Of a stretch of DNA of 64,000 nucleotides, positions 1-64,000 are shown piece by piece. Source of the stretch: Verrucomicrobiota bacterium (GTDB taxonomy: Bacteria > Verrucomicrobiota > Verrucomicrobiia > Limisphaerales > JACDHS01). The DNA is taken from assembly GCA_013820875.1 (NCBI GenBank), contig JACDHS010000002.1, positions 43,756 through 107,755 on the forward strand, given 5' to 3'. Made by a program: the position numbers and the translations under genes. Under the pieces are notes generated by a model. The model had not been told where the DNA came from and searched no databases. It saw only the letters and a list, made by a program, of their open reading frames with translations. Each line of letters opens with the position of its first letter. Positions within the stretch are counted from its first letter, which is position 1.

Positions 1-625
1 CGGGAAGCCTGGCGAAGTAGTCGAGCGCTTCCATCTCCGTCGCTCCAATGTAGGTGGTGGTGAGAACTCGAATCTTGGTTTTAGATTCTCCAGACGCGTT
101 CACTGCCGTCGCATTCTGAAGGATATCAAACAGTTTTCGAACTCCGGAGACGGTGATGAAGCTCACTAAAATGTCCACTCGATCGCAACAAGCGATCTCA
201 TGACGGAGCTCAGTCAAAAGCGATGGGGACCCCTTGCCGGCGGTGAACAACCAGGGTATGGCGAGGCCGGTGTCTGGAATCTGCGATGGGAAACCTGCTT
301 TATGGACCGATTGTAATATCTCGGCGGGGTTGTTGATGGGATCCACCCAACTTGCGCCGTCTCCGGCTTGCTGCCGGACAAAGCTCAATACTTTGTTAAC
401 GAGCTCTAACTGCCTCATCGCTTTCTCGCCGCGATCACCGCCCACTTCATCGAGAATGCTCACCATCTGTCGTGAGATTGCGTCCGCAAGTCTTGCAGAT
501 GATTCCTCGGCTGTGAGTGAAGCAAGAGACCGGCACTGGGGATTGTCTAAACCGGAAACCAGCTGAGCCAGAGACCCCGTGAGTAGTTGGTCATAAAGAC
601 CGTCGTGCAGTTTTTGGATACCCAT
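1..625 (-). CDS. N-terminal part of a DUF3427-type helicase with PLD-like nuclease domain (partial, runs off left edge)
   Basis: My own minus-strand translation from the ATG at 625 gives MGIQKLHDGLYDQLLTGSLAQLVSGLDNPQCRSLASLTAEESSARLADAISRQM...NNPAEILQSVHKAGFPSQIPDTGLAIPWLFTAGKGSPSLLTELRHEIACCDRVDILVSFITVSGVRKLFDIL...KIRVLTTTYIGATEMEALDYFARLP. It is open to the edge, so it is absent from the ORF track. The motifs resemble the PLD-like N-terminus of DUF3427 helicases. Confidence 0.75.
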   Translation of the reverse strand, partial: MGIQKLHDGLYDQLLTGSLAQLVSGLDNPQCRSLASLTAEESSARLADAISRQMVSILDEVGGDRGEKAMRQLELVNKVLSFVRQQAGDGASWVDPINNPAEILQSVHKAGFPSQIPDTGLAIPWLFTAGKGSPSLLTELRHEIACCDRVDILVSFITVSGVRKLFDILQNATAVNASGESKTKIRVLTTTYIGATEMEALDYFARLP

Positions 626-710
626 GGTTGTGAAGCCAGGTTCACTTTTTTAGCTTCGCAAGTCATTAGCAATTTCAAGGTTCAATCACCCCCGGAATGC
701 GATGGAGTCG

Positions 711-830
711 CGCCAACGTTCTCACCTGGTAGCAGCCGACGTGAGGAGGCTCAAACTGTTTGCGCGCCATTGCCTCGAAGAAAAACATTAGAGCCTCCTC
801 ACGTCGGCTGCTACGAGGTTTTGAACGCTG
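711..830. repeat. Palindromic (REP/MITE-like) element
   Basis: Perfect 23-bp inverted repeat: tagcagccgacgtgaggaggctc (730-752) and gagcctcctcacgtcggctgcta (791-813). Imperfect extension outward (cgccaacgtt / aacgctggcg). Confidence 0.85.
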
Positions 831-973
831 GCGCATTTTCCTCGCGTGCCAATCCGCGCTAACCAAATGCTAATCCGAGACGGCTTCCTCGTTTTCTTTT
901 CAGTTCAACCGCCTACCGACGTGGGGTAAGCATGTCCAGGATTGCCGTTTGGTCACCCAGGCAAACAGCCAAG

Positions 974-2888
974 TCAGTAAAGCTCCACCACGCGATAGAA
1001 TCGCGCGCCGTCCACGCGGGGAAGATTTGAGATGGTGATCGTCGAGGTATTGGCCACAAAGGTTTCACCGAAATCCATCCAGCTCGATTGGGACAGATCA
1101 TTCCTGTATTGGATCCGGTAGGTTTTTCCGGGCCATGCAGAGAAACTCAGGTTGAGAGTTTCCCCGGCAAAGATGATGCCTGAGAGATACGGAGGATCGA
1201 AATTGTCGGCGGAGGGCAAAGCCAGCAATGAAAGTTCCACCGCGCTGCTTTTGGGCAGACCAATTCCCGGAACGTATTGCAAAATGATCGTGCCGGTGGA
1301 ATCAGACAGGCAGGTAAACTCTTTGGCGACGGCTTTGTACGTGGCCCCGGCCTCGGCGAAGATATCGAAGCTGGACAACATTCGGTTGCCATTGGCATTG
1401 ACGTGAAATTGACGTAGGCCGGCGGAGGTATGAACCAGTTCGGCGAAGTGGAGGCGCACTTTGAAGGAAGCACGCGGGACGAGGTTGGTTAACGTGTAAA
1501 AGAAAGCGCCGTTACGTTCGCTTCTGTAAGCAGTGCTGGGAGCGGGGCTGCTGACTCCAGTTCGATTGATTGTGCCCGATCCGGTGAACGTGGCACCGCC
1601 GGAAAACCAGTCGTCTGCTTCATAGGATAGTGATCTGCCGCCGCCGGAGTTGATCATGTAATTGGTCCGCAACACGTTGAGACTCCGGCTGAAAGAATTG
1701 TTGGTTTCATCCAGTTCAGGGAAACGATTGATGTCATCCACGGTGGCGGTCACCAGGTGCGTGCCGTGGGTGGCGATCCAGGTGTTGGGTCCAGCCGGAC
1801 TGCCGGTCGCCGTCAGGGTGATGGAAGCACCGGGGGCCAGCGCATTGGTGTATTGATCACTCCAGCAGGCGCCAACACCATCCACGAGAAAACCAACCCC
1901 AAGGATAACTCCGTCCGGCGTAGGCGCATGGCCCTGGTTCAGAACGGTGGCCCGAAATACGACACCCGTTCCCGCCACTAAATTAGTCGGCGACCACTCA
2001 AGCGCGGTGACCACGACATCCGGCAACGGTTGCGCGTATACACCGATATTATTGCCAACGACCCTTTGAACTCCACCGCTCGGCCGGTTCAAAGTGATGG
2101 CGCCGCCGGATCTGTCGGACATCGCCATCGCTGTGGAACCGCCGCCATCGAGAATAAAACCTTTGTAGGCGCCGAAGCGAATTAGCCATTGCGCAGCTTC
2201 GAAATGATTGGCGCCCTCACTGTAACCGGGTTGACGGCCATCGATGGTCATCAAGTAGATATAGCGCCCATCCTGCGAGACGCCGGCGAGCGTGCGCGGT
2301 TCGACCCCGGGATTGACCCCCATGTTCTGTCCGTTCTGCACAATGATTTCCGCGCCACCGATTCCTGCGTAAACGTGATTGGTGTTAAGGGGAGTGGAAG
2401 CAACGCTGGCGGAATTGCTCGTGACCAAAAGTGCTGTTGAGAAGGTGCCGGTGACGGCAGGTGAAACTATTTGCCCGCGCGACATGGCGAAGCCGGTCAG
2501 ATCCTTGTTTTCTCCCACATTAGATGAGCAACATGGGCTGAAAAAGTTCGCATTCACGGCGACCTGCAAATTTTCGGAAATGAGAAATCCACTGGTGGTC
2601 TGCCCGGCAGTCTCGAGTAGTGCTGCACCGTTGGACGGAGTGGTGAAAACTTCGAGTCCGGGAGCCTGAACATCTATCTTGAAGCACGTTGACTTTTTGC
2701 AACCGGCTCTCCGCGGCATCCGCTTCCCCCGTGGCATGGAAAACACCGCGGTATATCTCTTTGTAAGGACCGACCGTCACGGCCGCATCGGATGACAGGA
2801 TCAAAAAGAATTGGACCAGCACCAGCACCTCGAAAGCCCTGCACCACCTGCGTGGGGAAAGGATCGGTTGTCTGGTTGCGAAGTCCAT
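974..2888 (-). pseudogene. Secreted phosphodiester glycosidase (NAGPA-like) with CARDB-like and malectin-like C-terminal regions, split by a 1-nt frameshift
   Basis: ORF 974..2746 carries the catalytic-type region (GFILDGGGSTAMAM). The signal peptide and ...VGPYKEIYRGVFHATGEADAAESRLQKVN lie in the other frame (2520..2888). Removing one base near 2686 gives continuous LQKVNVFKIDVQAPGLEVF. Confidence 0.7.
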
Positions 2889-3057
2889 CGTTCCAAATAC
2901 CAGACCGACCGCTCACCTTCAAGAGGGATGCTTTTGTGTTTGAAGGTTCTTGCTGCTTCACCTGATACCCTCATTCCTTTGTAGAGCAACAAACCGCGAT
3001 AACCAGAGGCGAAATTCATAAGCGGAGCTTCTTTGCCGAGCGACAGGGAGGATGTTT

Positions 3058-3344
3058 TCCAAAACAGGGTTTTCGTCGGCGCGACGCGGTCAATTTTAGG
3101 CAAAACAGGGTCCAAAACGGAGCGTCACGGACCCCTTTACAAAAAAACAGGTCCAAATCAGCGCGTTTTGGAGGCCTATTTTTAAAAAGGGCCTTTTTAC
3201 GGAAAGTTTTGTTAACGATTTTTCTAAAAAGGGTTCGCGACGGAGATTCCTGAGCCCCTTTTTTAAAAAAGGGGTCCGTGACGGCCGGTTTTGGACCCGT
3301 TTTTTCGTAAAGGGGTCCGCGTCGGCGCGTTTTATACTATGTTT
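3058..3344. repeat. Degenerate tandem array, 7 units of exactly 41 bp
   Basis: Units begin at 3058, 3099, 3140, 3181, 3222, 3263 and 3304. Each has an A-run, then (g)ggtcc, then ...acgg...tttt (e.g. ttaaaaaaggggtccgtgacggccggttttggacccgtttt). Confidence 0.85.
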
Positions 3345-3602
3345 TGCGTGTTGGATTCTTTGTAAGTCGCACGGGGAGAGTGTTTTCCGCAGATGACACA
3401 GAGCCGCGCAGATTTTTAGAATGGATGGAAGGAATGGGCCGCAACGGGAGGTAAAAAACAACAAAACGATGATTAGATTTTCTTGTTTATCCTGGTCCAG
3501 ACGAAAGGTTCGCGACCCTAATAATCGTCGATTATGCGTTTTTTTTACGTTCGATTTTCCGCTTTTGAACCCGCAAACCAAGCTGTTTTCCCCGCAAATC
3601 TT

Positions 3603-3636
3603 TGGATTAGCGTTGGTCAGCGCAGATTAGCGGTTA
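3603..3636. repeat. Copy of the attagcg..agcgcagattagcggttaa dispersed repeat
   Basis: tggattagcgttggtcagcgcagattagcggttaa matches the termini of the elements at 41.5 and 42.1 kb. Confidence 0.7.
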
Positions 3637-3657
3637 AGTGACTGCCGGGTTCTAGGT

Positions 3658-4860
3658 TTATCGGACCAATTCAAACGAGTAACCCTTGAGGTATTCCGTT
3701 TCTGGCATGGACGGGATGATCGGATGATCGGGGGATTGGGTATATGTCGCTACACGACGCAGAATCTTCCGCGTATCGTAAGCTGCCGAGAGAATCACAT
3801 CCTGGAATGTGCTGATATCCACGTGATGCGAACAACAGAAGGTTGCCAAAGTTCCACCCGGTTTCAGCAATTTCAATGCGCGCAAATGAATCTCTTTATA
3901 GCCACGCAACGCTTCCCCGACGGCCGCGCGTGTGCGTGTAAACGACGGCGGATCGAGGATAATAGAATCGAATTTCGGAATCAGCTTTTCGTTTGGCGCC
4001 GTCGCGGTGTGGGATTTCAACCAGTCAAAAACATTCGTGGTTTCGAAAGTGCATTTTTCCGCGAGGCCATTGCTCTTCGCGTTGCGGGTAGCAGCGGCGA
4101 TGGCGTCCGCGCTTTGATCCAACATATGGACCTGCGTCGCTTTGCCTCGGGCAGCATGCAAACCGAAGCCACCTAAAAAGCTAAAACAATCCAGCACACG
4201 ACCGCCGGTGACCAGATCCGCCACTTGCTGATAGTTCACCTGTTGATCGAGATACAGACCGGTTTTGTGTCCCCCGGCGATGTCCACATCGAACTTCAAC
4301 CCGTTCAATTGAATCGGGACCGGTCCGTCAATCTTTCCGAACACCACCCCATTCGACTCTTCCATTCCCTCGAATTTGCGGAAGGAACTTTCGCTTTTTT
4401 CGGCAATGGCACGCGGCTTAAAGATTTTTTGCAACGCGGCGAGGATCATCGGCTTGCGCTGTTCCATGCCGAGCGCGGAAATCTGGACGACAAGGACATC
4501 TTCATATTTGTCCACGATCAATCCACTGAGGAAATCACTCTCGGCATTTACCACCCGGAAAGAGGTGGCGTGCGGCATATGTTTTTTGCGAACGGCTAGG
4601 GCCTCGCGAATGCGTGCTTCGAAAAAAGCTTCGTCCACGGTGACGCGCTCCGGCGACAGCATCCGCACCTGGATTTTTGATTTTGAGTTGAAGAAACCGG
4701 AGCCAATGAGGCGTTGGCGATGATCTTTGACCTGCACCAGGTCGCCATCGGGCGTTTCCTGGGTAATGCGGGAGATGGCCCCGGAATAAAGCCAAAGATG
4801 CCCTGCAATAATACGATCGGCTTCGCCGGGTTTGAGGTAAACAGTAGATAGAGTGTCCAT
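3658..4860 (-). CDS. rlmI: Class I SAM-dependent rRNA (cytosine-C5) methyltransferase, RlmI family, with N-terminal PUA-like domain
   Basis: GHLWLYSGAISRI, VDKYEDVLVVQISALGM, GGRVLDCFSFLGGFGLHAA, IILDPPSFTRTR motifs. Confidence 0.85.
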   Translation of the reverse strand: MDTLSTVYLKPGEADRIIAGHLWLYSGAISRITQETPDGDLVQVKDHRQRLIGSGFFNSKSKIQVRMLSPERVTVDEAFFEARIREALAVRKKHMPHATSFRVVNAESDFLSGLIVDKYEDVLVVQISALGMEQRKPMILAALQKIFKPRAIAEKSESSFRKFEGMEESNGVVFGKIDGPVPIQLNGLKFDVDIAGGHKTGLYLDQQVNYQQVADLVTGGRVLDCFSFLGGFGLHAARGKATQVHMLDQSADAIAAATRNAKSNGLAEKCTFETTNVFDWLKSHTATAPNEKLIPKFDSIILDPPSFTRTRAAVGEALRGYKEIHLRALKLLKPGGTLATFCCSHHVDISTFQDVILSAAYDTRKILRRVATYTQSPDHPIIPSMPETEYLKGYSFELVR

Positions 4861-4948
4861 AGTTTTGTAAACAGTTAGCGCGGGAACATCTATTAGTTCC
4901 GGGTAAGGTTCAAGTACGGTCGGAAGTTTTTGCGTCGCGCGATTCTTT

Positions 4949-4972
4949 CACCTTTTCACCTTTTCACCTTTT
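4949..4972. repeat. Short tandem repeat (caccttttx3)
   Basis: cacctttt x3 immediately upstream of the ORF at 4992. Confidence 0.7.
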
Positions 4973-4991
4973 CCCGATTTCTGTTTGATGG

Positions 4992-7430
4992 GTGCATCTC
5001 ATGAATCGATTTTGTCTTCGGCTGGTTTGCTTCTTTACGCTCGCCTGCGGCTTTGTGGGTGCGGCGGAGTCTCGGTCGTTATCCGGCATTTATCCGCACC
5101 TGGCGATGTTCAATGACCAGGGGGAATGTGGAACGGGCGCGGTGGTGCCATGGGCGGATCGGTTGTGGGTCATCACCTACTCGCCGCACCAGCCTTCTGG
5201 TTCCGCTGACAAGCTCTACGAAATCACCCCCGGCCTGTCGCAGATCATTCGTCCGGAGAGTGTGGGCGGCACACCGGCCAACCGCATGTTTCATCGCGAA
5301 TCACAGCAGCTTTTTATCGGGCCATATGCGATTGATGCGATGCGCAATGTCCGCGCCATTTCACCGGAAACCATGCGGGGCCGTCACACTGGCAACGCGC
5401 GCCATCTTTTCGATCCGGCTACGAAAATTTATTACGCCACCATGGAGGAAGGTTTCTATGAGGTGGATGTCCAATCGTTGGCGGTGAAGGAGCTTTATCC
5501 TGACGCCAATTTCCAGGCCAACAAGGCGGGTGACTTGCTGCCGGGTTATCACGGCAAAGGATCCTATTCAGGTCAAGGCAGGTTGGTTTATGCGAACAAC
5601 GGCGAACGATCCGTGGAGGCACGGCAACGACCGGATATTGCGTCGGGTGCTTTGGCGGAATGGGATGGACGCGACTGGCGCGTGGTACGGCGCAATCAAT
5701 TCACGGAGGTGACCGGTCCCGGCGGGCTTTATGGCAATGCGCGTCCGGACACCGATCCGATCTGGAGCATCGGTTGGGATCACCGTTCACTTATCCTGAT
5801 GCTGCTGGATGGTGGCGAATGGCATTCGTACCGGTTACCCAAGGCCAGTCATAGTTACGATGGCGCGCATGGCTGGAATACGGAATGGCCGCGCATCCGC
5901 GACATCGGCGAACGTGAAATGCTGATGACGATGCATGGAATGTTTTGGCGGTTTCCACGCACGTTTACGGCCGGCAATTCAGCGGGGATTCGCCCGCGCT
6001 CGGCTTACCTGAAAGTGATCGGGGATTTCTGTCGTTGGAACGATCAACTGGTCTTCGGGTGTGATGACTCGGCCAAATCGGAATTCCTCAATAAGCGCAA
6101 GGTGAAGGGCGACATCGAAGGTCCGGGCGAATCGCAATCAAATCTGTGGTTCACGAATCCGAAAACGCCCGATCGACTCGGCCCCACGCTGGCGAGCGGC
6201 GCGGTCTGGCTGCGGGATGCGGTGAAATCGGGGGAGGTGTCCGAACCGTTTCTCTTTGCCGGATGGGAACGGCGCTCGGCGCATTTTGTAAATGATGGGA
6301 AGGCCGCAATGAGTTTCATGCTTGAAAGAGATAAGAATGGAAACGGTGGATGGACATCGTTTCGCACGGTGTCGGTGGGCGCGGGTGAATCTGCCTGGGT
6401 GGAATTTGGCAACGCGGACAAAGGCGAATGGGTGCGCGTGCGAGCGGGAGCGGATTGTGCAGCGGCCACGGTACATTTCACTTTCAGCAATGCGGATAAG
6501 CGTTCGACCAAACCAACCTCCATTTTCAAGGGACTTGCTTCTGTTAAAGACAACGAAGCGCACCTTGGCGGAATCGTCCGCGCCCGTGGCGAGGGCAAAC
6601 GGACACTTCAACTCGCGGCGATGCGTGTGGAGGGAACGGAGGCAAGTGATGTCGGTTATTATGAGTTGGATGCCGCGTTGCAACTTCGTCCTGTGGATGA
6701 CGTAAAGGCGCATGAAGAATTGAAAGCAAAAGTCGCCATCCCGCGCAATGTCGTGAAGGTGGATGCTGCGTCGGTGTTGGTCGTGGATGATCGCGGACGG
6801 CGTTGGCGTCTGCCAAAGGGCGATGCTGCATATGATGCGGCGACGACGTCCGGTTTGCTCCGCATCAGTCGCGAAGTGGCGACGGAGCGCGATCTCTTCA
6901 GTGCGCATGGCACTTTCTTTGAGCTCCCGGCCGAGAACGCCGATGGTTTCGCGAAGATTCGGCCGGTGGCCACGCACCCTTTGCGTTTGATGGATTATTG
7001 TTCGTATCGAGGGTTGCTGATTCTCACTGGCATGAAGGCGGATGGGCCACGCAATGAACACATCATTCGTAGTGCGGATGGCAAGGCGGCGGTTTGGGCC
7101 GGAGCCATTGATGATGTATGGAAACTCGGGAAACCAACCGGCACGGGTGGACCGTGGAAAGATACCGCTGTCAAAGCCGGTAAACCGAGTGATCCTTACC
7201 TGCTGTGGGGCTACGATCAACGTCACCTGACGCTGCGTGCCGATGAGCCAGCGACGGTCACGGTCGAAGCGGATCTGACTGGCGATGGATTGTGGGTGGC
7301 GCATAAGAGATTTGCGGTGAAGCCGGGCAAAGCGGTCAGTTACAAATTCCCTGCGTCGTTCCAGGCGCGCTGGTTGAGATTCGTCACGGATAAAGATTGC
7401 GGCGTAACGGCGCAGTTGGATTACAGGTGA
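4992..7430 (+). CDS. Secreted beta-propeller-like protein of unknown function
   Basis: Signal peptide MNRFCLRLVCFFTLACGFVGAAES; long 812-aa ORF with repeated W/D/G-rich segments; minus-strand alternatives are compositional shadows. Confidence 0.7.
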   Translation: MHLMNRFCLRLVCFFTLACGFVGAAESRSLSGIYPHLAMFNDQGECGTGAVVPWADRLWVITYSPHQPSGSADKLYEITPGLSQIIRPESVGGTPANRMFHRESQQLFIGPYAIDAMRNVRAISPETMRGRHTGNARHLFDPATKIYYATMEEGFYEVDVQSLAVKELYPDANFQANKAGDLLPGYHGKGSYSGQGRLVYANNGERSVEARQRPDIASGALAEWDGRDWRVVRRNQFTEVTGPGGLYGNARPDTDPIWSIGWDHRSLILMLLDGGEWHSYRLPKASHSYDGAHGWNTEWPRIRDIGEREMLMTMHGMFWRFPRTFTAGNSAGIRPRSAYLKVIGDFCRWNDQLVFGCDDSAKSEFLNKRKVKGDIEGPGESQSNLWFTNPKTPDRLGPTLASGAVWLRDAVKSGEVSEPFLFAGWERRSAHFVNDGKAAMSFMLERDKNGNGGWTSFRTVSVGAGESAWVEFGNADKGEWVRVRAGADCAAATVHFTFSNADKRSTKPTSIFKGLASVKDNEAHLGGIVRARGEGKRTLQLAAMRVEGTEASDVGYYELDAALQLRPVDDVKAHEELKAKVAIPRNVVKVDAASVLVVDDRGRRWRLPKGDAAYDAATTSGLLRISREVATERDLFSAHGTFFELPAENADGFAKIRPVATHPLRLMDYCSYRGLLILTGMKADGPRNEHIIRSADGKAAVWAGAIDDVWKLGKPTGTGGPWKDTAVKAGKPSDPYLLWGYDQRHLTLRADEPATVTVEADLTGDGLWVAHKRFAVKPGKAVSYKFPASFQARWLRFVTDKDCGVTAQLDYR

Positions 7431-7438
7431 GAAAATTT

Positions 7439-7600
7439 TAACCACGAATGAACACCAATAAACACGAATAAGGAAAAGTTTGGAGCACCGGGCGCACCCA
7501 CGTCTCTCTCGTCATTCATGCGTTTTGACTTGGGCCGCATAGTGGACAATAAAGTTTTCCTAATTCAGATTCGTGTTTCTTCAGTGTTCGTTCGTGGTTT
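7439..7600. repeat. MITE-like element with ~31-bp terminal inverted repeats (aaccacgaatgaacac... family)
   Basis: Left end aaccacgaatgaacaccaataaacacgaata (from 7440); reverse complement of right end aaccacgaacgaacactgaagaaacacgaat (to 7599); ~27/31 identical. Confidence 0.75.
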
Positions 7601-7673
7601 CTTCTGCTCCGATTCACAAAAACTTGATTGGCACCTTCCATAGCTGGAATATTATTCACTTTAGCGAGTTGCT

Positions 7674-8204
7674 TTGATTTTTGTGAAAAAAGTCACAATC
7701 CATACTGACGGAGCATGCCAGGGCAATCCCGGTCCGGGCGGTTGGGCGGCTGTGCTCCAATACGGCGCTCACCGGAAAGAGATCAGTGGAGGCGACCCGG
7801 CCACTACCAACAATCGGATGGAGCTGCAGGCGGCCATCTCGGCGCTGGCCGCCGTGAAGGAAGCGTGCGAGATCGAGTTGTTCACCGATTCTGAATATCT
7901 CAAGAATGGCATCACCGCCTGGGTAGCGGGATGGAAAAGGCGCGGTTGGCGCACGACCGACAAGAAACCGGTCAAGAACGAGGATCTCTGGCGACAGCTC
8001 GATGCCCTGGCTACCACACATCAAATTCAATGGAAATGGCTGAAGGGTCATGCTGGCCATCGCGAGAATGAACGATGCGATGTATTGGCAGTCGCCGCGA
8101 TAGATAAACTGCGCAAACAGTATACCTCCGCGCAACTGAAGCATTTGAAAAGTGAATTCACGGCGAAGCGCGATTTAAGTCCGAAACAGACTGGGCTGTT
8201 GTAA
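7674..8204 (+). CDS. rnhA: Ribonuclease HI
   Basis: [54 protein letters not shown] motifs. Confidence 0.95.
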
Positions 8205-8369
8205 TGAAACCTGCCAGAGAGACGCTGGCAGCACGTAAGCTCTCTTAATCTTACTCTCTTTCGGGAACTGGATTAAGATTAAGAAGGGAGTGCGGCCCAA
8301 TGAGGGATTCTCCCTCCCAAAAGAAATGTTGCTACAAACACGATTTCTCCGACAATCCACCCGCATTTC

Positions 8370-9542
8370 ATGAGCGCCGAATCCAAGTCGATAAATGTCC
8401 TCACCGAACCGCAGCCTGCGCCGGTTGATTTTTCGCGTCCTGTCCAGAAACCGAAGAAAAGCACGTTCAAATTGATCGGGGAAGTCCTCGAGCACGGCGG
8501 ACCGGGCTATCTCCAGTTCGCTATCACCAACATCTGCAATGCGAAGTGCGATTTCTGCGGCTTTGCGGTGGATAAATTTGATCCGAAGCAACGCCGTAGT
8601 GTCACCCTGAAGGAAGCACAGGATGTCATCGATATAGCGGTCAAGAATCATATCGGCTACCTGCTTTTCGTCGGCGGCGAACCGCTCGCGCATAAAGAAT
8701 TGCGCGCCATGGTGCGTTACTCGGCGGAACGCGGCATCAAGCCGATGGTCTGCACCAACGGCTCGCTCTGGACCGACAAGAACATGCGCGACCTGGCGAG
8801 CGACGGCTTGAGCAGCGTGATCATGTCCATTGATTCGCACGACGTCACCAAGCACGAAAAGAATCGCGGGCTGCCCGATGTCTGCCGAAAAATCAAACAA
8901 GCGAACGCAGTCTTCGCGGAACTGGGCATCCAAACCACTGCAAGCGTGACGGCGAGCAAGCTGATTGAAGATTACGAGAAGCTGCCGGGGTTTCTGCAAG
9001 AGCTTGGATTCACCAGTTGCACTTTCAGTTATCCACTGACTTCCCTCGCTTCAAGTTACTTGAGCTTCAGCGATTCGAATCTCGTCTCCTATAAGACGGA
9101 TGAATTGATCGAACTGTTTGAAAAAATCAAACAGATGAAGCAGCGCAGTGGCTATCCAGTGGTGAACCCGACGGAATCGCTCCACGAAATGCAGCGCCAT
9201 TTGCGCGGTGAAAAGGAGAAATTCGCCTGCTTGGGAGGTCATAAATATTTTTATCTCGATTGGAACCTGAATCTTTATCGTTGCCATTTTTGGGAGACGC
9301 CGATGTGCAACGTGTATGAGTGGGACGATTCGAAGTTGATCCGCGACGGTTGCACCCGTTGCATGATTGATTGCTATCGTGATCCGAGTGTCCTGCAGTT
9401 CGTGGCGATCAGCGCGAGCGATGCGTTCAACAATTTGAAAAAGGGAAAGCTGATAGCAGCCACGAAGAATATTTTTGACTCCCGCAATCTCACCTCGCTC
9501 AAAGCCGTGTGGGACGATCGTAAGTGGATTGGGAAAGTTTAG
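8370..9542 (+). CDS. Radical SAM protein with SPASM-like C-terminal cysteines
   Basis: ITNICNAKCDFCGF (CxxxCxxC), GGEPLAH, C-terminal YRCHFWE...CTRCMIDCYRDP. Confidence 0.85.
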   Translation: MSAESKSINVLTEPQPAPVDFSRPVQKPKKSTFKLIGEVLEHGGPGYLQFAITNICNAKCDFCGFAVDKFDPKQRRSVTLKEAQDVIDIAVKNHIGYLLFVGGEPLAHKELRAMVRYSAERGIKPMVCTNGSLWTDKNMRDLASDGLSSVIMSIDSHDVTKHEKNRGLPDVCRKIKQANAVFAELGIQTTASVTASKLIEDYEKLPGFLQELGFTSCTFSYPLTSLASSYLSFSDSNLVSYKTDELIELFEKIKQMKQRSGYPVVNPTESLHEMQRHLRGEKEKFACLGGHKYFYLDWNLNLYRCHFWETPMCNVYEWDDSKLIRDGCTRCMIDCYRDPSVLQFVAISASDAFNNLKKGKLIAATKNIFDSRNLTSLKAVWDDRKWIGKV

Positions 9543-9773
9543 GGTCCACGGAATTGACCACAGAGCACTGATAACGGTACGCGGCGTATCCGGAAAGCGG
9601 TTCGCCGCACTTTGCCTCCATGGTGAAAAGCTTCCTCAATCCGGCATTGATCCAGCTTTGAGGAATTTTCGCAGAAATGCATTTCCAGTTGTGTATAGGA
9701 ACAGAATTGTAACGATTCTGATTGACGCAAAGGGGCATTCTCTGACCAATTTATAAGCCTATTTTGGGTAATC

Positions 9774-12700
9774 ATGTCAATCAGTTCACGTAAATCGGGC
9801 AAGACATCGCGCTCGGGCAGCACGACGAAATACGACGCGCATCATAATGTGTTGTCGAAGACGTATGGCGCTCTCGCCGATTTGCGCCGGGAACTTTCCG
9901 ACTCCAAAGCGGCTGTTGCCGAACGCACAGAAATTTTGAGGATGTTCGCCGATTGCCGCGACTCCCAGCGAGCCTGGCTTCTGCTTGAGGATTACTTCGA
10001 GAAGCTGTCGCTCTCCCGCAAAGATTTTTCCAACCAGGAATGGTGGCCGCGTCTCCTGGCCTCCGCCGGAAAGAAACGCCTCGAAGAAACGGCAATTTTA
10101 TTTTTACGGGCGAATCGTCCACTTCCCACCGAGCTTCTCAGTCATGCCAATCTCGATCGCTTTGCCGAAATCGAACAGGCAGAGCAGGAGCAAAAGCTCG
10201 TTCAACAACTGGAACATTGGCTTTTTCCACCCACTCCATTGCACCTGGACTCTCCGCGTGCGGCTTTGCGAGTGGTCTGCGAACCGAAACCGGTGGAACA
10301 AACCGCCGGTCTGCATGGGTTATCCGTCACCTTTCATCTATTCCGTCCACGCACCGGCGAAAAAGCCAAGACTCTGACGGAAATTGTCGAGCTGACCACC
10401 CGGGCATCGCATGAACAGGAATTATTCCTGCCGCGTGATTGGGAATTCGTTCAATGGTTGTCCGATGCTCATCCCGATCCGGAAGGTCTCTGGGGTGACA
10501 GTTTTGTTTTGACCGGGGTTGAGTTGATGCAATGGCTCGTTCGTTGGGGAAATCGCGAGCGACTGGAACTCGCCACCGACCGCAAACTCCTGCAGTTCCA
10601 CGGGCATCTCGCCGAACTGAAACCAACATTGCAGGAAGCTGATGCCGAACTGATATTCACGCACCTTGTTTCGCTTCCGAATGGGAAATCTCGACCGCTG
10701 TCTGCAGCGCAATTTTTCGCGGGCCATCCCAACCTGGCGTTGCTTGGGAACGAGTTTTACCTGTTGCGCAATGCGCCAGCGGCGGAATTGCTCGGCACCT
10801 GGGCAGAAAAACAAGCTCTCCCGGTAACGAAATTGAGCCATCGCATGTTGACTCAACTGCGCCGGACGCAACCCGCGACTGGCGTTGATTGGGATCAACT
10901 CTGCATCGCGCATACTGCCACCCCTCAATTCGTTTTTGAGTTGGAGGATGAAACGGTGCGGCTCCGTCTCCTGGCAGTCAGCGAGAAGGATAAAAGCATC
11001 TGGCGTTGGGCGGGGCACGAATGGCAACTCGAAGAACCGCTGATTCGCACGGTCAACAAGCCGGAGATCCTGGATGATGCGCGACTGGACGAAGCGGTGT
11101 TATGGTTGCGGCGGCTGGACTGGTTCACCCCGGAACCGGGACTCTGGATCGGCGACGCCAATGAAAACTTTTTAAACGGTTTGGCTCTCGCCTGGTCGGA
11201 TCGTCCGAAAGATGCCGAATTCCTCGGCAACCCGGCCTTTCAACGACTCTTCCTCGCTCCGCGCCGTGTTCGCCCGACCATCATGGTCAAAGGCAGTGGC
11301 ATTGATTGGTTCTCCGTTTCGACGGAATGGGAAATCGAGGGATGGAAACTCACGCCGGCTGATTTGCAGCGCCTCGCGACCGCCACGGGACGTTTCGTGA
11401 AACTCCCGGACTCCGGTTGGATGGAACTGGATACTGATGCTGTTCATGCCGCTCATGAAGCTTTTGCGGATCTCGGGCTGGAAGCGTTGACAGCTGGCCC
11501 GCAAAGGGTCGGCATGGCACAAGCGGCGCACCTTGATGAAAAAGGTCTCAAACCGTTCGGCGATTCTGCGGCGGCCAGGGCGTTGCGGGAAAGTTTGTCG
11601 GACTTTCAAGGGATCGCCACGACCAAAATTCCCGGATCCGTGCAGGCGGACCTTCGCCCTTACCAGCAGACTGGCCTTGATTTTCTCTGCCATTTGTCAC
11701 GTCACAAGATGGGTGGAATCCTGGCCGACGACATGGGCCTGGGCAAAACCTTGCAAACATTGACCTGGCTGGCGTGGATGCATGAAGAGTATGCGAAAGA
11801 TCGCAAACCGGTACTGGTGATCTGCCCTGCTTCTGTGCTGCACAACTGGCGGCGTGAAGCGGAACGATTCACCCCACACCTGAAGGTTCTTGTGTTGGAA
11901 AGCGGTTCAGCGCGTCACAATCTCCGGAAACAAATTCCGCAGCACAATATCATCGTGACCAACTACGCATTGCTGCGTCGCGACCTGGAAGCGCTCCAGA
12001 AGTTCTCGTTCCGCGCCATCATTCTCGACGAAGCGCAGTTCATCAAGAACCCCGCCGCGCAGGTCACTCAATCGGTCAAACAATTGAAAGCCGACCAGAA
12101 GTTGGCCCTGACCGGCACACCACTGGAAAATCGATTACTCGATTTGTGGAGCATCGTTGATTTCGTTCAACCTGGTTACCTCGGCACGCAGGATAAATTC
12201 TCAGAAACCTACGAGCCAAAAGATGACGGAGAAAACACAGGGGACATCCAACGCATTGCGCGTCGCCGCCTCTCGGCGAAACTGCGCCCGCTGATGTTGC
12301 GCCGTTTGAAACGTCAGGTGGCGAAAGATCTGCCCGATCGTATTGAGCAACGCCGTGATTGCGATCTCGGTGAGGCGCAACGAAAACTTTACCTCGCGGA
12401 ATTGCGTCGCAGCCGCGAACAGGTCGCCCAGATCGTTGCCGAAAAAGGGGTCAACAAGAGCAAAATTCAAGTGCTCGCGGCGCTCACCCGTTTGCGCCAG
12501 ATCTGTTGTCATCCGAAACTCGTGGGTAATGATGCGGCCTCCGGGAAGACTGAGACCTTGATGGAACTGCTCGAGCCGTTACTGGCTGATAACCAGAAAG
12601 TTTTGGTGTTCAGTCAGTTCGTCCAGATGCTGAAATTATTGGAAAAGGAATGTCATCAACGCGATATCGGCACCCACATCCTCACCGGTGAAACCAAAGA

Positions 12701-13049
12701 TCGCCAGGAAGTGGTGAACGCGTTCCAGGACGACCCGAATGGTTCCGTCTTCTTGCTCAGCCTTCGTGCGGCTGGGACTGGTCTGAATCTGACCACCGCC
12801 AGTTACGTGGTGCTTTACGATCCGTGGTGGAATCCAGCGGTGGAGGCGCAGGCGATCGATCGTTCGCATCGCATCGGCCAGACGCGCGCCGTGAATGCCT
12901 ACCGGTTGATTGCTCCCGGAACCGTTGAAGAAAAGATTTGGGATCTGCAACAGCGCAAAGCCCAGACGATCACCGATGTTCTCGGCGAGGAAGGTTTTGC
13001 CCGAAGCCTCTCTGCGGGAGACCTTGAGTATCTTTTCTCCGAAGACTGA
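9774..13049 (+). CDS. SNF2/DEAD-like helicase (HepA/RapA type)
   Basis: GGILADDMGLGKTLQTL, ILDEAQFIKNP, LTGTPLENRLLDLWS, LRQICCHP, RAAGTGLNLTTASYVVLYDPWWNPAVEAQAIDRSHRIGQ. Confidence 0.95.
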   Translation: MSISSRKSGKTSRSGSTTKYDAHHNVLSKTYGALADLRRELSDSKAAVAERTEILRMFADCRDSQRAWLLLEDYFEKLSLSRKDFSNQEWWPRLLASAGKKRLEETAILFLRANRPLPTELLSHANLDRFAEIEQAEQEQKLVQQLEHWLFPPTPLHLDSPRAALRVVCEPKPVEQTAGLHGLSVTFHLFRPRTGEKAKTLTEIVELTTRASHEQELFLPRDWEFVQWLSDAHPDPEGLWGDSFVLTGVELMQWLVRWGNRERLELATDRKLLQFHGHLAELKPTLQEADAELIFTHLVSLPNGKSRPLSAAQFFAGHPNLALLGNEFYLLRNAPAAELLGTWAEKQALPVTKLSHRMLTQLRRTQPATGVDWDQLCIAHTATPQFVFELEDETVRLRLLAVSEKDKSIWRWAGHEWQLEEPLIRTVNKPEILDDARLDEAVLWLRRLDWFTPEPGLWIGDANENFLNGLALAWSDRPKDAEFLGNPAFQRLFLAPRRVRPTIMVKGSGIDWFSVSTEWEIEGWKLTPADLQRLATATGRFVKLPDSGWMELDTDAVHAAHEAFADLGLEALTAGPQRVGMAQAAHLDEKGLKPFGDSAAARALRESLSDFQGIATTKIPGSVQADLRPYQQTGLDFLCHLSRHKMGGILADDMGLGKTLQTLTWLAWMHEEYAKDRKPVLVICPASVLHNWRREAERFTPHLKVLVLESGSARHNLRKQIPQHNIIVTNYALLRRDLEALQKFSFRAIILDEAQFIKNPAAQVTQSVKQLKADQKLALTGTPLENRLLDLWSIVDFVQPGYLGTQDKFSETYEPKDDGENTGDIQRIARRRLSAKLRPLMLRRLKRQVAKDLPDRIEQRRDCDLGEAQRKLYLAELRRSREQVAQIVAEKGVNKSKIQVLAALTRLRQICCHPKLVGNDAASGKTETLMELLEPLLADNQKVLVFSQFVQMLKLLEKECHQRDIGTHILTGETKDRQEVVNAFQDDPNGSVFLLSLRAAGTGLNLTTASYVVLYDPWWNPAVEAQAIDRSHRIGQTRAVNAYRLIAPGTVEEKIWDLQQRKAQTITDVLGEEGFARSLSAGDLEYLFSED

Positions 13050-13097
13050 CGTCCGGGCAGGTATTGTAATTTTCTGCATTCCGACTAAAACCGAGGG

Positions 13098-13715
13098 ATG
13101 AGATTTCTGGGGGCCGTTGTTCTACTTCTCTGGGGCGGGACTGGGTTCATTCAGGCGCAAGATTCAATCACTGCGCCGGACATAACTTACAAGACCTCTG
13201 ACGCATTCAGACCGGGCACTTACGAAGTCACCGCTGGCGCGGCTGTTTATTTCTCCCCCTTTGTCGCTACACACAATCGTCCGACTTTCAATTATGCGGT
13301 TGCCGTCGTGGATGTCGGCTACATGCTGACAGAGATTCGGGAATGGGGAGTGGCACGTGGGAATTTGGAGGTATTGGGGGAAGTTTTTGCTGGCGGAGTA
13401 TTTGTCGGTCACGGCAACTATCTGGCGGGATTAACCGCGTGGTTGCGTTATAACTTCGTGCAACCGGACTGGAAAGTTGTGCCGTATGCCCAGTTGGGGT
13501 GGGGTGTATCCGCGATGGATTTCGATCAAAAGTATTTCGGGCAGGTCTTCAGCTTCAACATGGGAACTGCTTTCGGGTTTCGCTATTTTCTCCGCCCTGA
13601 CCTCGCGTTGAATGCTGAATATCGCTTTCAACACCTGTCCAACGCCAACACGGGACCGAATAATTTAGGCATCAACGCGCAAGGAGTCATGATGGGCGTT
13701 TCCTGGTTCTTTTGA
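13098..13715 (+). CDS. PagL-like acyloxyacyl hydrolase / lipid A 3-O-deacylase
   Basis: Signal peptide, small beta-barrel, YRFQHLSNANTGPNNLGINA (HxSN active-site-like motif), C-terminal F. Confidence 0.75.
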   Translation: MRFLGAVVLLLWGGTGFIQAQDSITAPDITYKTSDAFRPGTYEVTAGAAVYFSPFVATHNRPTFNYAVAVVDVGYMLTEIREWGVARGNLEVLGEVFAGGVFVGHGNYLAGLTAWLRYNFVQPDWKVVPYAQLGWGVSAMDFDQKYFGQVFSFNMGTAFGFRYFLRPDLALNAEYRFQHLSNANTGPNNLGINAQGVMMGVSWFF

Positions 13716-13815
13716 TATTACTTCCCCATCTCCCCCGAAAAATTAAATTCCATTACTGTTGACAAAAGCTTTTAACGGGAGCACCTGTTAACCATTCCCA
13801 TGGAGCCGTAATCCC

Positions 13816-13860
13816 CCCGAGTCGAGCAGTCTGTCTGCTGCCGTCGTTTGGCGTCTCGGG
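13816..13860 (+). promoter_or_regulatory. Possible structured 5' leader upstream of the amidase gene
   Basis: cccgag (13816-13821) pairs with ctcggg (13855-13860); inner hairpin agcag-tctgt-ctgct (13825-13839). Lies 25 nt upstream of the start codon. Confidence 0.3.
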
Positions 13861-13884
13861 AATGTAACAAAAAATCCAAATCAC

Positions 13885-14949
13885 ATGAACACACGTAAAA
13901 ACATCATTCGTCCTCTATTCATCGCTGCAGCAACGCTGTTGCTGAGCCCGGAACTGATCGCTCAGACTACAAAAGCTCCGCAGCCGACAATCTGCACGAG
14001 AGCCTGCTGGGGAGCCGCCGCAAGCAGCTGCACCACTACAATCTCGGCCCTAAGCCGGGCCATCATTCACCACACCGAAAACTCGAATGATTTCAATGTC
14101 ACCAGCCTCGATGGGTCAAAGTCCAGAATGCGCGCGACTCAAAGTTATCACCAGAACACCCTGGGATGGTGCGATATCGGCTACCACTTCACAGTCGATA
14201 AGTTCGGAAACATTTTCGAAGCTCGCGCCAACTCAATGAGCGGCTTGCCTCGCGGCGCCCACGACGGCTGCAATGCCAATAGCTTCGGCTTCTCCTGCCT
14301 TGGCAATTTCAATCCTGGAATCAACGTGCCACCCACTGCCATGCGCAGCGCCCTATATGACGTCATCGCGTGGCGTATGCCGAATGGCTGGTCTCCCTAC
14401 GGAAGTGGAACCTACTGCGGCGTTACTGCAGGTTATACCGACGGCCATCGCGTCGTCTCCACCAAGACCTGCCCAGGCGATAATGTGTATCAATACATCA
14501 CCACCAATTACAGCGGTGGCGAAGCGAGAAACGGCATTGCCGCCCGACGCACCACTGCCGTGATCGTGGACAACAACGCTTCAGGCTTTACGGCATCCTC
14601 AACCTGGGTAACTGCCACATCGGCGCCGGATAAATACGGTTCCGATTACCGTTTCCGTTCCACCCAGGCTATCAGTGATGCCGCAACATGGACGGTCAAT
14701 CTGGGCAGCACAAAGACCTACAGCGTCCATGCGTGGTGGAGCGCTGGAACCAATCGTTCCGCCTCGGCTCCCTACATCGTTTATCACGCGTCTGGTTCGA
14801 CTACTGTTGCCAAAAACCAGCAATCCAATGGTGGTTCATGGCAATCACTCGGTAGCTGGAGCATGAACGCCGGCAGTAACCAGGTGAAACTCTCCTGTTG
14901 GACTACCACTGGATACGTGGTCATCGCCGATGCCATCAAGTGGCAGTAA
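13885..14949 (+). CDS. Secreted N-acetylmuramoyl-L-alanine amidase / PGRP domain with golvesin-like C-terminal domain
   Basis: AIIHHTENSNDFN, GWCDIGYHFTVDKFGNIFEAR, GHRVVSTKTCPGDNVY; C-terminal VDNNASGFTASSTW...VIADAIKW. Confidence 0.85.
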   Translation: MNTRKNIIRPLFIAAATLLLSPELIAQTTKAPQPTICTRACWGAAASSCTTTISALSRAIIHHTENSNDFNVTSLDGSKSRMRATQSYHQNTLGWCDIGYHFTVDKFGNIFEARANSMSGLPRGAHDGCNANSFGFSCLGNFNPGINVPPTAMRSALYDVIAWRMPNGWSPYGSGTYCGVTAGYTDGHRVVSTKTCPGDNVYQYITTNYSGGEARNGIAARRTTAVIVDNNASGFTASSTWVTATSAPDKYGSDYRFRSTQAISDAATWTVNLGSTKTYSVHAWWSAGTNRSASAPYIVYHASGSTTVAKNQQSNGGSWQSLGSWSMNAGSNQVKLSCWTTTGYVVIADAIKWQ

Positions 14950-14974
14950 ATTTTCTTCAATAAGAAAAAATCAC

Positions 14975-15006
14975 ACCCTGAGCAGAATTCTGCTCAGGGT
15001 TTTTTC
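14975..15006 (+). terminator. Rho-independent terminator
   Basis: Perfect palindrome accctgagcagaattctgctcagggt followed by a T-run. Confidence 0.9.
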
Positions 15007-15169
15007 GTCTTGAGGACAACTTCCGAGGAATCTCTTCCATATTTCAAATGGCAGGAGCCTGACATCCGTGGCGAACACTGCCTGCACCCCGAATCATCGC
15101 AAATCGTAAGCCAACAACAGCACGCCGCCTGATGGGGGGAAACCCTGCTGTCATTTATGATTTGAGATT

Positions 15170-18100
15170 ATGTCAGACGGTGAGTTGCTAATTCCCGTGC
15201 CCTGCGCACCAGTAAAACCATTCTCCGAACCACCCATACCTGCCCTGAGTGATGGTGGCCCACTCCAAATTCCAGAATCCGCGCCGCGCACTTTAGTCCA
15301 GGCTATGCTGCTCACCGCATCATCCCGCCCGAACCGCGGTGTCAGGTTCATCCATGCAGATGGCAAGGAATCATTTCAAACCTATCCCATGTTACTCGCG
15401 CGGGCGCGGCGGATTCTCACCGGGATGCGGCAGGCCGGGATCAAACCACGCCAAGGGGTCATCCTGCAGATAGAAGAAATGGACTTTCACTTTGCCTCCT
15501 TCTGGGCCTGCGTTCTCGGCGGCATGATCCCCGTCACTGTCGCGATTCCTTCCAGCTACAAACAAAAAGACGGAGTGGTCGCAAAACTTTATCACACCTG
15601 GAAGCTACTGGGTGGCGCGCCGATTCTCACCAACGCGCACCTCGTTGATTCCATCGCCAGCCTTGAGCCGACCCTCGAAATGCATGGGTTAAAAATCCTT
15701 TCAGTGGAGGAACTGGCCGGGCACGAAGAAGCTTCCGAGCTTTATGATGCCCAGCCAAACGACCCCTTCTTTTACCAACTCACATCCGGCAGCACGGGTG
15801 TCCCGAAATGCATCCAGGAAACGCATCGCGGCGTCATCGCTCATATTCACGCCTCCCAGCAATTCTGCCGTTATTCAGAAAACGAAGTGACGCTGAACTG
15901 GCTCCCGTTCGATCATGTCGTGCCGATTCTCACCGTTCATTTGAAAGACGTTTATCTCGGATACGAACAGATCCATGTGAAGCCGGATGTCATTCTCTCC
16001 AATCCGGGCACATGGTTGGAACTGATCGAAAAACATCGCGTGACACTTACCTGGGCGCCGAACTTTGGGTTCAAACGCGTGGCTGATTTCCTTGGAAAAA
16101 ATCCTGATAAAACGTTCGACCTCAGCTCGGTAAAGTTCTTCATGAATGCTGGCGAACAGGTCACCGGCCCAGTGGTGCAGGAGTTCTTGCGCGCGGTGCA
16201 AACCTTCGGCGTCAACGAAACCGCGATGCAACCTGCGTTTGGCATGGCGGAAGCCTGCACCTGCATGACCTACACAAATGATTTCTCGATGGCCTGCAGT
16301 CCGCGCCGCTTCAGCAAACATTCCCTGGGCGCCACGTTGGAGGAAGTTCGCGATGGCAAAGAGCCTGCGGCTGAATTTGTCGATCTTGGCGCGCCTGTTC
16401 CCGGAGTGGCGATTCGAATTACAAACGCTAAAAATGAAGTAATGCCAGAGCGCGTCATCGGCCGGTTCCAAATCAAAGGCGCCGTCGTAACACCAGGTTA
16501 CCTGCACAATCCCAGGGCGAACGAAGAAGCCTTTGTCGGCGATGGCTGGTTTAATACCGGCGATCTTGGCTTCATTTTGGATGGACACCTTTTTCTCACC
16601 GGTCGCGAGAAGGAAATGATTATCATTCGCGGCGCCAAATTCTACTGCTACGAAATCGAAGATCTCGTGAATAGCATCCGGGAAGTGGAACCGACATTCG
16701 CGGCAGCCTGTTCCTCAGCCGATGCGAAAACTGGCACAGAGATGTTGTCCATATTCTTCGTGGCGAAACCCGGGAGCAACCCGCTCCAAATCAGCCGGGC
16801 CATTCGCGAAAGAGTGACCACCGCCTTTGGCATTTCGCCCGGAGTCGTTCTGCCGCTCGCCAGAAATCAATTCTTAAAAACCACGAGCGGAAAAATCCAG
16901 CGCACCCAGATGAAACAGAATCTGGAACAGGGGGGTTACACAGAGATTCTGCAGAGCCTCCAGAATTCCCACCGATCCGACGGGCAGGCACCGGAGACGG
17001 ACACCGAGAAGAAGGTGGCGGAAATCTGGAGCGAAGTTTTGGGGGACATTCAGTTCGGTGCAAACACCAGCATCTTCGAAGTCGGAGGCGATTCCTTGAA
17101 AGCATCACAAATCATTTCACGCGTCCGCGAGCAGTTCAGCGTGTCACTTCCATTGCCCACCATTTTCGAAGAAGCCAGGACGATTTCTGGCATGGCGCGA
17201 TGGATCGAGAAATTGCAGCGCAGCACCGTGCTTGATGACGCCCCGCAACTGAAATCAATCTCGCGTGGGAAAGAGTTGCCCGCCTCCTTCGGGCAGGAAC
17301 AACTCTGGATCCTGGATCAAATGGAGCCAGGCACCTCGCTCTACAACATCTGTCGGACAGTTGAGTTATTCGGAAAGCTGGACCTGGACGTTCTGGAGCA
17401 AAGCCTGAATGACATTGTGGCGCGCCACGACATTTTCCGGACAAACCTTCGATTCGATCGCGACCTTCAGCAGGTGGTCGCTCCTCATGCAAAAGTGGAT
17501 TTACCCATTCTGGATCTGACCGGTTCCCCCCAGGAATACCGCCGCACACTTGCACTTGGCACTGCCGAAATCGAAGCCCGCATTCCTTTCCAATTGGCGA
17601 CCGGACGACTCTTTCGAGCCAAATTGCTTCGCCTGAATCCGAAGGAACACCTTCTTGTCCTAACGTTTCACCAAACGGTTATTGATGGCTGGTCCGTGGA
17701 CATCGTCCTGCGTGAATTGCAGGAAATATATTCCGCTCACGCTTCCGGAAAACCTTCTCAACTGCCAGCGTTGAAACTTCAGTATGCTGATTTCGCCGCA
17801 TGGCAACGCGAGGCGCTGTCACCGAAAACGGTTGAAGAACAGGTCGCGTTTTGGAAGAAGCAGTTATCCGGTTCCATGCCCTCCTTGAAATTGGCCGGCA
17901 GCCAACCGAAGAAGTTTGCGACCAGCAAAGCTCGCGTCGAAACGCTTCTCCTTAGCCCGGAACTCACGGCGCAACTCCGGGAATTTAATCGTCGGGAGAA
18001 CTCCACGTTGTTCATGACATTGCTGGCCGCGTATAACTTATTGCTCGCTCAATGCAGCAAGCAGAATGAATTTTTTGTAGGCGCACCCAAGAATAACCGA

Positions 18101-18562
18101 AGCACCCCAGACCTGGAAAAGATGGCGGGCTTCTTCGTCAACACACTCGTCCTGCGCAACAAACTGGCGCCGGAAACATCTTTTGCGGAGTTGGTCTCGC
18201 AAATCCGCGCGAATTCCATGAAAGCATTCTCGAATGCCGATGTGCCGTTCCAAAAAGTGGTGCAGGCTATGCGAACCACCGGAAATCCATCATTCTTCCA
18301 GGTGTGGTTTGGCGCAATTGATTGCCTGCAACCATTCCAGATGGGCGAAGTAAAAGCCGTGCCGCACTTTGTCTCTCCAGGAACGGCGCAATTCGATCTT
18401 GCTGTGTTTATTTCAGAACAAAAGGATACGGTAACCTGCCTGTTCGAGTATCGAACCGATCTCTTCAGCAGTGATGCCATCGGAGCCTTGATGACTCAAT
18501 TCGAGAAACTGGTTCGGCAATCCGTTTCGCACCAGGACAAATCTCTCCTGAAATCCTCGTGA
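15170..18562 (+). CDS. NRPS-like protein: AMP-ligase, carrier protein, condensation domain
   Basis: YQLTSGSTGVPKCIQ and NTGDLGF (AMP-binding), FEVGGDSLKASQI (PCP), C domain with FHQTVIDGWSVDI and downstream FVNTLVLRN. Confidence 0.9.
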   Translation: MSDGELLIPVPCAPVKPFSEPPIPALSDGGPLQIPESAPRTLVQAMLLTASSRPNRGVRFIHADGKESFQTYPMLLARARRILTGMRQAGIKPRQGVILQIEEMDFHFASFWACVLGGMIPVTVAIPSSYKQKDGVVAKLYHTWKLLGGAPILTNAHLVDSIASLEPTLEMHGLKILSVEELAGHEEASELYDAQPNDPFFYQLTSGSTGVPKCIQETHRGVIAHIHASQQFCRYSENEVTLNWLPFDHVVPILTVHLKDVYLGYEQIHVKPDVILSNPGTWLELIEKHRVTLTWAPNFGFKRVADFLGKNPDKTFDLSSVKFFMNAGEQVTGPVVQEFLRAVQTFGVNETAMQPAFGMAEACTCMTYTNDFSMACSPRRFSKHSLGATLEEVRDGKEPAAEFVDLGAPVPGVAIRITNAKNEVMPERVIGRFQIKGAVVTPGYLHNPRANEEAFVGDGWFNTGDLGFILDGHLFLTGREKEMIIIRGAKFYCYEIEDLVNSIREVEPTFAAACSSADAKTGTEMLSIFFVAKPGSNPLQISRAIRERVTTAFGISPGVVLPLARNQFLKTTSGKIQRTQMKQNLEQGGYTEILQSLQNSHRSDGQAPETDTEKKVAEIWSEVLGDIQFGANTSIFEVGGDSLKASQIISRVREQFSVSLPLPTIFEEARTISGMARWIEKLQRSTVLDDAPQLKSISRGKELPASFGQEQLWILDQMEPGTSLYNICRTVELFGKLDLDVLEQSLNDIVARHDIFRTNLRFDRDLQQVVAPHAKVDLPILDLTGSPQEYRRTLALGTAEIEARIPFQLATGRLFRAKLLRLNPKEHLLVLTFHQTVIDGWSVDIVLRELQEIYSAHASGKPSQLPALKLQYADFAAWQREALSPKTVEEQVAFWKKQLSGSMPSLKLAGSQPKKFATSKARVETLLLSPELTAQLREFNRRENSTLFMTLLAAYNLLLAQCSKQNEFFVGAPKNNRSTPDLEKMAGFFVNTLVLRNKLAPETSFAELVSQIRANSMKAFSNADVPFQKVVQAMRTTGNPSFFQVWFGAIDCLQPFQMGEVKAVPHFVSPGTAQFDLAVFISEQKDTVTCLFEYRTDLFSSDAIGALMTQFEKLVRQSVSHQDKSLLKSS

Positions 18563-18683
18563 CAATTGACAACGCCACTCGCAGCCCACGCCCAACCGGC
18601 TGAATCCGGGACTCGAAAAAGGAAGAAACCGAGGGACGCGTGGACAGCTTCAACCGCTTTTGGGTCAGGAAAGGGGGCTAACC

Positions 18684-18752
18684 ACGAATGGACACTGATA
18701 AACTCAAATCCGGCAGTTCAATACCGCTAATCTACGCTAATGACCGCTAATC
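18684..18752. repeat. Fragment carrying both dispersed-repeat motifs
   Basis: aaccacgaatggacactgataaac followed by ataccgctaatctacgctaatgaccgctaatcag. Confidence 0.65.
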
Positions 18753-19222
18753 AGAGGGGGGATTGCGAAGAAGCCGATTGAAAAGCCAACCACCTGTTGG
18801 GTGAAGTCCTTGTTTCGCATAACCACTTCTCCATTAGCGACTAGGAAATATCCGTTTTGCGGACAGGCTCTTCCTAAAAACCGCATTTGGAATGGCCGCA
18901 AAAGAACGCAAAGAACACAAAAGAATGCGTTTATGACTGAATAGGATGCGTGTTGAAACACGAGTTTCACACCAGTGCGGATGCACGGAACGCCGCATTT
19001 ATGCGGCAGCAGACTCCCGAACCCCAAAACGGTGCCCAGAACAACTGCCGCGTTCGGAACAGATTCACGTTCCTGCCGGATGAATCCGGCGTTCCGGTGC
19101 ATTTTCAACTGAATCGTTCCGGCTTAACGTGGAAAAAGGGTGAAATCCGAGTCAAAAGGTCGTAAGTCATTTCGCTGGAGGGAGTTCCAGCATGGAGTGG
19201 GTTAAAAAAAGGCGCGATGGAG

Positions 19223-19427
19223 GTCCTCCAAACTATTCTGGAGCACTAAAATCGGCAATTTCAGTCCTCCAAACTATTCTGGAGCGTTAAAATCGGCAAT
19301 TTTAGTCCTCCAAACTATTTTGGAGGACTAAAATCGGCAATTTCAGTCCTCCAAACTATTTTGGAGCGCTGAAATCGGCAATTTTAGTCCTCCAAACTAT
19401 TTTGGAGACCCAAAATTGCTGTCGGAG
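19223..19427. repeat. Tandem array, 5 units of exactly 41 bp, each a hairpin
   Basis: gtcctccaaactatt starts at 19223, 19264, 19305, 19346 and 19387; copies 1-4 are near identical. The ctccaaa/tttggag stem extends to agtcctccaaa/tttggaggact at copy 3. Confidence 0.95.
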
Positions 19428-19561
19428 CCGTCTAATCTGCTAACAACTGTTTCAACAGCTACGCTGTTGGCTTGACTTCCCATCGTAATAATTAAGGTTC
19501 AGTTAATGATTCCTGGGCCAGTCGCACACTTAAGCCAATCGGGGAATCCAGCCCGAAAACC

Positions 19562-19616
19562 CGGGCTAATATCACGTTATCAGGGCAAATCTGCCTGTGA
19601 ATCATATGGTTAGCCC
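19562..19616 (+). other. Possible short attC-like or attI-proximal site upstream of cassette 1
   Basis: cgggctaa (19562) and ttagcccg (ends near 19617) are inverted; weak inner complementarity (agggc/gcct). Confidence 0.3.
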
Positions 19617-19628
19617 GCTTCTCACGCC

Positions 19629-20129
19629 ATGACCGAGGATGACATCTTTGAACAGACCAAAGGCGCGTATCTTTGCCTGATTCATCCGAAGCGGAGCGGC
19701 GACTTATACCGGCAAGAGATTGCGCCAGTGATTGCACTCGCACCATCGGTGTCCGATGAGCTTGTCGCATCCATGATTACCGGTGCATCGTGGCGTGAGC
19801 GTCTGCTCGGCATTTGTACGGCGATGGCCAAGCGACCAGCCGGATTCATCGAACCGATGTTGCAGTCTCTTCGCGACCCGAGAGGCATTTCCATTGTTCC
19901 CACTTGCGCGGCTCTTGCAGTGTTGGCTCAGCGCAGCATATTCTTGATGCCGCAGTCTTTTTCTGAGTCGTTCGACAGGCAGGTGTTCGATGGAGAGATT
20001 GGCTGGGCCACAGACAAGGCGATGCACTTCGCCGGTTTGCGCGCTGATGATGTGCTCGGACGCGGCCCGAACTACGGACAGATTTTCGATGACCACATTG
20101 AGGTTTACAGTTGGATTCACGCGGGCTAA
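19629..20129 (+). CDS. Cassette-borne hypothetical protein (cassette 1)
   Basis: ORF starts 20 nt after gttagcc and its stop codon lies inside the R'' box (ggctaac) of the following attC-like site. Confidence 0.7.
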   Translation: MTEDDIFEQTKGAYLCLIHPKRSGDLYRQEIAPVIALAPSVSDELVASMITGASWRERLLGICTAMAKRPAGFIEPMLQSLRDPRGISIVPTCAALAVLAQRSIFLMPQSFSESFDRQVFDGEIGWATDKAMHFAGLRADDVLGRGPNYGQIFDDHIEVYSWIHAG

Positions 20130-20213
20130 CCAGAGCGTCGAGCCAACCGCCGGTTGCGCTCTCTCTTTTTGTCTTGAGTCGCTGGCCGGCGGTGGCTCAC
20201 GCTGGCGTTAGGC
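20124..20213 (+). other. attC recombination site 1 (integron-type)
   Basis: R'' ggctaac ... agcgtcgagccaaccgccgg ... ccggcggtggctcacgct ... gttaggc R'. The two arms pair with one extrahelical base. R'' matches the gttagcc start of cassette 1. Confidence 0.85.
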
Positions 20214-20217
20214 CACT

Positions 20218-20751
20218 ATGCACAGCCGCTGGTTTGACCATCCATTCTGTGACGCGTTTCCAGTCGCGCATTTCATGCGTGCGGCTTTTCCAGAGTATTG
20301 GCTGCGGATTCATTCGCTTCCTGAGTCCAAGCGCTATCCCGAAACCGATGCCGAGAGGGAGATAGTATTCGACCGGCATTCACGATTTGGTTCAGCTTTG
20401 CTTGGCGAGTGCGCTCCGTGCTTGGTCATTCAGTCGTGCTTCAACGGCTTCCCTCGCAGTGCGGAGTTGATGCCTGAGTTGGTTTGGACACCGCTTCATC
20501 GAGTTGTGGAGGAGGACGGTTGGGATTCTTGGATGGCGCACACGACTTGGGACGCGCTGGTTTTTCGCACACTGCTCTTGGCGATTGCGGACGGCCAGGA
20601 AGCACACATCGCCTTCGTTTCGGAGGTGACGGACTGCGTGTTCATTCCGTATGATGGAGGCGCAGATGGATTTTCTTTCGACACAGCACTTTTGCGGCGG
20701 CTTTCGGAGGAGTTCGCTCCGTGGCGGTCAGCACATCCACTTGGTTTATGA
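20218..20751 (+). CDS. Cassette-borne hypothetical protein (cassette 2)
   Basis: ATG 4 nt after the gttaggc core; complete 177-aa ORF ending before the next attC-like site. Confidence 0.7.
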   Translation: MHSRWFDHPFCDAFPVAHFMRAAFPEYWLRIHSLPESKRYPETDAEREIVFDRHSRFGSALLGECAPCLVIQSCFNGFPRSAELMPELVWTPLHRVVEEDGWDSWMAHTTWDALVFRTLLLAIADGQEAHIAFVSEVTDCVFIPYDGGADGFSFDTALLRRLSEEFAPWRSAHPLGL

Positions 20752-20754
20752 CGT

Positions 20755-20848
20755 GGCCGAACCAACCACATGCACTGAACCCCGCGATAGCGCTGTGGTT
20801 TCAATTCGAGTATCACTGGCGCGGGGTCAGTGATGCGGAGCGTTCGGC
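20755..20848 (+). other. attC recombination site 2
   Basis: ggccgaac ... cactgaaccccgcg ... cgcggggtcagtg ... gttcggcc; 13-bp stem with one extrahelical A; outer 8-bp match. Confidence 0.85.
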
Positions 20849-20854
20849 CTCAAC

Positions 20855-21520
20855 ATGACGAAACTTTTCCTCACGTCGCTATTCTGCGGTTTCACTTTGC
20901 TGCTGTGTTCATGCTCCACTGGGCGCATGACCGCCCAATGGAAAGAAAATCCCATCGACGGACCGTGGGTTGCGCCAAGTGTGCAAACGCGTGAATTCGA
21001 GAGAGCGTATTTCGCGGGCATGATGGACTCCGTAGTCACGACGGAGACGGATTGGACTTTTGCCTACGGCACCCGCCGCGCCGCATCGGATATTGCCGCT
21101 TCCATCCAGCGGTATCTCAAGGAGCTTGGTTACTTCGACAGGTGGCCGGAGTCGCAGTCATCATCCGATGGCTACCGCGAGCGACTTGCCCCTTTCACCT
21201 TTCACATTGTCTCAATTGACCCTACGGCCGTGATGATGGTGCCTCACGATTTCGGCGATCCGAAAGGGAACCGCTCGATTGTTGACATTGTAGGCTGGCC
21301 ACCGAAGCAATCATTCAGTTCGCGATACATGCTCAACCATATTGAATACGGCCCGACTTTACCGTATCATCCTGAAGTCCTTTGGTTTTCTCCAGATTTA
21401 CGTGTTCCGCCTACAAGGCTCACTAGTCACACCGAATCTGAACAGCGACTTTCACACAAGCGCATTAACCTTATCGTACGAAAAAAGGGAGAGTCATGGA
21501 TCACAACGCGCGAGCCATAA
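20855..21520 (+). CDS. Cassette-borne putative lipoprotein (cassette 3)
   Basis: MTKLFLTSLFCGFTLLLCSCSTG lipobox; between attC sites 2 and 3. Confidence 0.7.
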   Translation: MTKLFLTSLFCGFTLLLCSCSTGRMTAQWKENPIDGPWVAPSVQTREFERAYFAGMMDSVVTTETDWTFAYGTRRAASDIAASIQRYLKELGYFDRWPESQSSSDGYRERLAPFTFHIVSIDPTAVMMVPHDFGDPKGNRSIVDIVGWPPKQSFSSRYMLNHIEYGPTLPYHPEVLWFSPDLRVPPTRLTSHTESEQRLSHKRINLIVRKKGESWITTREP

Positions 21521-21523
21521 ACT

Positions 21524-21617
21524 TGCCGAACCAAAGCGTCGAGCCAACCGCCGGTTGCGCTTTCTCTTTTATCCTTGAGTCACTGGCCGGCGGTGGCTCA
21601 CGCTGGCGTTTATAGGC
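21524..21617 (+). other. attC recombination site 3
   Basis: R'' gccgaac is the exact complement of the ttcggc that opens cassette 3. Inner region agcgtcgagccaaccgccgg/ccggcggtggctcacgct nearly identical to site 1. R' is gtttata (atypical). Confidence 0.75.
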
Positions 21618-21627
21618 CACATACGTC

Positions 21628-21957
21628 ATGAGCATCTATCTCACACCCTCAGGGCTTCCAGAGTTGGCGAAGCTATCAGCAAAGCAACGCCGTTTTGTCT
21701 GGCGGCAGTGCGTTCATCCTCACTTATTACGAGCTAGGGTTCGCATTCTCGGTGTTGTCGTGTTCGTTGGTTGTGCTCTGGCGGGATGGTGGCTTGGTAG
21801 TTCCGCTGACATCGGCACTTGGGGTGGCGCGATTGGAGCGGGCTTGCTGGTTGGCTTGGGCTGCTATCTACATGACATGCTTTGGGCATCGCGTTATCGC
21901 CCACAGATTGCTCAGTTCATTCACGACCATGCAGCAGAGGTTCAATCTATGGCCTAA
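21628..21957 (+). CDS. Cassette-borne small membrane protein (cassette 4)
   Basis: Two hydrophobic segments (ILGVVVFVGCALAGWWLG, GGAIGAGLLVGLGCYL); ATG shortly after attC site 3. Confidence 0.6.
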   Translation: MSIYLTPSGLPELAKLSAKQRRFVWRQCVHPHLLRARVRILGVVVFVGCALAGWWLGSSADIGTWGGAIGAGLLVGLGCYLHDMLWASRYRPQIAQFIHDHAAEVQSMA

Positions 21958-22156
21958 AAAGGAATGTAGATAACACCGGGATTGGTGGTGCAGTTCCGCT
22001 ATCGCGGTTGACGTTTTTTCAGCCCGGCGTGTCTGATCTGGAGACGTTCAGCGGCCGCAGGCACATGACCAGTCCGACTCAGCAGAAATTGAGAAGGACA
22101 TGCCTAAGGCTTTGTCCCATTGCCGAATTTTGGTTCGTTGTGGATGATCGCAATTC

Positions 22157-23182
22157 GTGAACCTCTTTTCCCCTACAGTTGCGGCTGTTTGCCTCGGATT
22201 ATTGCACATCATTGTTCCAGCACGCGCTGACGACATCTTTACCTTCAGTGGTTTCACTTTCGACCAGCGAAACACGCCCGACCGCGGAGCGCGCCTCGGA
22301 GATTCCCAGAACCTAGGCGGAGCCCAGTTCAGTTCTGGCTTCGCTTCATCCACCACTATCAATCCAATTAATTTTCCGCAGGGAGGCACAGGATTTAATA
22401 CCAATCTTTCTCTCGCCCAACTGTCAGGACTGCGGGCGGGGCTCTATGCCGTCAACCTGCCAAATGGCAATCAAGGCGCAACCAACCGGCATGGAATCGA
22501 AGTTAGGTGGAGCAATAATCGTGCGATTCCAAACATGGCTGGAACAGACTTTGTCGTCTACGAGTCTGCCTCCAGCATCAGCGGTGTTGAAGGTGTGATG
22601 GCCCGGGTCCGAACTAATCACGTGGCCGATTTATGGAGCGACTGGTTTTATTTCGCCTCTACCAACTTCCAAATCACCTCCGGAACTGAAGGGATTCATT
22701 CCTATGGGTTTGACCTGTCCGCAATGGGCGTGCCTGAAAACGCGTCCATCGACAGAATTCAATTGGCGAATTTGATGCAAGCCGACCGGATCGTTGGGCC
22801 TGGAACAAATGTGAACGGAAGCTTAATTGGACAAGGCAAAGTCATATTCGACGGCTCCACAGAGGTGCTGCCCGACGCAGGTAGTTATGACGGGAATCGG
22901 TTGTTTGATGCAACCCAACTGGATCCGGATCCGTTATACGTGGCGTCGCTGCGGGTAGCCTGTGAATTGAGTGCGCCATTACTGAATATTGCCAGAACAG
23001 GAACCAACATGCTGCTCACATGGCCTTCACCGAGCTGCTTTAGCCCGCAGTCAGCCACCAACCTCCTTGCATCTAATACTCTGTGGACGGCGGCGGGCGG
23101 CTCAATTTTTGTGACGAACGAACTTAACGCCGTGATAATCAGTGGCACGCATTCGGCTCGCTTCTTCCGACTGGTCAGGTAA
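22157..23182 (+). CDS. Secreted hypothetical protein
   Basis: Signal peptide MNLFSPTVAAVCLGLLHIIVPARA; C-terminal LTWPSPSCFSPQSATNLLASNTLWTAAGG...ARFFRLVR is a sort-like tail common to secreted Verrucomicrobia proteins (recalled, not searched). Confidence 0.6.
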   Translation: MNLFSPTVAAVCLGLLHIIVPARADDIFTFSGFTFDQRNTPDRGARLGDSQNLGGAQFSSGFASSTTINPINFPQGGTGFNTNLSLAQLSGLRAGLYAVNLPNGNQGATNRHGIEVRWSNNRAIPNMAGTDFVVYESASSISGVEGVMARVRTNHVADLWSDWFYFASTNFQITSGTEGIHSYGFDLSAMGVPENASIDRIQLANLMQADRIVGPGTNVNGSLIGQGKVIFDGSTEVLPDAGSYDGNRLFDATQLDPDPLYVASLRVACELSAPLLNIARTGTNMLLTWPSPSCFSPQSATNLLASNTLWTAAGGSIFVTNELNAVIISGTHSARFFRLVR

Positions 23183-23485
23183 ACCGGTCTGCTTTGCCTG
23201 GAGCCCATCGTTTTGACTAACGGAGCAGCCTGCGAACGCCGAAAGCCTGCAGCCGCATGCGTTAAAAGCGCAGGTAATCCCAAATCTGAGGCTCGGCGGA
23301 GTGTTGCTCCGGGGAACTCATGGTAGATCACTTGCCAGTCGGGAGGTGACGAACAGGATTTCGATCGTAGCCGAGCGCAGACTTCGCGTCCTATTGCGAA
23401 TCTTCCTTCGAGCAGTTTCAACCCTTTCAATCACTCCTTACCATTCCTGACCAGTCTAAATTCCGTGCGGGGCAAAGTCTGGCGG

Positions 23486-24367
23486 TCATCCTGCAGAAAA
23501 CTCCCTGACGACTTCCGGCCAGTGTGATGGGATCCTCTCGAGAAGGCCTGCGCCATATAGTTCATCGAGTTTCGATTCGGGCCGATGAATGTAACCTATG
23601 TGACAACCGCACGTGGCCGCCGAGCAGAGTCGCGGCTTCAGGCAATCGGCAAAATGGGAATCGTAAATATTCCCAATCGGCCCCGGCAAAAAATGGCAGC
23701 GTCGAGCATCACCACTTCCGTCAACGGTAAACGTGGTTTCGCCGGCATGACACGGTCTATTGGCGCTCGGATGCCTCTGCAGGTTCCAATGGAAGTACGG
23801 ATCAACGGCCTGCAATCGATTAATTTCCGGCGGTTGGTAGTAGTTCGATTCTCGCTTGAACGCGTTAATCCAAAGATACACTTCCGGACGGAGTAACTTT
23901 CGGAGTTCTTCAATGGAGTCGAAATGTTCGCGGAGCCCGACCACCCCCACACTGTAACGGATTTTGGCGCTGTCGAGTTGACGGCAGCGCGTGATGAATT
24001 GGGCCACGGATATTTGCGAAGGGTGGAACGTGGTCCAAAGTGCAAGCGTGGTGCGATTCGCTTCCGTGAAATCGTCAATCGGAGCGCTGAGATTGGTTTG
24101 GATGGCGATGCGCGAAACGTTAGGAAGATGCGACAGGCGTGTCATCATTTCACGGTAATAGCGGTGAACGAGGGCTTCTCCCCATGGTGTGATTAAGATG
24201 CCAACCTGCCGTTGCTGCGCTTCAACCCAGGCGGCGAATCGCTCAAGTTCCATCCGATCTTTCTGAAGCTCAACCAGGCTGTTCGTTGTCTTTGCAAATG
24301 GGCAATAATCACACGAATAGTTGCAGCTCGAGAGAGAACCACGATAGAGAATGTTCCACGGGTTCAT
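23486..24367 (-). CDS. STM4011-family radical SAM protein
   Basis: MNPWNILYRGSLSSCNYSCDYCPFAK (CxxxCxxC); start overlaps the STM4012 stop by ATGA. Confidence 0.8.
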   Translation of the reverse strand: MNPWNILYRGSLSSCNYSCDYCPFAKTTNSLVELQKDRMELERFAAWVEAQQRQVGILITPWGEALVHRYYREMMTRLSHLPNVSRIAIQTNLSAPIDDFTEANRTTLALWTTFHPSQISVAQFITRCRQLDSAKIRYSVGVVGLREHFDSIEELRKLLRPEVYLWINAFKRESNYYQPPEINRLQAVDPYFHWNLQRHPSANRPCHAGETTFTVDGSGDARRCHFLPGPIGNIYDSHFADCLKPRLCSAATCGCHIGYIHRPESKLDELYGAGLLERIPSHWPEVVREFSAG

Positions 24368-25680
24368 GTTAGTTCGTAGACATCCATTCGTGAAGTAACG
24401 GCGTCCGAGTAAAGCCAAGGCCCAATGGTATCACTCCACACCATACCCTCGTCGTTCAAACGCAGAACTGAATTATCGTCGGTAGCCAGTCCCAGTTCGA
24501 AGAGTTCGAGCAACTGTGGAACATCTTCCTCCATGGAACTGCCGAAGCGGCGTTGGTACTCTCCATGAGAAATCCCTGCCGTGCGGAGAAGTGATTTGAT
24601 GACATAACGCAATTTCTGTTCGTGCTCATCGAGCATTACGCCGTAGTCCGCGCAAGCGTAACCAGGTGAATCCTGAACGTTGAACTTCTCAATGATTGAA
24701 CGGACGCCAGGTTGTCCGACTGCATACTCGCTGCTGTAATGAAGTGATTGTGTGTAGGAGCGAGCGCCGGGTCCCAACCCAACCATCCCATCCTCCTGGC
24801 AGCAGTAATCTGTTGCTCTATTAATATCCGCACGGCGAAAGAGTCGCATGGAGACCTGCCGATAGCCTGCAGCGAGAAGGAAGTCGCGCGCCTGCCGGTA
24901 AAGGTCACGGCGATGTTCAGCGGGACGTTTGCCGCTTCGGTCGAGGTTGGTGAGATTCCGTATGTACAGTGGATACAGGTAGAGCTCTTCGGGGCTCCAT
25001 TCCAGCGCACGCTCAAGACTGGTTTGCCAACGTTTGCTGTCTTGTCCTTCGTTGCCGTAGATCAAATCAATATTGAAGACAGGAAAGCCAGCCGCCTTGA
25101 TCATCCGGCATGCCTGTTCCAGTTGTCCTGCTGGTTGTGGTCGTTTCAGCGCAACCAGATCCTGCGGCACAAAACTCTGCACTCCCATACTGATGCGATC
25201 CACCCCCATGCATTTCAGCAAGACAAGTTTTTCGCGTGTGATCGTGCCGGGAGACACCTCAAAGGAGACAGGAATGCCTTGCCACTGAACCGGCCATGTG
25301 CCGCGCAATTTCGAGAAAAGCTGCTCAATCTCGCCCTCCGACAGAAAGCTCGGTGTTCCTCCGCCGAACGCTGCTTGTGCAATTCGTTCAGGTGCGATTG
25401 CTCCGGCGACAATTTCCGATTGGCGATGAATTGCTGCGATGGTTTGTTGCACTAATCCTGCACCGGGTTGCACGGTGGTGAACAGGTTACAGAAGCCACA
25501 TCGCATTTCGCAGAAGGGCAGATGCACGTAAAGGAAGAGCTTTTTCTTATCCTCAGTTTGCCAGGCTCGTTCGAGCGGCACGGGAGGATGGAGCGGGCCG
25601 TACGATGTCTTGTGCGGATAGCCGTAAGCGTAACCATCATATCCACCATCGCTCATTCGTTGTGCCAGTGGGCGTCTCAT
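24364..25680 (-). CDS. STM4012-family radical SAM protein (HemN-like)
   Basis: LYVHLPFCEMRCGFCNLFT, GGGTPSFL, GVQSFVPQDL; start overlaps the upstream stop by ATGA. Confidence 0.85.
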   Translation of the reverse strand: MRRPLAQRMSDGGYDGYAYGYPHKTSYGPLHPPVPLERAWQTEDKKKLFLYVHLPFCEMRCGFCNLFTTVQPGAGLVQQTIAAIHRQSEIVAGAIAPERIAQAAFGGGTPSFLSEGEIEQLFSKLRGTWPVQWQGIPVSFEVSPGTITREKLVLLKCMGVDRISMGVQSFVPQDLVALKRPQPAGQLEQACRMIKAAGFPVFNIDLIYGNEGQDSKRWQTSLERALEWSPEELYLYPLYIRNLTNLDRSGKRPAEHRRDLYRQARDFLLAAGYRQVSMRLFRRADINRATDYCCQEDGMVGLGPGARSYTQSLHYSSEYAVGQPGVRSIIEKFNVQDSPGYACADYGVMLDEHEQKLRYVIKSLLRTAGISHGEYQRRFGSSMEEDVPQLLELFELGLATDDNSVLRLNDEGMVWSDTIGPWLYSDAVTSRMDVYELT

Positions 25681-26459
25681 AACATGAATTCGGCGTAAGG
25701 GACCGTCCATACCACCTCGTGTGCCACGCGGTGCCCGACATAGCCATCCTCACCGTAGGCAGTGCCGTGATCCGAGCAGACGATTGCCAAAGTCGGAGCG
25801 CGTTGCTTGAGATGCTGGAAAAGCGGATGTAATGCCTGGTCAACGGCAACCAATGCAGCGGTGTGCGTCGCCAATGTATCGGGTCCGTGATCGGCTCCGT
25901 AAAACCAGTTCGGCTGGTGTATGGCGGAGATGTTGATAAACAAGAAAACCCGTTGATCTCCGGCGGCATCAACGGATCGGATCGCTTGCGCCACCTGATT
26001 CTCTGCGGAGCTGCGGCATGCAACTCCGAGATCTGGAGTCCAGTGTGCCTCGGAAAAGAGTCGCGGTAAAACACGAGCAAGTTCGTTTTGTTGATTGAAA
26101 AAGCCGGTTCCTCCGATGCAAATAGTGCGGTAATTCCGTGCTGACAAGGCTTCCGGAAGAGTTGCCTCTGCAAAGGTGAATGTTGTGTCAACGGTACTCA
26201 AACTTCCGGCGAATTCGGCGGCAAAGAGTCGAGGGTGTGGACCGGAAGCGAGTGGCGTGGGGAGAAACCCGGCAAAAAATGCGTGGTGAGCCGCATAGGT
26301 AAAGCTTCCGGGTGAGTGGCGTTCTTCCCACCCTTGCGGTGCGAGATAAGGTGCGAGTGTCTGAAGCCGACATTCCCGCCACGCCTGCTGAGCAGCATCA
26401 TAGCGCAGGGTATCCAGCGTGATGAATAAGATGTCCGCGTTGCCAATCAAGTGCTTCAT
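25677..26459 (-). CDS. STM4013-family sulfatase/phosphatase-like hydrolase
   Basis: ILFITLDTLRYDAAQQAW, TLAIVCSDHGTAYGEDGYVGHRVAHEVVWTVPY. Confidence 0.8.
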   Translation of the reverse strand: MKHLIGNADILFITLDTLRYDAAQQAWRECRLQTLAPYLAPQGWEERHSPGSFTYAAHHAFFAGFLPTPLASGPHPRLFAAEFAGSLSTVDTTFTFAEATLPEALSARNYRTICIGGTGFFNQQNELARVLPRLFSEAHWTPDLGVACRSSAENQVAQAIRSVDAAGDQRVFLFINISAIHQPNWFYGADHGPDTLATHTAALVAVDQALHPLFQHLKQRAPTLAIVCSDHGTAYGEDGYVGHRVAHEVVWTVPYAEFML

Positions 26460-27046
26460 TGCAAGTGTTCGCTGGCGATTATCGCGTTAACTCGACTTGC
26501 GTCGAGCACGCCATCAACAATGCGCGCTCGCATCCCGGCGCTCTTCGCGCCAGCCAGATCATTTTGATGATCTCCGATATAGAGGCAATGTTCAGGCGGT
26601 TCATTGAGAGCGCGGCTGGCGAACAGGAAAAGCCGGGGATCAGGTTTCGTCATACCCAATTCAGCGGAGACCCACAGGCATTCATTTGGAATTACTTCTG
26701 ACAAACCCGCTGCGCAAAATTTCCCGCGCTGATTTTCACTTCCACCGTTCGTGATGATACCCAGCTTAAAAAGTTTTGAGAGAGAGTGCAGTGCATTCAA
26801 TAGCTCTCGATCTGGCTGAATGCGTTCCGCGATCAGTCTTCCGAAGCTTTGTTGATCTATTGGAGTGCCCGCATACTCTTGCCATGTGGCAAATAGTTTC
26901 TGGCGATCGCCATAGCCGCCCTCGTCCAGCACGAGTAATTCCGCGCAAACAGCCGGGTTGCTAAATTGATCGCATACGCACTCGCGGACGGCCCTGTCGC
27001 GATCAATCAGCGTATTATCGAGGTCAAATAGCACAGCAGTGAGCAT
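26456..27046 (-). CDS. HAD-family hydrolase
   Basis: MLTAVLFDLDNTLIDRDRA, LGIITNGG, KPDPRLFLFA, YIGDHQNDLAGAKSAGMRA. Confidence 0.9.
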   Translation of the reverse strand: MLTAVLFDLDNTLIDRDRAVRECVCDQFSNPAVCAELLVLDEGGYGDRQKLFATWQEYAGTPIDQQSFGRLIAERIQPDRELLNALHSLSKLFKLGIITNGGSENQRGKFCAAGLSEVIPNECLWVSAELGMTKPDPRLFLFASRALNEPPEHCLYIGDHQNDLAGAKSAGMRARIVDGVLDASRVNAIIASEHLQ

Positions 27047-28136
27047 GGCAGGCTTTGGCAATGGCTGAATAGGCCGATTCCCCACGATCGGTCAAACGCG
27101 GGAGAAGATCGCCAAATGCATTGATCTCTCCGACGAAGGCTTTGTGCCGTCCATCGAGAAGAATATCAACGCCAGCGTAAAGAGAATCAGGAAAACAGGC
27201 CGCGGCCTTTTCCGCGAGAGTGAAAGCTGCTGCGAGGTTTTCGGAACCAATGGTTTTGCGCAACTCGGTTTCATCACCACGTTGGTTGCCCAGGTGGAGA
27301 TTGGTCATGGGGTGCCGACTTTGCCGAACCACCCAGTGCCGAGCTTCGCCTTCGATCACTAACACTCGCAAATCCACCGCTCCACCCGGGAGCGTTAGTT
27401 TCGGAATCCAGTGTTCGCGGATCATTCCCTGCGGCAGCAACACTCCGAGAATGAGCGCGATATCAGCGAGCGAGGTGTAGGTGCGAACTCCCAGACTGTT
27501 CACGAGAATAGCTTCGCTGCCTGAAGATTGAATCCTGATCGGCGCAATCAGTTGCTGATGCTGCGGTGTCCAACGAAGTGCGCAAACTCCGGAAGCAGAG
27601 GAGCCGTGTAGCGGCTTTAAAAACAAACGCCCGTTTGGTTTGGCGCACATCTGACTCCGAAAATCCTCAAAACTGGCAGGTGCCAGTTCGGACGGAGGCC
27701 GGGTCACTCCGTGATGCACAAACCGCTCGTGGCATTCCCACTTATCAAACATTACCGCAATGTCCGCGGGAGAATTAAGGCAGGGAATCTTACACTGTTC
27801 GATCCACTCGAGAACCTTGCAGAATCCGCGGTGAAATTCTTTTGGAAACGCGATTTCACCAAATTTCAGCATGAGATTTTCCGGACCGCCTCCGAGCGCG
27901 ATCAGCGCCTTTGTTACCGACTCATTTTCTCCGGGAGAATCAATTCGGAGCAGGTCAACATCGAGGTTCGCCAGCGATTCGGGATCGCGCAGCAACTCCT
28001 CGTACGAAAGGCAATTAGGCGAAGCATAGCCCAACTCCTGAACCGCCAATTGGAAGTCCCGAACTCTGCGGTTCTCTGGATTCCCGATCAGGCCAAGGCG
28101 AGGGCTACTCACCCACGGCGACAAAACGCCATTCAT
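27024..28136 (-). CDS. STM4014-family protein (ATP-grasp-like)
   Basis: Position within the STM4011-4015 operon; LFLKPLHGSSASGVCALRW and YAGVDILLDGRHKAFVGEINAFGDLLP resemble ATP-grasp motifs. Confidence 0.75.
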   Translation of the reverse strand: MNGVLSPWVSSPRLGLIGNPENRRVRDFQLAVQELGYASPNCLSYEELLRDPESLANLDVDLLRIDSPGENESVTKALIALGGGPENLMLKFGEIAFPKEFHRGFCKVLEWIEQCKIPCLNSPADIAVMFDKWECHERFVHHGVTRPPSELAPASFEDFRSQMCAKPNGRLFLKPLHGSSASGVCALRWTPQHQQLIAPIRIQSSGSEAILVNSLGVRTYTSLADIALILGVLLPQGMIREHWIPKLTLPGGAVDLRVLVIEGEARHWVVRQSRHPMTNLHLGNQRGDETELRKTIGSENLAAAFTLAEKAAACFPDSLYAGVDILLDGRHKAFVGEINAFGDLLPRLTDRGESAYSAIAKACHAHCCAI

Positions 28137-29310
28137 CATCTTCCTCCATGTCGCTGGGCTTTGAAGCATCCACCGTCAACGGCAATGCCTTCAATTGTTT
28201 GATCAAGTCAGCACTAATGTAGTTGAAGTGAAGGTTCAGTTTCTTGAGCGTTGGGCTGGCCGGCAACTTCAAAAGGGCGCGGGCACCTTCGTCCGTGAGC
28301 ATTCCGAGTGAGAAATCCAATGTTTCGATGCGACCGATCATCGGGCTATTCACCACCACGCCAGCTATCTCATCGGCTAGATGACTGTTGCGCAGACCGA
28401 GGTATTTCAATTTCGGAAATAGTTTACCGGATAAAATGGGTTGCAGATCCGCAACGTTATGATTGGCACCGTATTCATCGGTTCCGAGCCATAATTCCAA
28501 GTATTCGAGATTTGGAAAATTGGAGGTGCAGATGGAGCGGATCACACCGACATCGAGGCCACCGGTCTCGATGGCCAGAGCGCGAAGATTCTCGTGCTCG
28601 GGTGACTTCAATTCCAACCCCATACCACCCCTGGAGCGAAGCAATTGCAGTTTCGGAAAGGCTGCGAGCAACGGCGAGAGATCGCACTGATGGATCCAGG
28701 ATATCTCATTTTCCTCACTCGTGATATCACCAACATAAATTGCTGCAAGATTTGGCAGGCGATCTTTTTTGCTCGTGAGCGATTGAATGAGCTCTTCCGG
28801 GGTCCGCTCAGAATCATCTCCATGCCATGCGCCGATGACAAGCGCCATGGTCGAGAGAGCGGCGTCATTCGCAAGAAAATGTTCAAGGTTCGGAATTAAC
28901 TCGTCATTTTCCCAGTCGGTGCGAAACCGATAAACCACGTCTGCCCGGACTGGCTTTTCCATATCGTAATCCACCACCCGCTTGCCAATGAACGTTCCCG
29001 CATTCTCACCAATATCTTCCCGGCGATTAATGGATGAAAAAGCGATCAACGGAATGAGCACATTCGTCTCTCCTGCCGAACCAGCACCGTCGCTGACAGC
29101 AGCCTCGGCATCCACATATCCTTTACCCAGCTTTTCTTTGACGAGTTTGTCCGCTTCCTTTTTCGCAACCTCATCGGTTGGAAAAGATTTGGTAGAGCTT
29201 TGACCATCCGAGCCGGTGCGACCATAGGTGACCGTAAAAGAAGAGCCGGTGAGGTCGATGTTCCAGAACTTGCTGGACTTGGCGTCCATATAGACCAGTT
29301 TGCGATTCAT
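28105..29310 (-). CDS. WGR domain fused to STM4015-family leucine-rich-repeat protein
   Basis: N-terminus MNRKLVYMDAKSSKFWNIDLTGSSFTVTYGRTGSDGQSSTKSF (WGR). C-terminus ISWIHQCDLSPLLAAFPKLQLLRSRGGMGL...ETGGLDVGVIRSICTSNFPNLEYLELWLGTDEYG. Internal Met at 29310 avoids most of the overlap with the upstream gene. Confidence 0.85.
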   Translation of the reverse strand: MNRKLVYMDAKSSKFWNIDLTGSSFTVTYGRTGSDGQSSTKSFPTDEVAKKEADKLVKEKLGKGYVDAEAAVSDGAGSAGETNVLIPLIAFSSINRREDIGENAGTFIGKRVVDYDMEKPVRADVVYRFRTDWENDELIPNLEHFLANDAALSTMALVIGAWHGDDSERTPEELIQSLTSKKDRLPNLAAIYVGDITSEENEISWIHQCDLSPLLAAFPKLQLLRSRGGMGLELKSPEHENLRALAIETGGLDVGVIRSICTSNFPNLEYLELWLGTDEYGANHNVADLQPILSGKLFPKLKYLGLRNSHLADEIAGVVVNSPMIGRIETLDFSLGMLTDEGARALLKLPASPTLKKLNLHFNYISADLIKQLKALPLTVDASKPSDMEEDDEWRFVAVGE

Positions 29311-29321
29311 TGGTGTGTTTT

Positions 29322-30263
29322 TTAGGTTTCGATTTGCGGACGGTAAAGTGAAGGATCGTCGTATCCCGCCATCCATGCCGCAGCCTGGTGGCAAGTTTTC
29401 ATTTTTGGAGGGACCCGGAGAAAATATTGACGTCCGGTGGAGGGGCAATGACAGGAGAGCCCGACGAGCGGTTCGTCTTCCCGCAACTCTATACGAAGCA
29501 ATTGCCGGGCACCGCCACGATCCTGGTCCTCATCTATAACCTTGGCGCCTGCTTCCGCAGCGAACCGGAGGTAACCCATTCGCTCAATGATCACCCGGCG
29601 CAACTCGGCATTTTTCTCAGCGAGTGCTTCCTTTGCGGTTAATTCTTCCGGATGAAAAGCAATTCGTTCGTCAACACGGACTCCGCGCCAGCGCAACGGG
29701 GCTCCCTGTAAACTCGGCGGCAATCCCGTTATGCCGCTGCCGCCGACATCCACCCAACTGCTGACCGCAATGCCGTCCGGGATTTCTCCAAGCTGCGTAC
29801 AACCCGCAACATTCAATTGTGCCAGTCTCCCGATCCAGGTCGGAAGCGATCGGATACCAATGCAGTTGCGAAGAATAAGCGCGCCGTGATGAATCGTCCC
29901 TCTCGTCGGCCACATTTCGAAATGGGAGCACGCGGTCATGTCTAAAAACCATGTGCTGAGCCCTTCCGGCAAGGCACGTAGCGAGGGACAATCCCGCAGA
30001 CTGATGGATCCCGCAGTGAGTCCTTCCGGAAGGCTGGCGAGAGATTGGCAATTATCTAACACAAGGCGTCCGTCGATTCTTAGGTCTGCGGGCAGATTCT
30101 TGATCTGTGATTTGGTCGCATCGAGTTCATAGCAATGTAAACCGGGCGGGAGGCTCTCCTGCTGAAGTTCGGTTAAATCGAGCCGGCCTTTAACCCTTAC
30201 GGGACCGCACATGTCGCCCCGACGAATGGCGTCGCGGGCTTCTTCCGGAGAAAGAATAATCAC
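29322..30263 (-). CDS. Leucine-rich-repeat-like protein with DUF6745-like C-terminus
   Basis: Repeated SLxxLPEGL / LPxDLRxxGxL units; C-terminal ARQLLRIELREDEPLVGLSCHCPSTGRQYFLRVPP. Confidence 0.75.
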   Translation of the reverse strand: MIILSPEEARDAIRRGDMCGPVRVKGRLDLTELQQESLPPGLHCYELDATKSQIKNLPADLRIDGRLVLDNCQSLASLPEGLTAGSISLRDCPSLRALPEGLSTWFLDMTACSHFEMWPTRGTIHHGALILRNCIGIRSLPTWIGRLAQLNVAGCTQLGEIPDGIAVSSWVDVGGSGITGLPPSLQGAPLRWRGVRVDERIAFHPEELTAKEALAEKNAELRRVIIERMGYLRFAAEAGAKVIDEDQDRGGARQLLRIELREDEPLVGLSCHCPSTGRQYFLRVPPKMKTCHQAAAWMAGYDDPSLYRPQIET

Positions 30264-30278
30264 CGTAATCCTTTTGAA

Positions 30279-30584
30279 TTAATCTCGAACCACGCGAATT
30301 TCTTCCGGCGAATATTCGCGCTGGCGCCAGACCCGATAAAAGCCGCTCGGAAGGGTAATGGGACTGTGTTCCTCGTGGATAACAGTTACGGAAGGACCCC
30401 GCACATGTAAGAAAAGAGATCCCGGCGCCAGGTAAAGATCGGCATCTCCGGATTCTTTGATGCGGTGGGCGTGCCCTGTCACCTCGCCGTGAGCAAGAAT
30501 CGTGTGCGGTAATTTTTCGCCTCCGCTCGGCAATGCCTCTGCCTCCTCAATGATGACATCGCCATGTCGATATTGTCTGGCCAT
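30279..30584 (-). CDS. Small conserved RHGDV-type protein
   Basis: MARQYRHGDVIIEEAEALPSGG...LAHGEVTGHAHRI...VIHEEHSPITLPSGFYRVWRQREYSPEEIRVV; 15 nt upstream of the DUF6745-like gene. Confidence 0.75.
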   Translation of the reverse strand: MARQYRHGDVIIEEAEALPSGGEKLPHTILAHGEVTGHAHRIKESGDADLYLAPGSLFLHVRGPSVTVIHEEHSPITLPSGFYRVWRQREYSPEEIRVVRD

Positions 30585-30650
30585 GTGCGTTGATAAACCG
30601 CCTGATGATTATATTCAATTCTGAAACGTTAAGAAAAGCTGGCGAGCCTC

Positions 30651-32141
30651 TCATCCCATGGAACCGAAAATCTTGTTCCGTGCGTGTTCCCAGGCGGGGG
30701 CTTGTTTTTGGTTGGGAAGGAATTCCTTGAGTTCAGAAGAATTGCGGACGGCGGTTCGAAGTTCACCCAGGCTGCTGATCTGACCGGCAGCACGTAATTG
30801 CATCATGAGATTGCCCAGCACGGTGGCTTCCACTGGCCCGGCGAGCACAGGGCGTTGGCAGGCGTCGGCCGTGAATTGATTGAGCAGCTCGTTGCGTGAA
30901 CCGCCGCCGACGATGTGAATGACTTCCACCCGTTCGCCGGTCAACTCTTCCAGGCGCCCAAGCACAATGGCGTATTTCAAAGCGAGACTTTCCAGCGCGC
31001 AACGCACCAACTCGCCTTCGGTTTGCGGCACCGGTTGACCTGTCCGACCGCAAAAATCCTGGATGGCGCGCGGCATGTCAGGAGGATTAAGAAAGCTCGG
31101 ATCATCGGGATCCACCAGGGAACGGAGCGCTGGCGCGGACTCAGCCATGGTTACCAGTTCAGCGTAGCTCAGTTCACCCCCAGACGCGTCGAAGGCCCGT
31201 TTGCAACGTTGCACGAGCCAAAGGCCCATGATGTTTTTCAACAGGCGATAGGTGCCGTCCACTCCCCCTTCATTTGTGAAATTGAGTTCCGCCGCGCGCG
31301 CCGAAAGTTTTGCCTCCTGCACTTCGGCGCCCAGTAGGGACCAGGTGCCCGAACTGATGTAAGCCCAATTGGCCTTGCCGGTGTTGGTTGTCGGAACACC
31401 AACCACTGCGGAACCGGTATCGTGCGCGGCGACGGCGACAACTTCCACCGACTGCAACCCGGTGGAGCGCGCAACGGAATCTTGCAATGGCCCGAGTTTC
31501 ACTCCGGGCATGATCACTTCGGGGAACATGGAGGTGGGCAGATCGAACCGACGCAACAACCCGGAAGCCCACTGCCGTTTCACCGCATTGCAGCATTGAG
31601 TGGTGGTGGCGTTGGTGAATTCAGCGACTTTGCGGCCGGTTAAACACCAATTCAGGAAATCGGGGATGGTGAGAAAACAATCTGCTGCTTCCAATAGTTC
31701 AGGGCTTTTTTTCTGCAACGCAAGCAGTTGGTAAAGCGTGTTGAATTCCATGAACTGAAGGCCGGTCTCTGCAAAAATATCCTCGCGGGAGACCCGCTTG
31801 AACGCTTCATCCATTACTCCGCGGGTGCGTTCGTCCCGATAATGAAACGGAAGCCCGAGCAGTTCTCCCGTTTTCGATAGCAGCACAAAATCCACGCCCC
31901 ATGTATCCACCCCGACCGAAACAATGGATTTGCCGTAGCGTTTTGCTGCCAGCGTCAACCCCTGCTGAATCTCCCCCCATAGCCGCAGCAGATCCCACCG
32001 TAGCGTTCCATTGATCGTCACCGCGCCATTGGGAAAGCGATGCACCTCTTCGAGAGTCATGCGGTTGCCGTCCCAAAGTCCTGCCATCACCCGACCGCTC
32101 TCCGCGCCGAGATCGATTCCGAGGAAAACTTTTTCGTTCAT
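30651..32141 (-). CDS. rhaB: Rhamnulokinase (FGGY family)
   Basis: [60 protein letters not shown]. Confidence 0.92.
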
Positions 32142-32148
32142 GGTTTTT

Positions 32149-32236
32149 ACCGCTAATCAGCGCTCATTTTCGCTAATGGGATGGGGACAATTGGACGCCG
32201 GTCTTTATCAGCGCAGATTAGCGAAGATCAGCGGTT
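32149..32236. repeat. Short copy of the ccgctaat dispersed inverted-repeat element
   Basis: accgctaatcagcgctcattttcgctaat ... atcagcgcagattagcgaagatcagcggt (imperfect inverted). Confidence 0.7.
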
Positions 32237-35128
32237 CAAAAGGCTTACGAAACGATAATCACCGGAGCCGACTTCGAGGATCGCGCGATCGTTTTCCACG
32301 CGAAGGAACTTCACCCCTGCAGCGTCCTTCAGCGGTTTGCCACCTTCCGTGATTGCGTCCGCAGCACGTGTCGGCAATGAAACGATGGCGGTCGTGTTCG
32401 CGGGAATCGTGACATTCAGTTCGAAATTGCCGTTGTTCATTTTCCACGCGCTCGTGATTTTTCCACGGGCAGAACCGTACTCGGCTCGCACCCAGTTCAT
32501 CTGCGGCGCGTTTTTGGCCGTCGTTGCGTTTGACGAAGGGGGATTCGGCTGGATGAAGATTCTTTTGTAACCTGAGCCATCGGTATCAATGCCAGCCAAT
32601 ACACGATAGGCCCATTCCATCACTGCACCGAAGGCGTAATGGCTGAAGCTGTTCATGGCAGCGTTTTGTTTGCCGTCGGCTCCATTGAACCCATGCTCTT
32701 CGGTGTAGCTGTCCCACCGTTCCCAAATTGTGTTGGCTCCATTCACCACCGCGTAACCCCAACTCGGAAACTGGCGGCTTTGGAACAGTTGCACCGCGAG
32801 ATCATGCTGACCATTAGCGCTGAGTGCCGGGAGCAACGCGCGTGTGCCAAGAAAACCGGTCGCCATGCGATTGCCATTTTTGGAGATTTTTTCCGCGAGA
32901 GTATTTGCCGCCCTGGTCACCTTGTCTTCCGGAAGCAATCCGACCCAGAGCGCCAGGACGTATGCGGTTTGTGTGTCCACTTTCAATGTGCCGTCGTTGC
33001 TGACATAGGCTTTGTTGAACGCGGTTTTTGTTTTGGCAAATCGCTTGCGGTAATTTTCCGCTTCACCCTTGCGTCCGAGCGCATCGGCCATTTCGCTCAT
33101 CATGGTGCAAACCAATGCGTGGTATGCGGTATCGATGAACTCAATAGGTGTCTTTTCATTTACATTCAGCCAATCACCCCAGGTGTTGCCAATGCTCTTG
33201 CCGAGACCGTCCGGTGTCGTGTTCGCAGCACGCCAATCCATAAAGCGCGTCATCGAATCCCAATGCCGATTCAGCATGCGTGTGTCGCCGTAGACTTTCC
33301 ACACTGTCCAGGGACAGATCACCCCGGCATCGGTCCAGGCGGTTCCAAACGTTTTCTTCGGCTCCCCGTGACCCATCGGATATGGCGCATAATCCGGGTA
33401 AGCGCCAAAGGAGCGTTGCGCCTCTTCAAGGTCATCGAACCATTTTGTAAAGAAAGCGGCGACGTCGGCGTTAAAGGTGGCGGTGCGAATGTAGGTCTGC
33501 GCATCGCCGGTCCAGCCAAGGCGTTCGTCGCGTTGCGGGCAATCCGTCGGGATCTCGATGAAGTTGGCGCGCTGAGTCCATTGCGCGTTTTGAGCGAGTT
33601 TGTTAATTACGTCGTCCGCACATTCGAACGACCCGACGAGCGGCGTGTCGTTGTGCAGTACCAGGCCGGTTACCATATCTGGGGCAGGCTTGGATGAGAG
33701 GCCGGTGATTTCGACGTATTGAAAGCCGTGATAGGTGAAGCTCGGTTGCCATGTCTCAGGCGCGCCAGTATCACTGCCGCGCAGGGTGTAGAAATCCGTG
33801 GCACGCGCACGACGCAAGTTCTCGGTCATGAGCCGTCCGTCAGGATGCAGCATTTCACCGAAACGAAGCTGCAGCTTTGTTCCGGCAGGGCCGCTCACTT
33901 TCAGGCGAATGTTCCCGGCAAAGTTCTGGCCCAGGTCGAAGATGTAAACGCCTTTCGAAGGTTCCGTGATTCGGCGTGTTTGTAATTCTTCAGTTACCCG
34001 GATAGGCGGCGCAGTGTAGGCCTGCATTTTGGGCGGGCGCTGGAAGCCGAGCTCCACTTCGCGATTGCCTTCGTTATCCGAGAAAGTGGCTTTGGTGCTG
34101 CCGTTCTCCTGAGCGCGGATGGCAGCTTGCCACTTCCACTCTTTGGCACCATCCGGTGTGCACCAATCGTCTCGTTGCCGCCGTGCGTCGTAGGCTTCAC
34201 CCATGATCATATCCGCTTCACGAATGGGACCATCGTTAGTGACGTTCCAGGAGGAATCTGTCCCAATGATCTCACGTGTGCCGTCGGAATATTCGATCAC
34301 CAACTGGGCGAGGAGCGCCGGAGTTTTGCCGTAAAAATAGCGACCCACCTTGTTCGGACCGTAGCCCACGAGCAAACCGTATCCGACGTAGCCGGAATAC
34401 CAGCCTTCAGCCACAATGAACCCGATGGCGTTCTGGCCGGCTTTAACAAAACCGGTCACATCGTGAGTGGTGTAATAGGCGCGTTGCAGATAATCGGCCC
34501 AACCCGGTTCGAACCAGGCATCGCCGACACGTTGCCCATTCACGTGCAGCTCAAAAATTCCAAGGGCCGATCCGTAAACGGTGGCGCGTTTGATTTCCTT
34601 TTTGGTCTTAAACTGCTTTCGATAATGACTGGCGGGAGGGAGGAAGAGGGAGTCACGCTTTGTATGCAGCGGCGAGGTGTCCTTGTAGGAAATCCACTCC
34701 GCCTTCCAATCTTCCGGCTTGAGCAAACCCATGCTCCAGGAGGCGGGTTCGCTCCACGCGGATTCTTTGCCATCCTTTTCCCACACTTTCAGTTTCCAAA
34801 AGGCGCGTTGTCCGGAAGCGAGCGGTTTGCCGGCATACGCAATGTTCAATGTTTCATCACTGGCCACCTTGCCGGAATCCCAAAGATCACCCTGGTTGGA
34901 TTGAAGTTTCTTTTCGTCACTGGCGACGAGGAGCCGATACGCCGTCTGACGTTGACCGCGCTGTTCCGATTCCACCCGCCACGAAACGCGAGGTGCGGAA
35001 GCTTCGATTCCAACTGGGTTGACCAACCATTCGGTGCGCAACTCAACGGGCTGGAGTGCAGCATGAGCGGCGGATGAACAAATGAGCGCGAGCATTCCGA
35101 TGCAAAAGATTTTCTTCATGAGCGACAA
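32228..35128 (-). CDS. Alpha-L-rhamnosidase (GH78)
   Basis: Signal peptide; ETWQPSFTYHGFQYVEITG, NFIEIPTDCPQRDERLGWTGDAQ, TIWERWDSYTEEHGFN. Confidence 0.92.
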   Translation of the reverse strand: MSLMKKIFCIGMLALICSSAAHAALQPVELRTEWLVNPVGIEASAPRVSWRVESEQRGQRQTAYRLLVASDEKKLQSNQGDLWDSGKVASDETLNIAYAGKPLASGQRAFWKLKVWEKDGKESAWSEPASWSMGLLKPEDWKAEWISYKDTSPLHTKRDSLFLPPASHYRKQFKTKKEIKRATVYGSALGIFELHVNGQRVGDAWFEPGWADYLQRAYYTTHDVTGFVKAGQNAIGFIVAEGWYSGYVGYGLLVGYGPNKVGRYFYGKTPALLAQLVIEYSDGTREIIGTDSSWNVTNDGPIREADMIMGEAYDARRQRDDWCTPDGAKEWKWQAAIRAQENGSTKATFSDNEGNREVELGFQRPPKMQAYTAPPIRVTEELQTRRITEPSKGVYIFDLGQNFAGNIRLKVSGPAGTKLQLRFGEMLHPDGRLMTENLRRARATDFYTLRGSDTGAPETWQPSFTYHGFQYVEITGLSSKPAPDMVTGLVLHNDTPLVGSFECADDVINKLAQNAQWTQRANFIEIPTDCPQRDERLGWTGDAQTYIRTATFNADVAAFFTKWFDDLEEAQRSFGAYPDYAPYPMGHGEPKKTFGTAWTDAGVICPWTVWKVYGDTRMLNRHWDSMTRFMDWRAANTTPDGLGKSIGNTWGDWLNVNEKTPIEFIDTAYHALVCTMMSEMADALGRKGEAENYRKRFAKTKTAFNKAYVSNDGTLKVDTQTAYVLALWVGLLPEDKVTRAANTLAEKISKNGNRMATGFLGTRALLPALSANGQHDLAVQLFQSRQFPSWGYAVVNGANTIWERWDSYTEEHGFNGADGKQNAAMNSFSHYAFGAVMEWAYRVLAGIDTDGSGYKRIFIQPNPPSSNATTAKNAPQMNWVRAEYGSARGKITSAWKMNNGNFELNVTIPANTTAIVSLPTRAADAITEGGKPLKDAAGVKFLRVENDRAILEVGSGDYRFVSLLNR

Positions 35129-35165
35129 GATTCGGTTCGCGGTATGCGCGAAAGTTACTAAGGAA

Positions 35166-36926
35166 TTATTTCTGAACGACGGTCACACCTCTCGGCGCTT
35201 TGATCGTGGATTTCACTGTGCCATTTTCACGGCGTTCATGCCGGATTTGAATGGGGCCGTTTGGAGTTGGATAAGTGCCTTCCGCCCACTGCAAACGTCC
35301 GAGGTTGGGCACGATGCGGACTTTTTTTAATCCAGGTTCAAGCGGTTGCACCCCGAGCACATGTTGGCTCATCCATGCAGTCGGCCCGGCAGCCCAGCCA
35401 TGGCAAAGGCTGTGACGAAACCCGATGTAGCAATGTGCCCCGTAGTCGCCGTGTATGTCTTTTTTGCCTGCTGGTACAAGTTCATCTATACGCGCGGCAT
35501 TGTCCGTCCAGGCGAGGTCGAAATCTTCCCAGAAGGTCGTTGCGCCAAAGTCCAGCATGGCACCCCAATAAGTGCTGATGAAGTCGAGTGCTGTGTCGTA
35601 ATCACCAGATTTCGCCAGCGCCTGCAATACGTAGAAACCGTAGAACGTTGAAATATCTTTTGGCCCATCCTGTTTCAGCACTGCATTGGAAACTTCCTTG
35701 GCATCGCGTGCTCCTGCCAGTGCCAACAAGGCAGCCGGAGATTTGCGTCCACTGGTTTCAGGATTGTGTTTGCGGAGCTTGGCGGCGGTGTCACTGCATA
35801 GTTTGGCCGTTTCCGTATCGCCCAGAATCTTCATCAGGCGTCCGCCGCTTTCCATCGTCCAAAGCATCATTGCCTGCAACCCTTCATGGACGGCGGTTTT
35901 GTTTTCGTAGGTCGGCCAGTCGAGGAATCGCATTCCGTCGAGTTTCTCTTTTCCGTTGTCCTCCACGAACGTCGTGAGATGACGCAGCAGTGCGCGCATG
36001 TAATCCTGTTGGGCTTCCAGATACGCACGGTTGCCATGATGCAGATACCAGTCTTCGTGAATGATCACCCACCACATGGAATAACTGCTGATGCCATTCA
36101 TCCATTCAGTGGACTTGGTGACATTGCGAATCAAATCAAGGCTTTCGGGCACCACTTCGTTGAACCCGAACACAGCGTTGATGGTGCTGACTTCAGGATG
36201 CATGTCACCCAGCCAGACCAGGCGATCGCGCTTCACGCCGTCCCAGAGATATTCCTGCATGTTCAGATGAACCGTGTAGGCGCCAACATCCCAAATGCGA
36301 TTGAGCCGTTCGTCATCACAGCGAAATGTGCCGATATAGGGAACATCGCGAATTTGTAGCACCGCGCGGACATCGCTCAACTGCACCGGCAATTCAGGAT
36401 CAATATTATCAATGCGAACGAAACGAAAACCGCTCGGACCCACCATTTTCTTGCCAAGCCATGGAAGCGTCACCTCCTGGTCGCGCATGGCATGATCGTT
36501 TCCGGCATTTTGAGTTCCGCCAACATCTGACATCGCCTCGGAAACGCTTTCACCAAAACGAACACGCACACGGCGCATTTTGGTCTGATCCGGAGTCATC
36601 GGGGTGATGAGTTCAACGTAACCGGAAATCTGCACTCCGAAATCGATCAGGACTCCAGCCAGTTCGTTGGAAGAACTTTGCAGTATCAACGGCGGAACCG
36701 GCTCCGAAAGGACGGCCTGACCGGCTTTGGGTTGCAGCAGGTTTTCCGCATTCTTCACACCCTTATCGCTTTGCCAGACAATGCGCATCGGCGGAAGAAT
36801 CTTTGTCGAGAGCGGTGAGCTTTGTGCTTTGGCAGCCACCTCGCGCGGCAGTCCGGGTAGCGAGTTCGCCCCCAGGTTTGTGACGGCGCAAAGCAGGCCT
36901 GCGATGAGAAAGGTTTTTGAAAGCAT
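35166..36926 (-). CDS. Alpha-L-rhamnosidase-like glycoside hydrolase
   Basis: Signal peptide; EYLWDGVKRDRLVWLGDMHPE, HSLCHGWAAGPTAWMSQHVLGVQPLEPGLKKVRIVPNLG. Confidence 0.85.
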   Translation of the reverse strand: MLSKTFLIAGLLCAVTNLGANSLPGLPREVAAKAQSSPLSTKILPPMRIVWQSDKGVKNAENLLQPKAGQAVLSEPVPPLILQSSSNELAGVLIDFGVQISGYVELITPMTPDQTKMRRVRVRFGESVSEAMSDVGGTQNAGNDHAMRDQEVTLPWLGKKMVGPSGFRFVRIDNIDPELPVQLSDVRAVLQIRDVPYIGTFRCDDERLNRIWDVGAYTVHLNMQEYLWDGVKRDRLVWLGDMHPEVSTINAVFGFNEVVPESLDLIRNVTKSTEWMNGISSYSMWWVIIHEDWYLHHGNRAYLEAQQDYMRALLRHLTTFVEDNGKEKLDGMRFLDWPTYENKTAVHEGLQAMMLWTMESGGRLMKILGDTETAKLCSDTAAKLRKHNPETSGRKSPAALLALAGARDAKEVSNAVLKQDGPKDISTFYGFYVLQALAKSGDYDTALDFISTYWGAMLDFGATTFWEDFDLAWTDNAARIDELVPAGKKDIHGDYGAHCYIGFRHSLCHGWAAGPTAWMSQHVLGVQPLEPGLKKVRIVPNLGRLQWAEGTYPTPNGPIQIRHERRENGTVKSTIKAPRGVTVVQK

Positions 36927-36965
36927 GTTCGTAATCTTCAGATTGAGCGTTGCGCCGGGTATTTA

Positions 36966-37967
36966 TTAAAAATCGAACTGATCGATGTTATCGGCGGTAA
37001 ACACGAAGGGTTTGCCGAGCAGAACGTTATCGCCCTGGATTTCCATTTCGCCCAGACGACCCGCCTGGATCTTTGTGTCGCCAGCCTTTACTTCGCCCCT
37101 GGCCAGTGCGGTGGCGGTTTGCACCGCGAGATAACCGAGATCCATCGTGTTCCACAAAATTACTGAAGGGGTAATGCCTTCTTTGACGTAGCGTTTGTTT
37201 TCGTTTGGCAGACCAAGGCCAACTACTTTGACGGAGTTTTGTTTACCCGCTTGCTTCACAGCTTCAGCAGCGCCCGGGACCGCCGGTGAACAAATGGCCA
37301 GGATCAACTTGAGATTCGGGTGAGCATTCACGAGCGCGGTCGCTTCTGAGAAAGCTTTGTCCTTCATGTCGTCGCAGGGACGGAGCGCCACCTGTTTCGC
37401 ATCCGGAAAACGGGTATCGTTCGCGATCTTAATATGCTTCTGCCATTCGTTCATGTTCGCAGCCGTCAGGGAAGCGGTGATAATGGCGTACTCACCTTGT
37501 CCGCCCATGGCTTTGGCCGCTTCTTCCATCAAAGCGGTACCAATTCCTTCAGGAGTGGCTTGATTAACAAACAAGTCGCGCGCATCGGTGGCAGCATCGG
37601 AATCCCAGGTCACAACCTTGATTCCTTTGGCGCGAGCTTTGCGCAAGGCGCTGGAAATACCCTCCCTGTTTTCCACGGCCACAGCGATCACATCAACGCC
37701 GCGGGTAATCCAGGTTTCGACAATTTCGTTTTGCTTGGCGGGATCGGACTCGGTCGGGCCTTCCCAAAGCAACTTCACGTTAAGTTCCTTGGCAGCTTCC
37801 TCGGCACCTTTACGACACGCAATGAAGTAGGCGTTGCCTTTGCTCTTCGGCATGAGGGCTACGGTGATTTGTTTGCCGCCGCCTTCGTTGCCGCCATCGG
37901 CAGTTTTCTGTCCGCAACCGGTCAGGAGCAGAGTCAATGAGAGGAGTGAAACGAGTAGTTTTGTCAT
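36966..37967 (-). CDS. rhaS: Rhamnose ABC transporter substrate-binding lipoprotein
   Basis: Lipobox LLTGCGQK; QITVALMPKSKGNAYFIACRKGAEEAAKEL. Confidence 0.85.
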   Translation of the reverse strand: MTKLLVSLLSLTLLLTGCGQKTADGGNEGGGKQITVALMPKSKGNAYFIACRKGAEEAAKELNVKLLWEGPTESDPAKQNEIVETWITRGVDVIAVAVENREGISSALRKARAKGIKVVTWDSDAATDARDLFVNQATPEGIGTALMEEAAKAMGGQGEYAIITASLTAANMNEWQKHIKIANDTRFPDAKQVALRPCDDMKDKAFSEATALVNAHPNLKLILAICSPAVPGAAEAVKQAGKQNSVKVVGLGLPNENKRYVKEGITPSVILWNTMDLGYLAVQTATALARGEVKAGDTKIQAGRLGEMEIQGDNVLLGKPFVFTADNIDQFDF

Positions 37968-37973
37968 AAGCTT

Positions 37974-39020
37974 TTACGTTGTGGGAGTGATTTGGGAAAC
38001 TTGTGCGTTTGTTTTAACACGGGCGCGGCGTGAAGAAAACTTTTTCAGCAAAACTTCACCGGCGAGGACTGCCAAAAGTAATCCGCCAGTGAGAATGGAG
38101 CCGAGTTCCGCCGGTTGATCGGAAAGGGTCAAGCCGCGTCGCAGAACTGCCAGAACAGCCAACCCGAGCAGTGTGCCGTGAACTGAACCGATACCACCGA
38201 AAATGGAGGTTCCTCCGAGCACCACCGCAGTGATCGCCAGCAGTTCGTAGCCGGAACCGGCATCTGCTTTGGCCTGGCCATAATGGGCGACATAAACCAA
38301 GGCTGCCAATGCCGCCATAAAGCCGGAAAGGATGTAAACGAACGCGACGCGCCGTTCGACTGGAATACCCGCATACCGCGCTCCTTCTGGAGAAAAGCCA
38401 ATCGCACGAAACGAACGGCCAAAGGTGGTTTGATGAACCAGCAGCCAAACACCAACCGCCACTAGGATGAAAATGGGAAGTTGTGCAGGGATAACGCCGA
38501 ACAAGTAGCCCTGCCCAAGGAACAGGAAAGATTCCGGGAATCCGGTGACATTATCCACTCCGCGCGTGAGGGCTTCTGCGAGTCCGCGGAACAACGAAAA
38601 CGAACCGAGCGTGACGATCAATGGAGGTAATCGAAGTCGCGTAATGAGCACGGCATTTAAACCACCGGCCACCGCTCCGAAGACCAAAGTGCAAATCGCC
38701 GCAAGCCACGGATCCATCCCTGCATCACGCCAGAGTTTTCCAAACACAATTGCGGAAAGTCCGAGCAGCGAACCAACCGAAAGATCAATTCCTCCAGTTA
38801 GAATGACAGGTGTCATCACCAGCGCGAGCAAACCCAGCACTACGCTGAACCGGAGAATTTCGAAGAGATTGTCGCGCGTTGTGAAATTGGTCCCTGTGCT
38901 GTTGAAAATAATGATTTCCACAACGAGCACAACGACCAGCAACGCTTCAAATGAGAAAAAAGCTTTCTTCCACTTGGGCGTGGTTTTGAACGTCGCTGAA
39001 TTGGCAATGGGGTTTGTCAT
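37974..39020 (-). CDS. Sugar (rhamnose) ABC transporter permease
   Basis: RbsC/RhaP/Q-like: VILTGGIDLSVGSLLGLSA, GGTSIFGGIGSVHGTLLG. Confidence 0.88.
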   Translation of the reverse strand: MTNPIANSATFKTTPKWKKAFFSFEALLVVVLVVEIIIFNSTGTNFTTRDNLFEILRFSVVLGLLALVMTPVILTGGIDLSVGSLLGLSAIVFGKLWRDAGMDPWLAAICTLVFGAVAGGLNAVLITRLRLPPLIVTLGSFSLFRGLAEALTRGVDNVTGFPESFLFLGQGYLFGVIPAQLPIFILVAVGVWLLVHQTTFGRSFRAIGFSPEGARYAGIPVERRVAFVYILSGFMAALAALVYVAHYGQAKADAGSGYELLAITAVVLGGTSIFGGIGSVHGTLLGLAVLAVLRRGLTLSDQPAELGSILTGGLLLAVLAGEVLLKKFSSRRARVKTNAQVSQITPTT

Positions 39021-39023
39021 CGC

Positions 39024-39956
39024 TTAAATCTTTCCTTTCCGCGAACGCCAGCCATCCGCAGCTACTGCCAGAAGAATAATGCTGCCTTGAATCGCACGTT
39101 CCCATTGCGGTTCCGCACGTAGAAAAACGAGCGCAGGTGCAATGCAGGCCAGCAACAACACACCCGCTAAAACACCCCAGAGTTTGCCGCGTCCGCCGGA
39201 AATCGCCACACCACCGACCACTGCCGCAGCAATCGCTTGCAACTCCAGTCCGGTGCCGGTCTTGGGATCTACATCCGGAAAACGAATCGCGTTCAGAAGT
39301 GCGGCCAAACCAGTCAAGGCTCCCATCAAAACAAACACGCAAAAAGTCACGAGCCGCGGATTGATGCCAGCCAAACGCGCCGCTTCCGCGTCAGAACCAA
39401 CGGCATAAACAAATCGTCCGCCGGAAACATGTTTCAGCGCGAAAACGAGGATGAGAAAAACCACTCCCGCCACCGCGAGCAAGACGATCTGCCCCGTGCT
39501 TTGACTGAATCCAAACCATTGGAAACTCCCCGGCAGATCACGAACAAATTCCCCTTCACGCCACCAGCGCAACGCTTCCCGCCAGGTGACCATTGTGGCA
39601 AGTGTCACAACGATGGACGGCAACCCGAGACCGGCAACGAACGCGCCGTTAATCGCCCCGAAGAGTGCGCCCGAGAATATGGCCAGCAGCATTACGAGTG
39701 GCATCGGCAAACCGTGCCCGGCAGCCATCCCGGCAAAAATGCTGCAAAGCGCAAACTGGGAACCAATGGAAATATCGATCTGCCGGCACATGATCACGAG
39801 TGCCACCCCGCAAGCAGCAAGCAAAACCGGCGCGGCTGCGGTTAAAATTGTGAGCAGTTGCGTTGGCTTGAAGAAATCCGGCGCAAAGATTGCCAGCACC
39901 AGGAGAAGTAATCCAAGCGCAACGGCTACTGAGATTTCGCGGAAATATTTTTTCAC
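39024..39956 (-). CDS. Sugar (rhamnose) ABC transporter permease
   Basis: VIMCRQIDISIGSQFALCS, AVVGGVAISGGRGKLWG. Confidence 0.88.
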   Translation of the reverse strand: MKKYFREISVAVALGLLLLVLAIFAPDFFKPTQLLTILTAAAPVLLAACGVALVIMCRQIDISIGSQFALCSIFAGMAAGHGLPMPLVMLLAIFSGALFGAINGAFVAGLGLPSIVVTLATMVTWREALRWWREGEFVRDLPGSFQWFGFSQSTGQIVLLAVAGVVFLILVFALKHVSGGRFVYAVGSDAEAARLAGINPRLVTFCVFVLMGALTGLAALLNAIRFPDVDPKTGTGLELQAIAAAVVGGVAISGGRGKLWGVLAGVLLLACIAPALVFLRAEPQWERAIQGSIILLAVAADGWRSRKGKI

Positions 39957-41464
39957 GCGGCAATCCCTCCCGCTTCATCCTGGCCCAGTGCCGCCGACAT
40001 CACGCTATGCGCATCGGCTGTCGGTCCGTCGAGAATGCGCGTCAACGTTCCGCCTCGCATCACACCAATTCGATCGCTCATCCCAAGAACCTCCGGCAGA
40101 TCAGAAGAGATCATGATGACCGCCAATCCTTCTGCCGCTAGTTTGCGGATGATCTTATGGATTTCAGATTTCGCGCCGACATCCACGCCCTGAGTCGGTT
40201 CATCCAGGATCAATACCTTGGGGTGCGTTGCCAGCCAGCGGGATAAAGCCACTTTCTGCTGATTGCCACCCGAGAGGGATCCACCCGGAGCTTCGGAGGA
40301 AGGGGTTTTGATTTGCAGATCGCTAATATACTTCTCCGCCAACTCACGTTCTTTACCAAAACGCAGCCAACTCCCCGGAAAAAAGGAAGGATGGATGGCC
40401 ATCGTGATATTACTCGCAATCGGCATTTCCAAAACCACTCCATGCCGTCGCCGATCTTCGGGCACATACGCAATTCCGCTCTCCACGGCTTGGCGAGGTG
40501 AATGAATCTCGATGGAATCACCTTTCAGTAGAATTTTCCCAGAATCAGCGGGAGTAATTCCAAACAGAATCCGCGCCAACTCCGTTCGACCGGCACCGAC
40601 CAAACCTGACAGGCCAAACACTTCCCCGGCACGCACTTCAAAACTGACGCCGCGCACCCCTGAACTGCTGCAGCCCACATTCTCCAATCGCAAAACAGGT
40701 TTGCCCGGCTGACTTTCTGAAGGCGGATAAATGCTGGAGACTTCGCGCCCGACCATCATTCGAATAAGCCCCGGTTCATCAATCTCCTTCGCGGATTTGG
40801 TGCCGACGCTTTCTCCATCGCGCAGAACGGTGACGCGATCGGCGACTTCGAAAATTTCCTCCAGCCGGTGTGAGATGTAGATAATACCCACGCCCTGTTC
40901 ACGAAGATCGCGAACGAGCTTCAGCAATAATTGAACTTCTTTCTGGGTAAGCGAAGCAGTGGGTTCATCCATGATCAGGATGCGAGCGCCAGCTCCGAGG
41001 GAGCGCGCGATTTCGACCAATTGCTGCTCCGGCATCGAAAGGTTTCGCACCTCTGTTTCGGGATCGATGTTTGCTCCAACCCGCTGCAGCAACTCCCGGG
41101 CATGAGCACGACGTTCAGCCCAGCGGACGGGACGGAACGGCGATGGCTTTTCAAGGCCGAGACCGATGTTTTCGGCGACGGTGAGATCAGGAAACAAAGC
41201 TGGCTGCTGGTAAATGGCCGCGATCCCACGAGTTCGAGCCGTTGAAGGAGTGAGCTTGCCGGTCGTTTCGCCATCTACGGCAATGGTGCCACTGTCCGGT
41301 TGATGCGCCCCGGTGATCACTTTGATCAACGTCGATTTCCCTGCACCGTTTTCTCCAAGAAGTGCATGAACTTCACCAGCAGCCAATGAAAACGAAACCC
41401 CTTTCAACGCGCGAACCGCGCCAAAGGATTTTGTCACACCGCTAAGCTGGAGGAGAGGGGGCAT
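39953..41464 (-). CDS. rhaT: Sugar (rhamnose) ABC transporter ATP-binding protein, duplicated ATPase
   Basis: LLGENGAGKSTLIKV, RILIMDEPTASL, LSGGNQQKVALSRWLATHPKVLILDEPTQGVDVG. Confidence 0.9.
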   Translation of the reverse strand: MPPLLQLSGVTKSFGAVRALKGVSFSLAAGEVHALLGENGAGKSTLIKVITGAHQPDSGTIAVDGETTGKLTPSTARTRGIAAIYQQPALFPDLTVAENIGLGLEKPSPFRPVRWAERRAHARELLQRVGANIDPETEVRNLSMPEQQLVEIARSLGAGARILIMDEPTASLTQKEVQLLLKLVRDLREQGVGIIYISHRLEEIFEVADRVTVLRDGESVGTKSAKEIDEPGLIRMMVGREVSSIYPPSESQPGKPVLRLENVGCSSSGVRGVSFEVRAGEVFGLSGLVGAGRTELARILFGITPADSGKILLKGDSIEIHSPRQAVESGIAYVPEDRRRHGVVLEMPIASNITMAIHPSFFPGSWLRFGKERELAEKYISDLQIKTPSSEAPGGSLSGGNQQKVALSRWLATHPKVLILDEPTQGVDVGAKSEIHKIIRKLAAEGLAVIMISSDLPEVLGMSDRIGVMRGGTLTRILDGPTADAHSVMSAALGQDEAGGIAA

Positions 41465-41469
41465 TTTTT

Positions 41470-41623
41470 TAACCGCTAATCTGCGCTAATAGTCGCTAAT
41501 CGGGGGAATCGGAAATACATTAACTTCGCCACAAAGCTTCCGTCCAACGTTTGGCAAAACTTGAAACGTTAATCGAGTTATCATTTGTTTTTATCAATGC
41601 TGATTAGCGCAGATTAGCGGTTA
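41470..41623. repeat. Element copy 1 of the ccgctaat TIR family
   Basis: Ends taaccgctaatctgcgctaat / attagcgcagattagcggtta are perfect inverted repeats (21 bp). Confidence 0.9.
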
Positions 41624-42021
41624 AAAGAGCCAGTAATGAGTTCCGAAAGGATAAAACGTTTCCATTCCAGAGTGTCTTTATGTCCAAAGTTGATGAGATA
41701 GCCGACCGGTTGTTTGGCGATGCGCATGTAATTCAAAAGTTGTGCTTCATGTTCAGGCGCGAGTTGAGAAACGGATTTAAGTTCAACAACGAGAGAACCG
41801 AAAACAAAAAGGTCAGGGATGTAACGCTTCTTGAGTTCCCGTCCTTTATAGAAGCACGCTAACTCCTGCTTGGATTGAAATGGATAACCCCGAAGCTCCA
41901 GTTCAATTTCGAGACATTCTTGATAAATCTCCTCCGCCAATCCGTGACCACTTTCGTTGTAAACATCGAAAGCTGCCCCCATCAATTTATAACCCTCATC
42001 TTTGAAGATTTCCGTTTTCAT
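41614..42021 (-). CDS. GxxExxY protein (PDDEXK-type family)
   Basis: YNESGHGLAEEIYQECLEIEL (GxxExxY), FVVELKSVSQLAPEHEAQLLNYMRI, VGYLINFG. Confidence 0.93.
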   Translation of the reverse strand: MKTEIFKDEGYKLMGAAFDVYNESGHGLAEEIYQECLEIELELRGYPFQSKQELACFYKGRELKKRYIPDLFVFGSLVVELKSVSQLAPEHEAQLLNYMRIAKQPVGYLINFGHKDTLEWKRFILSELITGSFNR

Positions 42022-42034
42022 CAGAGTAATTCTT

Positions 42035-42189
42035 TACCGCTAATCTGCGCTAATGAACGCTAATCCCCGGGAATTGGAATACGCATTAACTTCGGCACAA
42101 AGCTTCCGTCCAACGTTTGGCAAAACTTGAAACGTTAATCGAGTTATCATCTGTTTCTATTAGCGTTCATTAGCGCAGATTAGCGGTTA
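42035..42189. repeat. Element copy 2 of the ccgctaat TIR family
   Basis: Ends taccgctaatctgcgctaatgaacgctaat / attagcgttcattagcgcagattagcggta are perfect inverted repeats (30 bp). Interior aagcttccgtccaacgtttggcaaaacttgaaacgttaatcgagttatcat is identical to copy 1. Confidence 0.93.
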
Positions 42190-43448
42190 AACAAAACTTC
42201 CTTCTCATAACGCCGCACGTCATCGAGCCATGTTTCACCGACTGGCACACCCGACTTCAAACAATGAAAATCCCACACCGCACCGAACGGCATGGTTTTC
42301 AGTTCCTCAAGCATCACCAGGCGCCGGGTATAATCCGCTTCGTTCTCTACACAGCGCAGCGTTTCGATCGGTTCAAGGGAAGCAATGAGCATCGCTTTGA
42401 TCATGTTACGCGTGCCGATCACCCAGGCGGCAATTCGATTGATGCTCGCATCGAAGAAATCCAGTCCGACATGCACCCGGTTAAGATAACCGCCTCGCAC
42501 AATTTCCTGGGCGATCGCCTGCAATTCATCGGTATAAGTCACCACGTGATCGCTGTCCCAACGCACGCCTCGGCTGACATGAAGCAAAATCTCATCGAGC
42601 CAGAGCAACGCCGACGAAATCTTATCGGCGATCGTTTCCGTGGGATGAAAATGACCTGCATCCAGGCAAATCATTTTTCGATTCTTTACTGCGTAACCCA
42701 AATAAAATTCGTGCGAACCTGCAACATAACTTTCCGATCCGATGCCGAACAGTTTTGCTTCGACAGCATCCCGATTGTGAGCGGGATCAATCGCTTCAGC
42801 AAAAATGGCATCGAGTGATTCAGCCAATCGTTCGCGCGGTGCCTTGCGATCCACCGGAGTATCCTTGTAGCCATCCGGCACCCAGACGTTTGTGATGCAC
42901 GGTTTGCCGAGTTCCCTGCCCATCGCAGCGCCGATGCGACGGCATGCAATCCCATGCTCCACCCAGAACTGACGAATTTCCGAACTGCGGTGGGAAAGGG
43001 TAAATCCGTCAGATGCTTTGGGATGTGCAAAGAAAGTGGGATTGAAATCCATCCCGAGTCCATTGGCCTTTGCCCAATCGATCCAGTTGCGAAAGTGCTC
43101 AGGGGCAAGCTCGTTCCGATCCACCCGTTTACCGTTCGTCTCGGCATAGAAGGCGTGCAAGTTCAAACAATGTTTTCCGGGAATGAGCGAAAGCGCCTTT
43201 TCGAGATCACCACGCAACTCGTCCGGAGTCCGTGCCTTGCCGGGATAATTCCCGGTAACGGCAAGTCCACCACCCAGTTCACCGCCCGCGTTTTCAAAAC
43301 CACCCACGTCATCACCCTGCCAACAGTGGAGTGACACAGATAATTCACTCACAATGTTCAGCGCCTTTTGCACGTCAACCCCCAGGGAGGCGTAGCGTTC
43401 CTTCGCTAAAACATAGGACTGCTCGATCTGCTTTTCTCGATTCAACAT
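42180..43448 (-). CDS. rhaI: L-rhamnose isomerase (RhaI, TIM-barrel type)
   Basis: [65 protein letters not shown]. Confidence 0.92.
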
Positions 43449-43610
43449 GAAAGCTCTTTCGGACTTTGGTTCCGGTGGCTCATCCACCACAAAACAAACC
43501 ACCTGGCAAAATTTTCCAGGTGCTATTGAGCAATCCTAACAAAGTCGTGCCCTCGCAAACCTTGACGATTCTGCCAGAAAGCAGGATAAAATTGCCAACC
43601 AACATCCCTG

Positions 43611-44501
43611 ATGTCACGCACTCTCAAAAAAGAAGATTGGTTCCATGCAGACGGCTTTCCGCTCGCGCTGGAACGACGGGACCCCCAGGAACCGTTCTAC
43701 CCGCATAAGCACGAATTTTCCGAACTGGTCATAGTGACCGGAGGGAGCGCGTTCCATGTCACGGGCGATCAATCCTGGCCCCTTGCGGCGGGTGACGTTT
43801 TCGTGATCGGTCCACAGGCCCATGAGTATCGCGACATGAAAAATCTGCGGCTCATCAATATCCTTTTTCAACCTGAACGCCTGAAAATGGATCTATTGGA
43901 TCTCTCCACATTGCCCGGCTACCACGGATTATTCACCCTGGAACCGGCCTGGAGAAAACGTCATCAATTCAAAAGCCGATTGCATCTCAGCCAGAAAGAA
44001 CTGGACCACCTGCTCGCATTGGTGGATCAACTCGATGCCGAACTCAGCACGCGTGCGCCCGGATTCGGTTTTGTTTCCACCGCCCTCTTCATGCAGATCG
44101 TCGGATTCCTTTCCCGCTGCTACGGAAAATCTCAAAATGCGGATTCCCGCGCATTGCTGCGAATCGGCGAAGCCATTGCCCACCTTGAAACCAATTTAGA
44201 CAAAGAGGTCAGTCTCGATTCCCTGGTGCAAATATCCCGCATGTCGAAGCGCAACTTCATCCGTGCTTTCCAGGCCGCCATGGGAACCTCGCCGATTTCG
44301 TATCTTCTCCAGTTAAGAATTTCCCGCGCCGCACAACTGCTGCGTTCCTCGGACTACTCCGTTACCGACATTGCATTTCGCGTCGGATTTACTGATAGCA
44401 ACTATTTCACCCGCAAGTTTCGCAATGTGATCGGCACCTCCCCGCGTGCTTATCGGAAAAGAAGTGCCGCGACGACCTCCTATCTGAACACCGAAAACTG
44501 A
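43611..44501 (+). CDS. AraC-family regulator (probable rhamnose regulator)
   Basis: Cupin-like N-terminus PHKHEFSELVIVTGG; C-terminal HTH ...ISRMSKRNFIRAFQAAMGTSPISYLLQLRISRAAQLL...DIAFRVGFTDSNYFTRKFRNVIGTSPRAYRK. Confidence 0.92.
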   Translation: MSRTLKKEDWFHADGFPLALERRDPQEPFYPHKHEFSELVIVTGGSAFHVTGDQSWPLAAGDVFVIGPQAHEYRDMKNLRLINILFQPERLKMDLLDLSTLPGYHGLFTLEPAWRKRHQFKSRLHLSQKELDHLLALVDQLDAELSTRAPGFGFVSTALFMQIVGFLSRCYGKSQNADSRALLRIGEAIAHLETNLDKEVSLDSLVQISRMSKRNFIRAFQAAMGTSPISYLLQLRISRAAQLLRSSDYSVTDIAFRVGFTDSNYFTRKFRNVIGTSPRAYRKRSAATTSYLNTEN

Positions 44502-44664
44502 ACACTGAAAACTTTTTACAGCAGTAATCCAAGTGGCCCCACAAAATGAGGGGCTGGCCACTCTTCTGGTCTTCGAAAAGAGCGAAAGAAACCAAACCCC
44601 CAATCGTTAATCGCTCGCTGTAAGCGATTTACAAACCGGGAACAGCCCCAGACCGGCATTTTGT

Positions 44665-44915
44665 CCGCCGGAAAAGTTGCCGTCAGAGGCTGATTGGCGT
44701 TTTACCGGCGGACAAAGTCTCCGTCAGCTTCTGATTACGTTTTTTACCGGCGGGAAAAGTTGTCTTCAGAGTCTGATTGGTGTTTTTACCGGCGGGAAAA
44801 GTCTCCATCAGCTTCTGATTACGTTTTTACCGCCGGGAAAAACCGTCGTCAGCTTCTGATCAGAACTTTTCCGCCGGAAAAAATGCCGATCTGGCCCTGA
44901 ATCGGACCTTTTTTC
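44665..44915. repeat. Tandem array, 6 units of 40-42 bp (mean ~41)
   Basis: ccg(g/c)cgg starts at 44665, 44705, 44747, 44789, 44830 and 44871; consensus ccggcgggaaaagtctccgtcagcttctgattacgttttta. Confidence 0.93.
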
Positions 44916-45106
44916 CCGGGTTCAGAGCCACCAAAAAGCAGAGGGGAAAAGTGTCCTCGGACCGGAAAGCATTACGAAGCGACACCCGGTTTATTTTCCT
45001 ATAAAAATTCATCCCCACAACCCGATGTCCGACAAACCCGCAAAACATTGGCTGGGCAAACTGGCGAAGCTGAACTTAAACATCGCCTCTGCATCACCGC
45101 TAGGTG

Positions 45107-45325
45107 ATGCTCCAAAAAAACAGTGGGGTTTTCCTGTGTGAAAACCCTAATTTCTGCCTTTCGCAAATCCTCACCAAACCTGGTACGTGCGTGTTGCTAT
45201 TTCAGAGCAATTGCCATCCACAAATTTCAAAACTAAACACGCACACACCAAACTTCACGAGGAATTGCGGAAGGCAGAAGTCAGGGTTTTCACACAGGAA
45301 AACCCCACCGTTTTTTTGGAGGTGC
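45107..45325. repeat. Long palindromic element, copy A
   Basis: gctccaaaaaaacagtggggttttcctgtgtgaaaaccctaatttctgcctttcgcaaatcct inverted relative to ggaattgcggaaggcagaagtcagggttttcacacaggaaaaccccaccgtttttttggag. Confidence 0.9.
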
Positions 45326-45335
45326 TTCCGCACCG

Positions 45336-45580
45336 AAACACAGCCTTGCCGACCGCGCCTCGATCCGAATTCTGTCCCATTTGGGAAAACACTGCCAAAG
45401 CCTGGTTGGTGAGCGACTATGTCCTTCTGCCCGATCACCTGCATCTCTTCTGCGCACCGCACGATTTGAAATTTACCATCAACGATGCATGGGATTTTGG
45501 AAAGACCGGCTTGCGAACAAACATACTTTGAAACTGCAGCAACGACGTCCGCACAGTGTGTACGTGTTGCTGGCGTGAAT
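45336..45580 (+). pseudogene. Remnant of a REP-associated tyrosine (Y1/HUH) transposase
   Basis: WLVSDYVLLPDHLHLFCAPHDLKFTIND (HxH motif) continues in another frame as MGFWKDRLANKHTLKLQQRRPH; no intact ORF. Confidence 0.65.
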
Positions 45581-45582
45581 TG

Positions 45583-45834
45583 CGTTTCGGTGCGGAAGCA
45601 CCTCCAAAAAAACGGTGGGGTTTTGCTGTGCCAAAACCCTAATTTCTGCCTTCCGCAAATCCTCACCAAGCCTGGTACGTGCGTGTTGCTATTTCAGAGC
45701 AATTGCCATCCGCAAATTCAAAACAAAACACGCACACACCAAACTTCACGAGGAATTGCGGAAGGCAGAAATTAGGGTTTTCACACAGGAAAACCCCACC
45801 GATTTTTTGGAGGTGCTTCCGCACCGAGACACAG
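45583..45834. repeat. Long palindromic element, copy B
   Basis: cggtgcggaagcacctccaaaaaaacggtggggttttgctgtgccaaaaccctaatttctgccttccgcaaat inverted relative to attgcggaaggcagaaattagggttttcacacaggaaaaccccaccgattttttggaggtgcttccgcaccg. Confidence 0.92.
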
Positions 45835-46149
45835 CCTACCGCCCTCCGGCTTTCCGCGAGGTTTTCACGGAGAGCAAAGCGAAGACCCTGTCACGAAAGT
45901 TTCCCTCTTTTGGACTCCCGGCGAAAGGGCATCACGAAAAGTTTGGTGTTCTGAAGAGCTTGGAGAACCACCGTCCGAGAAAGATTATCCTGGAGGGATG
46001 ACGGAGATTATCGTCCAGCGGTTTTGGAACTCTGAACGCTGCAATCCAGCCGTACCCGCAGCAGCAGCCGTAAGAAGGCTCTAACATTTTCTTCGCGATG
46101 ATCGTTCGGAATCAGTCCGGGATAACTTCGCTGTTCCACTGGACGGTTT

Positions 46150-47058
46150 TTGTGGTTAATTCCTGTTGTGCCGAAAACCCGATTACAACGCAGCTTGCGT
46201 GTCACGTTCATCGGGTTGTTCGTGAATGCACTGCTCGCAGCGGGGAAATTGGCCGCTGGTATTCTTGGAAACTCCTACGCCCTGATTGCCGATGCGACCG
46301 AATCGCTGGCAGATGTATTCAGCTCAATCATAGTCTGGCGCGGTGTCGTGGTAGCCGCGACACCGGCGGACGAAGATCATCCTTACGGACACGGCAAGGC
46401 GGAACCAATCGCCGCAGCCATCGTCGCGGGGATGCTGATAGTTGCCTCGATCGGCATCACTATCCAGGCTGCCCGGGATATTCTTTCACCCAAAGAAAGC
46501 CCAGCGCCCTTCACCCTGATTGTGCTCATCGCCGTGATCGTCATCAAAGAGGGACTTTATCGGCTCATTTTCAAGGAGGGAGCCGAACTGGATAGCACAG
46601 TTGTTCGCACGGATGCCTGGCATCATCGCAGTGATGCCATTACTTCCTTCGCCGCTGCGTTGGGAATAAGCATCGCGATTTTTGGTGGCCCCGGTTATGA
46701 GCGGGCCGATTCCGTTGCCGCCATGATTGCGGCCGTGGTCATTGCAGTAAATGGCTGGCGCCTGCTTCGACCGGCCGTGGACGAATTAATGGATACCGCC
46801 CCCAACCTGGCGTTGAATGCGGAGATTCAGGAAATCGCCCGCACTGTTCCCGACGTTCAAGCAGTGGAAAAATGTTTCGTCCGAAAGATGGGCTATCTCT
46901 TTTTTGTAGATATGCACATCGAAGTTGACCCGGCGATGACCGTCCAGCGAGCCCATGACATCGCCCACGCTGTGAAAGATGCAGTGCGATCCCGCCTGCC
47001 GAATGTCTCCGATGTGCTGGTTCATATCGAACCGAGCGGACGCAGTCGGAAAGGGTGA
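46150..47058 (+). CDS. Cation diffusion facilitator family transporter
   Basis: NSYALIADATESLADVFSSIIV, DEDHPYGHGKAEPIAA, DAWHHRSDAITS. Confidence 0.93.
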   Translation: MWLIPVVPKTRLQRSLRVTFIGLFVNALLAAGKLAAGILGNSYALIADATESLADVFSSIIVWRGVVVAATPADEDHPYGHGKAEPIAAAIVAGMLIVASIGITIQAARDILSPKESPAPFTLIVLIAVIVIKEGLYRLIFKEGAELDSTVVRTDAWHHRSDAITSFAAALGISIAIFGGPGYERADSVAAMIAAVVIAVNGWRLLRPAVDELMDTAPNLALNAEIQEIARTVPDVQAVEKCFVRKMGYLFFVDMHIEVDPAMTVQRAHDIAHAVKDAVRSRLPNVSDVLVHIEPSGRSRKG

Positions 47059-47470
47059 CGGGCTAACCTCAATTTCTCAGGACAGAGCCACGGAGCGGCG
47101 AGCCGCAACCAAACTAACGAGGAAGGGTTTGACACGAATTGCTCATGCCTTCGCGTTCGTACAGACCACTCGTCGGGAACCACACACAAGCACCTTCATC
47201 TCTTCCCGATCATCTGCAAAAAAGAGTCAACAAATACCAATTGATGTGAAGCAACTATCCGGCGGACCCCTAAAGATAGGAGCACTAGAAAGGCTCAATG
47301 AACTGTCCGGAAAAAGCAACTCCAACCCCCACAAACGGAGACATTGCAGTTGAGGAGAAAAACACCTTTGGCGCACGACTTTGCAAACCTGTTTCCAACC
47401 TCAGGGTGGATACAGCCATCCGCCGGGTGGAGGCATCCTCTCACGGGATAGCCCTCGCAAGGAGGAGCGC

Positions 47471-48541
47471 GTGATCCCGTTTGTTGCTGGTATCAGTTTT
47501 AAGACCGCACCGGTTGAGTTGCGCGAACAACTGGCCATTTCACCCGCCACGCTTCGTTGCCGCGCCTGTTGGCTTAAGGTGAAAGCCGGGCTGGCGGAAG
47601 TCGTCCTGCTTTCAACCTGCAACCGCGTGGAGGTCTATGGAGTGGCGAAGTCAAACACACGCTTTGACCGCATTTTAAATTATCTCTCCGTCGAACAACA
47701 GGATGTGAGTGAATACGTTTACGTTCACGAAAAAGAAGAAGCTGCCCGTCATTTATTCACTGTCACCAGCGGACTCGATTCGATGGTTCTCGGCGAAACG
47801 GAAATCACCGGCCAGGTCAAACATGCCTACCAGACTGCGCAGCAAGCTGACCTCACCGGTCCCGTGATGAATTGCCTTTTCCAGAAAGCTCTTCAAACCG
47901 CCAAGGCAATCCGCAGCCGCACACAAGTCGGGTGTGGCGCAACCTCCGTGGGAAGCGTTGCGGTCGAATTGGCCGAAAAACTTTTTGGCGCCGAACTCCC
48001 CGGAAAAACGGTGATGATCGTCGGCGCGGGAAAAATGGGTGAAAAGTGTGTCCGGCATCTGAGTAAAAAGGGGGTTTGTTCGGTGATCGTTTCGAATCGT
48101 TCACCTGAACGCGCGGAAGGTTTAGCCAAAGAATTCGGAGGTCGAGCGATCTCCCTGGATGATTGCAGGGATGCGCTGATTGAAGCTGACATCGTCGTCA
48201 GTTCGACCGGTTGTCAGCAGATCGTTCTTGCATGCCGCGACATTGCGGAAGCCATGAAAAAACGGCGCAACCGTCCGATGTTCCTGATTGATATTGCCGT
48301 CCCGCGGGACATTGACCCAGCCGTCAACGAAATAGAAAACGTTTACCTCTACAACATCGACGCTCTCCAGGAACTCGTCTGCGCAAATACGCGTTTACGA
48401 GAGAAGGAACTCTCTTCCTGCCGCTCCATTGTCGAAGTGAAGACGACGGAACTAATGGCCAAACTCAATTCCATGAAAACCTATGATAACCGTGTTCCAT
48501 CCCAGCCTGAATGGGCGTTTGGTCGCCCGGTTGCTGCCTGA
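47471..48541 (+). CDS. hemA: Glutamyl-tRNA reductase
   Basis: GISFKTAPVELREQLA, LLSTCNRVEVYG, GLDSMVLGETEITGQVKHAY, VGAGKMGEKCVRHL. GTG start at 47471 preceded by aaggaggagcgc. Confidence 0.93.
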   Translation: MIPFVAGISFKTAPVELREQLAISPATLRCRACWLKVKAGLAEVVLLSTCNRVEVYGVAKSNTRFDRILNYLSVEQQDVSEYVYVHEKEEAARHLFTVTSGLDSMVLGETEITGQVKHAYQTAQQADLTGPVMNCLFQKALQTAKAIRSRTQVGCGATSVGSVAVELAEKLFGAELPGKTVMIVGAGKMGEKCVRHLSKKGVCSVIVSNRSPERAEGLAKEFGGRAISLDDCRDALIEADIVVSSTGCQQIVLACRDIAEAMKKRRNRPMFLIDIAVPRDIDPAVNEIENVYLYNIDALQELVCANTRLREKELSSCRSIVEVKTTELMAKLNSMKTYDNRVPSQPEWAFGRPVAA

Positions 48542-48704
48542 CCCTGGTTTTTGCAGAGGCGGAAAAACCCGCCCGGGTAAAATGAATTTTGGCGGTGCAG
48601 TCCGGGAGAAGCAAATGAACTCCATTCTGCGCTGGCCAGAACTGCGGTGCTGTAAAGCACCGGCGAAAACAAAAAACAAAACAAGTTAGAAGGAGCAACA
48701 TGCT

Positions 48705-49382
48705 ATGAAAAAAATCCTATTACTGTCGCTGGCAATCGCAGGATTGCTGGCGCTACCGCGCATCTCAGATGCAACCATTGTCGGGTCAAAACATGACTTC
48801 TCGACAAACTCATGGAACCTGCGGCAAAGCGTCTGCGGTGTGTGCCATTCAGCCCATCATACGGATCCGGATCAATTGATTCCTTTGTGGAATCACGCGA
48901 ACACGACTCAGACCTACACGTTGTATGACAGCCCGACCTTTGACGGCTCGACAACGATCACGCAGCCCGGCGGAGCTTCCAAAGCTTGCTTGAGCTGCCA
49001 TGACGGCACGATAGCGGTCAACCAGTCGGCCAGCGGCTGGGTTACCGGCTCAATCAGCGGTGGCGTGACCAATGCACAGTACGTGATTGCGTCTCGTCAA
49101 ATCGGCAATGATGGTAGTTTGCATACCACTCACCCGATTTCGTTTGAATACGACGCCGTAGCGGCGGCGGATAACCTCATTTATCCGTCGAGCACAACAT
49201 TGACGTATGGCGTCGGCAATTTGGCCGGCAAGACGATCAATGACCTACTCATCGGCGGCAAGATGGAATGCTCCAGTTGTCATGATGTTCACAAGCAAAA
49301 AGGTCACGCTCCAAACGATATCTTCATGCGAGTGATCTCAAACACCCAAAGTCATCTGTGTTTGTCGTGTCATAACAAGTAA
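48705..49382 (+). CDS. Secreted tetraheme c-type cytochrome
   Basis: Signal peptide; four CXXCH (CGVCH, CLSCH, CSSCH, CLSCH). Confidence 0.9.
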   Translation: MKKILLLSLAIAGLLALPRISDATIVGSKHDFSTNSWNLRQSVCGVCHSAHHTDPDQLIPLWNHANTTQTYTLYDSPTFDGSTTITQPGGASKACLSCHDGTIAVNQSASGWVTGSISGGVTNAQYVIASRQIGNDGSLHTTHPISFEYDAVAAADNLIYPSSTTLTYGVGNLAGKTINDLLIGGKMECSSCHDVHKQKGHAPNDIFMRVISNTQSHLCLSCHNK

Positions 49383-49413
49383 CCTCATTTGCACCTTATG
49401 GTGCAATTACGCC

Positions 49414-49440
49414 AGAGGCTCTGAGTAATCAGGGCCTCTT
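49414..49440 (+). terminator. Probable intrinsic terminator
   Basis: agaggctctga-gtaa-tcagggcctct with one mismatch, followed by a T-rich tract. Confidence 0.55.
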
Positions 49441-49609
49441 ATCTTTTAGTGCCGCTGTTTCCGACTCCACAAAAAAGGCCAACTAAAAGTCAAAATCCGT
49501 ACAGTGCATTTCCCGAGGCCTTGCCACTCTGTTCCAGTGCCTGTCCCAACTAACGATTTGCTCCCGGTCACACACCTGCGGCAAGCCTGTCGGCCAGTCA
49601 CTTACCATT

Positions 49610-50701
49610 ATGAAAACGCTGCAACTTATTAAGATCGGAACCCAATGGATTGTCGCTGGCTTACTCTGCCTGGCGACCGGCTGTGCCACCAAACAGGGCG
49701 GCAAGCAGGATTACGTTTTTTATCCACGGCCACCGGACGAACCCCGGATTCAGTTTCTCATGAGTTTCTCCAGGGCGGATGAACTCGGTCGCCAAAGCAC
49801 TTTCACAGATTTCGTCGTCGGCAAATCAGACTTCTCTCCTATCAGCAAACCTTATGGTGTGGCACTGGCCAACGGCAAAATCTACGTTTGCGACACCGAC
49901 ATTGCCGCGTTGGAGATTGTGGATCTGGCGAAACGCAAGATGCGTTATTTTGCGCCAGCGGGAGAAGGCCGCATGTACCTGCCGGTCAACATTGCGGTGG
50001 ATCGCGACGGCACCCGCTACGTGACTGACCCCAGGCGCAGCCAGGTGCTGATCTACTCTGACAAAGATGAGTTCCTCGGCGCTATTGGCAAAAAGGACGA
50101 GATGAAACCGTCGGGAATCGCGCTTTTCAAGGACCGCATTTATGTGACCGATTTGAACTCGAACCCGGAGATGAACTCAACTCCTTCCGTGCGTGTTTAC
50201 TCGAAAGCGGGTCGGGAGCTTCTATTCAAGATTCCGCGCGATTCCTCTGAGGAAACAAAATTATATCAGCCAACCAACATTGCCGTAGATGACAAGGGCC
50301 ATGTCTATGTGTCGGACACAGGAGATTTCAATGTGAAGGTTTACGACAGCGAGGGCGCCTATCTCAAGACCATTGGTGAGGCAGGCCTGGGCTTCGGCAG
50401 AGTCGCCCTGGGCAAAGGCGTGGCAGTGGATCGCGAGGGGCGCGTTTACCTGGTCGATGCCAGAACGCAAGTCGTGCAGATTTTTGACAAAGAAGGCCGG
50501 ATCCTGACGTTTTTCGGTGATTCCAAAACGGACGGTCCTGGAAGCACCGCGTTGCCGGCTGGCATCGCAATAGACTACGACAATGTCAGCTACTTCCAGA
50601 GTTACGCCGCTCCTGGCTTCAAACTGGAATATATCATCATCGTCGCCAATCAATTCGGTAGCCGCAAGATCAGCGTCTTTGGTTTCGGGAAGAAAACTTA
50701 A
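49610..50701 (+). CDS. NHL-repeat (beta-propeller) lipoprotein
   Basis: Lipobox LCLATGCATK; FYPRPPDEPRIQFL; YQPTNIAVDDKGHVYVSDTGDFNVKVYDSEG. Confidence 0.85.
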   Translation: MKTLQLIKIGTQWIVAGLLCLATGCATKQGGKQDYVFYPRPPDEPRIQFLMSFSRADELGRQSTFTDFVVGKSDFSPISKPYGVALANGKIYVCDTDIAALEIVDLAKRKMRYFAPAGEGRMYLPVNIAVDRDGTRYVTDPRRSQVLIYSDKDEFLGAIGKKDEMKPSGIALFKDRIYVTDLNSNPEMNSTPSVRVYSKAGRELLFKIPRDSSEETKLYQPTNIAVDDKGHVYVSDTGDFNVKVYDSEGAYLKTIGEAGLGFGRVALGKGVAVDREGRVYLVDARTQVVQIFDKEGRILTFFGDSKTDGPGSTALPAGIAIDYDNVSYFQSYAAPGFKLEYIIIVANQFGSRKISVFGFGKKT

Positions 50702-50712
50702 CCGCCCGCCCT

Positions 50713-52653
50713 ATGCCGCAATCCCCCAGGTCACCAGACAAAATCGGCCGCTACCGGAAGGTGGTGGCCGGTGTATTGCTCGTGGCATTTGCGGGGATGT
50801 CACTTGCTGTTGCCAGTGGTACCTCGACCAAACAAAAGTTCCTGAAGTTCTTTTTTGACGGTGTCCCCGAACCCGGCACGGTCTCGACAAATGTCGTCCG
50901 ACACGATGACGAATACACTCCCTCTGCCCCGCTGAAGGATGCACCCGGTCCGCCGTCGGTCTTCAAAGGGTCAATGCACAAACCATACAGCGACAAAGGC
51001 GGCTGCTATGAGTGCCACGCCGCCGCCGACTCGAACAAGATGAAGGGGCCGCTCACGACCATTTGCTTCAACTGCCACGACGACTTTCTGAGCAAAGCCA
51101 AGTTCAAACACACTCCCGTGGAATCCGGCGAGTGTACCTCCTGTCACAACCCGCATCATTCAGAACACCCGAAGTTACTGCTGAACACACAGGACAAACT
51201 GTGCATGGAATGTCATGACCCATTCCCGGAGACCGCGAAATTCAAACATCAGCCCGCTGCAAACGGCGAATGCTCCTCGTGCCACAATCCGCACGTTTCA
51301 GAACACAAAAATCTTCTCATCAAATCCGAGGCATCACTGTGCTGGGAGTGTCACGACGAATTTCCAAAAAACGCAAAGGTCAAACATCAACCGGTCGAGA
51401 ATGGCGAATGCACCTCCTGCCACAACCCACATTTTTCCAATGAAAAAGGTTTGCTCATCAAAAGCCAGGGTTCCCTCTGCTGGGAGTGTCACGATGAGTT
51501 TCCGAAAAACGCCAAATCCATACATCAGCCGGTCGAGAATGGCGAATGTATCTCCTGCCACAATCCACACCAGTCAGAGCACCAGAAGCTGTTACGCCAA
51601 CCCGACGGCAAACTCTGCTTTGAATGTCACGAGGACACCGAGAAACAGATTGCCAAGGCCACGTTCAAACATCAACCGGTAGAGAACGGCGAATGCATCT
51701 CCTGCCATAACCCGCACCAGTCACAGCACCAAAAGCTGTTACGCCAACCCGACGGCAAACTCTGTTTTGAATGTCACGAAGACACCGAGAAACAGATTGC
51801 CAAGGCCACCTTTAAACATCAGCCGGTCGAGAATGGCGAATGTATCTCCTGCCATAACCCGCACCAGTCACAGCACCAGAAGCTGTTGCTCCAACCCGAC
51901 GGCAAACTCTGTTTTGAATGTCACGAGGACACCGAGAAACAGATTGCCAAGGCCACCTTTAAACATCAGCCGGTCGAGAATGGCGAATGCATGTCCTGTC
52001 ACAACCCGCACCAGTCACAGCACCAGAAGCTGTTGCTCCAACCCGATGGCAAACTTTGCTTTGAATGTCACGAGGACACGGAGAAGCAAATTGCCAAGGC
52101 CAAGTTCAAACATCAGCCGGTTGAGAATGGCGAATGCATCTCCTGCCACAATCCGCACCAGTCACAGCACCAAAAGCTGTTGCTCCAACCCGATGGCAAA
52201 CTCTGTTTCGAATGTCACGAAGACACGGAGAAGCAGATTGCCAAGGCCAAGTTCAAACATCAGCCAGTTGAGAATGGCGAATGTATTTCCTGCCACAACC
52301 CGCACACGTCCGATCATAAAAATCTGTTGATCAAATCGGAGGCGAAACTCTGTTTTGAATGTCACGACGATCTCGAGCAGAAGATCAACAAAGCCGAGTT
52401 CAAGCATGCACCCGTTGAAAATGGGGAGTGTTCCGCCTGCCACAGCCCGCATCAGTCAAATGAAAAGGGACTGCTGCTGATGAATACGAAGAAACTCTGC
52501 TTCGAGTGCCACGAAGAAAAAGATGTGATGAACTTGAAGGCGCATAGAAACACGCAACGTTCGTGTTCTGAATGCCACGACCCGCATTTTGGAAACGACA
52601 AGTTCTTTCTCAGGGCGCGGATGTCGAACACCGAACCATCGAAAGCCAAATGA
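50713..52653 (+). CDS. Multiheme c-type cytochrome with 23 CXXCH motifs (paired-CXXCH type)
   Basis: 23 CXXCH counted by eye; signal/anchor RYRKVVAGVLLVAFAGMSLAVA; five near-identical 49-aa diheme repeats encoded at 51547..52281. Confidence 0.93.
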   Translation: MPQSPRSPDKIGRYRKVVAGVLLVAFAGMSLAVASGTSTKQKFLKFFFDGVPEPGTVSTNVVRHDDEYTPSAPLKDAPGPPSVFKGSMHKPYSDKGGCYECHAAADSNKMKGPLTTICFNCHDDFLSKAKFKHTPVESGECTSCHNPHHSEHPKLLLNTQDKLCMECHDPFPETAKFKHQPAANGECSSCHNPHVSEHKNLLIKSEASLCWECHDEFPKNAKVKHQPVENGECTSCHNPHFSNEKGLLIKSQGSLCWECHDEFPKNAKSIHQPVENGECISCHNPHQSEHQKLLRQPDGKLCFECHEDTEKQIAKATFKHQPVENGECISCHNPHQSQHQKLLRQPDGKLCFECHEDTEKQIAKATFKHQPVENGECISCHNPHQSQHQKLLLQPDGKLCFECHEDTEKQIAKATFKHQPVENGECMSCHNPHQSQHQKLLLQPDGKLCFECHEDTEKQIAKAKFKHQPVENGECISCHNPHQSQHQKLLLQPDGKLCFECHEDTEKQIAKAKFKHQPVENGECISCHNPHTSDHKNLLIKSEAKLCFECHDDLEQKINKAEFKHAPVENGECSACHSPHQSNEKGLLLMNTKKLCFECHEEKDVMNLKAHRNTQRSCSECHDPHFGNDKFFLRARMSNTEPSKAK

Positions 52654-54653
52654 CGTTTTCCATACAAAAACGAATTTGCATTTGGCTCCTCGCCACCGCT
52701 TTGGGCGCTACGGCTGGAAATCTAAACGCGCAAAAGGGCCGGATTGAAGAACCGCGCTGGTTTCAAATTTATGGGTTGCGCAGCAGTCTCGGCGTTTACG
52801 CTGAGGGCTCCCATACAACGAGCACGTTGCGCGACGGCAGCTCAATTACCTACAACCGTTGGTTTATGGGGCCGTCGTTAAGCCTCAGTTCGCGAGGCTC
52901 GTTCTATCACCCGAATTTGGCAGAGTGGACCCTTGCAGGCGAGTTCTCGCCGGGATGGAGGACGCAAAGCGTCAGCCCCGGCAGCCCCATGATGCAACGC
53001 AGTGATTTCGAATGGCTTGGAAATTTCGAGACACGGGTACTTTTGATGGGCGAGAAGCCCTATCGCTCGTCGCTGTTTTTTGCGCAGACACACATCTTTC
53101 GCGACTACGACTTTTTCACATCGGTAACAGTGGACAGCACTCGATATGGCGGTGATTTCGGTTATCATGAAGGGCCGGTGCCGTTCAGGATTTCTATTCA
53201 CCGGCGCAGCGAAGAGACTTTCGGGCTGATCCAGACTACCTCGACCGACGACACGTCCATCACCTTTGACGCGATGAACACTCGCGCCAGCGGGGAGACA
53301 AAGCTGGTCGGGATTTTTAACCAATTCGAACGGGAAGACGGAGGGCTGGGCGGAACGGGCACCGATTTCAACCTCAACCTGAACGACATCGAAACCTTCG
53401 GCAGCCGCGCACAGATCGATGTCTTCAGCACGTTGGGCTATGCTTATCGTGAATTCTCAGAAATCCCGAGCAGTGAATGGAGCGCCGCAACAAGGCTCTC
53501 GTACCAGCACACACCGCGCTTTAGCAGCTTCTATGATGGCAGTTATTTCCGGAGTGAGGTCGGCTCCGGAAGCGCTAATAACTTCAACGGCGGAGCCGGG
53601 GTTCAGCACCAGCTCTACGATAGCCTGACTTCCACCCTGCGGGCACAAGCGGCAAACTATTCCAGCTCAGGTGGAGGTGGCAGTACTGAGTTCAGGCAAT
53701 ATTCATTGTCCCTGAGTGAAAGTTACACCAAACGCATCGGCTCCAGGTCACGTTTGAATATCGGTGGAACCTTCACCTATGAAAACAATGAGCAACAAAC
53801 CCAGGGTCTGTTCATCGACGTGCCCAACGAGAGGCATACTTTCCCAGCGTCTGGCGGCGTTTCTCCAGAGCGCATCTCTTTAAGATTACCGCATGTCCTT
53901 TCAGGCACGATCATTGTAAAAGACAACTCCGGTGCTGTAATACCCGAGGTGGGTAACTACACCATTTTTCAAAATGGCGCAGTAACCCATATCGAGCGCG
54001 TGGTCGGTTCGGTGCGCATTCCCTCGGGCGGGACAATATTGGTTGATTACTCCGCGGAAGCATCTCCGTCAGGCGACTACCAGGCATGGGGCAGGTTGGC
54101 GCAAATCCGACTTGATCTCTGGGATGGCAGAGTTGGAATTTATGGCAGGCTTAATTCCGTCGAGAACGACGCTCCGCCCGAACTCATCGCCCAGGAAATC
54201 TGGGCCTGGGCAGTCGGTGCGGAGTACAATCGGGATTGGTTCAACGTTGGGGCTGAGTACGAGGCTTACGACTCAAATTTCTCTTCCTACCGCACCGCGC
54301 GTCTGCGGCAATCCTTGCGTTTCAGGCCCGATAATCAGTCGTCTCTGACATTCGATTTCAGCCAAAATTTCACTCGCTACCTGGATGCGGATCGGCAGGA
54401 ACAGTTTTACACCGCAATCGGCCGTTACAATCGAAGGCTGACCCATCATTTGGGACTTAACATCGAAGGGGGCGGCTCCTGGCGTATCGGTGAACTCGTG
54501 GACCAAACCCGTTATGCCTTCCGACCGGGTTTGGACTTTGCAATGGGACGCCTTACAATCAAAGCCGGTTACGATTTTACGTATAACCAATACCTTAACT
54601 CGTCGGAAACCCAGAGGCATATGCTTTTCATCCGCGCCCGGCGAACTTTCTGA
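52650..54653 (+). CDS. Outer-membrane beta-barrel protein (candidate conduit porin)
   Basis: Signal peptide MTFSIQKRICIWLLATALGATAGNLNAQ; alternating aromatic/polar strands; C-terminal RARRTF; ATGA overlap with the 23-heme cytochrome gene. Confidence 0.75.
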   Translation: MTFSIQKRICIWLLATALGATAGNLNAQKGRIEEPRWFQIYGLRSSLGVYAEGSHTTSTLRDGSSITYNRWFMGPSLSLSSRGSFYHPNLAEWTLAGEFSPGWRTQSVSPGSPMMQRSDFEWLGNFETRVLLMGEKPYRSSLFFAQTHIFRDYDFFTSVTVDSTRYGGDFGYHEGPVPFRISIHRRSEETFGLIQTTSTDDTSITFDAMNTRASGETKLVGIFNQFEREDGGLGGTGTDFNLNLNDIETFGSRAQIDVFSTLGYAYREFSEIPSSEWSAATRLSYQHTPRFSSFYDGSYFRSEVGSGSANNFNGGAGVQHQLYDSLTSTLRAQAANYSSSGGGGSTEFRQYSLSLSESYTKRIGSRSRLNIGGTFTYENNEQQTQGLFIDVPNERHTFPASGGVSPERISLRLPHVLSGTIIVKDNSGAVIPEVGNYTIFQNGAVTHIERVVGSVRIPSGGTILVDYSAEASPSGDYQAWGRLAQIRLDLWDGRVGIYGRLNSVENDAPPELIAQEIWAWAVGAEYNRDWFNVGAEYEAYDSNFSSYRTARLRQSLRFRPDNQSSLTFDFSQNFTRYLDADRQEQFYTAIGRYNRRLTHHLGLNIEGGGSWRIGELVDQTRYAFRPGLDFAMGRLTIKAGYDFTYNQYLNSSETQRHMLFIRARRTF

Positions 54654-54656
54654 ACC

Positions 54657-55748
54657 ATGTTGCGCCAAAAACTACAGCAATTGAGAGACGTGCTCCCGCA
54701 CATGCGAATGACTTTGCTTCGGACGCTGCTTGTGCTGTCGCTAAGCACAGCCCTGGTTGCTGTCATAGCAGGCTGTGCATCAACAAAAAGGAATGTCCCG
54801 GCACAGAACACCTCACCAGAGCGAACCATCGTCTGGCCAGCGCCTCCTGACGAGCCACGCGTCGCCTACGAGCGTTCGGTGCTTCAGCCGTCCGATCTCG
54901 GCGCCACTATATCTGGCTTTAAGCGCGCGATGAACCGGTTCACTGGCGCCACAAAAGGAAATGAAGCGTTTCTTCGACCCTTCGGCATTGCCCTCGACGA
55001 GTCAGACAATCTCTGCTTGACCGATACCGGTGCGAACACTGTCAGCTTCTATGACCAGAGTCGCAGACGCTGGCAGTCCTGGGAAGGCGCCGGAAAGATT
55101 CGCTTTGCCGCGCCGGTCGCGGTGGCCAAACGCGGGGAGTTGATTTATGTCGCGGATTCCAGCCTGGCAAAAGTGATCGTGTTCGGCATTGACGGGAAAC
55201 TTCGCTTCGAATTGCAGGAACACATCCAGCGCCCCTCAGGGTTGGTGATTTCCGGCGAGCGCCTTTATGTCGCCGATGCGCAACAGCACACTATTGTGGT
55301 GTTCGATCTGCATGGGAAGTTCGTGTCGTCGTTCGGCCAGCGTGGTGTTGGCGAAGGCGAGTTTAACTTTCCTTCGCACATGGCAGCCGATAAAGCCGGT
55401 CAGATCTACGTGACTGACTCGATGAACAACCGCATCCAGGTATTCAACCGCGATGGTGTATTTCGCACACAGATCGGCAGCGCAGGCAACGCCCCTGGTT
55501 ACTTTGGCCGCCCAAAGGGAGTGGCGGTCGATCCGTCGGGGCACATTTATGTTCTTGATGCGGTTTTTGATAATATCCAAGTGTTCGATGATAAGGGCCG
55601 GTTGCTGCTACAATTGGGCCGCTCAGGGAGTGAACCTGGCGAATGGTGGCTGCCGAACGCCATCGCTATTGGCCGCGACCACCGCATTTACGTAACCGAC
55701 TCGTATAATCACCGGGTTCAAATCCTCCAATACGTAGGAAACCAATGA
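54657..55748 (+). CDS. NHL-repeat lipoprotein, paralogue of 49610..50701
   Basis: Lipobox VAVIAGCAST; WPAPPDEPRVAYERSV; NHL units FNFPSHMAADKAGQIYVTDSMNNRIQVFNRDG. Confidence 0.87.
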   Translation: MLRQKLQQLRDVLPHMRMTLLRTLLVLSLSTALVAVIAGCASTKRNVPAQNTSPERTIVWPAPPDEPRVAYERSVLQPSDLGATISGFKRAMNRFTGATKGNEAFLRPFGIALDESDNLCLTDTGANTVSFYDQSRRRWQSWEGAGKIRFAAPVAVAKRGELIYVADSSLAKVIVFGIDGKLRFELQEHIQRPSGLVISGERLYVADAQQHTIVVFDLHGKFVSSFGQRGVGEGEFNFPSHMAADKAGQIYVTDSMNNRIQVFNRDGVFRTQIGSAGNAPGYFGRPKGVAVDPSGHIYVLDAVFDNIQVFDDKGRLLLQLGRSGSEPGEWWLPNAIAIGRDHRIYVTDSYNHRVQILQYVGNQ

Positions 55749-57484
55749 AGGCAAACGTTCATCAATACTTCGCGAAATGCGCTGCCATGTTGGTTGCGCT
55801 CGCAATGGTGTGGGCGGGTGACCCAACTGCTCAGGCCGAGAGCATCATCAATTCCAAGCACAACCTTTCGGCAAGCGGCCCCGGCACGATCAAAGCGAGC
55901 ACCGAAACAGAGGTTTGCATTTTCTGTCATACCCCGCACAGAAGTTCCGATCTCATGCCGCTATGGAACCATCACACGTCCGCAGTGGACAATTACACGC
56001 CCTATAGCAGCACGACATTGAAGGCCACAGTCGGCCAGCCCACCGGCGCATCGAAACTCTGCCTGAGTTGTCATGATGGCACCGTCGCCCTGGGAATGGT
56101 TTATAGCCGCACAACGCCGATTGCCATGCAGAACAGCGTCACCACAATGCCGGACGGGCCAAGCAACGTGGGAACCGACTTGTCCTCCGATCACCCGATT
56201 TCTTTCGTATACGACAGCGCGCTGGCTGCCGCACATGGACAACTAAAAGATCCCAGCACCCTCACGGAACGAGTCCGCCTCGACCACAATAACGAGATGC
56301 AATGCACCGCCTGCCACGATCCGCATAATAATCAATACGGTAATTTCCTCGTGATGGATAACACCGCTTCTGCCATATGCATTACCTGCCATGATCTCCC
56401 CGGGTGGTCAGGTTCCGCACATGGCACTTCAACCGCGCGGATGCCGGAGGCCGCTTCGCTCAATCAAGCTTTGGCAGAGATGGCGTCGGTTAAAAAGGTT
56501 TCCTCCAGCAAGCACACTGTTGCTGACAACGCCTGCGCCAGTTGCCATGTGCCGCATAAATCCGGCTCCAGACAACGATTGCTCAAGGAATCTCGCGAGG
56601 ATCAAACCTGTTATACCTGCCACGGCGGCAATTCAAAAACCGGCAAAAATATCGCTGCGGAATTTAACAAATTCAGTGTGCATCCTGTCCTGACTACATC
56701 GGGGCTCCACGATCCCATGGAAGATCTGATTAATTCGGATCGTCACGCTTCCTGTAGCGATTGTCATAACACCCATTTTTCCACCGGCAACAAAGCGGCC
56801 GCGCCGAACGCCAGCGGCGCCATCCTTGGAACCCGCGGGGTCAGCTCCGGAGGTACGCTCGTCAAATCCATCACCAAAGAATACGAGCTTTGCTTTCGCT
56901 GCCACGGTGACAGCCTTGCGCCTGCGCCGAGCCAGGTGCCGCGCCAGTTCACCAGCACGAACGCGCGCCTGAAATTCAGCCCATCGAACAAGTCGTTTCA
57001 TCCGGTGGTTTCACCAGGCCGTAATCCCCATGTGCCGAGCCTGATCGCTCCATGGACACCCTCCAGCATGATGAAATGCACCGATTGCCATAACAACGAC
57101 CAGGCTCCTGCCGCCGGCGGCACCGGCCCAAACGGCCCGCATGGCTCGGCTCATAGCCCCTTGCTTGAGCGCAATTTGACAATGGTTGATTTCCGTCCCG
57201 AGAGCCCGATCGAATATGCCCTCTGCTACAAATGCCACGACCGCTCCAGCATTCTCAGCGACCAAAGCTTCAAAGGACACAGAAAGCATATCGTCGATTA
57301 CCAAACGTCCTGCACGACCTGTCACGATTCGCATGGCGCCAGCAACCCTGGCTTGATTAACTTCAATACCACTTACGCCACGCCCTCTTCCAGTGGGCAG
57401 CTTTATTACCAAAGCATCGGCAATCGCAACAGCAGTTGCGCCCTCACCTGCCACGGCAAAGACCACAATCCGCTCAGCTATTGA
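55745..57484 (+). CDS. Multiheme c-type cytochrome (11 CXXCH plus one CX3CH)
   Basis: CIFCH, CLSCH, CTACH, CITCH, CASCH, CYTCH, CSDCH, CFRCH, CTDCH, CYKCH, CTTCH and CALTCH; ATGA overlap with the upstream NHL gene. Confidence 0.92.
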   Translation: MKANVHQYFAKCAAMLVALAMVWAGDPTAQAESIINSKHNLSASGPGTIKASTETEVCIFCHTPHRSSDLMPLWNHHTSAVDNYTPYSSTTLKATVGQPTGASKLCLSCHDGTVALGMVYSRTTPIAMQNSVTTMPDGPSNVGTDLSSDHPISFVYDSALAAAHGQLKDPSTLTERVRLDHNNEMQCTACHDPHNNQYGNFLVMDNTASAICITCHDLPGWSGSAHGTSTARMPEAASLNQALAEMASVKKVSSSKHTVADNACASCHVPHKSGSRQRLLKESREDQTCYTCHGGNSKTGKNIAAEFNKFSVHPVLTTSGLHDPMEDLINSDRHASCSDCHNTHFSTGNKAAAPNASGAILGTRGVSSGGTLVKSITKEYELCFRCHGDSLAPAPSQVPRQFTSTNARLKFSPSNKSFHPVVSPGRNPHVPSLIAPWTPSSMMKCTDCHNNDQAPAAGGTGPNGPHGSAHSPLLERNLTMVDFRPESPIEYALCYKCHDRSSILSDQSFKGHRKHIVDYQTSCTTCHDSHGASNPGLINFNTTYATPSSSGQLYYQSIGNRNSSCALTCHGKDHNPLSY

Positions 57485-57610
57485 GTCCAGGGCTCTTCCT
57501 GCAAGAAAAGCCAAGAGATTGACAATCCGGGTGGAGTAGCATTCTGAGAAAAAGACCAATCTGCACTGGATGCAACACTACCGCATCAGCAATCAAAGAG
57601 AGAAATTCTT

Positions 57611-57931
57611 ATGAAAACAAAAATACTCATCACCATCTTTGCAACCACACTGGCCATGTCCCTCTCAGCCGCAGATGTATCAGAAAACTACGAAAAACAT
57701 TGCACCAAATGCCATGGCGAGGACGGAAAAGGGGACACCAAAATGGGCAAGAAATCCGGGGTTAAAGATTTAACAGATCCAAAGATCCAGGCCGAGTTCA
57801 AGGATGAGAGACTGTTTAAGGCAATTAAAGAGGGCATCAAGGACGGAGACAAAACAAAGATGAAACCTTCCGAAGGTTTGGACGATGATGAAATCAAGGC
57901 ACTTGTGGCGCACGTGAAGAAGTTCAAGTAA
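57611..57931 (+). CDS. Monoheme class I cytochrome c
   Basis: Signal peptide; HCTKCHGEDGKGDTKMGKKSGVKDLTD; MKPSEGLDDDEIKALVAHVKKFK. Confidence 0.9.
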   Translation: MKTKILITIFATTLAMSLSAADVSENYEKHCTKCHGEDGKGDTKMGKKSGVKDLTDPKIQAEFKDERLFKAIKEGIKDGDKTKMKPSEGLDDDEIKALVAHVKKFK

Positions 57932-57993
57932 AAGGCCGCAAGTCCAAGCGTTAAACTGATTGCTAACTGAGAAACAAGACAAAGGAAAAACAT

Positions 57994-58317
57994 ATGAAAA
58001 ACATTGTAACCATAGCATTTGCCCTGGTCGTTTCAGCAGCCGCATTGACAGCCGCGGACGTTAAAGAGAATTGGACCACGCACTGCGCCAAATGCCACGG
58101 CGAAGATGGCAAAGGCGACACCAAGATGGGCAAAAAATCCGGTGCGAAAGATTATACGGACGCAAAAGTCCTTTCTGAAATGAAGGATGATCAATCCTTC
58201 AAATCAGTGAAGGAAGGGATGAAAAAGGATGACAAAACCTTGATGAAGCCAGCGGAAAAACTGAGTGACGATGAGATCAAAGCGCTCGTTGCTCACATTC
58301 GCACGTTCAAGAAGTAA
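57994..58317 (+). CDS. Monoheme class I cytochrome c (paralogue)
   Basis: HCAKCHGEDGKGDTKMGKKSGAKDYTD; tandem duplicate of the previous gene. Confidence 0.9.
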   Translation: MKNIVTIAFALVVSAAALTAADVKENWTTHCAKCHGEDGKGDTKMGKKSGAKDYTDAKVLSEMKDDQSFKSVKEGMKKDDKTLMKPAEKLSDDEIKALVAHIRTFKK

Positions 58318-58379
58318 GCTTTGCGTCGGCGCGGAATCATCCGGCTTCCGCGCCAGGTCAGGCCGGGTAAACCAGGGGC

Positions 58380-59933
58380 GTGTTTCTTTCGCGAGCAGCA
58401 GGCAAAAGCTTGCTCTCCAATGCAAAGAAACGCGCCAAAGCACTCGCTTTTATGAATCCACAACCTTCCCCAAAATCTCCGTTTCGTTCTTTCTTTCGCA
58501 ATTGGATCAGCTTCGCCGGGATAATTATCGTCCTGGCAAGTATATTAGCTTTTCTCCTGCTAATAACGCTCGACTACTTTGCGGAAGATGACAGTCCCTA
58601 CCTCGGTGTCCTGACCTATTTGATTGTTCCAGCCACGTTGTTCTTTGGCCTGTTCGTGGTCTTTGTCGGATTTCTTCTTCAACGCCGGCAAATGGCGCGG
58701 AGCAAAACGGGAGAGATCTCGCCCATTCTCAGCATTGATCTGAACCGCCCGCGTGATCGGCGCATGCTGGGCGCATTTCTTTTTCTCAGCCTGTTTTTGT
58801 TTTTGGTGACAGCGATTGCCAGTTACCAGACGTATCACATTACCAAGACGGTCCAATTTTGCGGCGAAACCTGTCATGAAATCATGAAGCCGCAATATAT
58901 CACTGCCCAACACTCCCCCCATGCTCGGGTTGAATGCACAGCCTGTCATGTCGGACCCGAAGCTGTCAGTTACGTAAAATCGAAATTCAACGGTTTGCGC
59001 CAGGTGTATGTCGCGCTGAAAGGAGATTTCAAAGGACCGATCGTTGCGCATGATAAAATCCAGATCAACCAGAAGACCTGCGAACAATGTCATTGGCCGG
59101 ATCGTTACGTTGGCAACAGAGATCGCACATTCAATCATTTTCTCGATGATGACGACAACACTCCCTACTCGGTGCGCCTCTCCTTGAAAGTCGGCGGCGG
59201 CGATCCAACGCATGGACCGGTCGGAGGAATTCATTGGCACATGAATGTGAACAATAAGGTCGAATACATTGCGACGGACGAAATGCGTCAAAAGATCCCA
59301 TGGATTCGCCTGACCGATGCCAGCGGAAAAGTAACGGAATTCCGCACAGCCGGTTTTAAAGATGACCCGCAGCAGCACACTATTCACACGATGGATTGCA
59401 TGGATTGCCACAGTCGTCCGGCGCACCATTTTCGAGCACCGAATGATGCGGTTGATCTCGCGATGTCGGCCGGAAGAATCAGCACGAAACTGCCGGCGAT
59501 TAAAAAAGCGGCGGTCAATAGTTTGACGAAAGAATACAAAACGCAGGCCGAAGCATTGCAAGCCATCGCCGCGACTTTGCGAGAGAAATATTCAGGCCAT
59601 GCGGACGTCGAAGCCACCATTAAGGAAGTACAACACATTTACAGCATTTACTTTTTTCCGGAGATGAACACGCACTGGAAACTTAGGCCCAACAACATTG
59701 GACACAAAGATTCGCCAGGCTGTTTTCGCTGTCATGACAATGAACACGTGAGCACCGATGGAATGCGCACGCTCGGCAATAAAGATTGCAATCAATGCCA
59801 CACGATTCTTGCAGAAGGCCGGGGAGAGGAATTTGAAAAGTTAAGTTCCGCAGGCCTGACCTTTATGCATCCTGAAGAAGGTTGGGATGACCTTAACTGC
59901 TACGACTGCCATAACGGGAGCATGGATGATTGA
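58380..59933 (+). CDS. NapC/NirT-like membrane-anchored multiheme cytochrome (6 CXXCH plus one CX3CH)
   Basis: Two N-terminal hydrophobic segments; CGETCHEIMKPQ, CTACH, CEQCH, CMDCH, CFRCH, CNQCH, CYDCH. Start may be the internal Met at about 58452. Confidence 0.85.
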   Translation: MFLSRAAGKSLLSNAKKRAKALAFMNPQPSPKSPFRSFFRNWISFAGIIIVLASILAFLLLITLDYFAEDDSPYLGVLTYLIVPATLFFGLFVVFVGFLLQRRQMARSKTGEISPILSIDLNRPRDRRMLGAFLFLSLFLFLVTAIASYQTYHITKTVQFCGETCHEIMKPQYITAQHSPHARVECTACHVGPEAVSYVKSKFNGLRQVYVALKGDFKGPIVAHDKIQINQKTCEQCHWPDRYVGNRDRTFNHFLDDDDNTPYSVRLSLKVGGGDPTHGPVGGIHWHMNVNNKVEYIATDEMRQKIPWIRLTDASGKVTEFRTAGFKDDPQQHTIHTMDCMDCHSRPAHHFRAPNDAVDLAMSAGRISTKLPAIKKAAVNSLTKEYKTQAEALQAIAATLREKYSGHADVEATIKEVQHIYSIYFFPEMNTHWKLRPNNIGHKDSPGCFRCHDNEHVSTDGMRTLGNKDCNQCHTILAEGRGEEFEKLSSAGLTFMHPEEGWDDLNCYDCHNGSMDD

Positions 59934-60225
59934 ACGCGTTTGAAGCTGCAGCGTCCGGCTTTCCGCCTGACGCATGCGGATAGAGAACGGATTGCCTGAA
60001 TCCATCCATGTCATTACTCGTTTCTTCGCGATTACAAACGCTCTCACTCGGGCGGACTCGTTCCTGCCACCCACCCTTCCCGATTCACGTCGCACGAACA
60101 TCCCATCATTTCGTCTCCAGGAATTCATGGACTACAGCCAAACCGAAGGAGCATCAAAAAATGCGAAGTAATCAGCAACGTATGGAGAGCACGCATTCCC
60201 CTTTATCGAGAGGCTGGGTCATCGA

Positions 60226-60867
60226 ATGAAAGCTGAGCGCAAAACGCCATTGGTTCTGTCCATCCTGACAATTTCATTCCTGATTCTAGCGGCGACATTC
60301 CTGACGGACATCTGGGGCAAGTCTGCGCAGCTTCCCGAAATTCCCCCGGTAGATCCTAGTTTCACAAAAACGGCGACGGCACGGGTTTCAGCGGAAGAAC
60401 TGTATCGCACCAAGGGCGACACTTCGATGCTCGAATGTTACGGATGCCATGAACAGGGCAAGGAGTTGACACTCAAATTCGACGAGGATCACAACGTCAT
60501 TTTGCCCGATGAACATGACGACATCATCATGGCTCACGGAACTCACAACCGGAACAACAACTGTTTTAATTGCCACGACGAGCACAATCTTGAAGTGCTT
60601 CAGACGCGCGACGGACGCACGGTAAAAATCCAGGATGGTCATGACTTGTGCGGCAGTTGCCATGGCCCGACTTATCGCGATTGGCTCGCGGGCATCCATG
60701 GACGCACCAGTGGTTTCTGGAATGTGAGCATGGGCGAGAAACATCGCGAGACCTGCACGGCCTGCCACGATCCGCATCAACCAAAATTTCTACCGCGAAA
60801 ACCGGCGCCCGGTCCGAATCCACTTCGGCCCGTGGAAGTAAAACATTCCGAAGGAAAGGCTCACTAA
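60226..60867 (+). CDS. Membrane-anchored tetraheme cytochrome c (c3/c7-like)
   Basis: N-terminal TM; CYGCH, CFNCH, CGSCH, CTACH. Confidence 0.87.
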   Translation: MKAERKTPLVLSILTISFLILAATFLTDIWGKSAQLPEIPPVDPSFTKTATARVSAEELYRTKGDTSMLECYGCHEQGKELTLKFDEDHNVILPDEHDDIIMAHGTHNRNNNCFNCHDEHNLEVLQTRDGRTVKIQDGHDLCGSCHGPTYRDWLAGIHGRTSGFWNVSMGEKHRETCTACHDPHQPKFLPRKPAPGPNPLRPVEVKHSEGKAH

Positions 60868-61854
60868 ATGTCTTGTTCATCTAATTCTCCGAATAGCGGT
60901 GGCTGCGGCGGTGGAGGGTGTGGTTCTGGTTCCGGGGGACACGAGCACGGGATGGATCGGCGCAGTTTTTTGCGCACTTCGAGTGTTGCAGTTGCCGGTG
61001 TTGCCGCGCTTGCGGCCAGCCTCGCGCCGCTCCGCGATCTTACTGATGTCGGCACTGCGGAACAATTTTTCCAGAAGCATTACAAAAAGCTTACGCCGGA
61101 GGACATGGAGAAAGTCCTGGCACGCATCACGCGAGAAGTGGAAAAACAATACGAGGTTCGTCCGCATGTGCGTGACTACAAGGCGATGGACGGAGTGGAA
61201 TTCGTTTATGCGCTGAACCTCACGCGCTGCATCGGCTGCCGTAAATGCGTTCACGCCTGTGTCGCGGAAAATAATCAGTCGCGTAATCCGGAAATCCAAT
61301 ATATCCGCGTCTTGAAAATGCCGCACGGATCGATGGACCCGGAAAAAGGCGATCACAATTACACATCGGAACTTGTTCCCGAAAAGGGATCTTTCTACAT
61401 GCCGGTGCAGTGCCAGCAATGCGTCAATCCGCCGTGCGTAAAAGTCTGCCCGGTGAAAGCCACGTGGCAGGAATCAGATGGCATCACAGTCATTGATTAC
61501 GATTGGTGCATCGGCTGCCGATACTGCGAAGCGGCGTGTCCGTATTTCGCGCGCCGTTTCAATTTCACCAAGCCGTCGATTCCCAAAGATCAGATAAACC
61601 CGAACATGTCCTATTTGGGAAATCGTCCACGTCCACAAGGTGTCGTGGAGAAATGTCATTTCTGCATCCAACGCACGCGCGCCGGAAAGTATCCCGCGTG
61701 CATGGAAGTGTGCCCGACTGGTGCGCGCAAGTTCGGCAACATTCTCGATCCGGACAGCGAAGTCTCTCACATCCTGAAAACTAAACGCGTGTTCATCCAG
61801 TTGAAGGAAGAGGTCGGGACTTCACCGCGATTTTTCTACTACTTCGACGTATGA
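60868..61854 (+). CDS. Tat-exported 4Fe-4S ferredoxin-type protein (NrfC/HybA/DsrO-like)
   Basis: RRSFLRT Tat motif; CIGCRKCVHAC, CQQCVNPPCVKVCP, CIGCRYCEAACP, CHFCIQRTRAGKYPACMEVCP. Confidence 0.92.
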   Translation: MSCSSNSPNSGGCGGGGCGSGSGGHEHGMDRRSFLRTSSVAVAGVAALAASLAPLRDLTDVGTAEQFFQKHYKKLTPEDMEKVLARITREVEKQYEVRPHVRDYKAMDGVEFVYALNLTRCIGCRKCVHACVAENNQSRNPEIQYIRVLKMPHGSMDPEKGDHNYTSELVPEKGSFYMPVQCQQCVNPPCVKVCPVKATWQESDGITVIDYDWCIGCRYCEAACPYFARRFNFTKPSIPKDQINPNMSYLGNRPRPQGVVEKCHFCIQRTRAGKYPACMEVCPTGARKFGNILDPDSEVSHILKTKRVFIQLKEEVGTSPRFFYYFDV

Positions 61855-63119
61855 TCAAAGCTGCCAAAAATTATCTTACCTTTCTGGCTCGTTGCGGACG
61901 CATCGCGTTCGTCGGCGACTGGCGTTACTACGCCTGGATGGGGGCGCTGACGCTCGTCTGTTTGGTCGGCCTCAATGCCTACGCCAAGCAACTCGTGCAT
62001 GGACTAATCACCACGGGTATGACCGACCAGGTTTCGTGGGGAGTTTATATAGCGAACTTCACATTTATGGTCGGCGTCGCCGCTGCCGCCGCGATGCTCG
62101 TCATCCCCGTTTACATTTATGACAACGAGGAACTGCACGACCTGGTGATCTTCGGAGAACTTCTCGCCGTCGCCGCGATCATTATGTGTTTGCTCTTTGT
62201 GACCGTTGATCTTGGTCGCCCCGACCGTTTCTGGCATATGATTCCCGGTGTTGGAGAATTCAATTTCCCGGGTTCGATGTTGAGTTGGGACGTTGTTGTG
62301 CTGAACGGCTATTTGCTTTTGAACGTTCATATCTGCGGCTATCTCCTTTACTGCCGTTACCAGAATCGAACGCCATCAAAATGGTTTTACATTCCTTTCG
62401 TCTTCATCGCGATTGGCTGGGCAATTTCAATTCACACCGTCACAGCGTTCCTTTACGTCGGACTGGGTGGGCGGCACTTCTGGAATTCGGCCATCGTCGG
62501 GCCGCGATTTATTGCCTCCGCGTTCACGGCTGGTCCGGCGCTGATCATTCTCGCGCTGCAAGTGATTCGCAAAGTCACCGAGTATCGCATCACCGACAAA
62601 GCGCTCCTCACGTTGCGCAGCATTGTGCAGGTCTCGATGATCATCAACGTGTTCCTGCTGGCGAACGAAGTCTTCAAGGAATTCTACTCCAAAACGGCGC
62701 ATGTCGCCTCGGCGGAATACCTTTACTTCGGGTTGCACGGTTTTAGTGGTTTAGTCGGCTGGATCTGGACAGCGGTTGCCTTCAATCTTATCGCGATGGT
62801 CATTCTGATTCTGCCGGTGAGCCGCAGTTTGAAATGGCTCGACGTCGCGTGTGTGCTGGCAATTGTTGGGATCTGGATCGAGAAAGGAATGGGGCTGGTC
62901 ATTCCAGGCTTTATTCCAACACCGTTGGGAGAAATCGTTGAATATACGCCAAGCTGGAATGAGACTCTCGTTTGTCTCGGCATCTGGGCGTTCGGCTTGC
63001 TCTGCTATACAATCTTCCTGCGAATGGCCATTCCGATTCTGCAGGGCAAACTTTCTAAATCGAGTGAGACCCAATCGGTTCCTGATACAACTCCAGCGCC
63101 GATCACTTCACAGGTATAG
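61851..63119 (+). CDS. NrfD/PsrC-like polytopic membrane quinol oxidoreductase subunit
   Basis: WGVYIANFTFMVGVAAAAAMLVIPVYIYDNEELHDLVIFGELLA; multiple TM segments; ATGA overlap with the Fe-S protein gene. Confidence 0.9.
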   Translation: MIKAAKNYLTFLARCGRIAFVGDWRYYAWMGALTLVCLVGLNAYAKQLVHGLITTGMTDQVSWGVYIANFTFMVGVAAAAAMLVIPVYIYDNEELHDLVIFGELLAVAAIIMCLLFVTVDLGRPDRFWHMIPGVGEFNFPGSMLSWDVVVLNGYLLLNVHICGYLLYCRYQNRTPSKWFYIPFVFIAIGWAISIHTVTAFLYVGLGGRHFWNSAIVGPRFIASAFTAGPALIILALQVIRKVTEYRITDKALLTLRSIVQVSMIINVFLLANEVFKEFYSKTAHVASAEYLYFGLHGFSGLVGWIWTAVAFNLIAMVILILPVSRSLKWLDVACVLAIVGIWIEKGMGLVIPGFIPTPLGEIVEYTPSWNETLVCLGIWAFGLLCYTIFLRMAIPILQGKLSKSSETQSVPDTTPAPITSQV

Positions 63120-63121
63120 TC

Positions 63122-63571
63122 ATGTCAAAACAACTTACAGTCGAGGACGCCAAACAATCTCTTGAATCGCACGTCGCGCAAAAAGGCGAAGAGATCCGTG
63201 AAAAATTCGGCCCCCACATCGGCTGGAGCGCGCTGATGCAGATATTGGATGACCGCACAGTCGTCCGCTATCCAGTTGAAATTGTTTTCGATGCCAGCGC
63301 GTTGGGTGAGGGAGAATTCGCTCATCCATTGCCACTCGGCAACAAGCCCGAAGATGGTTTCAAGATGCATGTGCATCCGTACTTCGCCACGCAACCCGAT
63401 CGCGTTCCCTCTCTTGTGTTGTATCAGCTCGTGCTCGTCAATTACGGCGAATTCGCCTCCGCCAATGACGCCGAAACGTTTGGCTCCTGCGCATTGGGAA
63501 TTTCCAAGGACGAATATTACAACACCCTCTGCACGGTAGTGGACGAGATTTCGGGCAGTGCCGCCGCCTGA
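63122..63571 (+). CDS. Conserved hypothetical protein downstream of nrfD-like gene
   Basis: 149-aa ORF tightly spaced after the NrfD-like gene; no recognised motif. Confidence 0.7.
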   Translation: MSKQLTVEDAKQSLESHVAQKGEEIREKFGPHIGWSALMQILDDRTVVRYPVEIVFDASALGEGEFAHPLPLGNKPEDGFKMHVHPYFATQPDRVPSLVLYQLVLVNYGEFASANDAETFGSCALGISKDEYYNTLCTVVDEISGSAAA

Positions 63572-63639
63572 TCCACCCGGCACATCGGGGCGGCCCCGTA
63601 ACCTTTCTGTGGTTTCCCTCCTTTCTCTATTCAACCCGG

Positions 63640-63806
63640 TCAACCACGGGCTCGCGCGGATAAACACGAATTCTTTGACCCGAATTGGGAACAGAGATTG
63701 CATGGTAATTGTCACCGTAGGTTTAGATTTTTGCGAGGGAAACAGCATCAACAATGCCCCCTTGCTACCCCTTCGTATCTGTGTCCATCTGTGGTTTCAA
63801 CTGCTT
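63640..63806. repeat. Degenerate copy of the accacgaat/accacagatggacac TIR family
   Basis: caaccacgggctcgcgcggataaacacgaatt at left; cgtatctgtgtccatctgtggttt at right. Confidence 0.45.
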
Positions 63807-63974
63807 TTCCTGGAGCCTGTCTAAAAATGGGTTGGAACGGGCTACCAGCGCTACCAACCCGTGGCGGTGGGCCTGCAGCAAAGCGGCAACTCCACTCTAC
63901 AGTTCTGTTTTTCTAGCCCCGCCGAGTTCAGAGGGGAAATATAACCAACTGGTGCGTTGTCGGACACTCGAAGA

Positions 63975-63997
63975 GTCGGCGGCAGGTTGCCGCCGAC
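63975..63997. repeat. REP-like palindrome at the right edge
   Basis: gtcggcggca-ggt-tgccgccgac, perfect 10-bp stem. Confidence 0.75.
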
Positions 63998-64000
63998 AAC

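Follow-up and report, generated by a model that had tools for sequence, protein, structure and literature searches.

In amino-group carrier protein systems, LysW acts with the ligases LysX/ArgX (PMC10433800, PMC9303977), and the attachment point is the C-terminal Glu of the LysW EDWGE tail (PMC10433800). The pearlins (TglA/PEARL) form a related case, centered on 3-thia-amino acids (PMC9303977). Here we describe an operon of the STM4011-4015 type, in which an LRR protein with a near-invariant C-terminal Glu is encoded next to a LysX-like ATP-grasp protein.

STM4011-4015 are conserved hypothetical families that carry placeholder names only (NF038073-NF038076, NF006067). The initial annotation regarded the system as uncharacterised; in agreement with this, no published function was found in the literature searched, most subscription journals lying outside the search, and STM4013 or STM4015 are merely listed where they are mentioned. 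The copy analysed here lies in a 64,000-nucleotide stretch of DNA (the window). As the initial annotation had read it, the operon consists of eight same-strand genes with short overlaps. All eight ORFs are open on the minus strand, from 30584 down to 23486, in the 5'-3' order RHGDV, DUF6745, WGR-STM4015, STM4014, HAD, STM4013, STM4012 and STM4011. RHGDV and DUF6745 are separated by 15 nt and DUF6745 and WGR-STM4015 by 11 nt, and the subsequent junctions overlap by 8 (STM4015/STM4014), 62 (STM4014/HAD), 4 (HAD/STM4013), 34 (STM4013/STM4012) and 4 nt (STM4012/STM4011), figures that depend partly on the start codon chosen for some genes. WGR-STM4015 most likely starts at ATG 29310 rather than at TTG 29448, which is located inside DUF6745, and ATG 24367 is the most likely start of STM4011. 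The proposed family identities hold for all five core proteins, which exceed the curated NCBIfam cut-offs: 310 vs 275 bits for STM4015 (NF038076), 331 vs 175 for STM4014, 376 vs 250 for STM4013, 526 vs 380 for STM4012 and 384 vs 200 for STM4011. Pfam matches in the operon correspond to WGR (4e-17), DUF6745 (8e-21), HAD (3e-19) and the Sulfatase/AP superfamily (5e-8).

The operon reading depends on these genes traveling together, and across 88 surveyed loci they co-occur far above chance. Of the 88 loci, 76 contain the core STM4015-4014-4013-4012-4011, which is spread over many phyla, with representatives in Salmonella, Streptomyces, cyanobacteria, Deinococcus and Planctomycetes. Successive pairs in this order are adjacent in 78/80, 74/82, 79/82 and 77/79 cases. 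In 78/80 loci, STM4014 directly adjoins STM4015 in the same orientation, and the two remain paired in four loci where they are separated from STM4013-4011. The number of STM4015 copies ranges from 1 to 4 per locus. The remaining members, which the initial annotation had listed alongside the core, are recurrent accessories: HAD is present in 11/88 loci (between STM4014 and STM4013 in 10 of these), RHGDV with DUF6745 in 37/88, and WGR in a minority. RHGDV is the sole further conserved neighbor, and no peptidase or transporter is conserved near the surveyed loci. Relatives in Verrucomicrobia and Planctomycetes also add WGR, HAD, RHGDV and DUF6745, as in the window. An apparent natural fusion of STM4015 and STM4014 in one locus was rejected as an artefact of N runs.

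The WGR-STM4015 protein of the window (28105..29310, 401 aa; PF05406 4e-17, NF038076 9e-93) joins a WGR domain to the STM4015 LRR region and is our candidate carrier or substrate. It terminates in DDEWRFVAVGE*. The tail codons R-F-V-A-V-G-E, followed by a TAG stop, occupy 28108..28128 and would encode the modification site. A Glu directly precedes the stop in 115 of 118 STM4015 ORFs and is missing from the other three. The same position carries Glu in only 1-4 copies among 79-88 for STM4011, STM4013 and STM4014, and in none for STM4012. The tail follows the consensus R-[YF]-x-[AS]-[VL]-[GSA]-Glu-stop (R in 104/115, Y/F in 109/115, V/L in 109/115 and E in 115/115) and is preceded by an acidic linker of variable spacing, the 16 residues before it being 40% acidic vs 15% elsewhere. 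Salmonella STM4015 keeps the terminal Glu and lacks the R-[YF] pair, and one locus contains two tandem copies of the motif. In one cyanobacterial locus, a pentapeptide-repeat protein adjoining STM4015 terminates in DDEIGEHRYELVGE, the same tail; 11 additional cyanobacterial loci contained no further tail-bearing non-LRR proteins. Judged from its sequence, the tail is a modular unit that, in this one example, is also found on a non-LRR scaffold.

The GTG start of STM4014 falls within the tail codons in the window, and the tail could in principle be conserved since its codons overlap the STM4014 start or a ribosome-binding site. The probability of such an artefact is negligible, because 48 of the 51 STM4015 copies without STM4014 directly downstream keep the Glu and the codons vary synonymously, with both GAG and GAA used for Glu and all six codons for Arg.

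STM4014 (27024..28112, 362 aa from the GTG; NF038074) is a predicted ATP-grasp ligase. Its AF2 model has a pLDDT of 95.5, and the top seven PDB folds retrieved with Foldseek are ArgX:LysW, LysX/ArgX with LysW-gamma-AAA, and LysX. Further high-ranking matches include PsnB and RimK:RpsF, and the scores of D-Ala-D-Ala ligases and inositol-phosphate kinases lie only slightly lower. STM4014 and LysX share ~14-18% identity. The best PDB match of the sequence profile is likewise LysX (7e-7). The ATP-grasp catalytic residues K124, K166, D316 and E329-x-N331 are kept. At the family level, STM4014 falls below the LysX_arch cut-off (11.7 vs 275.6 bits), and although 36/49 STM4014 proteins are matched by rimK_fam at E<=0.01, the RimK family cut-off is not reached. 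By its modeled fold, STM4014 looks most like LysX/ArgX, the ligases that join an amino acid to the C-terminal Glu of LysW. The near-invariant Glu tail together with a LysX/RimK-like STM4014 names a likely substrate. Neither feature was picked up in the initial annotation.

We propose, with a probability of roughly 50%, that the repeat protein STM4015 serves as a carrier or substrate and that STM4014 couples an amine to the Glu at the STM4015 C-terminus. The tail, or the group tethered to it, would then be processed by the two radical SAM enzymes, by STM4013 and in some loci by HAD. A different role for the tail would be docking: it would recruit the operon enzymes or a target, the enzymes would make a separate small molecule, and STM4015 would serve as a scaffold or sensor. 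Short C-terminal motifs frequently act as docking tags, and the N-terminal additions of STM4015 differ among loci (WGR, HEAT-like or none), which suggests a scaffold. However, it is the terminal carboxylate that hardly varies, and the fold group of the adjoining ligase acts on such carboxylates; we consider pure docking rather unlikely.

The proposal that this is a modification-chemistry operon is supported. STM4011 (23486..24367; NF038073 5e-115) is a radical SAM enzyme with C15, C19 and C22 (CxxxCxxC) and five further invariant Cys residues (C206, C224, C248, C253 and C255). Its best PDB match is SkfB (E 0.003), in the C-terminal Cys region, where the putative SPASM-like cluster is located; the Pfam SPASM match is below cut-off (E 0.11). 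STM4012 (24364..25710; NF006067 7e-158) is HemN-like, with HemN (1olt) and the methyltransferase NocN (9p2u) as its nearest solved structures. STM4013 (25677..26459; NF038075) is an alkaline-phosphatase-superfamily hydrolase that aligns with an NPP phosphodiesterase, the catalytic Thr region being matched. T54, the predicted nucleophile, is invariant, as are D16, D230 and H231. The HAD-IA hydrolase (26456..27085; PF00702 3e-19, TIGR02254 2e-16, the latter below cut-off) is closest to nucleotidase/phosphatase subfamilies.

These enzymes are also compatible with a RiPP-like precursor, in which the LRR region would be a giant leader and the tail a core peptide, with the radical SAM enzymes crosslinking or altering residues and STM4014 forming a graspetide-like side-chain macrocycle. 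The graspetide ligase PsnB among the STM4014 fold matches, the similarity of STM4011 to the sactipeptide maturase SkfB and of STM4012 to the RiPP methyltransferase NocN, the multiple STM4015 copies in some loci and the tandem tail motif all fit this scheme. Yet there is no conserved macrolactone or macrolactam nucleophile, because Ser, Thr and Lys are all missing from the final seven residues of 49/115 tails, and Lys is absent there from every tail. A leader of ~300 aa would be unusual, and the lack of a conserved peptidase or transporter also argues against a RiPP, which makes this scheme doubtful.

The two upstream genes constitute an accessory pair. DUF6745 (29322..30263, 313 aa; PF20530 8e-21) has an LRR-like N-terminal half, and the Pfam match spans only its C-terminal 123 residues (aa 191-313). 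RHGDV (30279..30584, 101 aa) has no counterpart among the Pfam, NCBIfam and PADLOC families, and a fold search of the PDB returned no solved relative. Its AF2 model is beta-rich (pLDDT 87.6), with low confidence for residues 95-101. H38, H40, H70, H73, E34, E72 and the C-terminal D101 are invariant in the alignment. RHG profile matches antisense to STM4015 were spurious, as antisense ORFs of high-GC genomes had entered the profile; the analysis relied only on RHGDV copies that adjoin DUF6745 and carry the QRE[YF] motif.

The initial annotation suggested that the WGR domain reflects nucleic-acid or damage sensing. WGR-triggered DNA-damage or anti-phage sensing would be in line with the fusion of WGR to STM4015 here and in several other phyla (8 loci confirmed by Pfam and a few more by sequence). 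However, WGR is absent from most loci, including those of Salmonella, Deinococcus, Streptomyces and cyanobacteria. PADLOC gave only weak, partial matches for the operon and no convincing known or candidate defence family, defence genes are not conserved as neighbors, and DUF6745 has no match in the phage collection. Sensing of this kind is highly improbable as the core function.

In the carrier model, STM4015 would be a ribosomally made carrier or precursor whose tail is the working part, held on a flexible acidic linker, while the LRR domain, with WGR here and without it elsewhere, would provide recognition or placement. STM4014 would activate a carboxylate of the terminal Glu and couple an amine. 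STM4011 and STM4012 would next alter the tail or the tethered group, and STM4013, with HAD where present, may strip a phosphate or nucleotide group or free the product. RHGDV and DUF6745 would be an optional module, strongly associated with the core. As the surveyed loci share no neighboring peptidase or transporter gene, the model offers no explanation for product release. More tentatively, the LRR proteins and at least one pentapeptide-repeat protein with the shared R-[YF]-x-[AS]-V-x-Glu tail could represent a new class of ribosomal carrier, on which a group is assembled by a dedicated LysX-like ligase together with two radical SAM enzymes. In this tentative reading, and given the lack of a conserved protease or exporter, the modified repeat protein may itself be the mature product, the LRRs selecting a target and the tail serving as a built-in cofactor or warhead. 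If the tail is the substrate, LysX-type ligation and radical SAM chemistry would meet on a repeat-protein scaffold, a new carrier-protein chemistry, and the substrate and modified residue could be checked by a single mass-spectrometry experiment. A widespread, long-uncharacterised cluster thereby gains a concrete, testable role.

The operon of the window goes beyond the bare STM4011-4015 set in also having WGR, HAD, RHGDV and DUF6745. The system shares an ATP-grasp fold, a putatively SPASM-like radical SAM enzyme and a putative substrate peptide at a protein C-terminus with graspetides (PsnB) and SPASM RiPPs (SkfB), but its tail has no conserved Ser/Thr/Lys acceptor, and a small precursor, peptidase and exporter are missing. 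If a small molecule is assembled at the C-terminus of a ribosomal carrier and radical SAM enzymes take part, the operon would follow the logic of the pearlins. In contrast to these, the operon contains neither a release protease nor a PEARL enzyme (LanB-type, aminoacyl-tRNA-dependent); no LanB-type family in Pfam or NCBIfam matched any of the eight proteins. Glutamylation of ribosomal protein S6 offers a further parallel, as RimK is also an ATP-grasp enzyme and lengthens its target protein at the C-terminus, but STM4014 is below the RimK family cut-off, the target protein is another one, and radical SAM enzymes are linked here. Relative to LysW/LysX, the carrier is an LRR protein instead of the Zn-ribbon LysW, with no LysW model matching STM4015; the EDWGE motif is replaced by the R-[YF] tail; STM4014 is far under the LysX_arch cut-off; and radical SAM enzymes and a phosphodiesterase-type hydrolase take the place of Lys/Arg biosynthesis enzymes. 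In both systems, a protein with a terminal Glu behind an acidic stretch is encoded alongside a LysX-like ATP-grasp ligase. STM4014 has the LysX/ArgX fold and the ATP-grasp catalytic residues; its nearest fold matches are LysX and ArgX, two of these structures having been solved with LysW.

The eight same-strand genes described in the initial annotation at 23486-30584 were all found on the minus strand, where all are open and tightly packed. Their family assignment held as well: the STM4015, STM4014, STM4013, STM4012 and STM4011 proteins each score above the curated NCBIfam cut-off. The WGR, DUF6745 and HAD members were assigned by Pfam, and the small RHGDV protein has no family match in Pfam, NCBIfam or PADLOC searches. 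The WGR-STM4015 gene most probably begins at the ATG at 29310, giving 401 residues. Upstream, in the same orientation, are rhamnulokinase-like and alpha-L-rhamnosidase-like genes (30651-35128); 66 nt separate them from the RHGDV gene, with which they may be co-transcribed.

We surveyed the neighbourhood of STM4011-4015 in 88 loci: 80 fetched with STM4013 as the query from many phyla, seven plasmid loci and the window. The five core genes occur together in 76; of the other loci, some are truncated at contig ends and some contain STM4013 alone. STM4015 and STM4014 are adjoining and codirectional in 78/80 loci, and the pair is kept in four loci (L045, L050, L075 and L094) although it lies apart from STM4013-4011. 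The HAD gene is present in 11 loci, in 10 of them between STM4014 and STM4013. Clustering of all remaining neighbours in the survey loci revealed no further widely common partner, no peptidase and no transporter. WGR is an add-on in a minority of loci, so that neither the nucleic-acid or damage sensing proposed earlier from this domain nor phage sensing is supported as the core role. Within the phylum of the host, STM4015 scores above the cut-off in only 4/390 genomes; this rarity of the whole set suggests sporadic transfer. Copies are also found on plasmids or megaplasmids of Deinococcus, Streptomyces, Methylobacterium, Paenibacillus and Salmonella.

The C-terminus of STM4015, an LRR protein present in 1-4 copies per locus, is the most telling feature of the system. 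Glu immediately precedes the stop codon in 115 of 118 copies, and the last seven residues of these 115 follow the pattern R-[YF]-x-[AS]-[VL]-[GSA]-E (Arg in 104, Tyr/Phe in 109, Val/Leu in 109, Glu in 115). The three exceptions are an apparent stop-loss (L043), an altered end (L065) and a Gly end (L041). The Salmonella protein retains both Glu and acidic linker and lacks R-[YF]. STM4014, STM4013, STM4012 and STM4011 have no fixed last residue. Between the last LRR column and the end of STM4015 lie a variable 40-56 residues, and the 16 residues before the tail contain 40% Asp/Glu, compared to 15% elsewhere, as expected for a flexible linker. Because the STM4014 start codon of the window falls inside the tail codons, we tested the tail as a translation-start artefact. 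This was ruled out: Glu is kept in 48/51 copies without STM4014 directly after, and synonymous codons vary freely. One STM4015 paralogue (L141:13143-14402, minus strand) carries the motif twice in tandem, RYYALNE and, at its end, RYYPLGE.

The STM4014 model, built from 49 aligned proteins, has a mean pLDDT of 95.5 and a pTM of 0.93. The seven best PDB hits for this model comprise ArgX in complex with LysW, LysX/ArgX with LysW-gamma-aminoadipate, LysX, and ArgX with ADP. D-Ala ligases, the graspetide ligase PsnB and RimK:RpsF are close behind. In the sequence-profile search, an independent ranking, the best match is LysX (E 7e-7), followed by RimK. The catalytic residues described for ATP-grasp enzymes (PMC4431377) are conserved as K124, K166, D316 and E329-x-N331, and in the alignment a conserved GSSASG loop starts at the position of the LysX GS. 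In the LysW system, the substrate is attached through its amino group to the C-terminal Glu of the carrier, at the gamma-carboxyl, and the EDWGE tail of this carrier is recognised by the GSWGR motif of ArgX (PMC10433800). Since STM4014, an enzyme of the LysX/ArgX fold group, adjoins STM4015, in which the C-terminal Glu is near-invariant, the analogy suggests that STM4014 carries out a reaction of the same kind on that Glu. A graspetide-like macrocycle on the tail is less likely, because 49/115 tails lack Ser, Thr and Lys in the last seven residues. It is possible that the tail is purely a docking element.

For the carrier reading, we infer the chemistry and the order of steps as follows. STM4015 would serve as carrier or substrate protein, with its terminal Glu ligated to an amine by STM4014. 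The hydrolases and the two radical SAM enzymes would have as their target either the tail itself or the group attached to it. The tail appears to be modular, judging from a single example on another scaffold. One cyanobacterial locus, L046, encodes a pentapeptide-repeat protein (5479-5988, minus strand; Pfam 5e-25) just ahead of two STM4015 genes. This protein has the C-terminus DDEIGEHRYELVGE, with the final residues HRYELVGE. Among 12,413 non-core ORFs, the tail pattern has one other match, an antisense ORF, and eleven further cyanobacterial loci contain no tail on a non-LRR protein. In the cyanobacterial loci L029, L037, L041, L042 and L022, an N-terminal repeat domain (DAVLGG...GLEGVQ...) is common to several STM4015 paralogues and neighbours; some neighbours bearing it, in or around the operons, end in WD40-like sequence.

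Besides the Cys residues typical of radical SAM enzymes, STM4011 has five further invariant ones; its best solved relative is SkfB, which matches in the SPASM-like region. STM4012 is closest to HemN and the methyltransferase NocN. For STM4013, phosphodiesterase or phosphatase activity is more probable than sulfatase activity, given its alignment with Xanthomonas-type nucleotide pyrophosphatase/phosphodiesterase and the Thr at the nucleophile position. The families closest to the HAD protein are nucleotidase-like, with scores below their cut-offs. STM4013 is found without the remaining operon genes nearby in L040, L074 and L095. A divergent STM4013 on a plasmid of S. albidoflavus adjoins genes for NUDIX and 'lasso peptide biosynthesis B2' proteins; STM4015, STM4014, STM4012 and STM4011 are absent there.

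RHGDV and DUF6745 constitute a module that is separable from the core yet strongly associated with it. DUF6745 is linked to the core in 37 survey loci, with the RHGDV gene beside it in 36, and 24/33 genomes having the core without linked DUF6745 contain no DUF6745 anywhere. Both genes occur without the core nearby on D. ficus and Skermanella plasmids. In the family of a Streptomyces locus (L061), 62/151 genomes have both RHGDV and the operon-type STM4013, 5 have RHGDV only and 10 STM4013 only (Fisher p = 2e-25, uncorrected for shared ancestry). A second STM4013 subfamily (L014:8962-9756), which is found in many Streptomyces genomes and scores about 330-360 bits there, does not co-occur with RHGDV. 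The RHGDV proteins (30279-30584 in the window, and relatives) share four invariant His, two Glu and a C-terminal Asp (V-x-D), possibly a metal site; the model shows a beta-rich fold with no PDB match and low confidence in the last seven residues. Operon-linked DUF6745 proteins (29322-30263 in the window) also have a fixed last residue, Thr in 35/39, and the motif Y-x-P-x-x-[EQ]-T. On a D. ficus plasmid (L097:7030-10263), a VWA-domain gene directly follows the module, and STM4011-4015 are absent from the stretch fetched.

We found no published function for the STM4011-4015 families in the literature searched, which lay mostly outside subscription journals, and earlier work may exist. The mentions found are bare listings of STM4013 or STM4015, and the families are otherwise names only. 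The operon lacks the LysW fold and EDWGE motif of amino-group carrier proteins as well as the PEARL of pearlins, and is therefore not counted as a member of either system, but in its logic it resembles both (PMC9303977).
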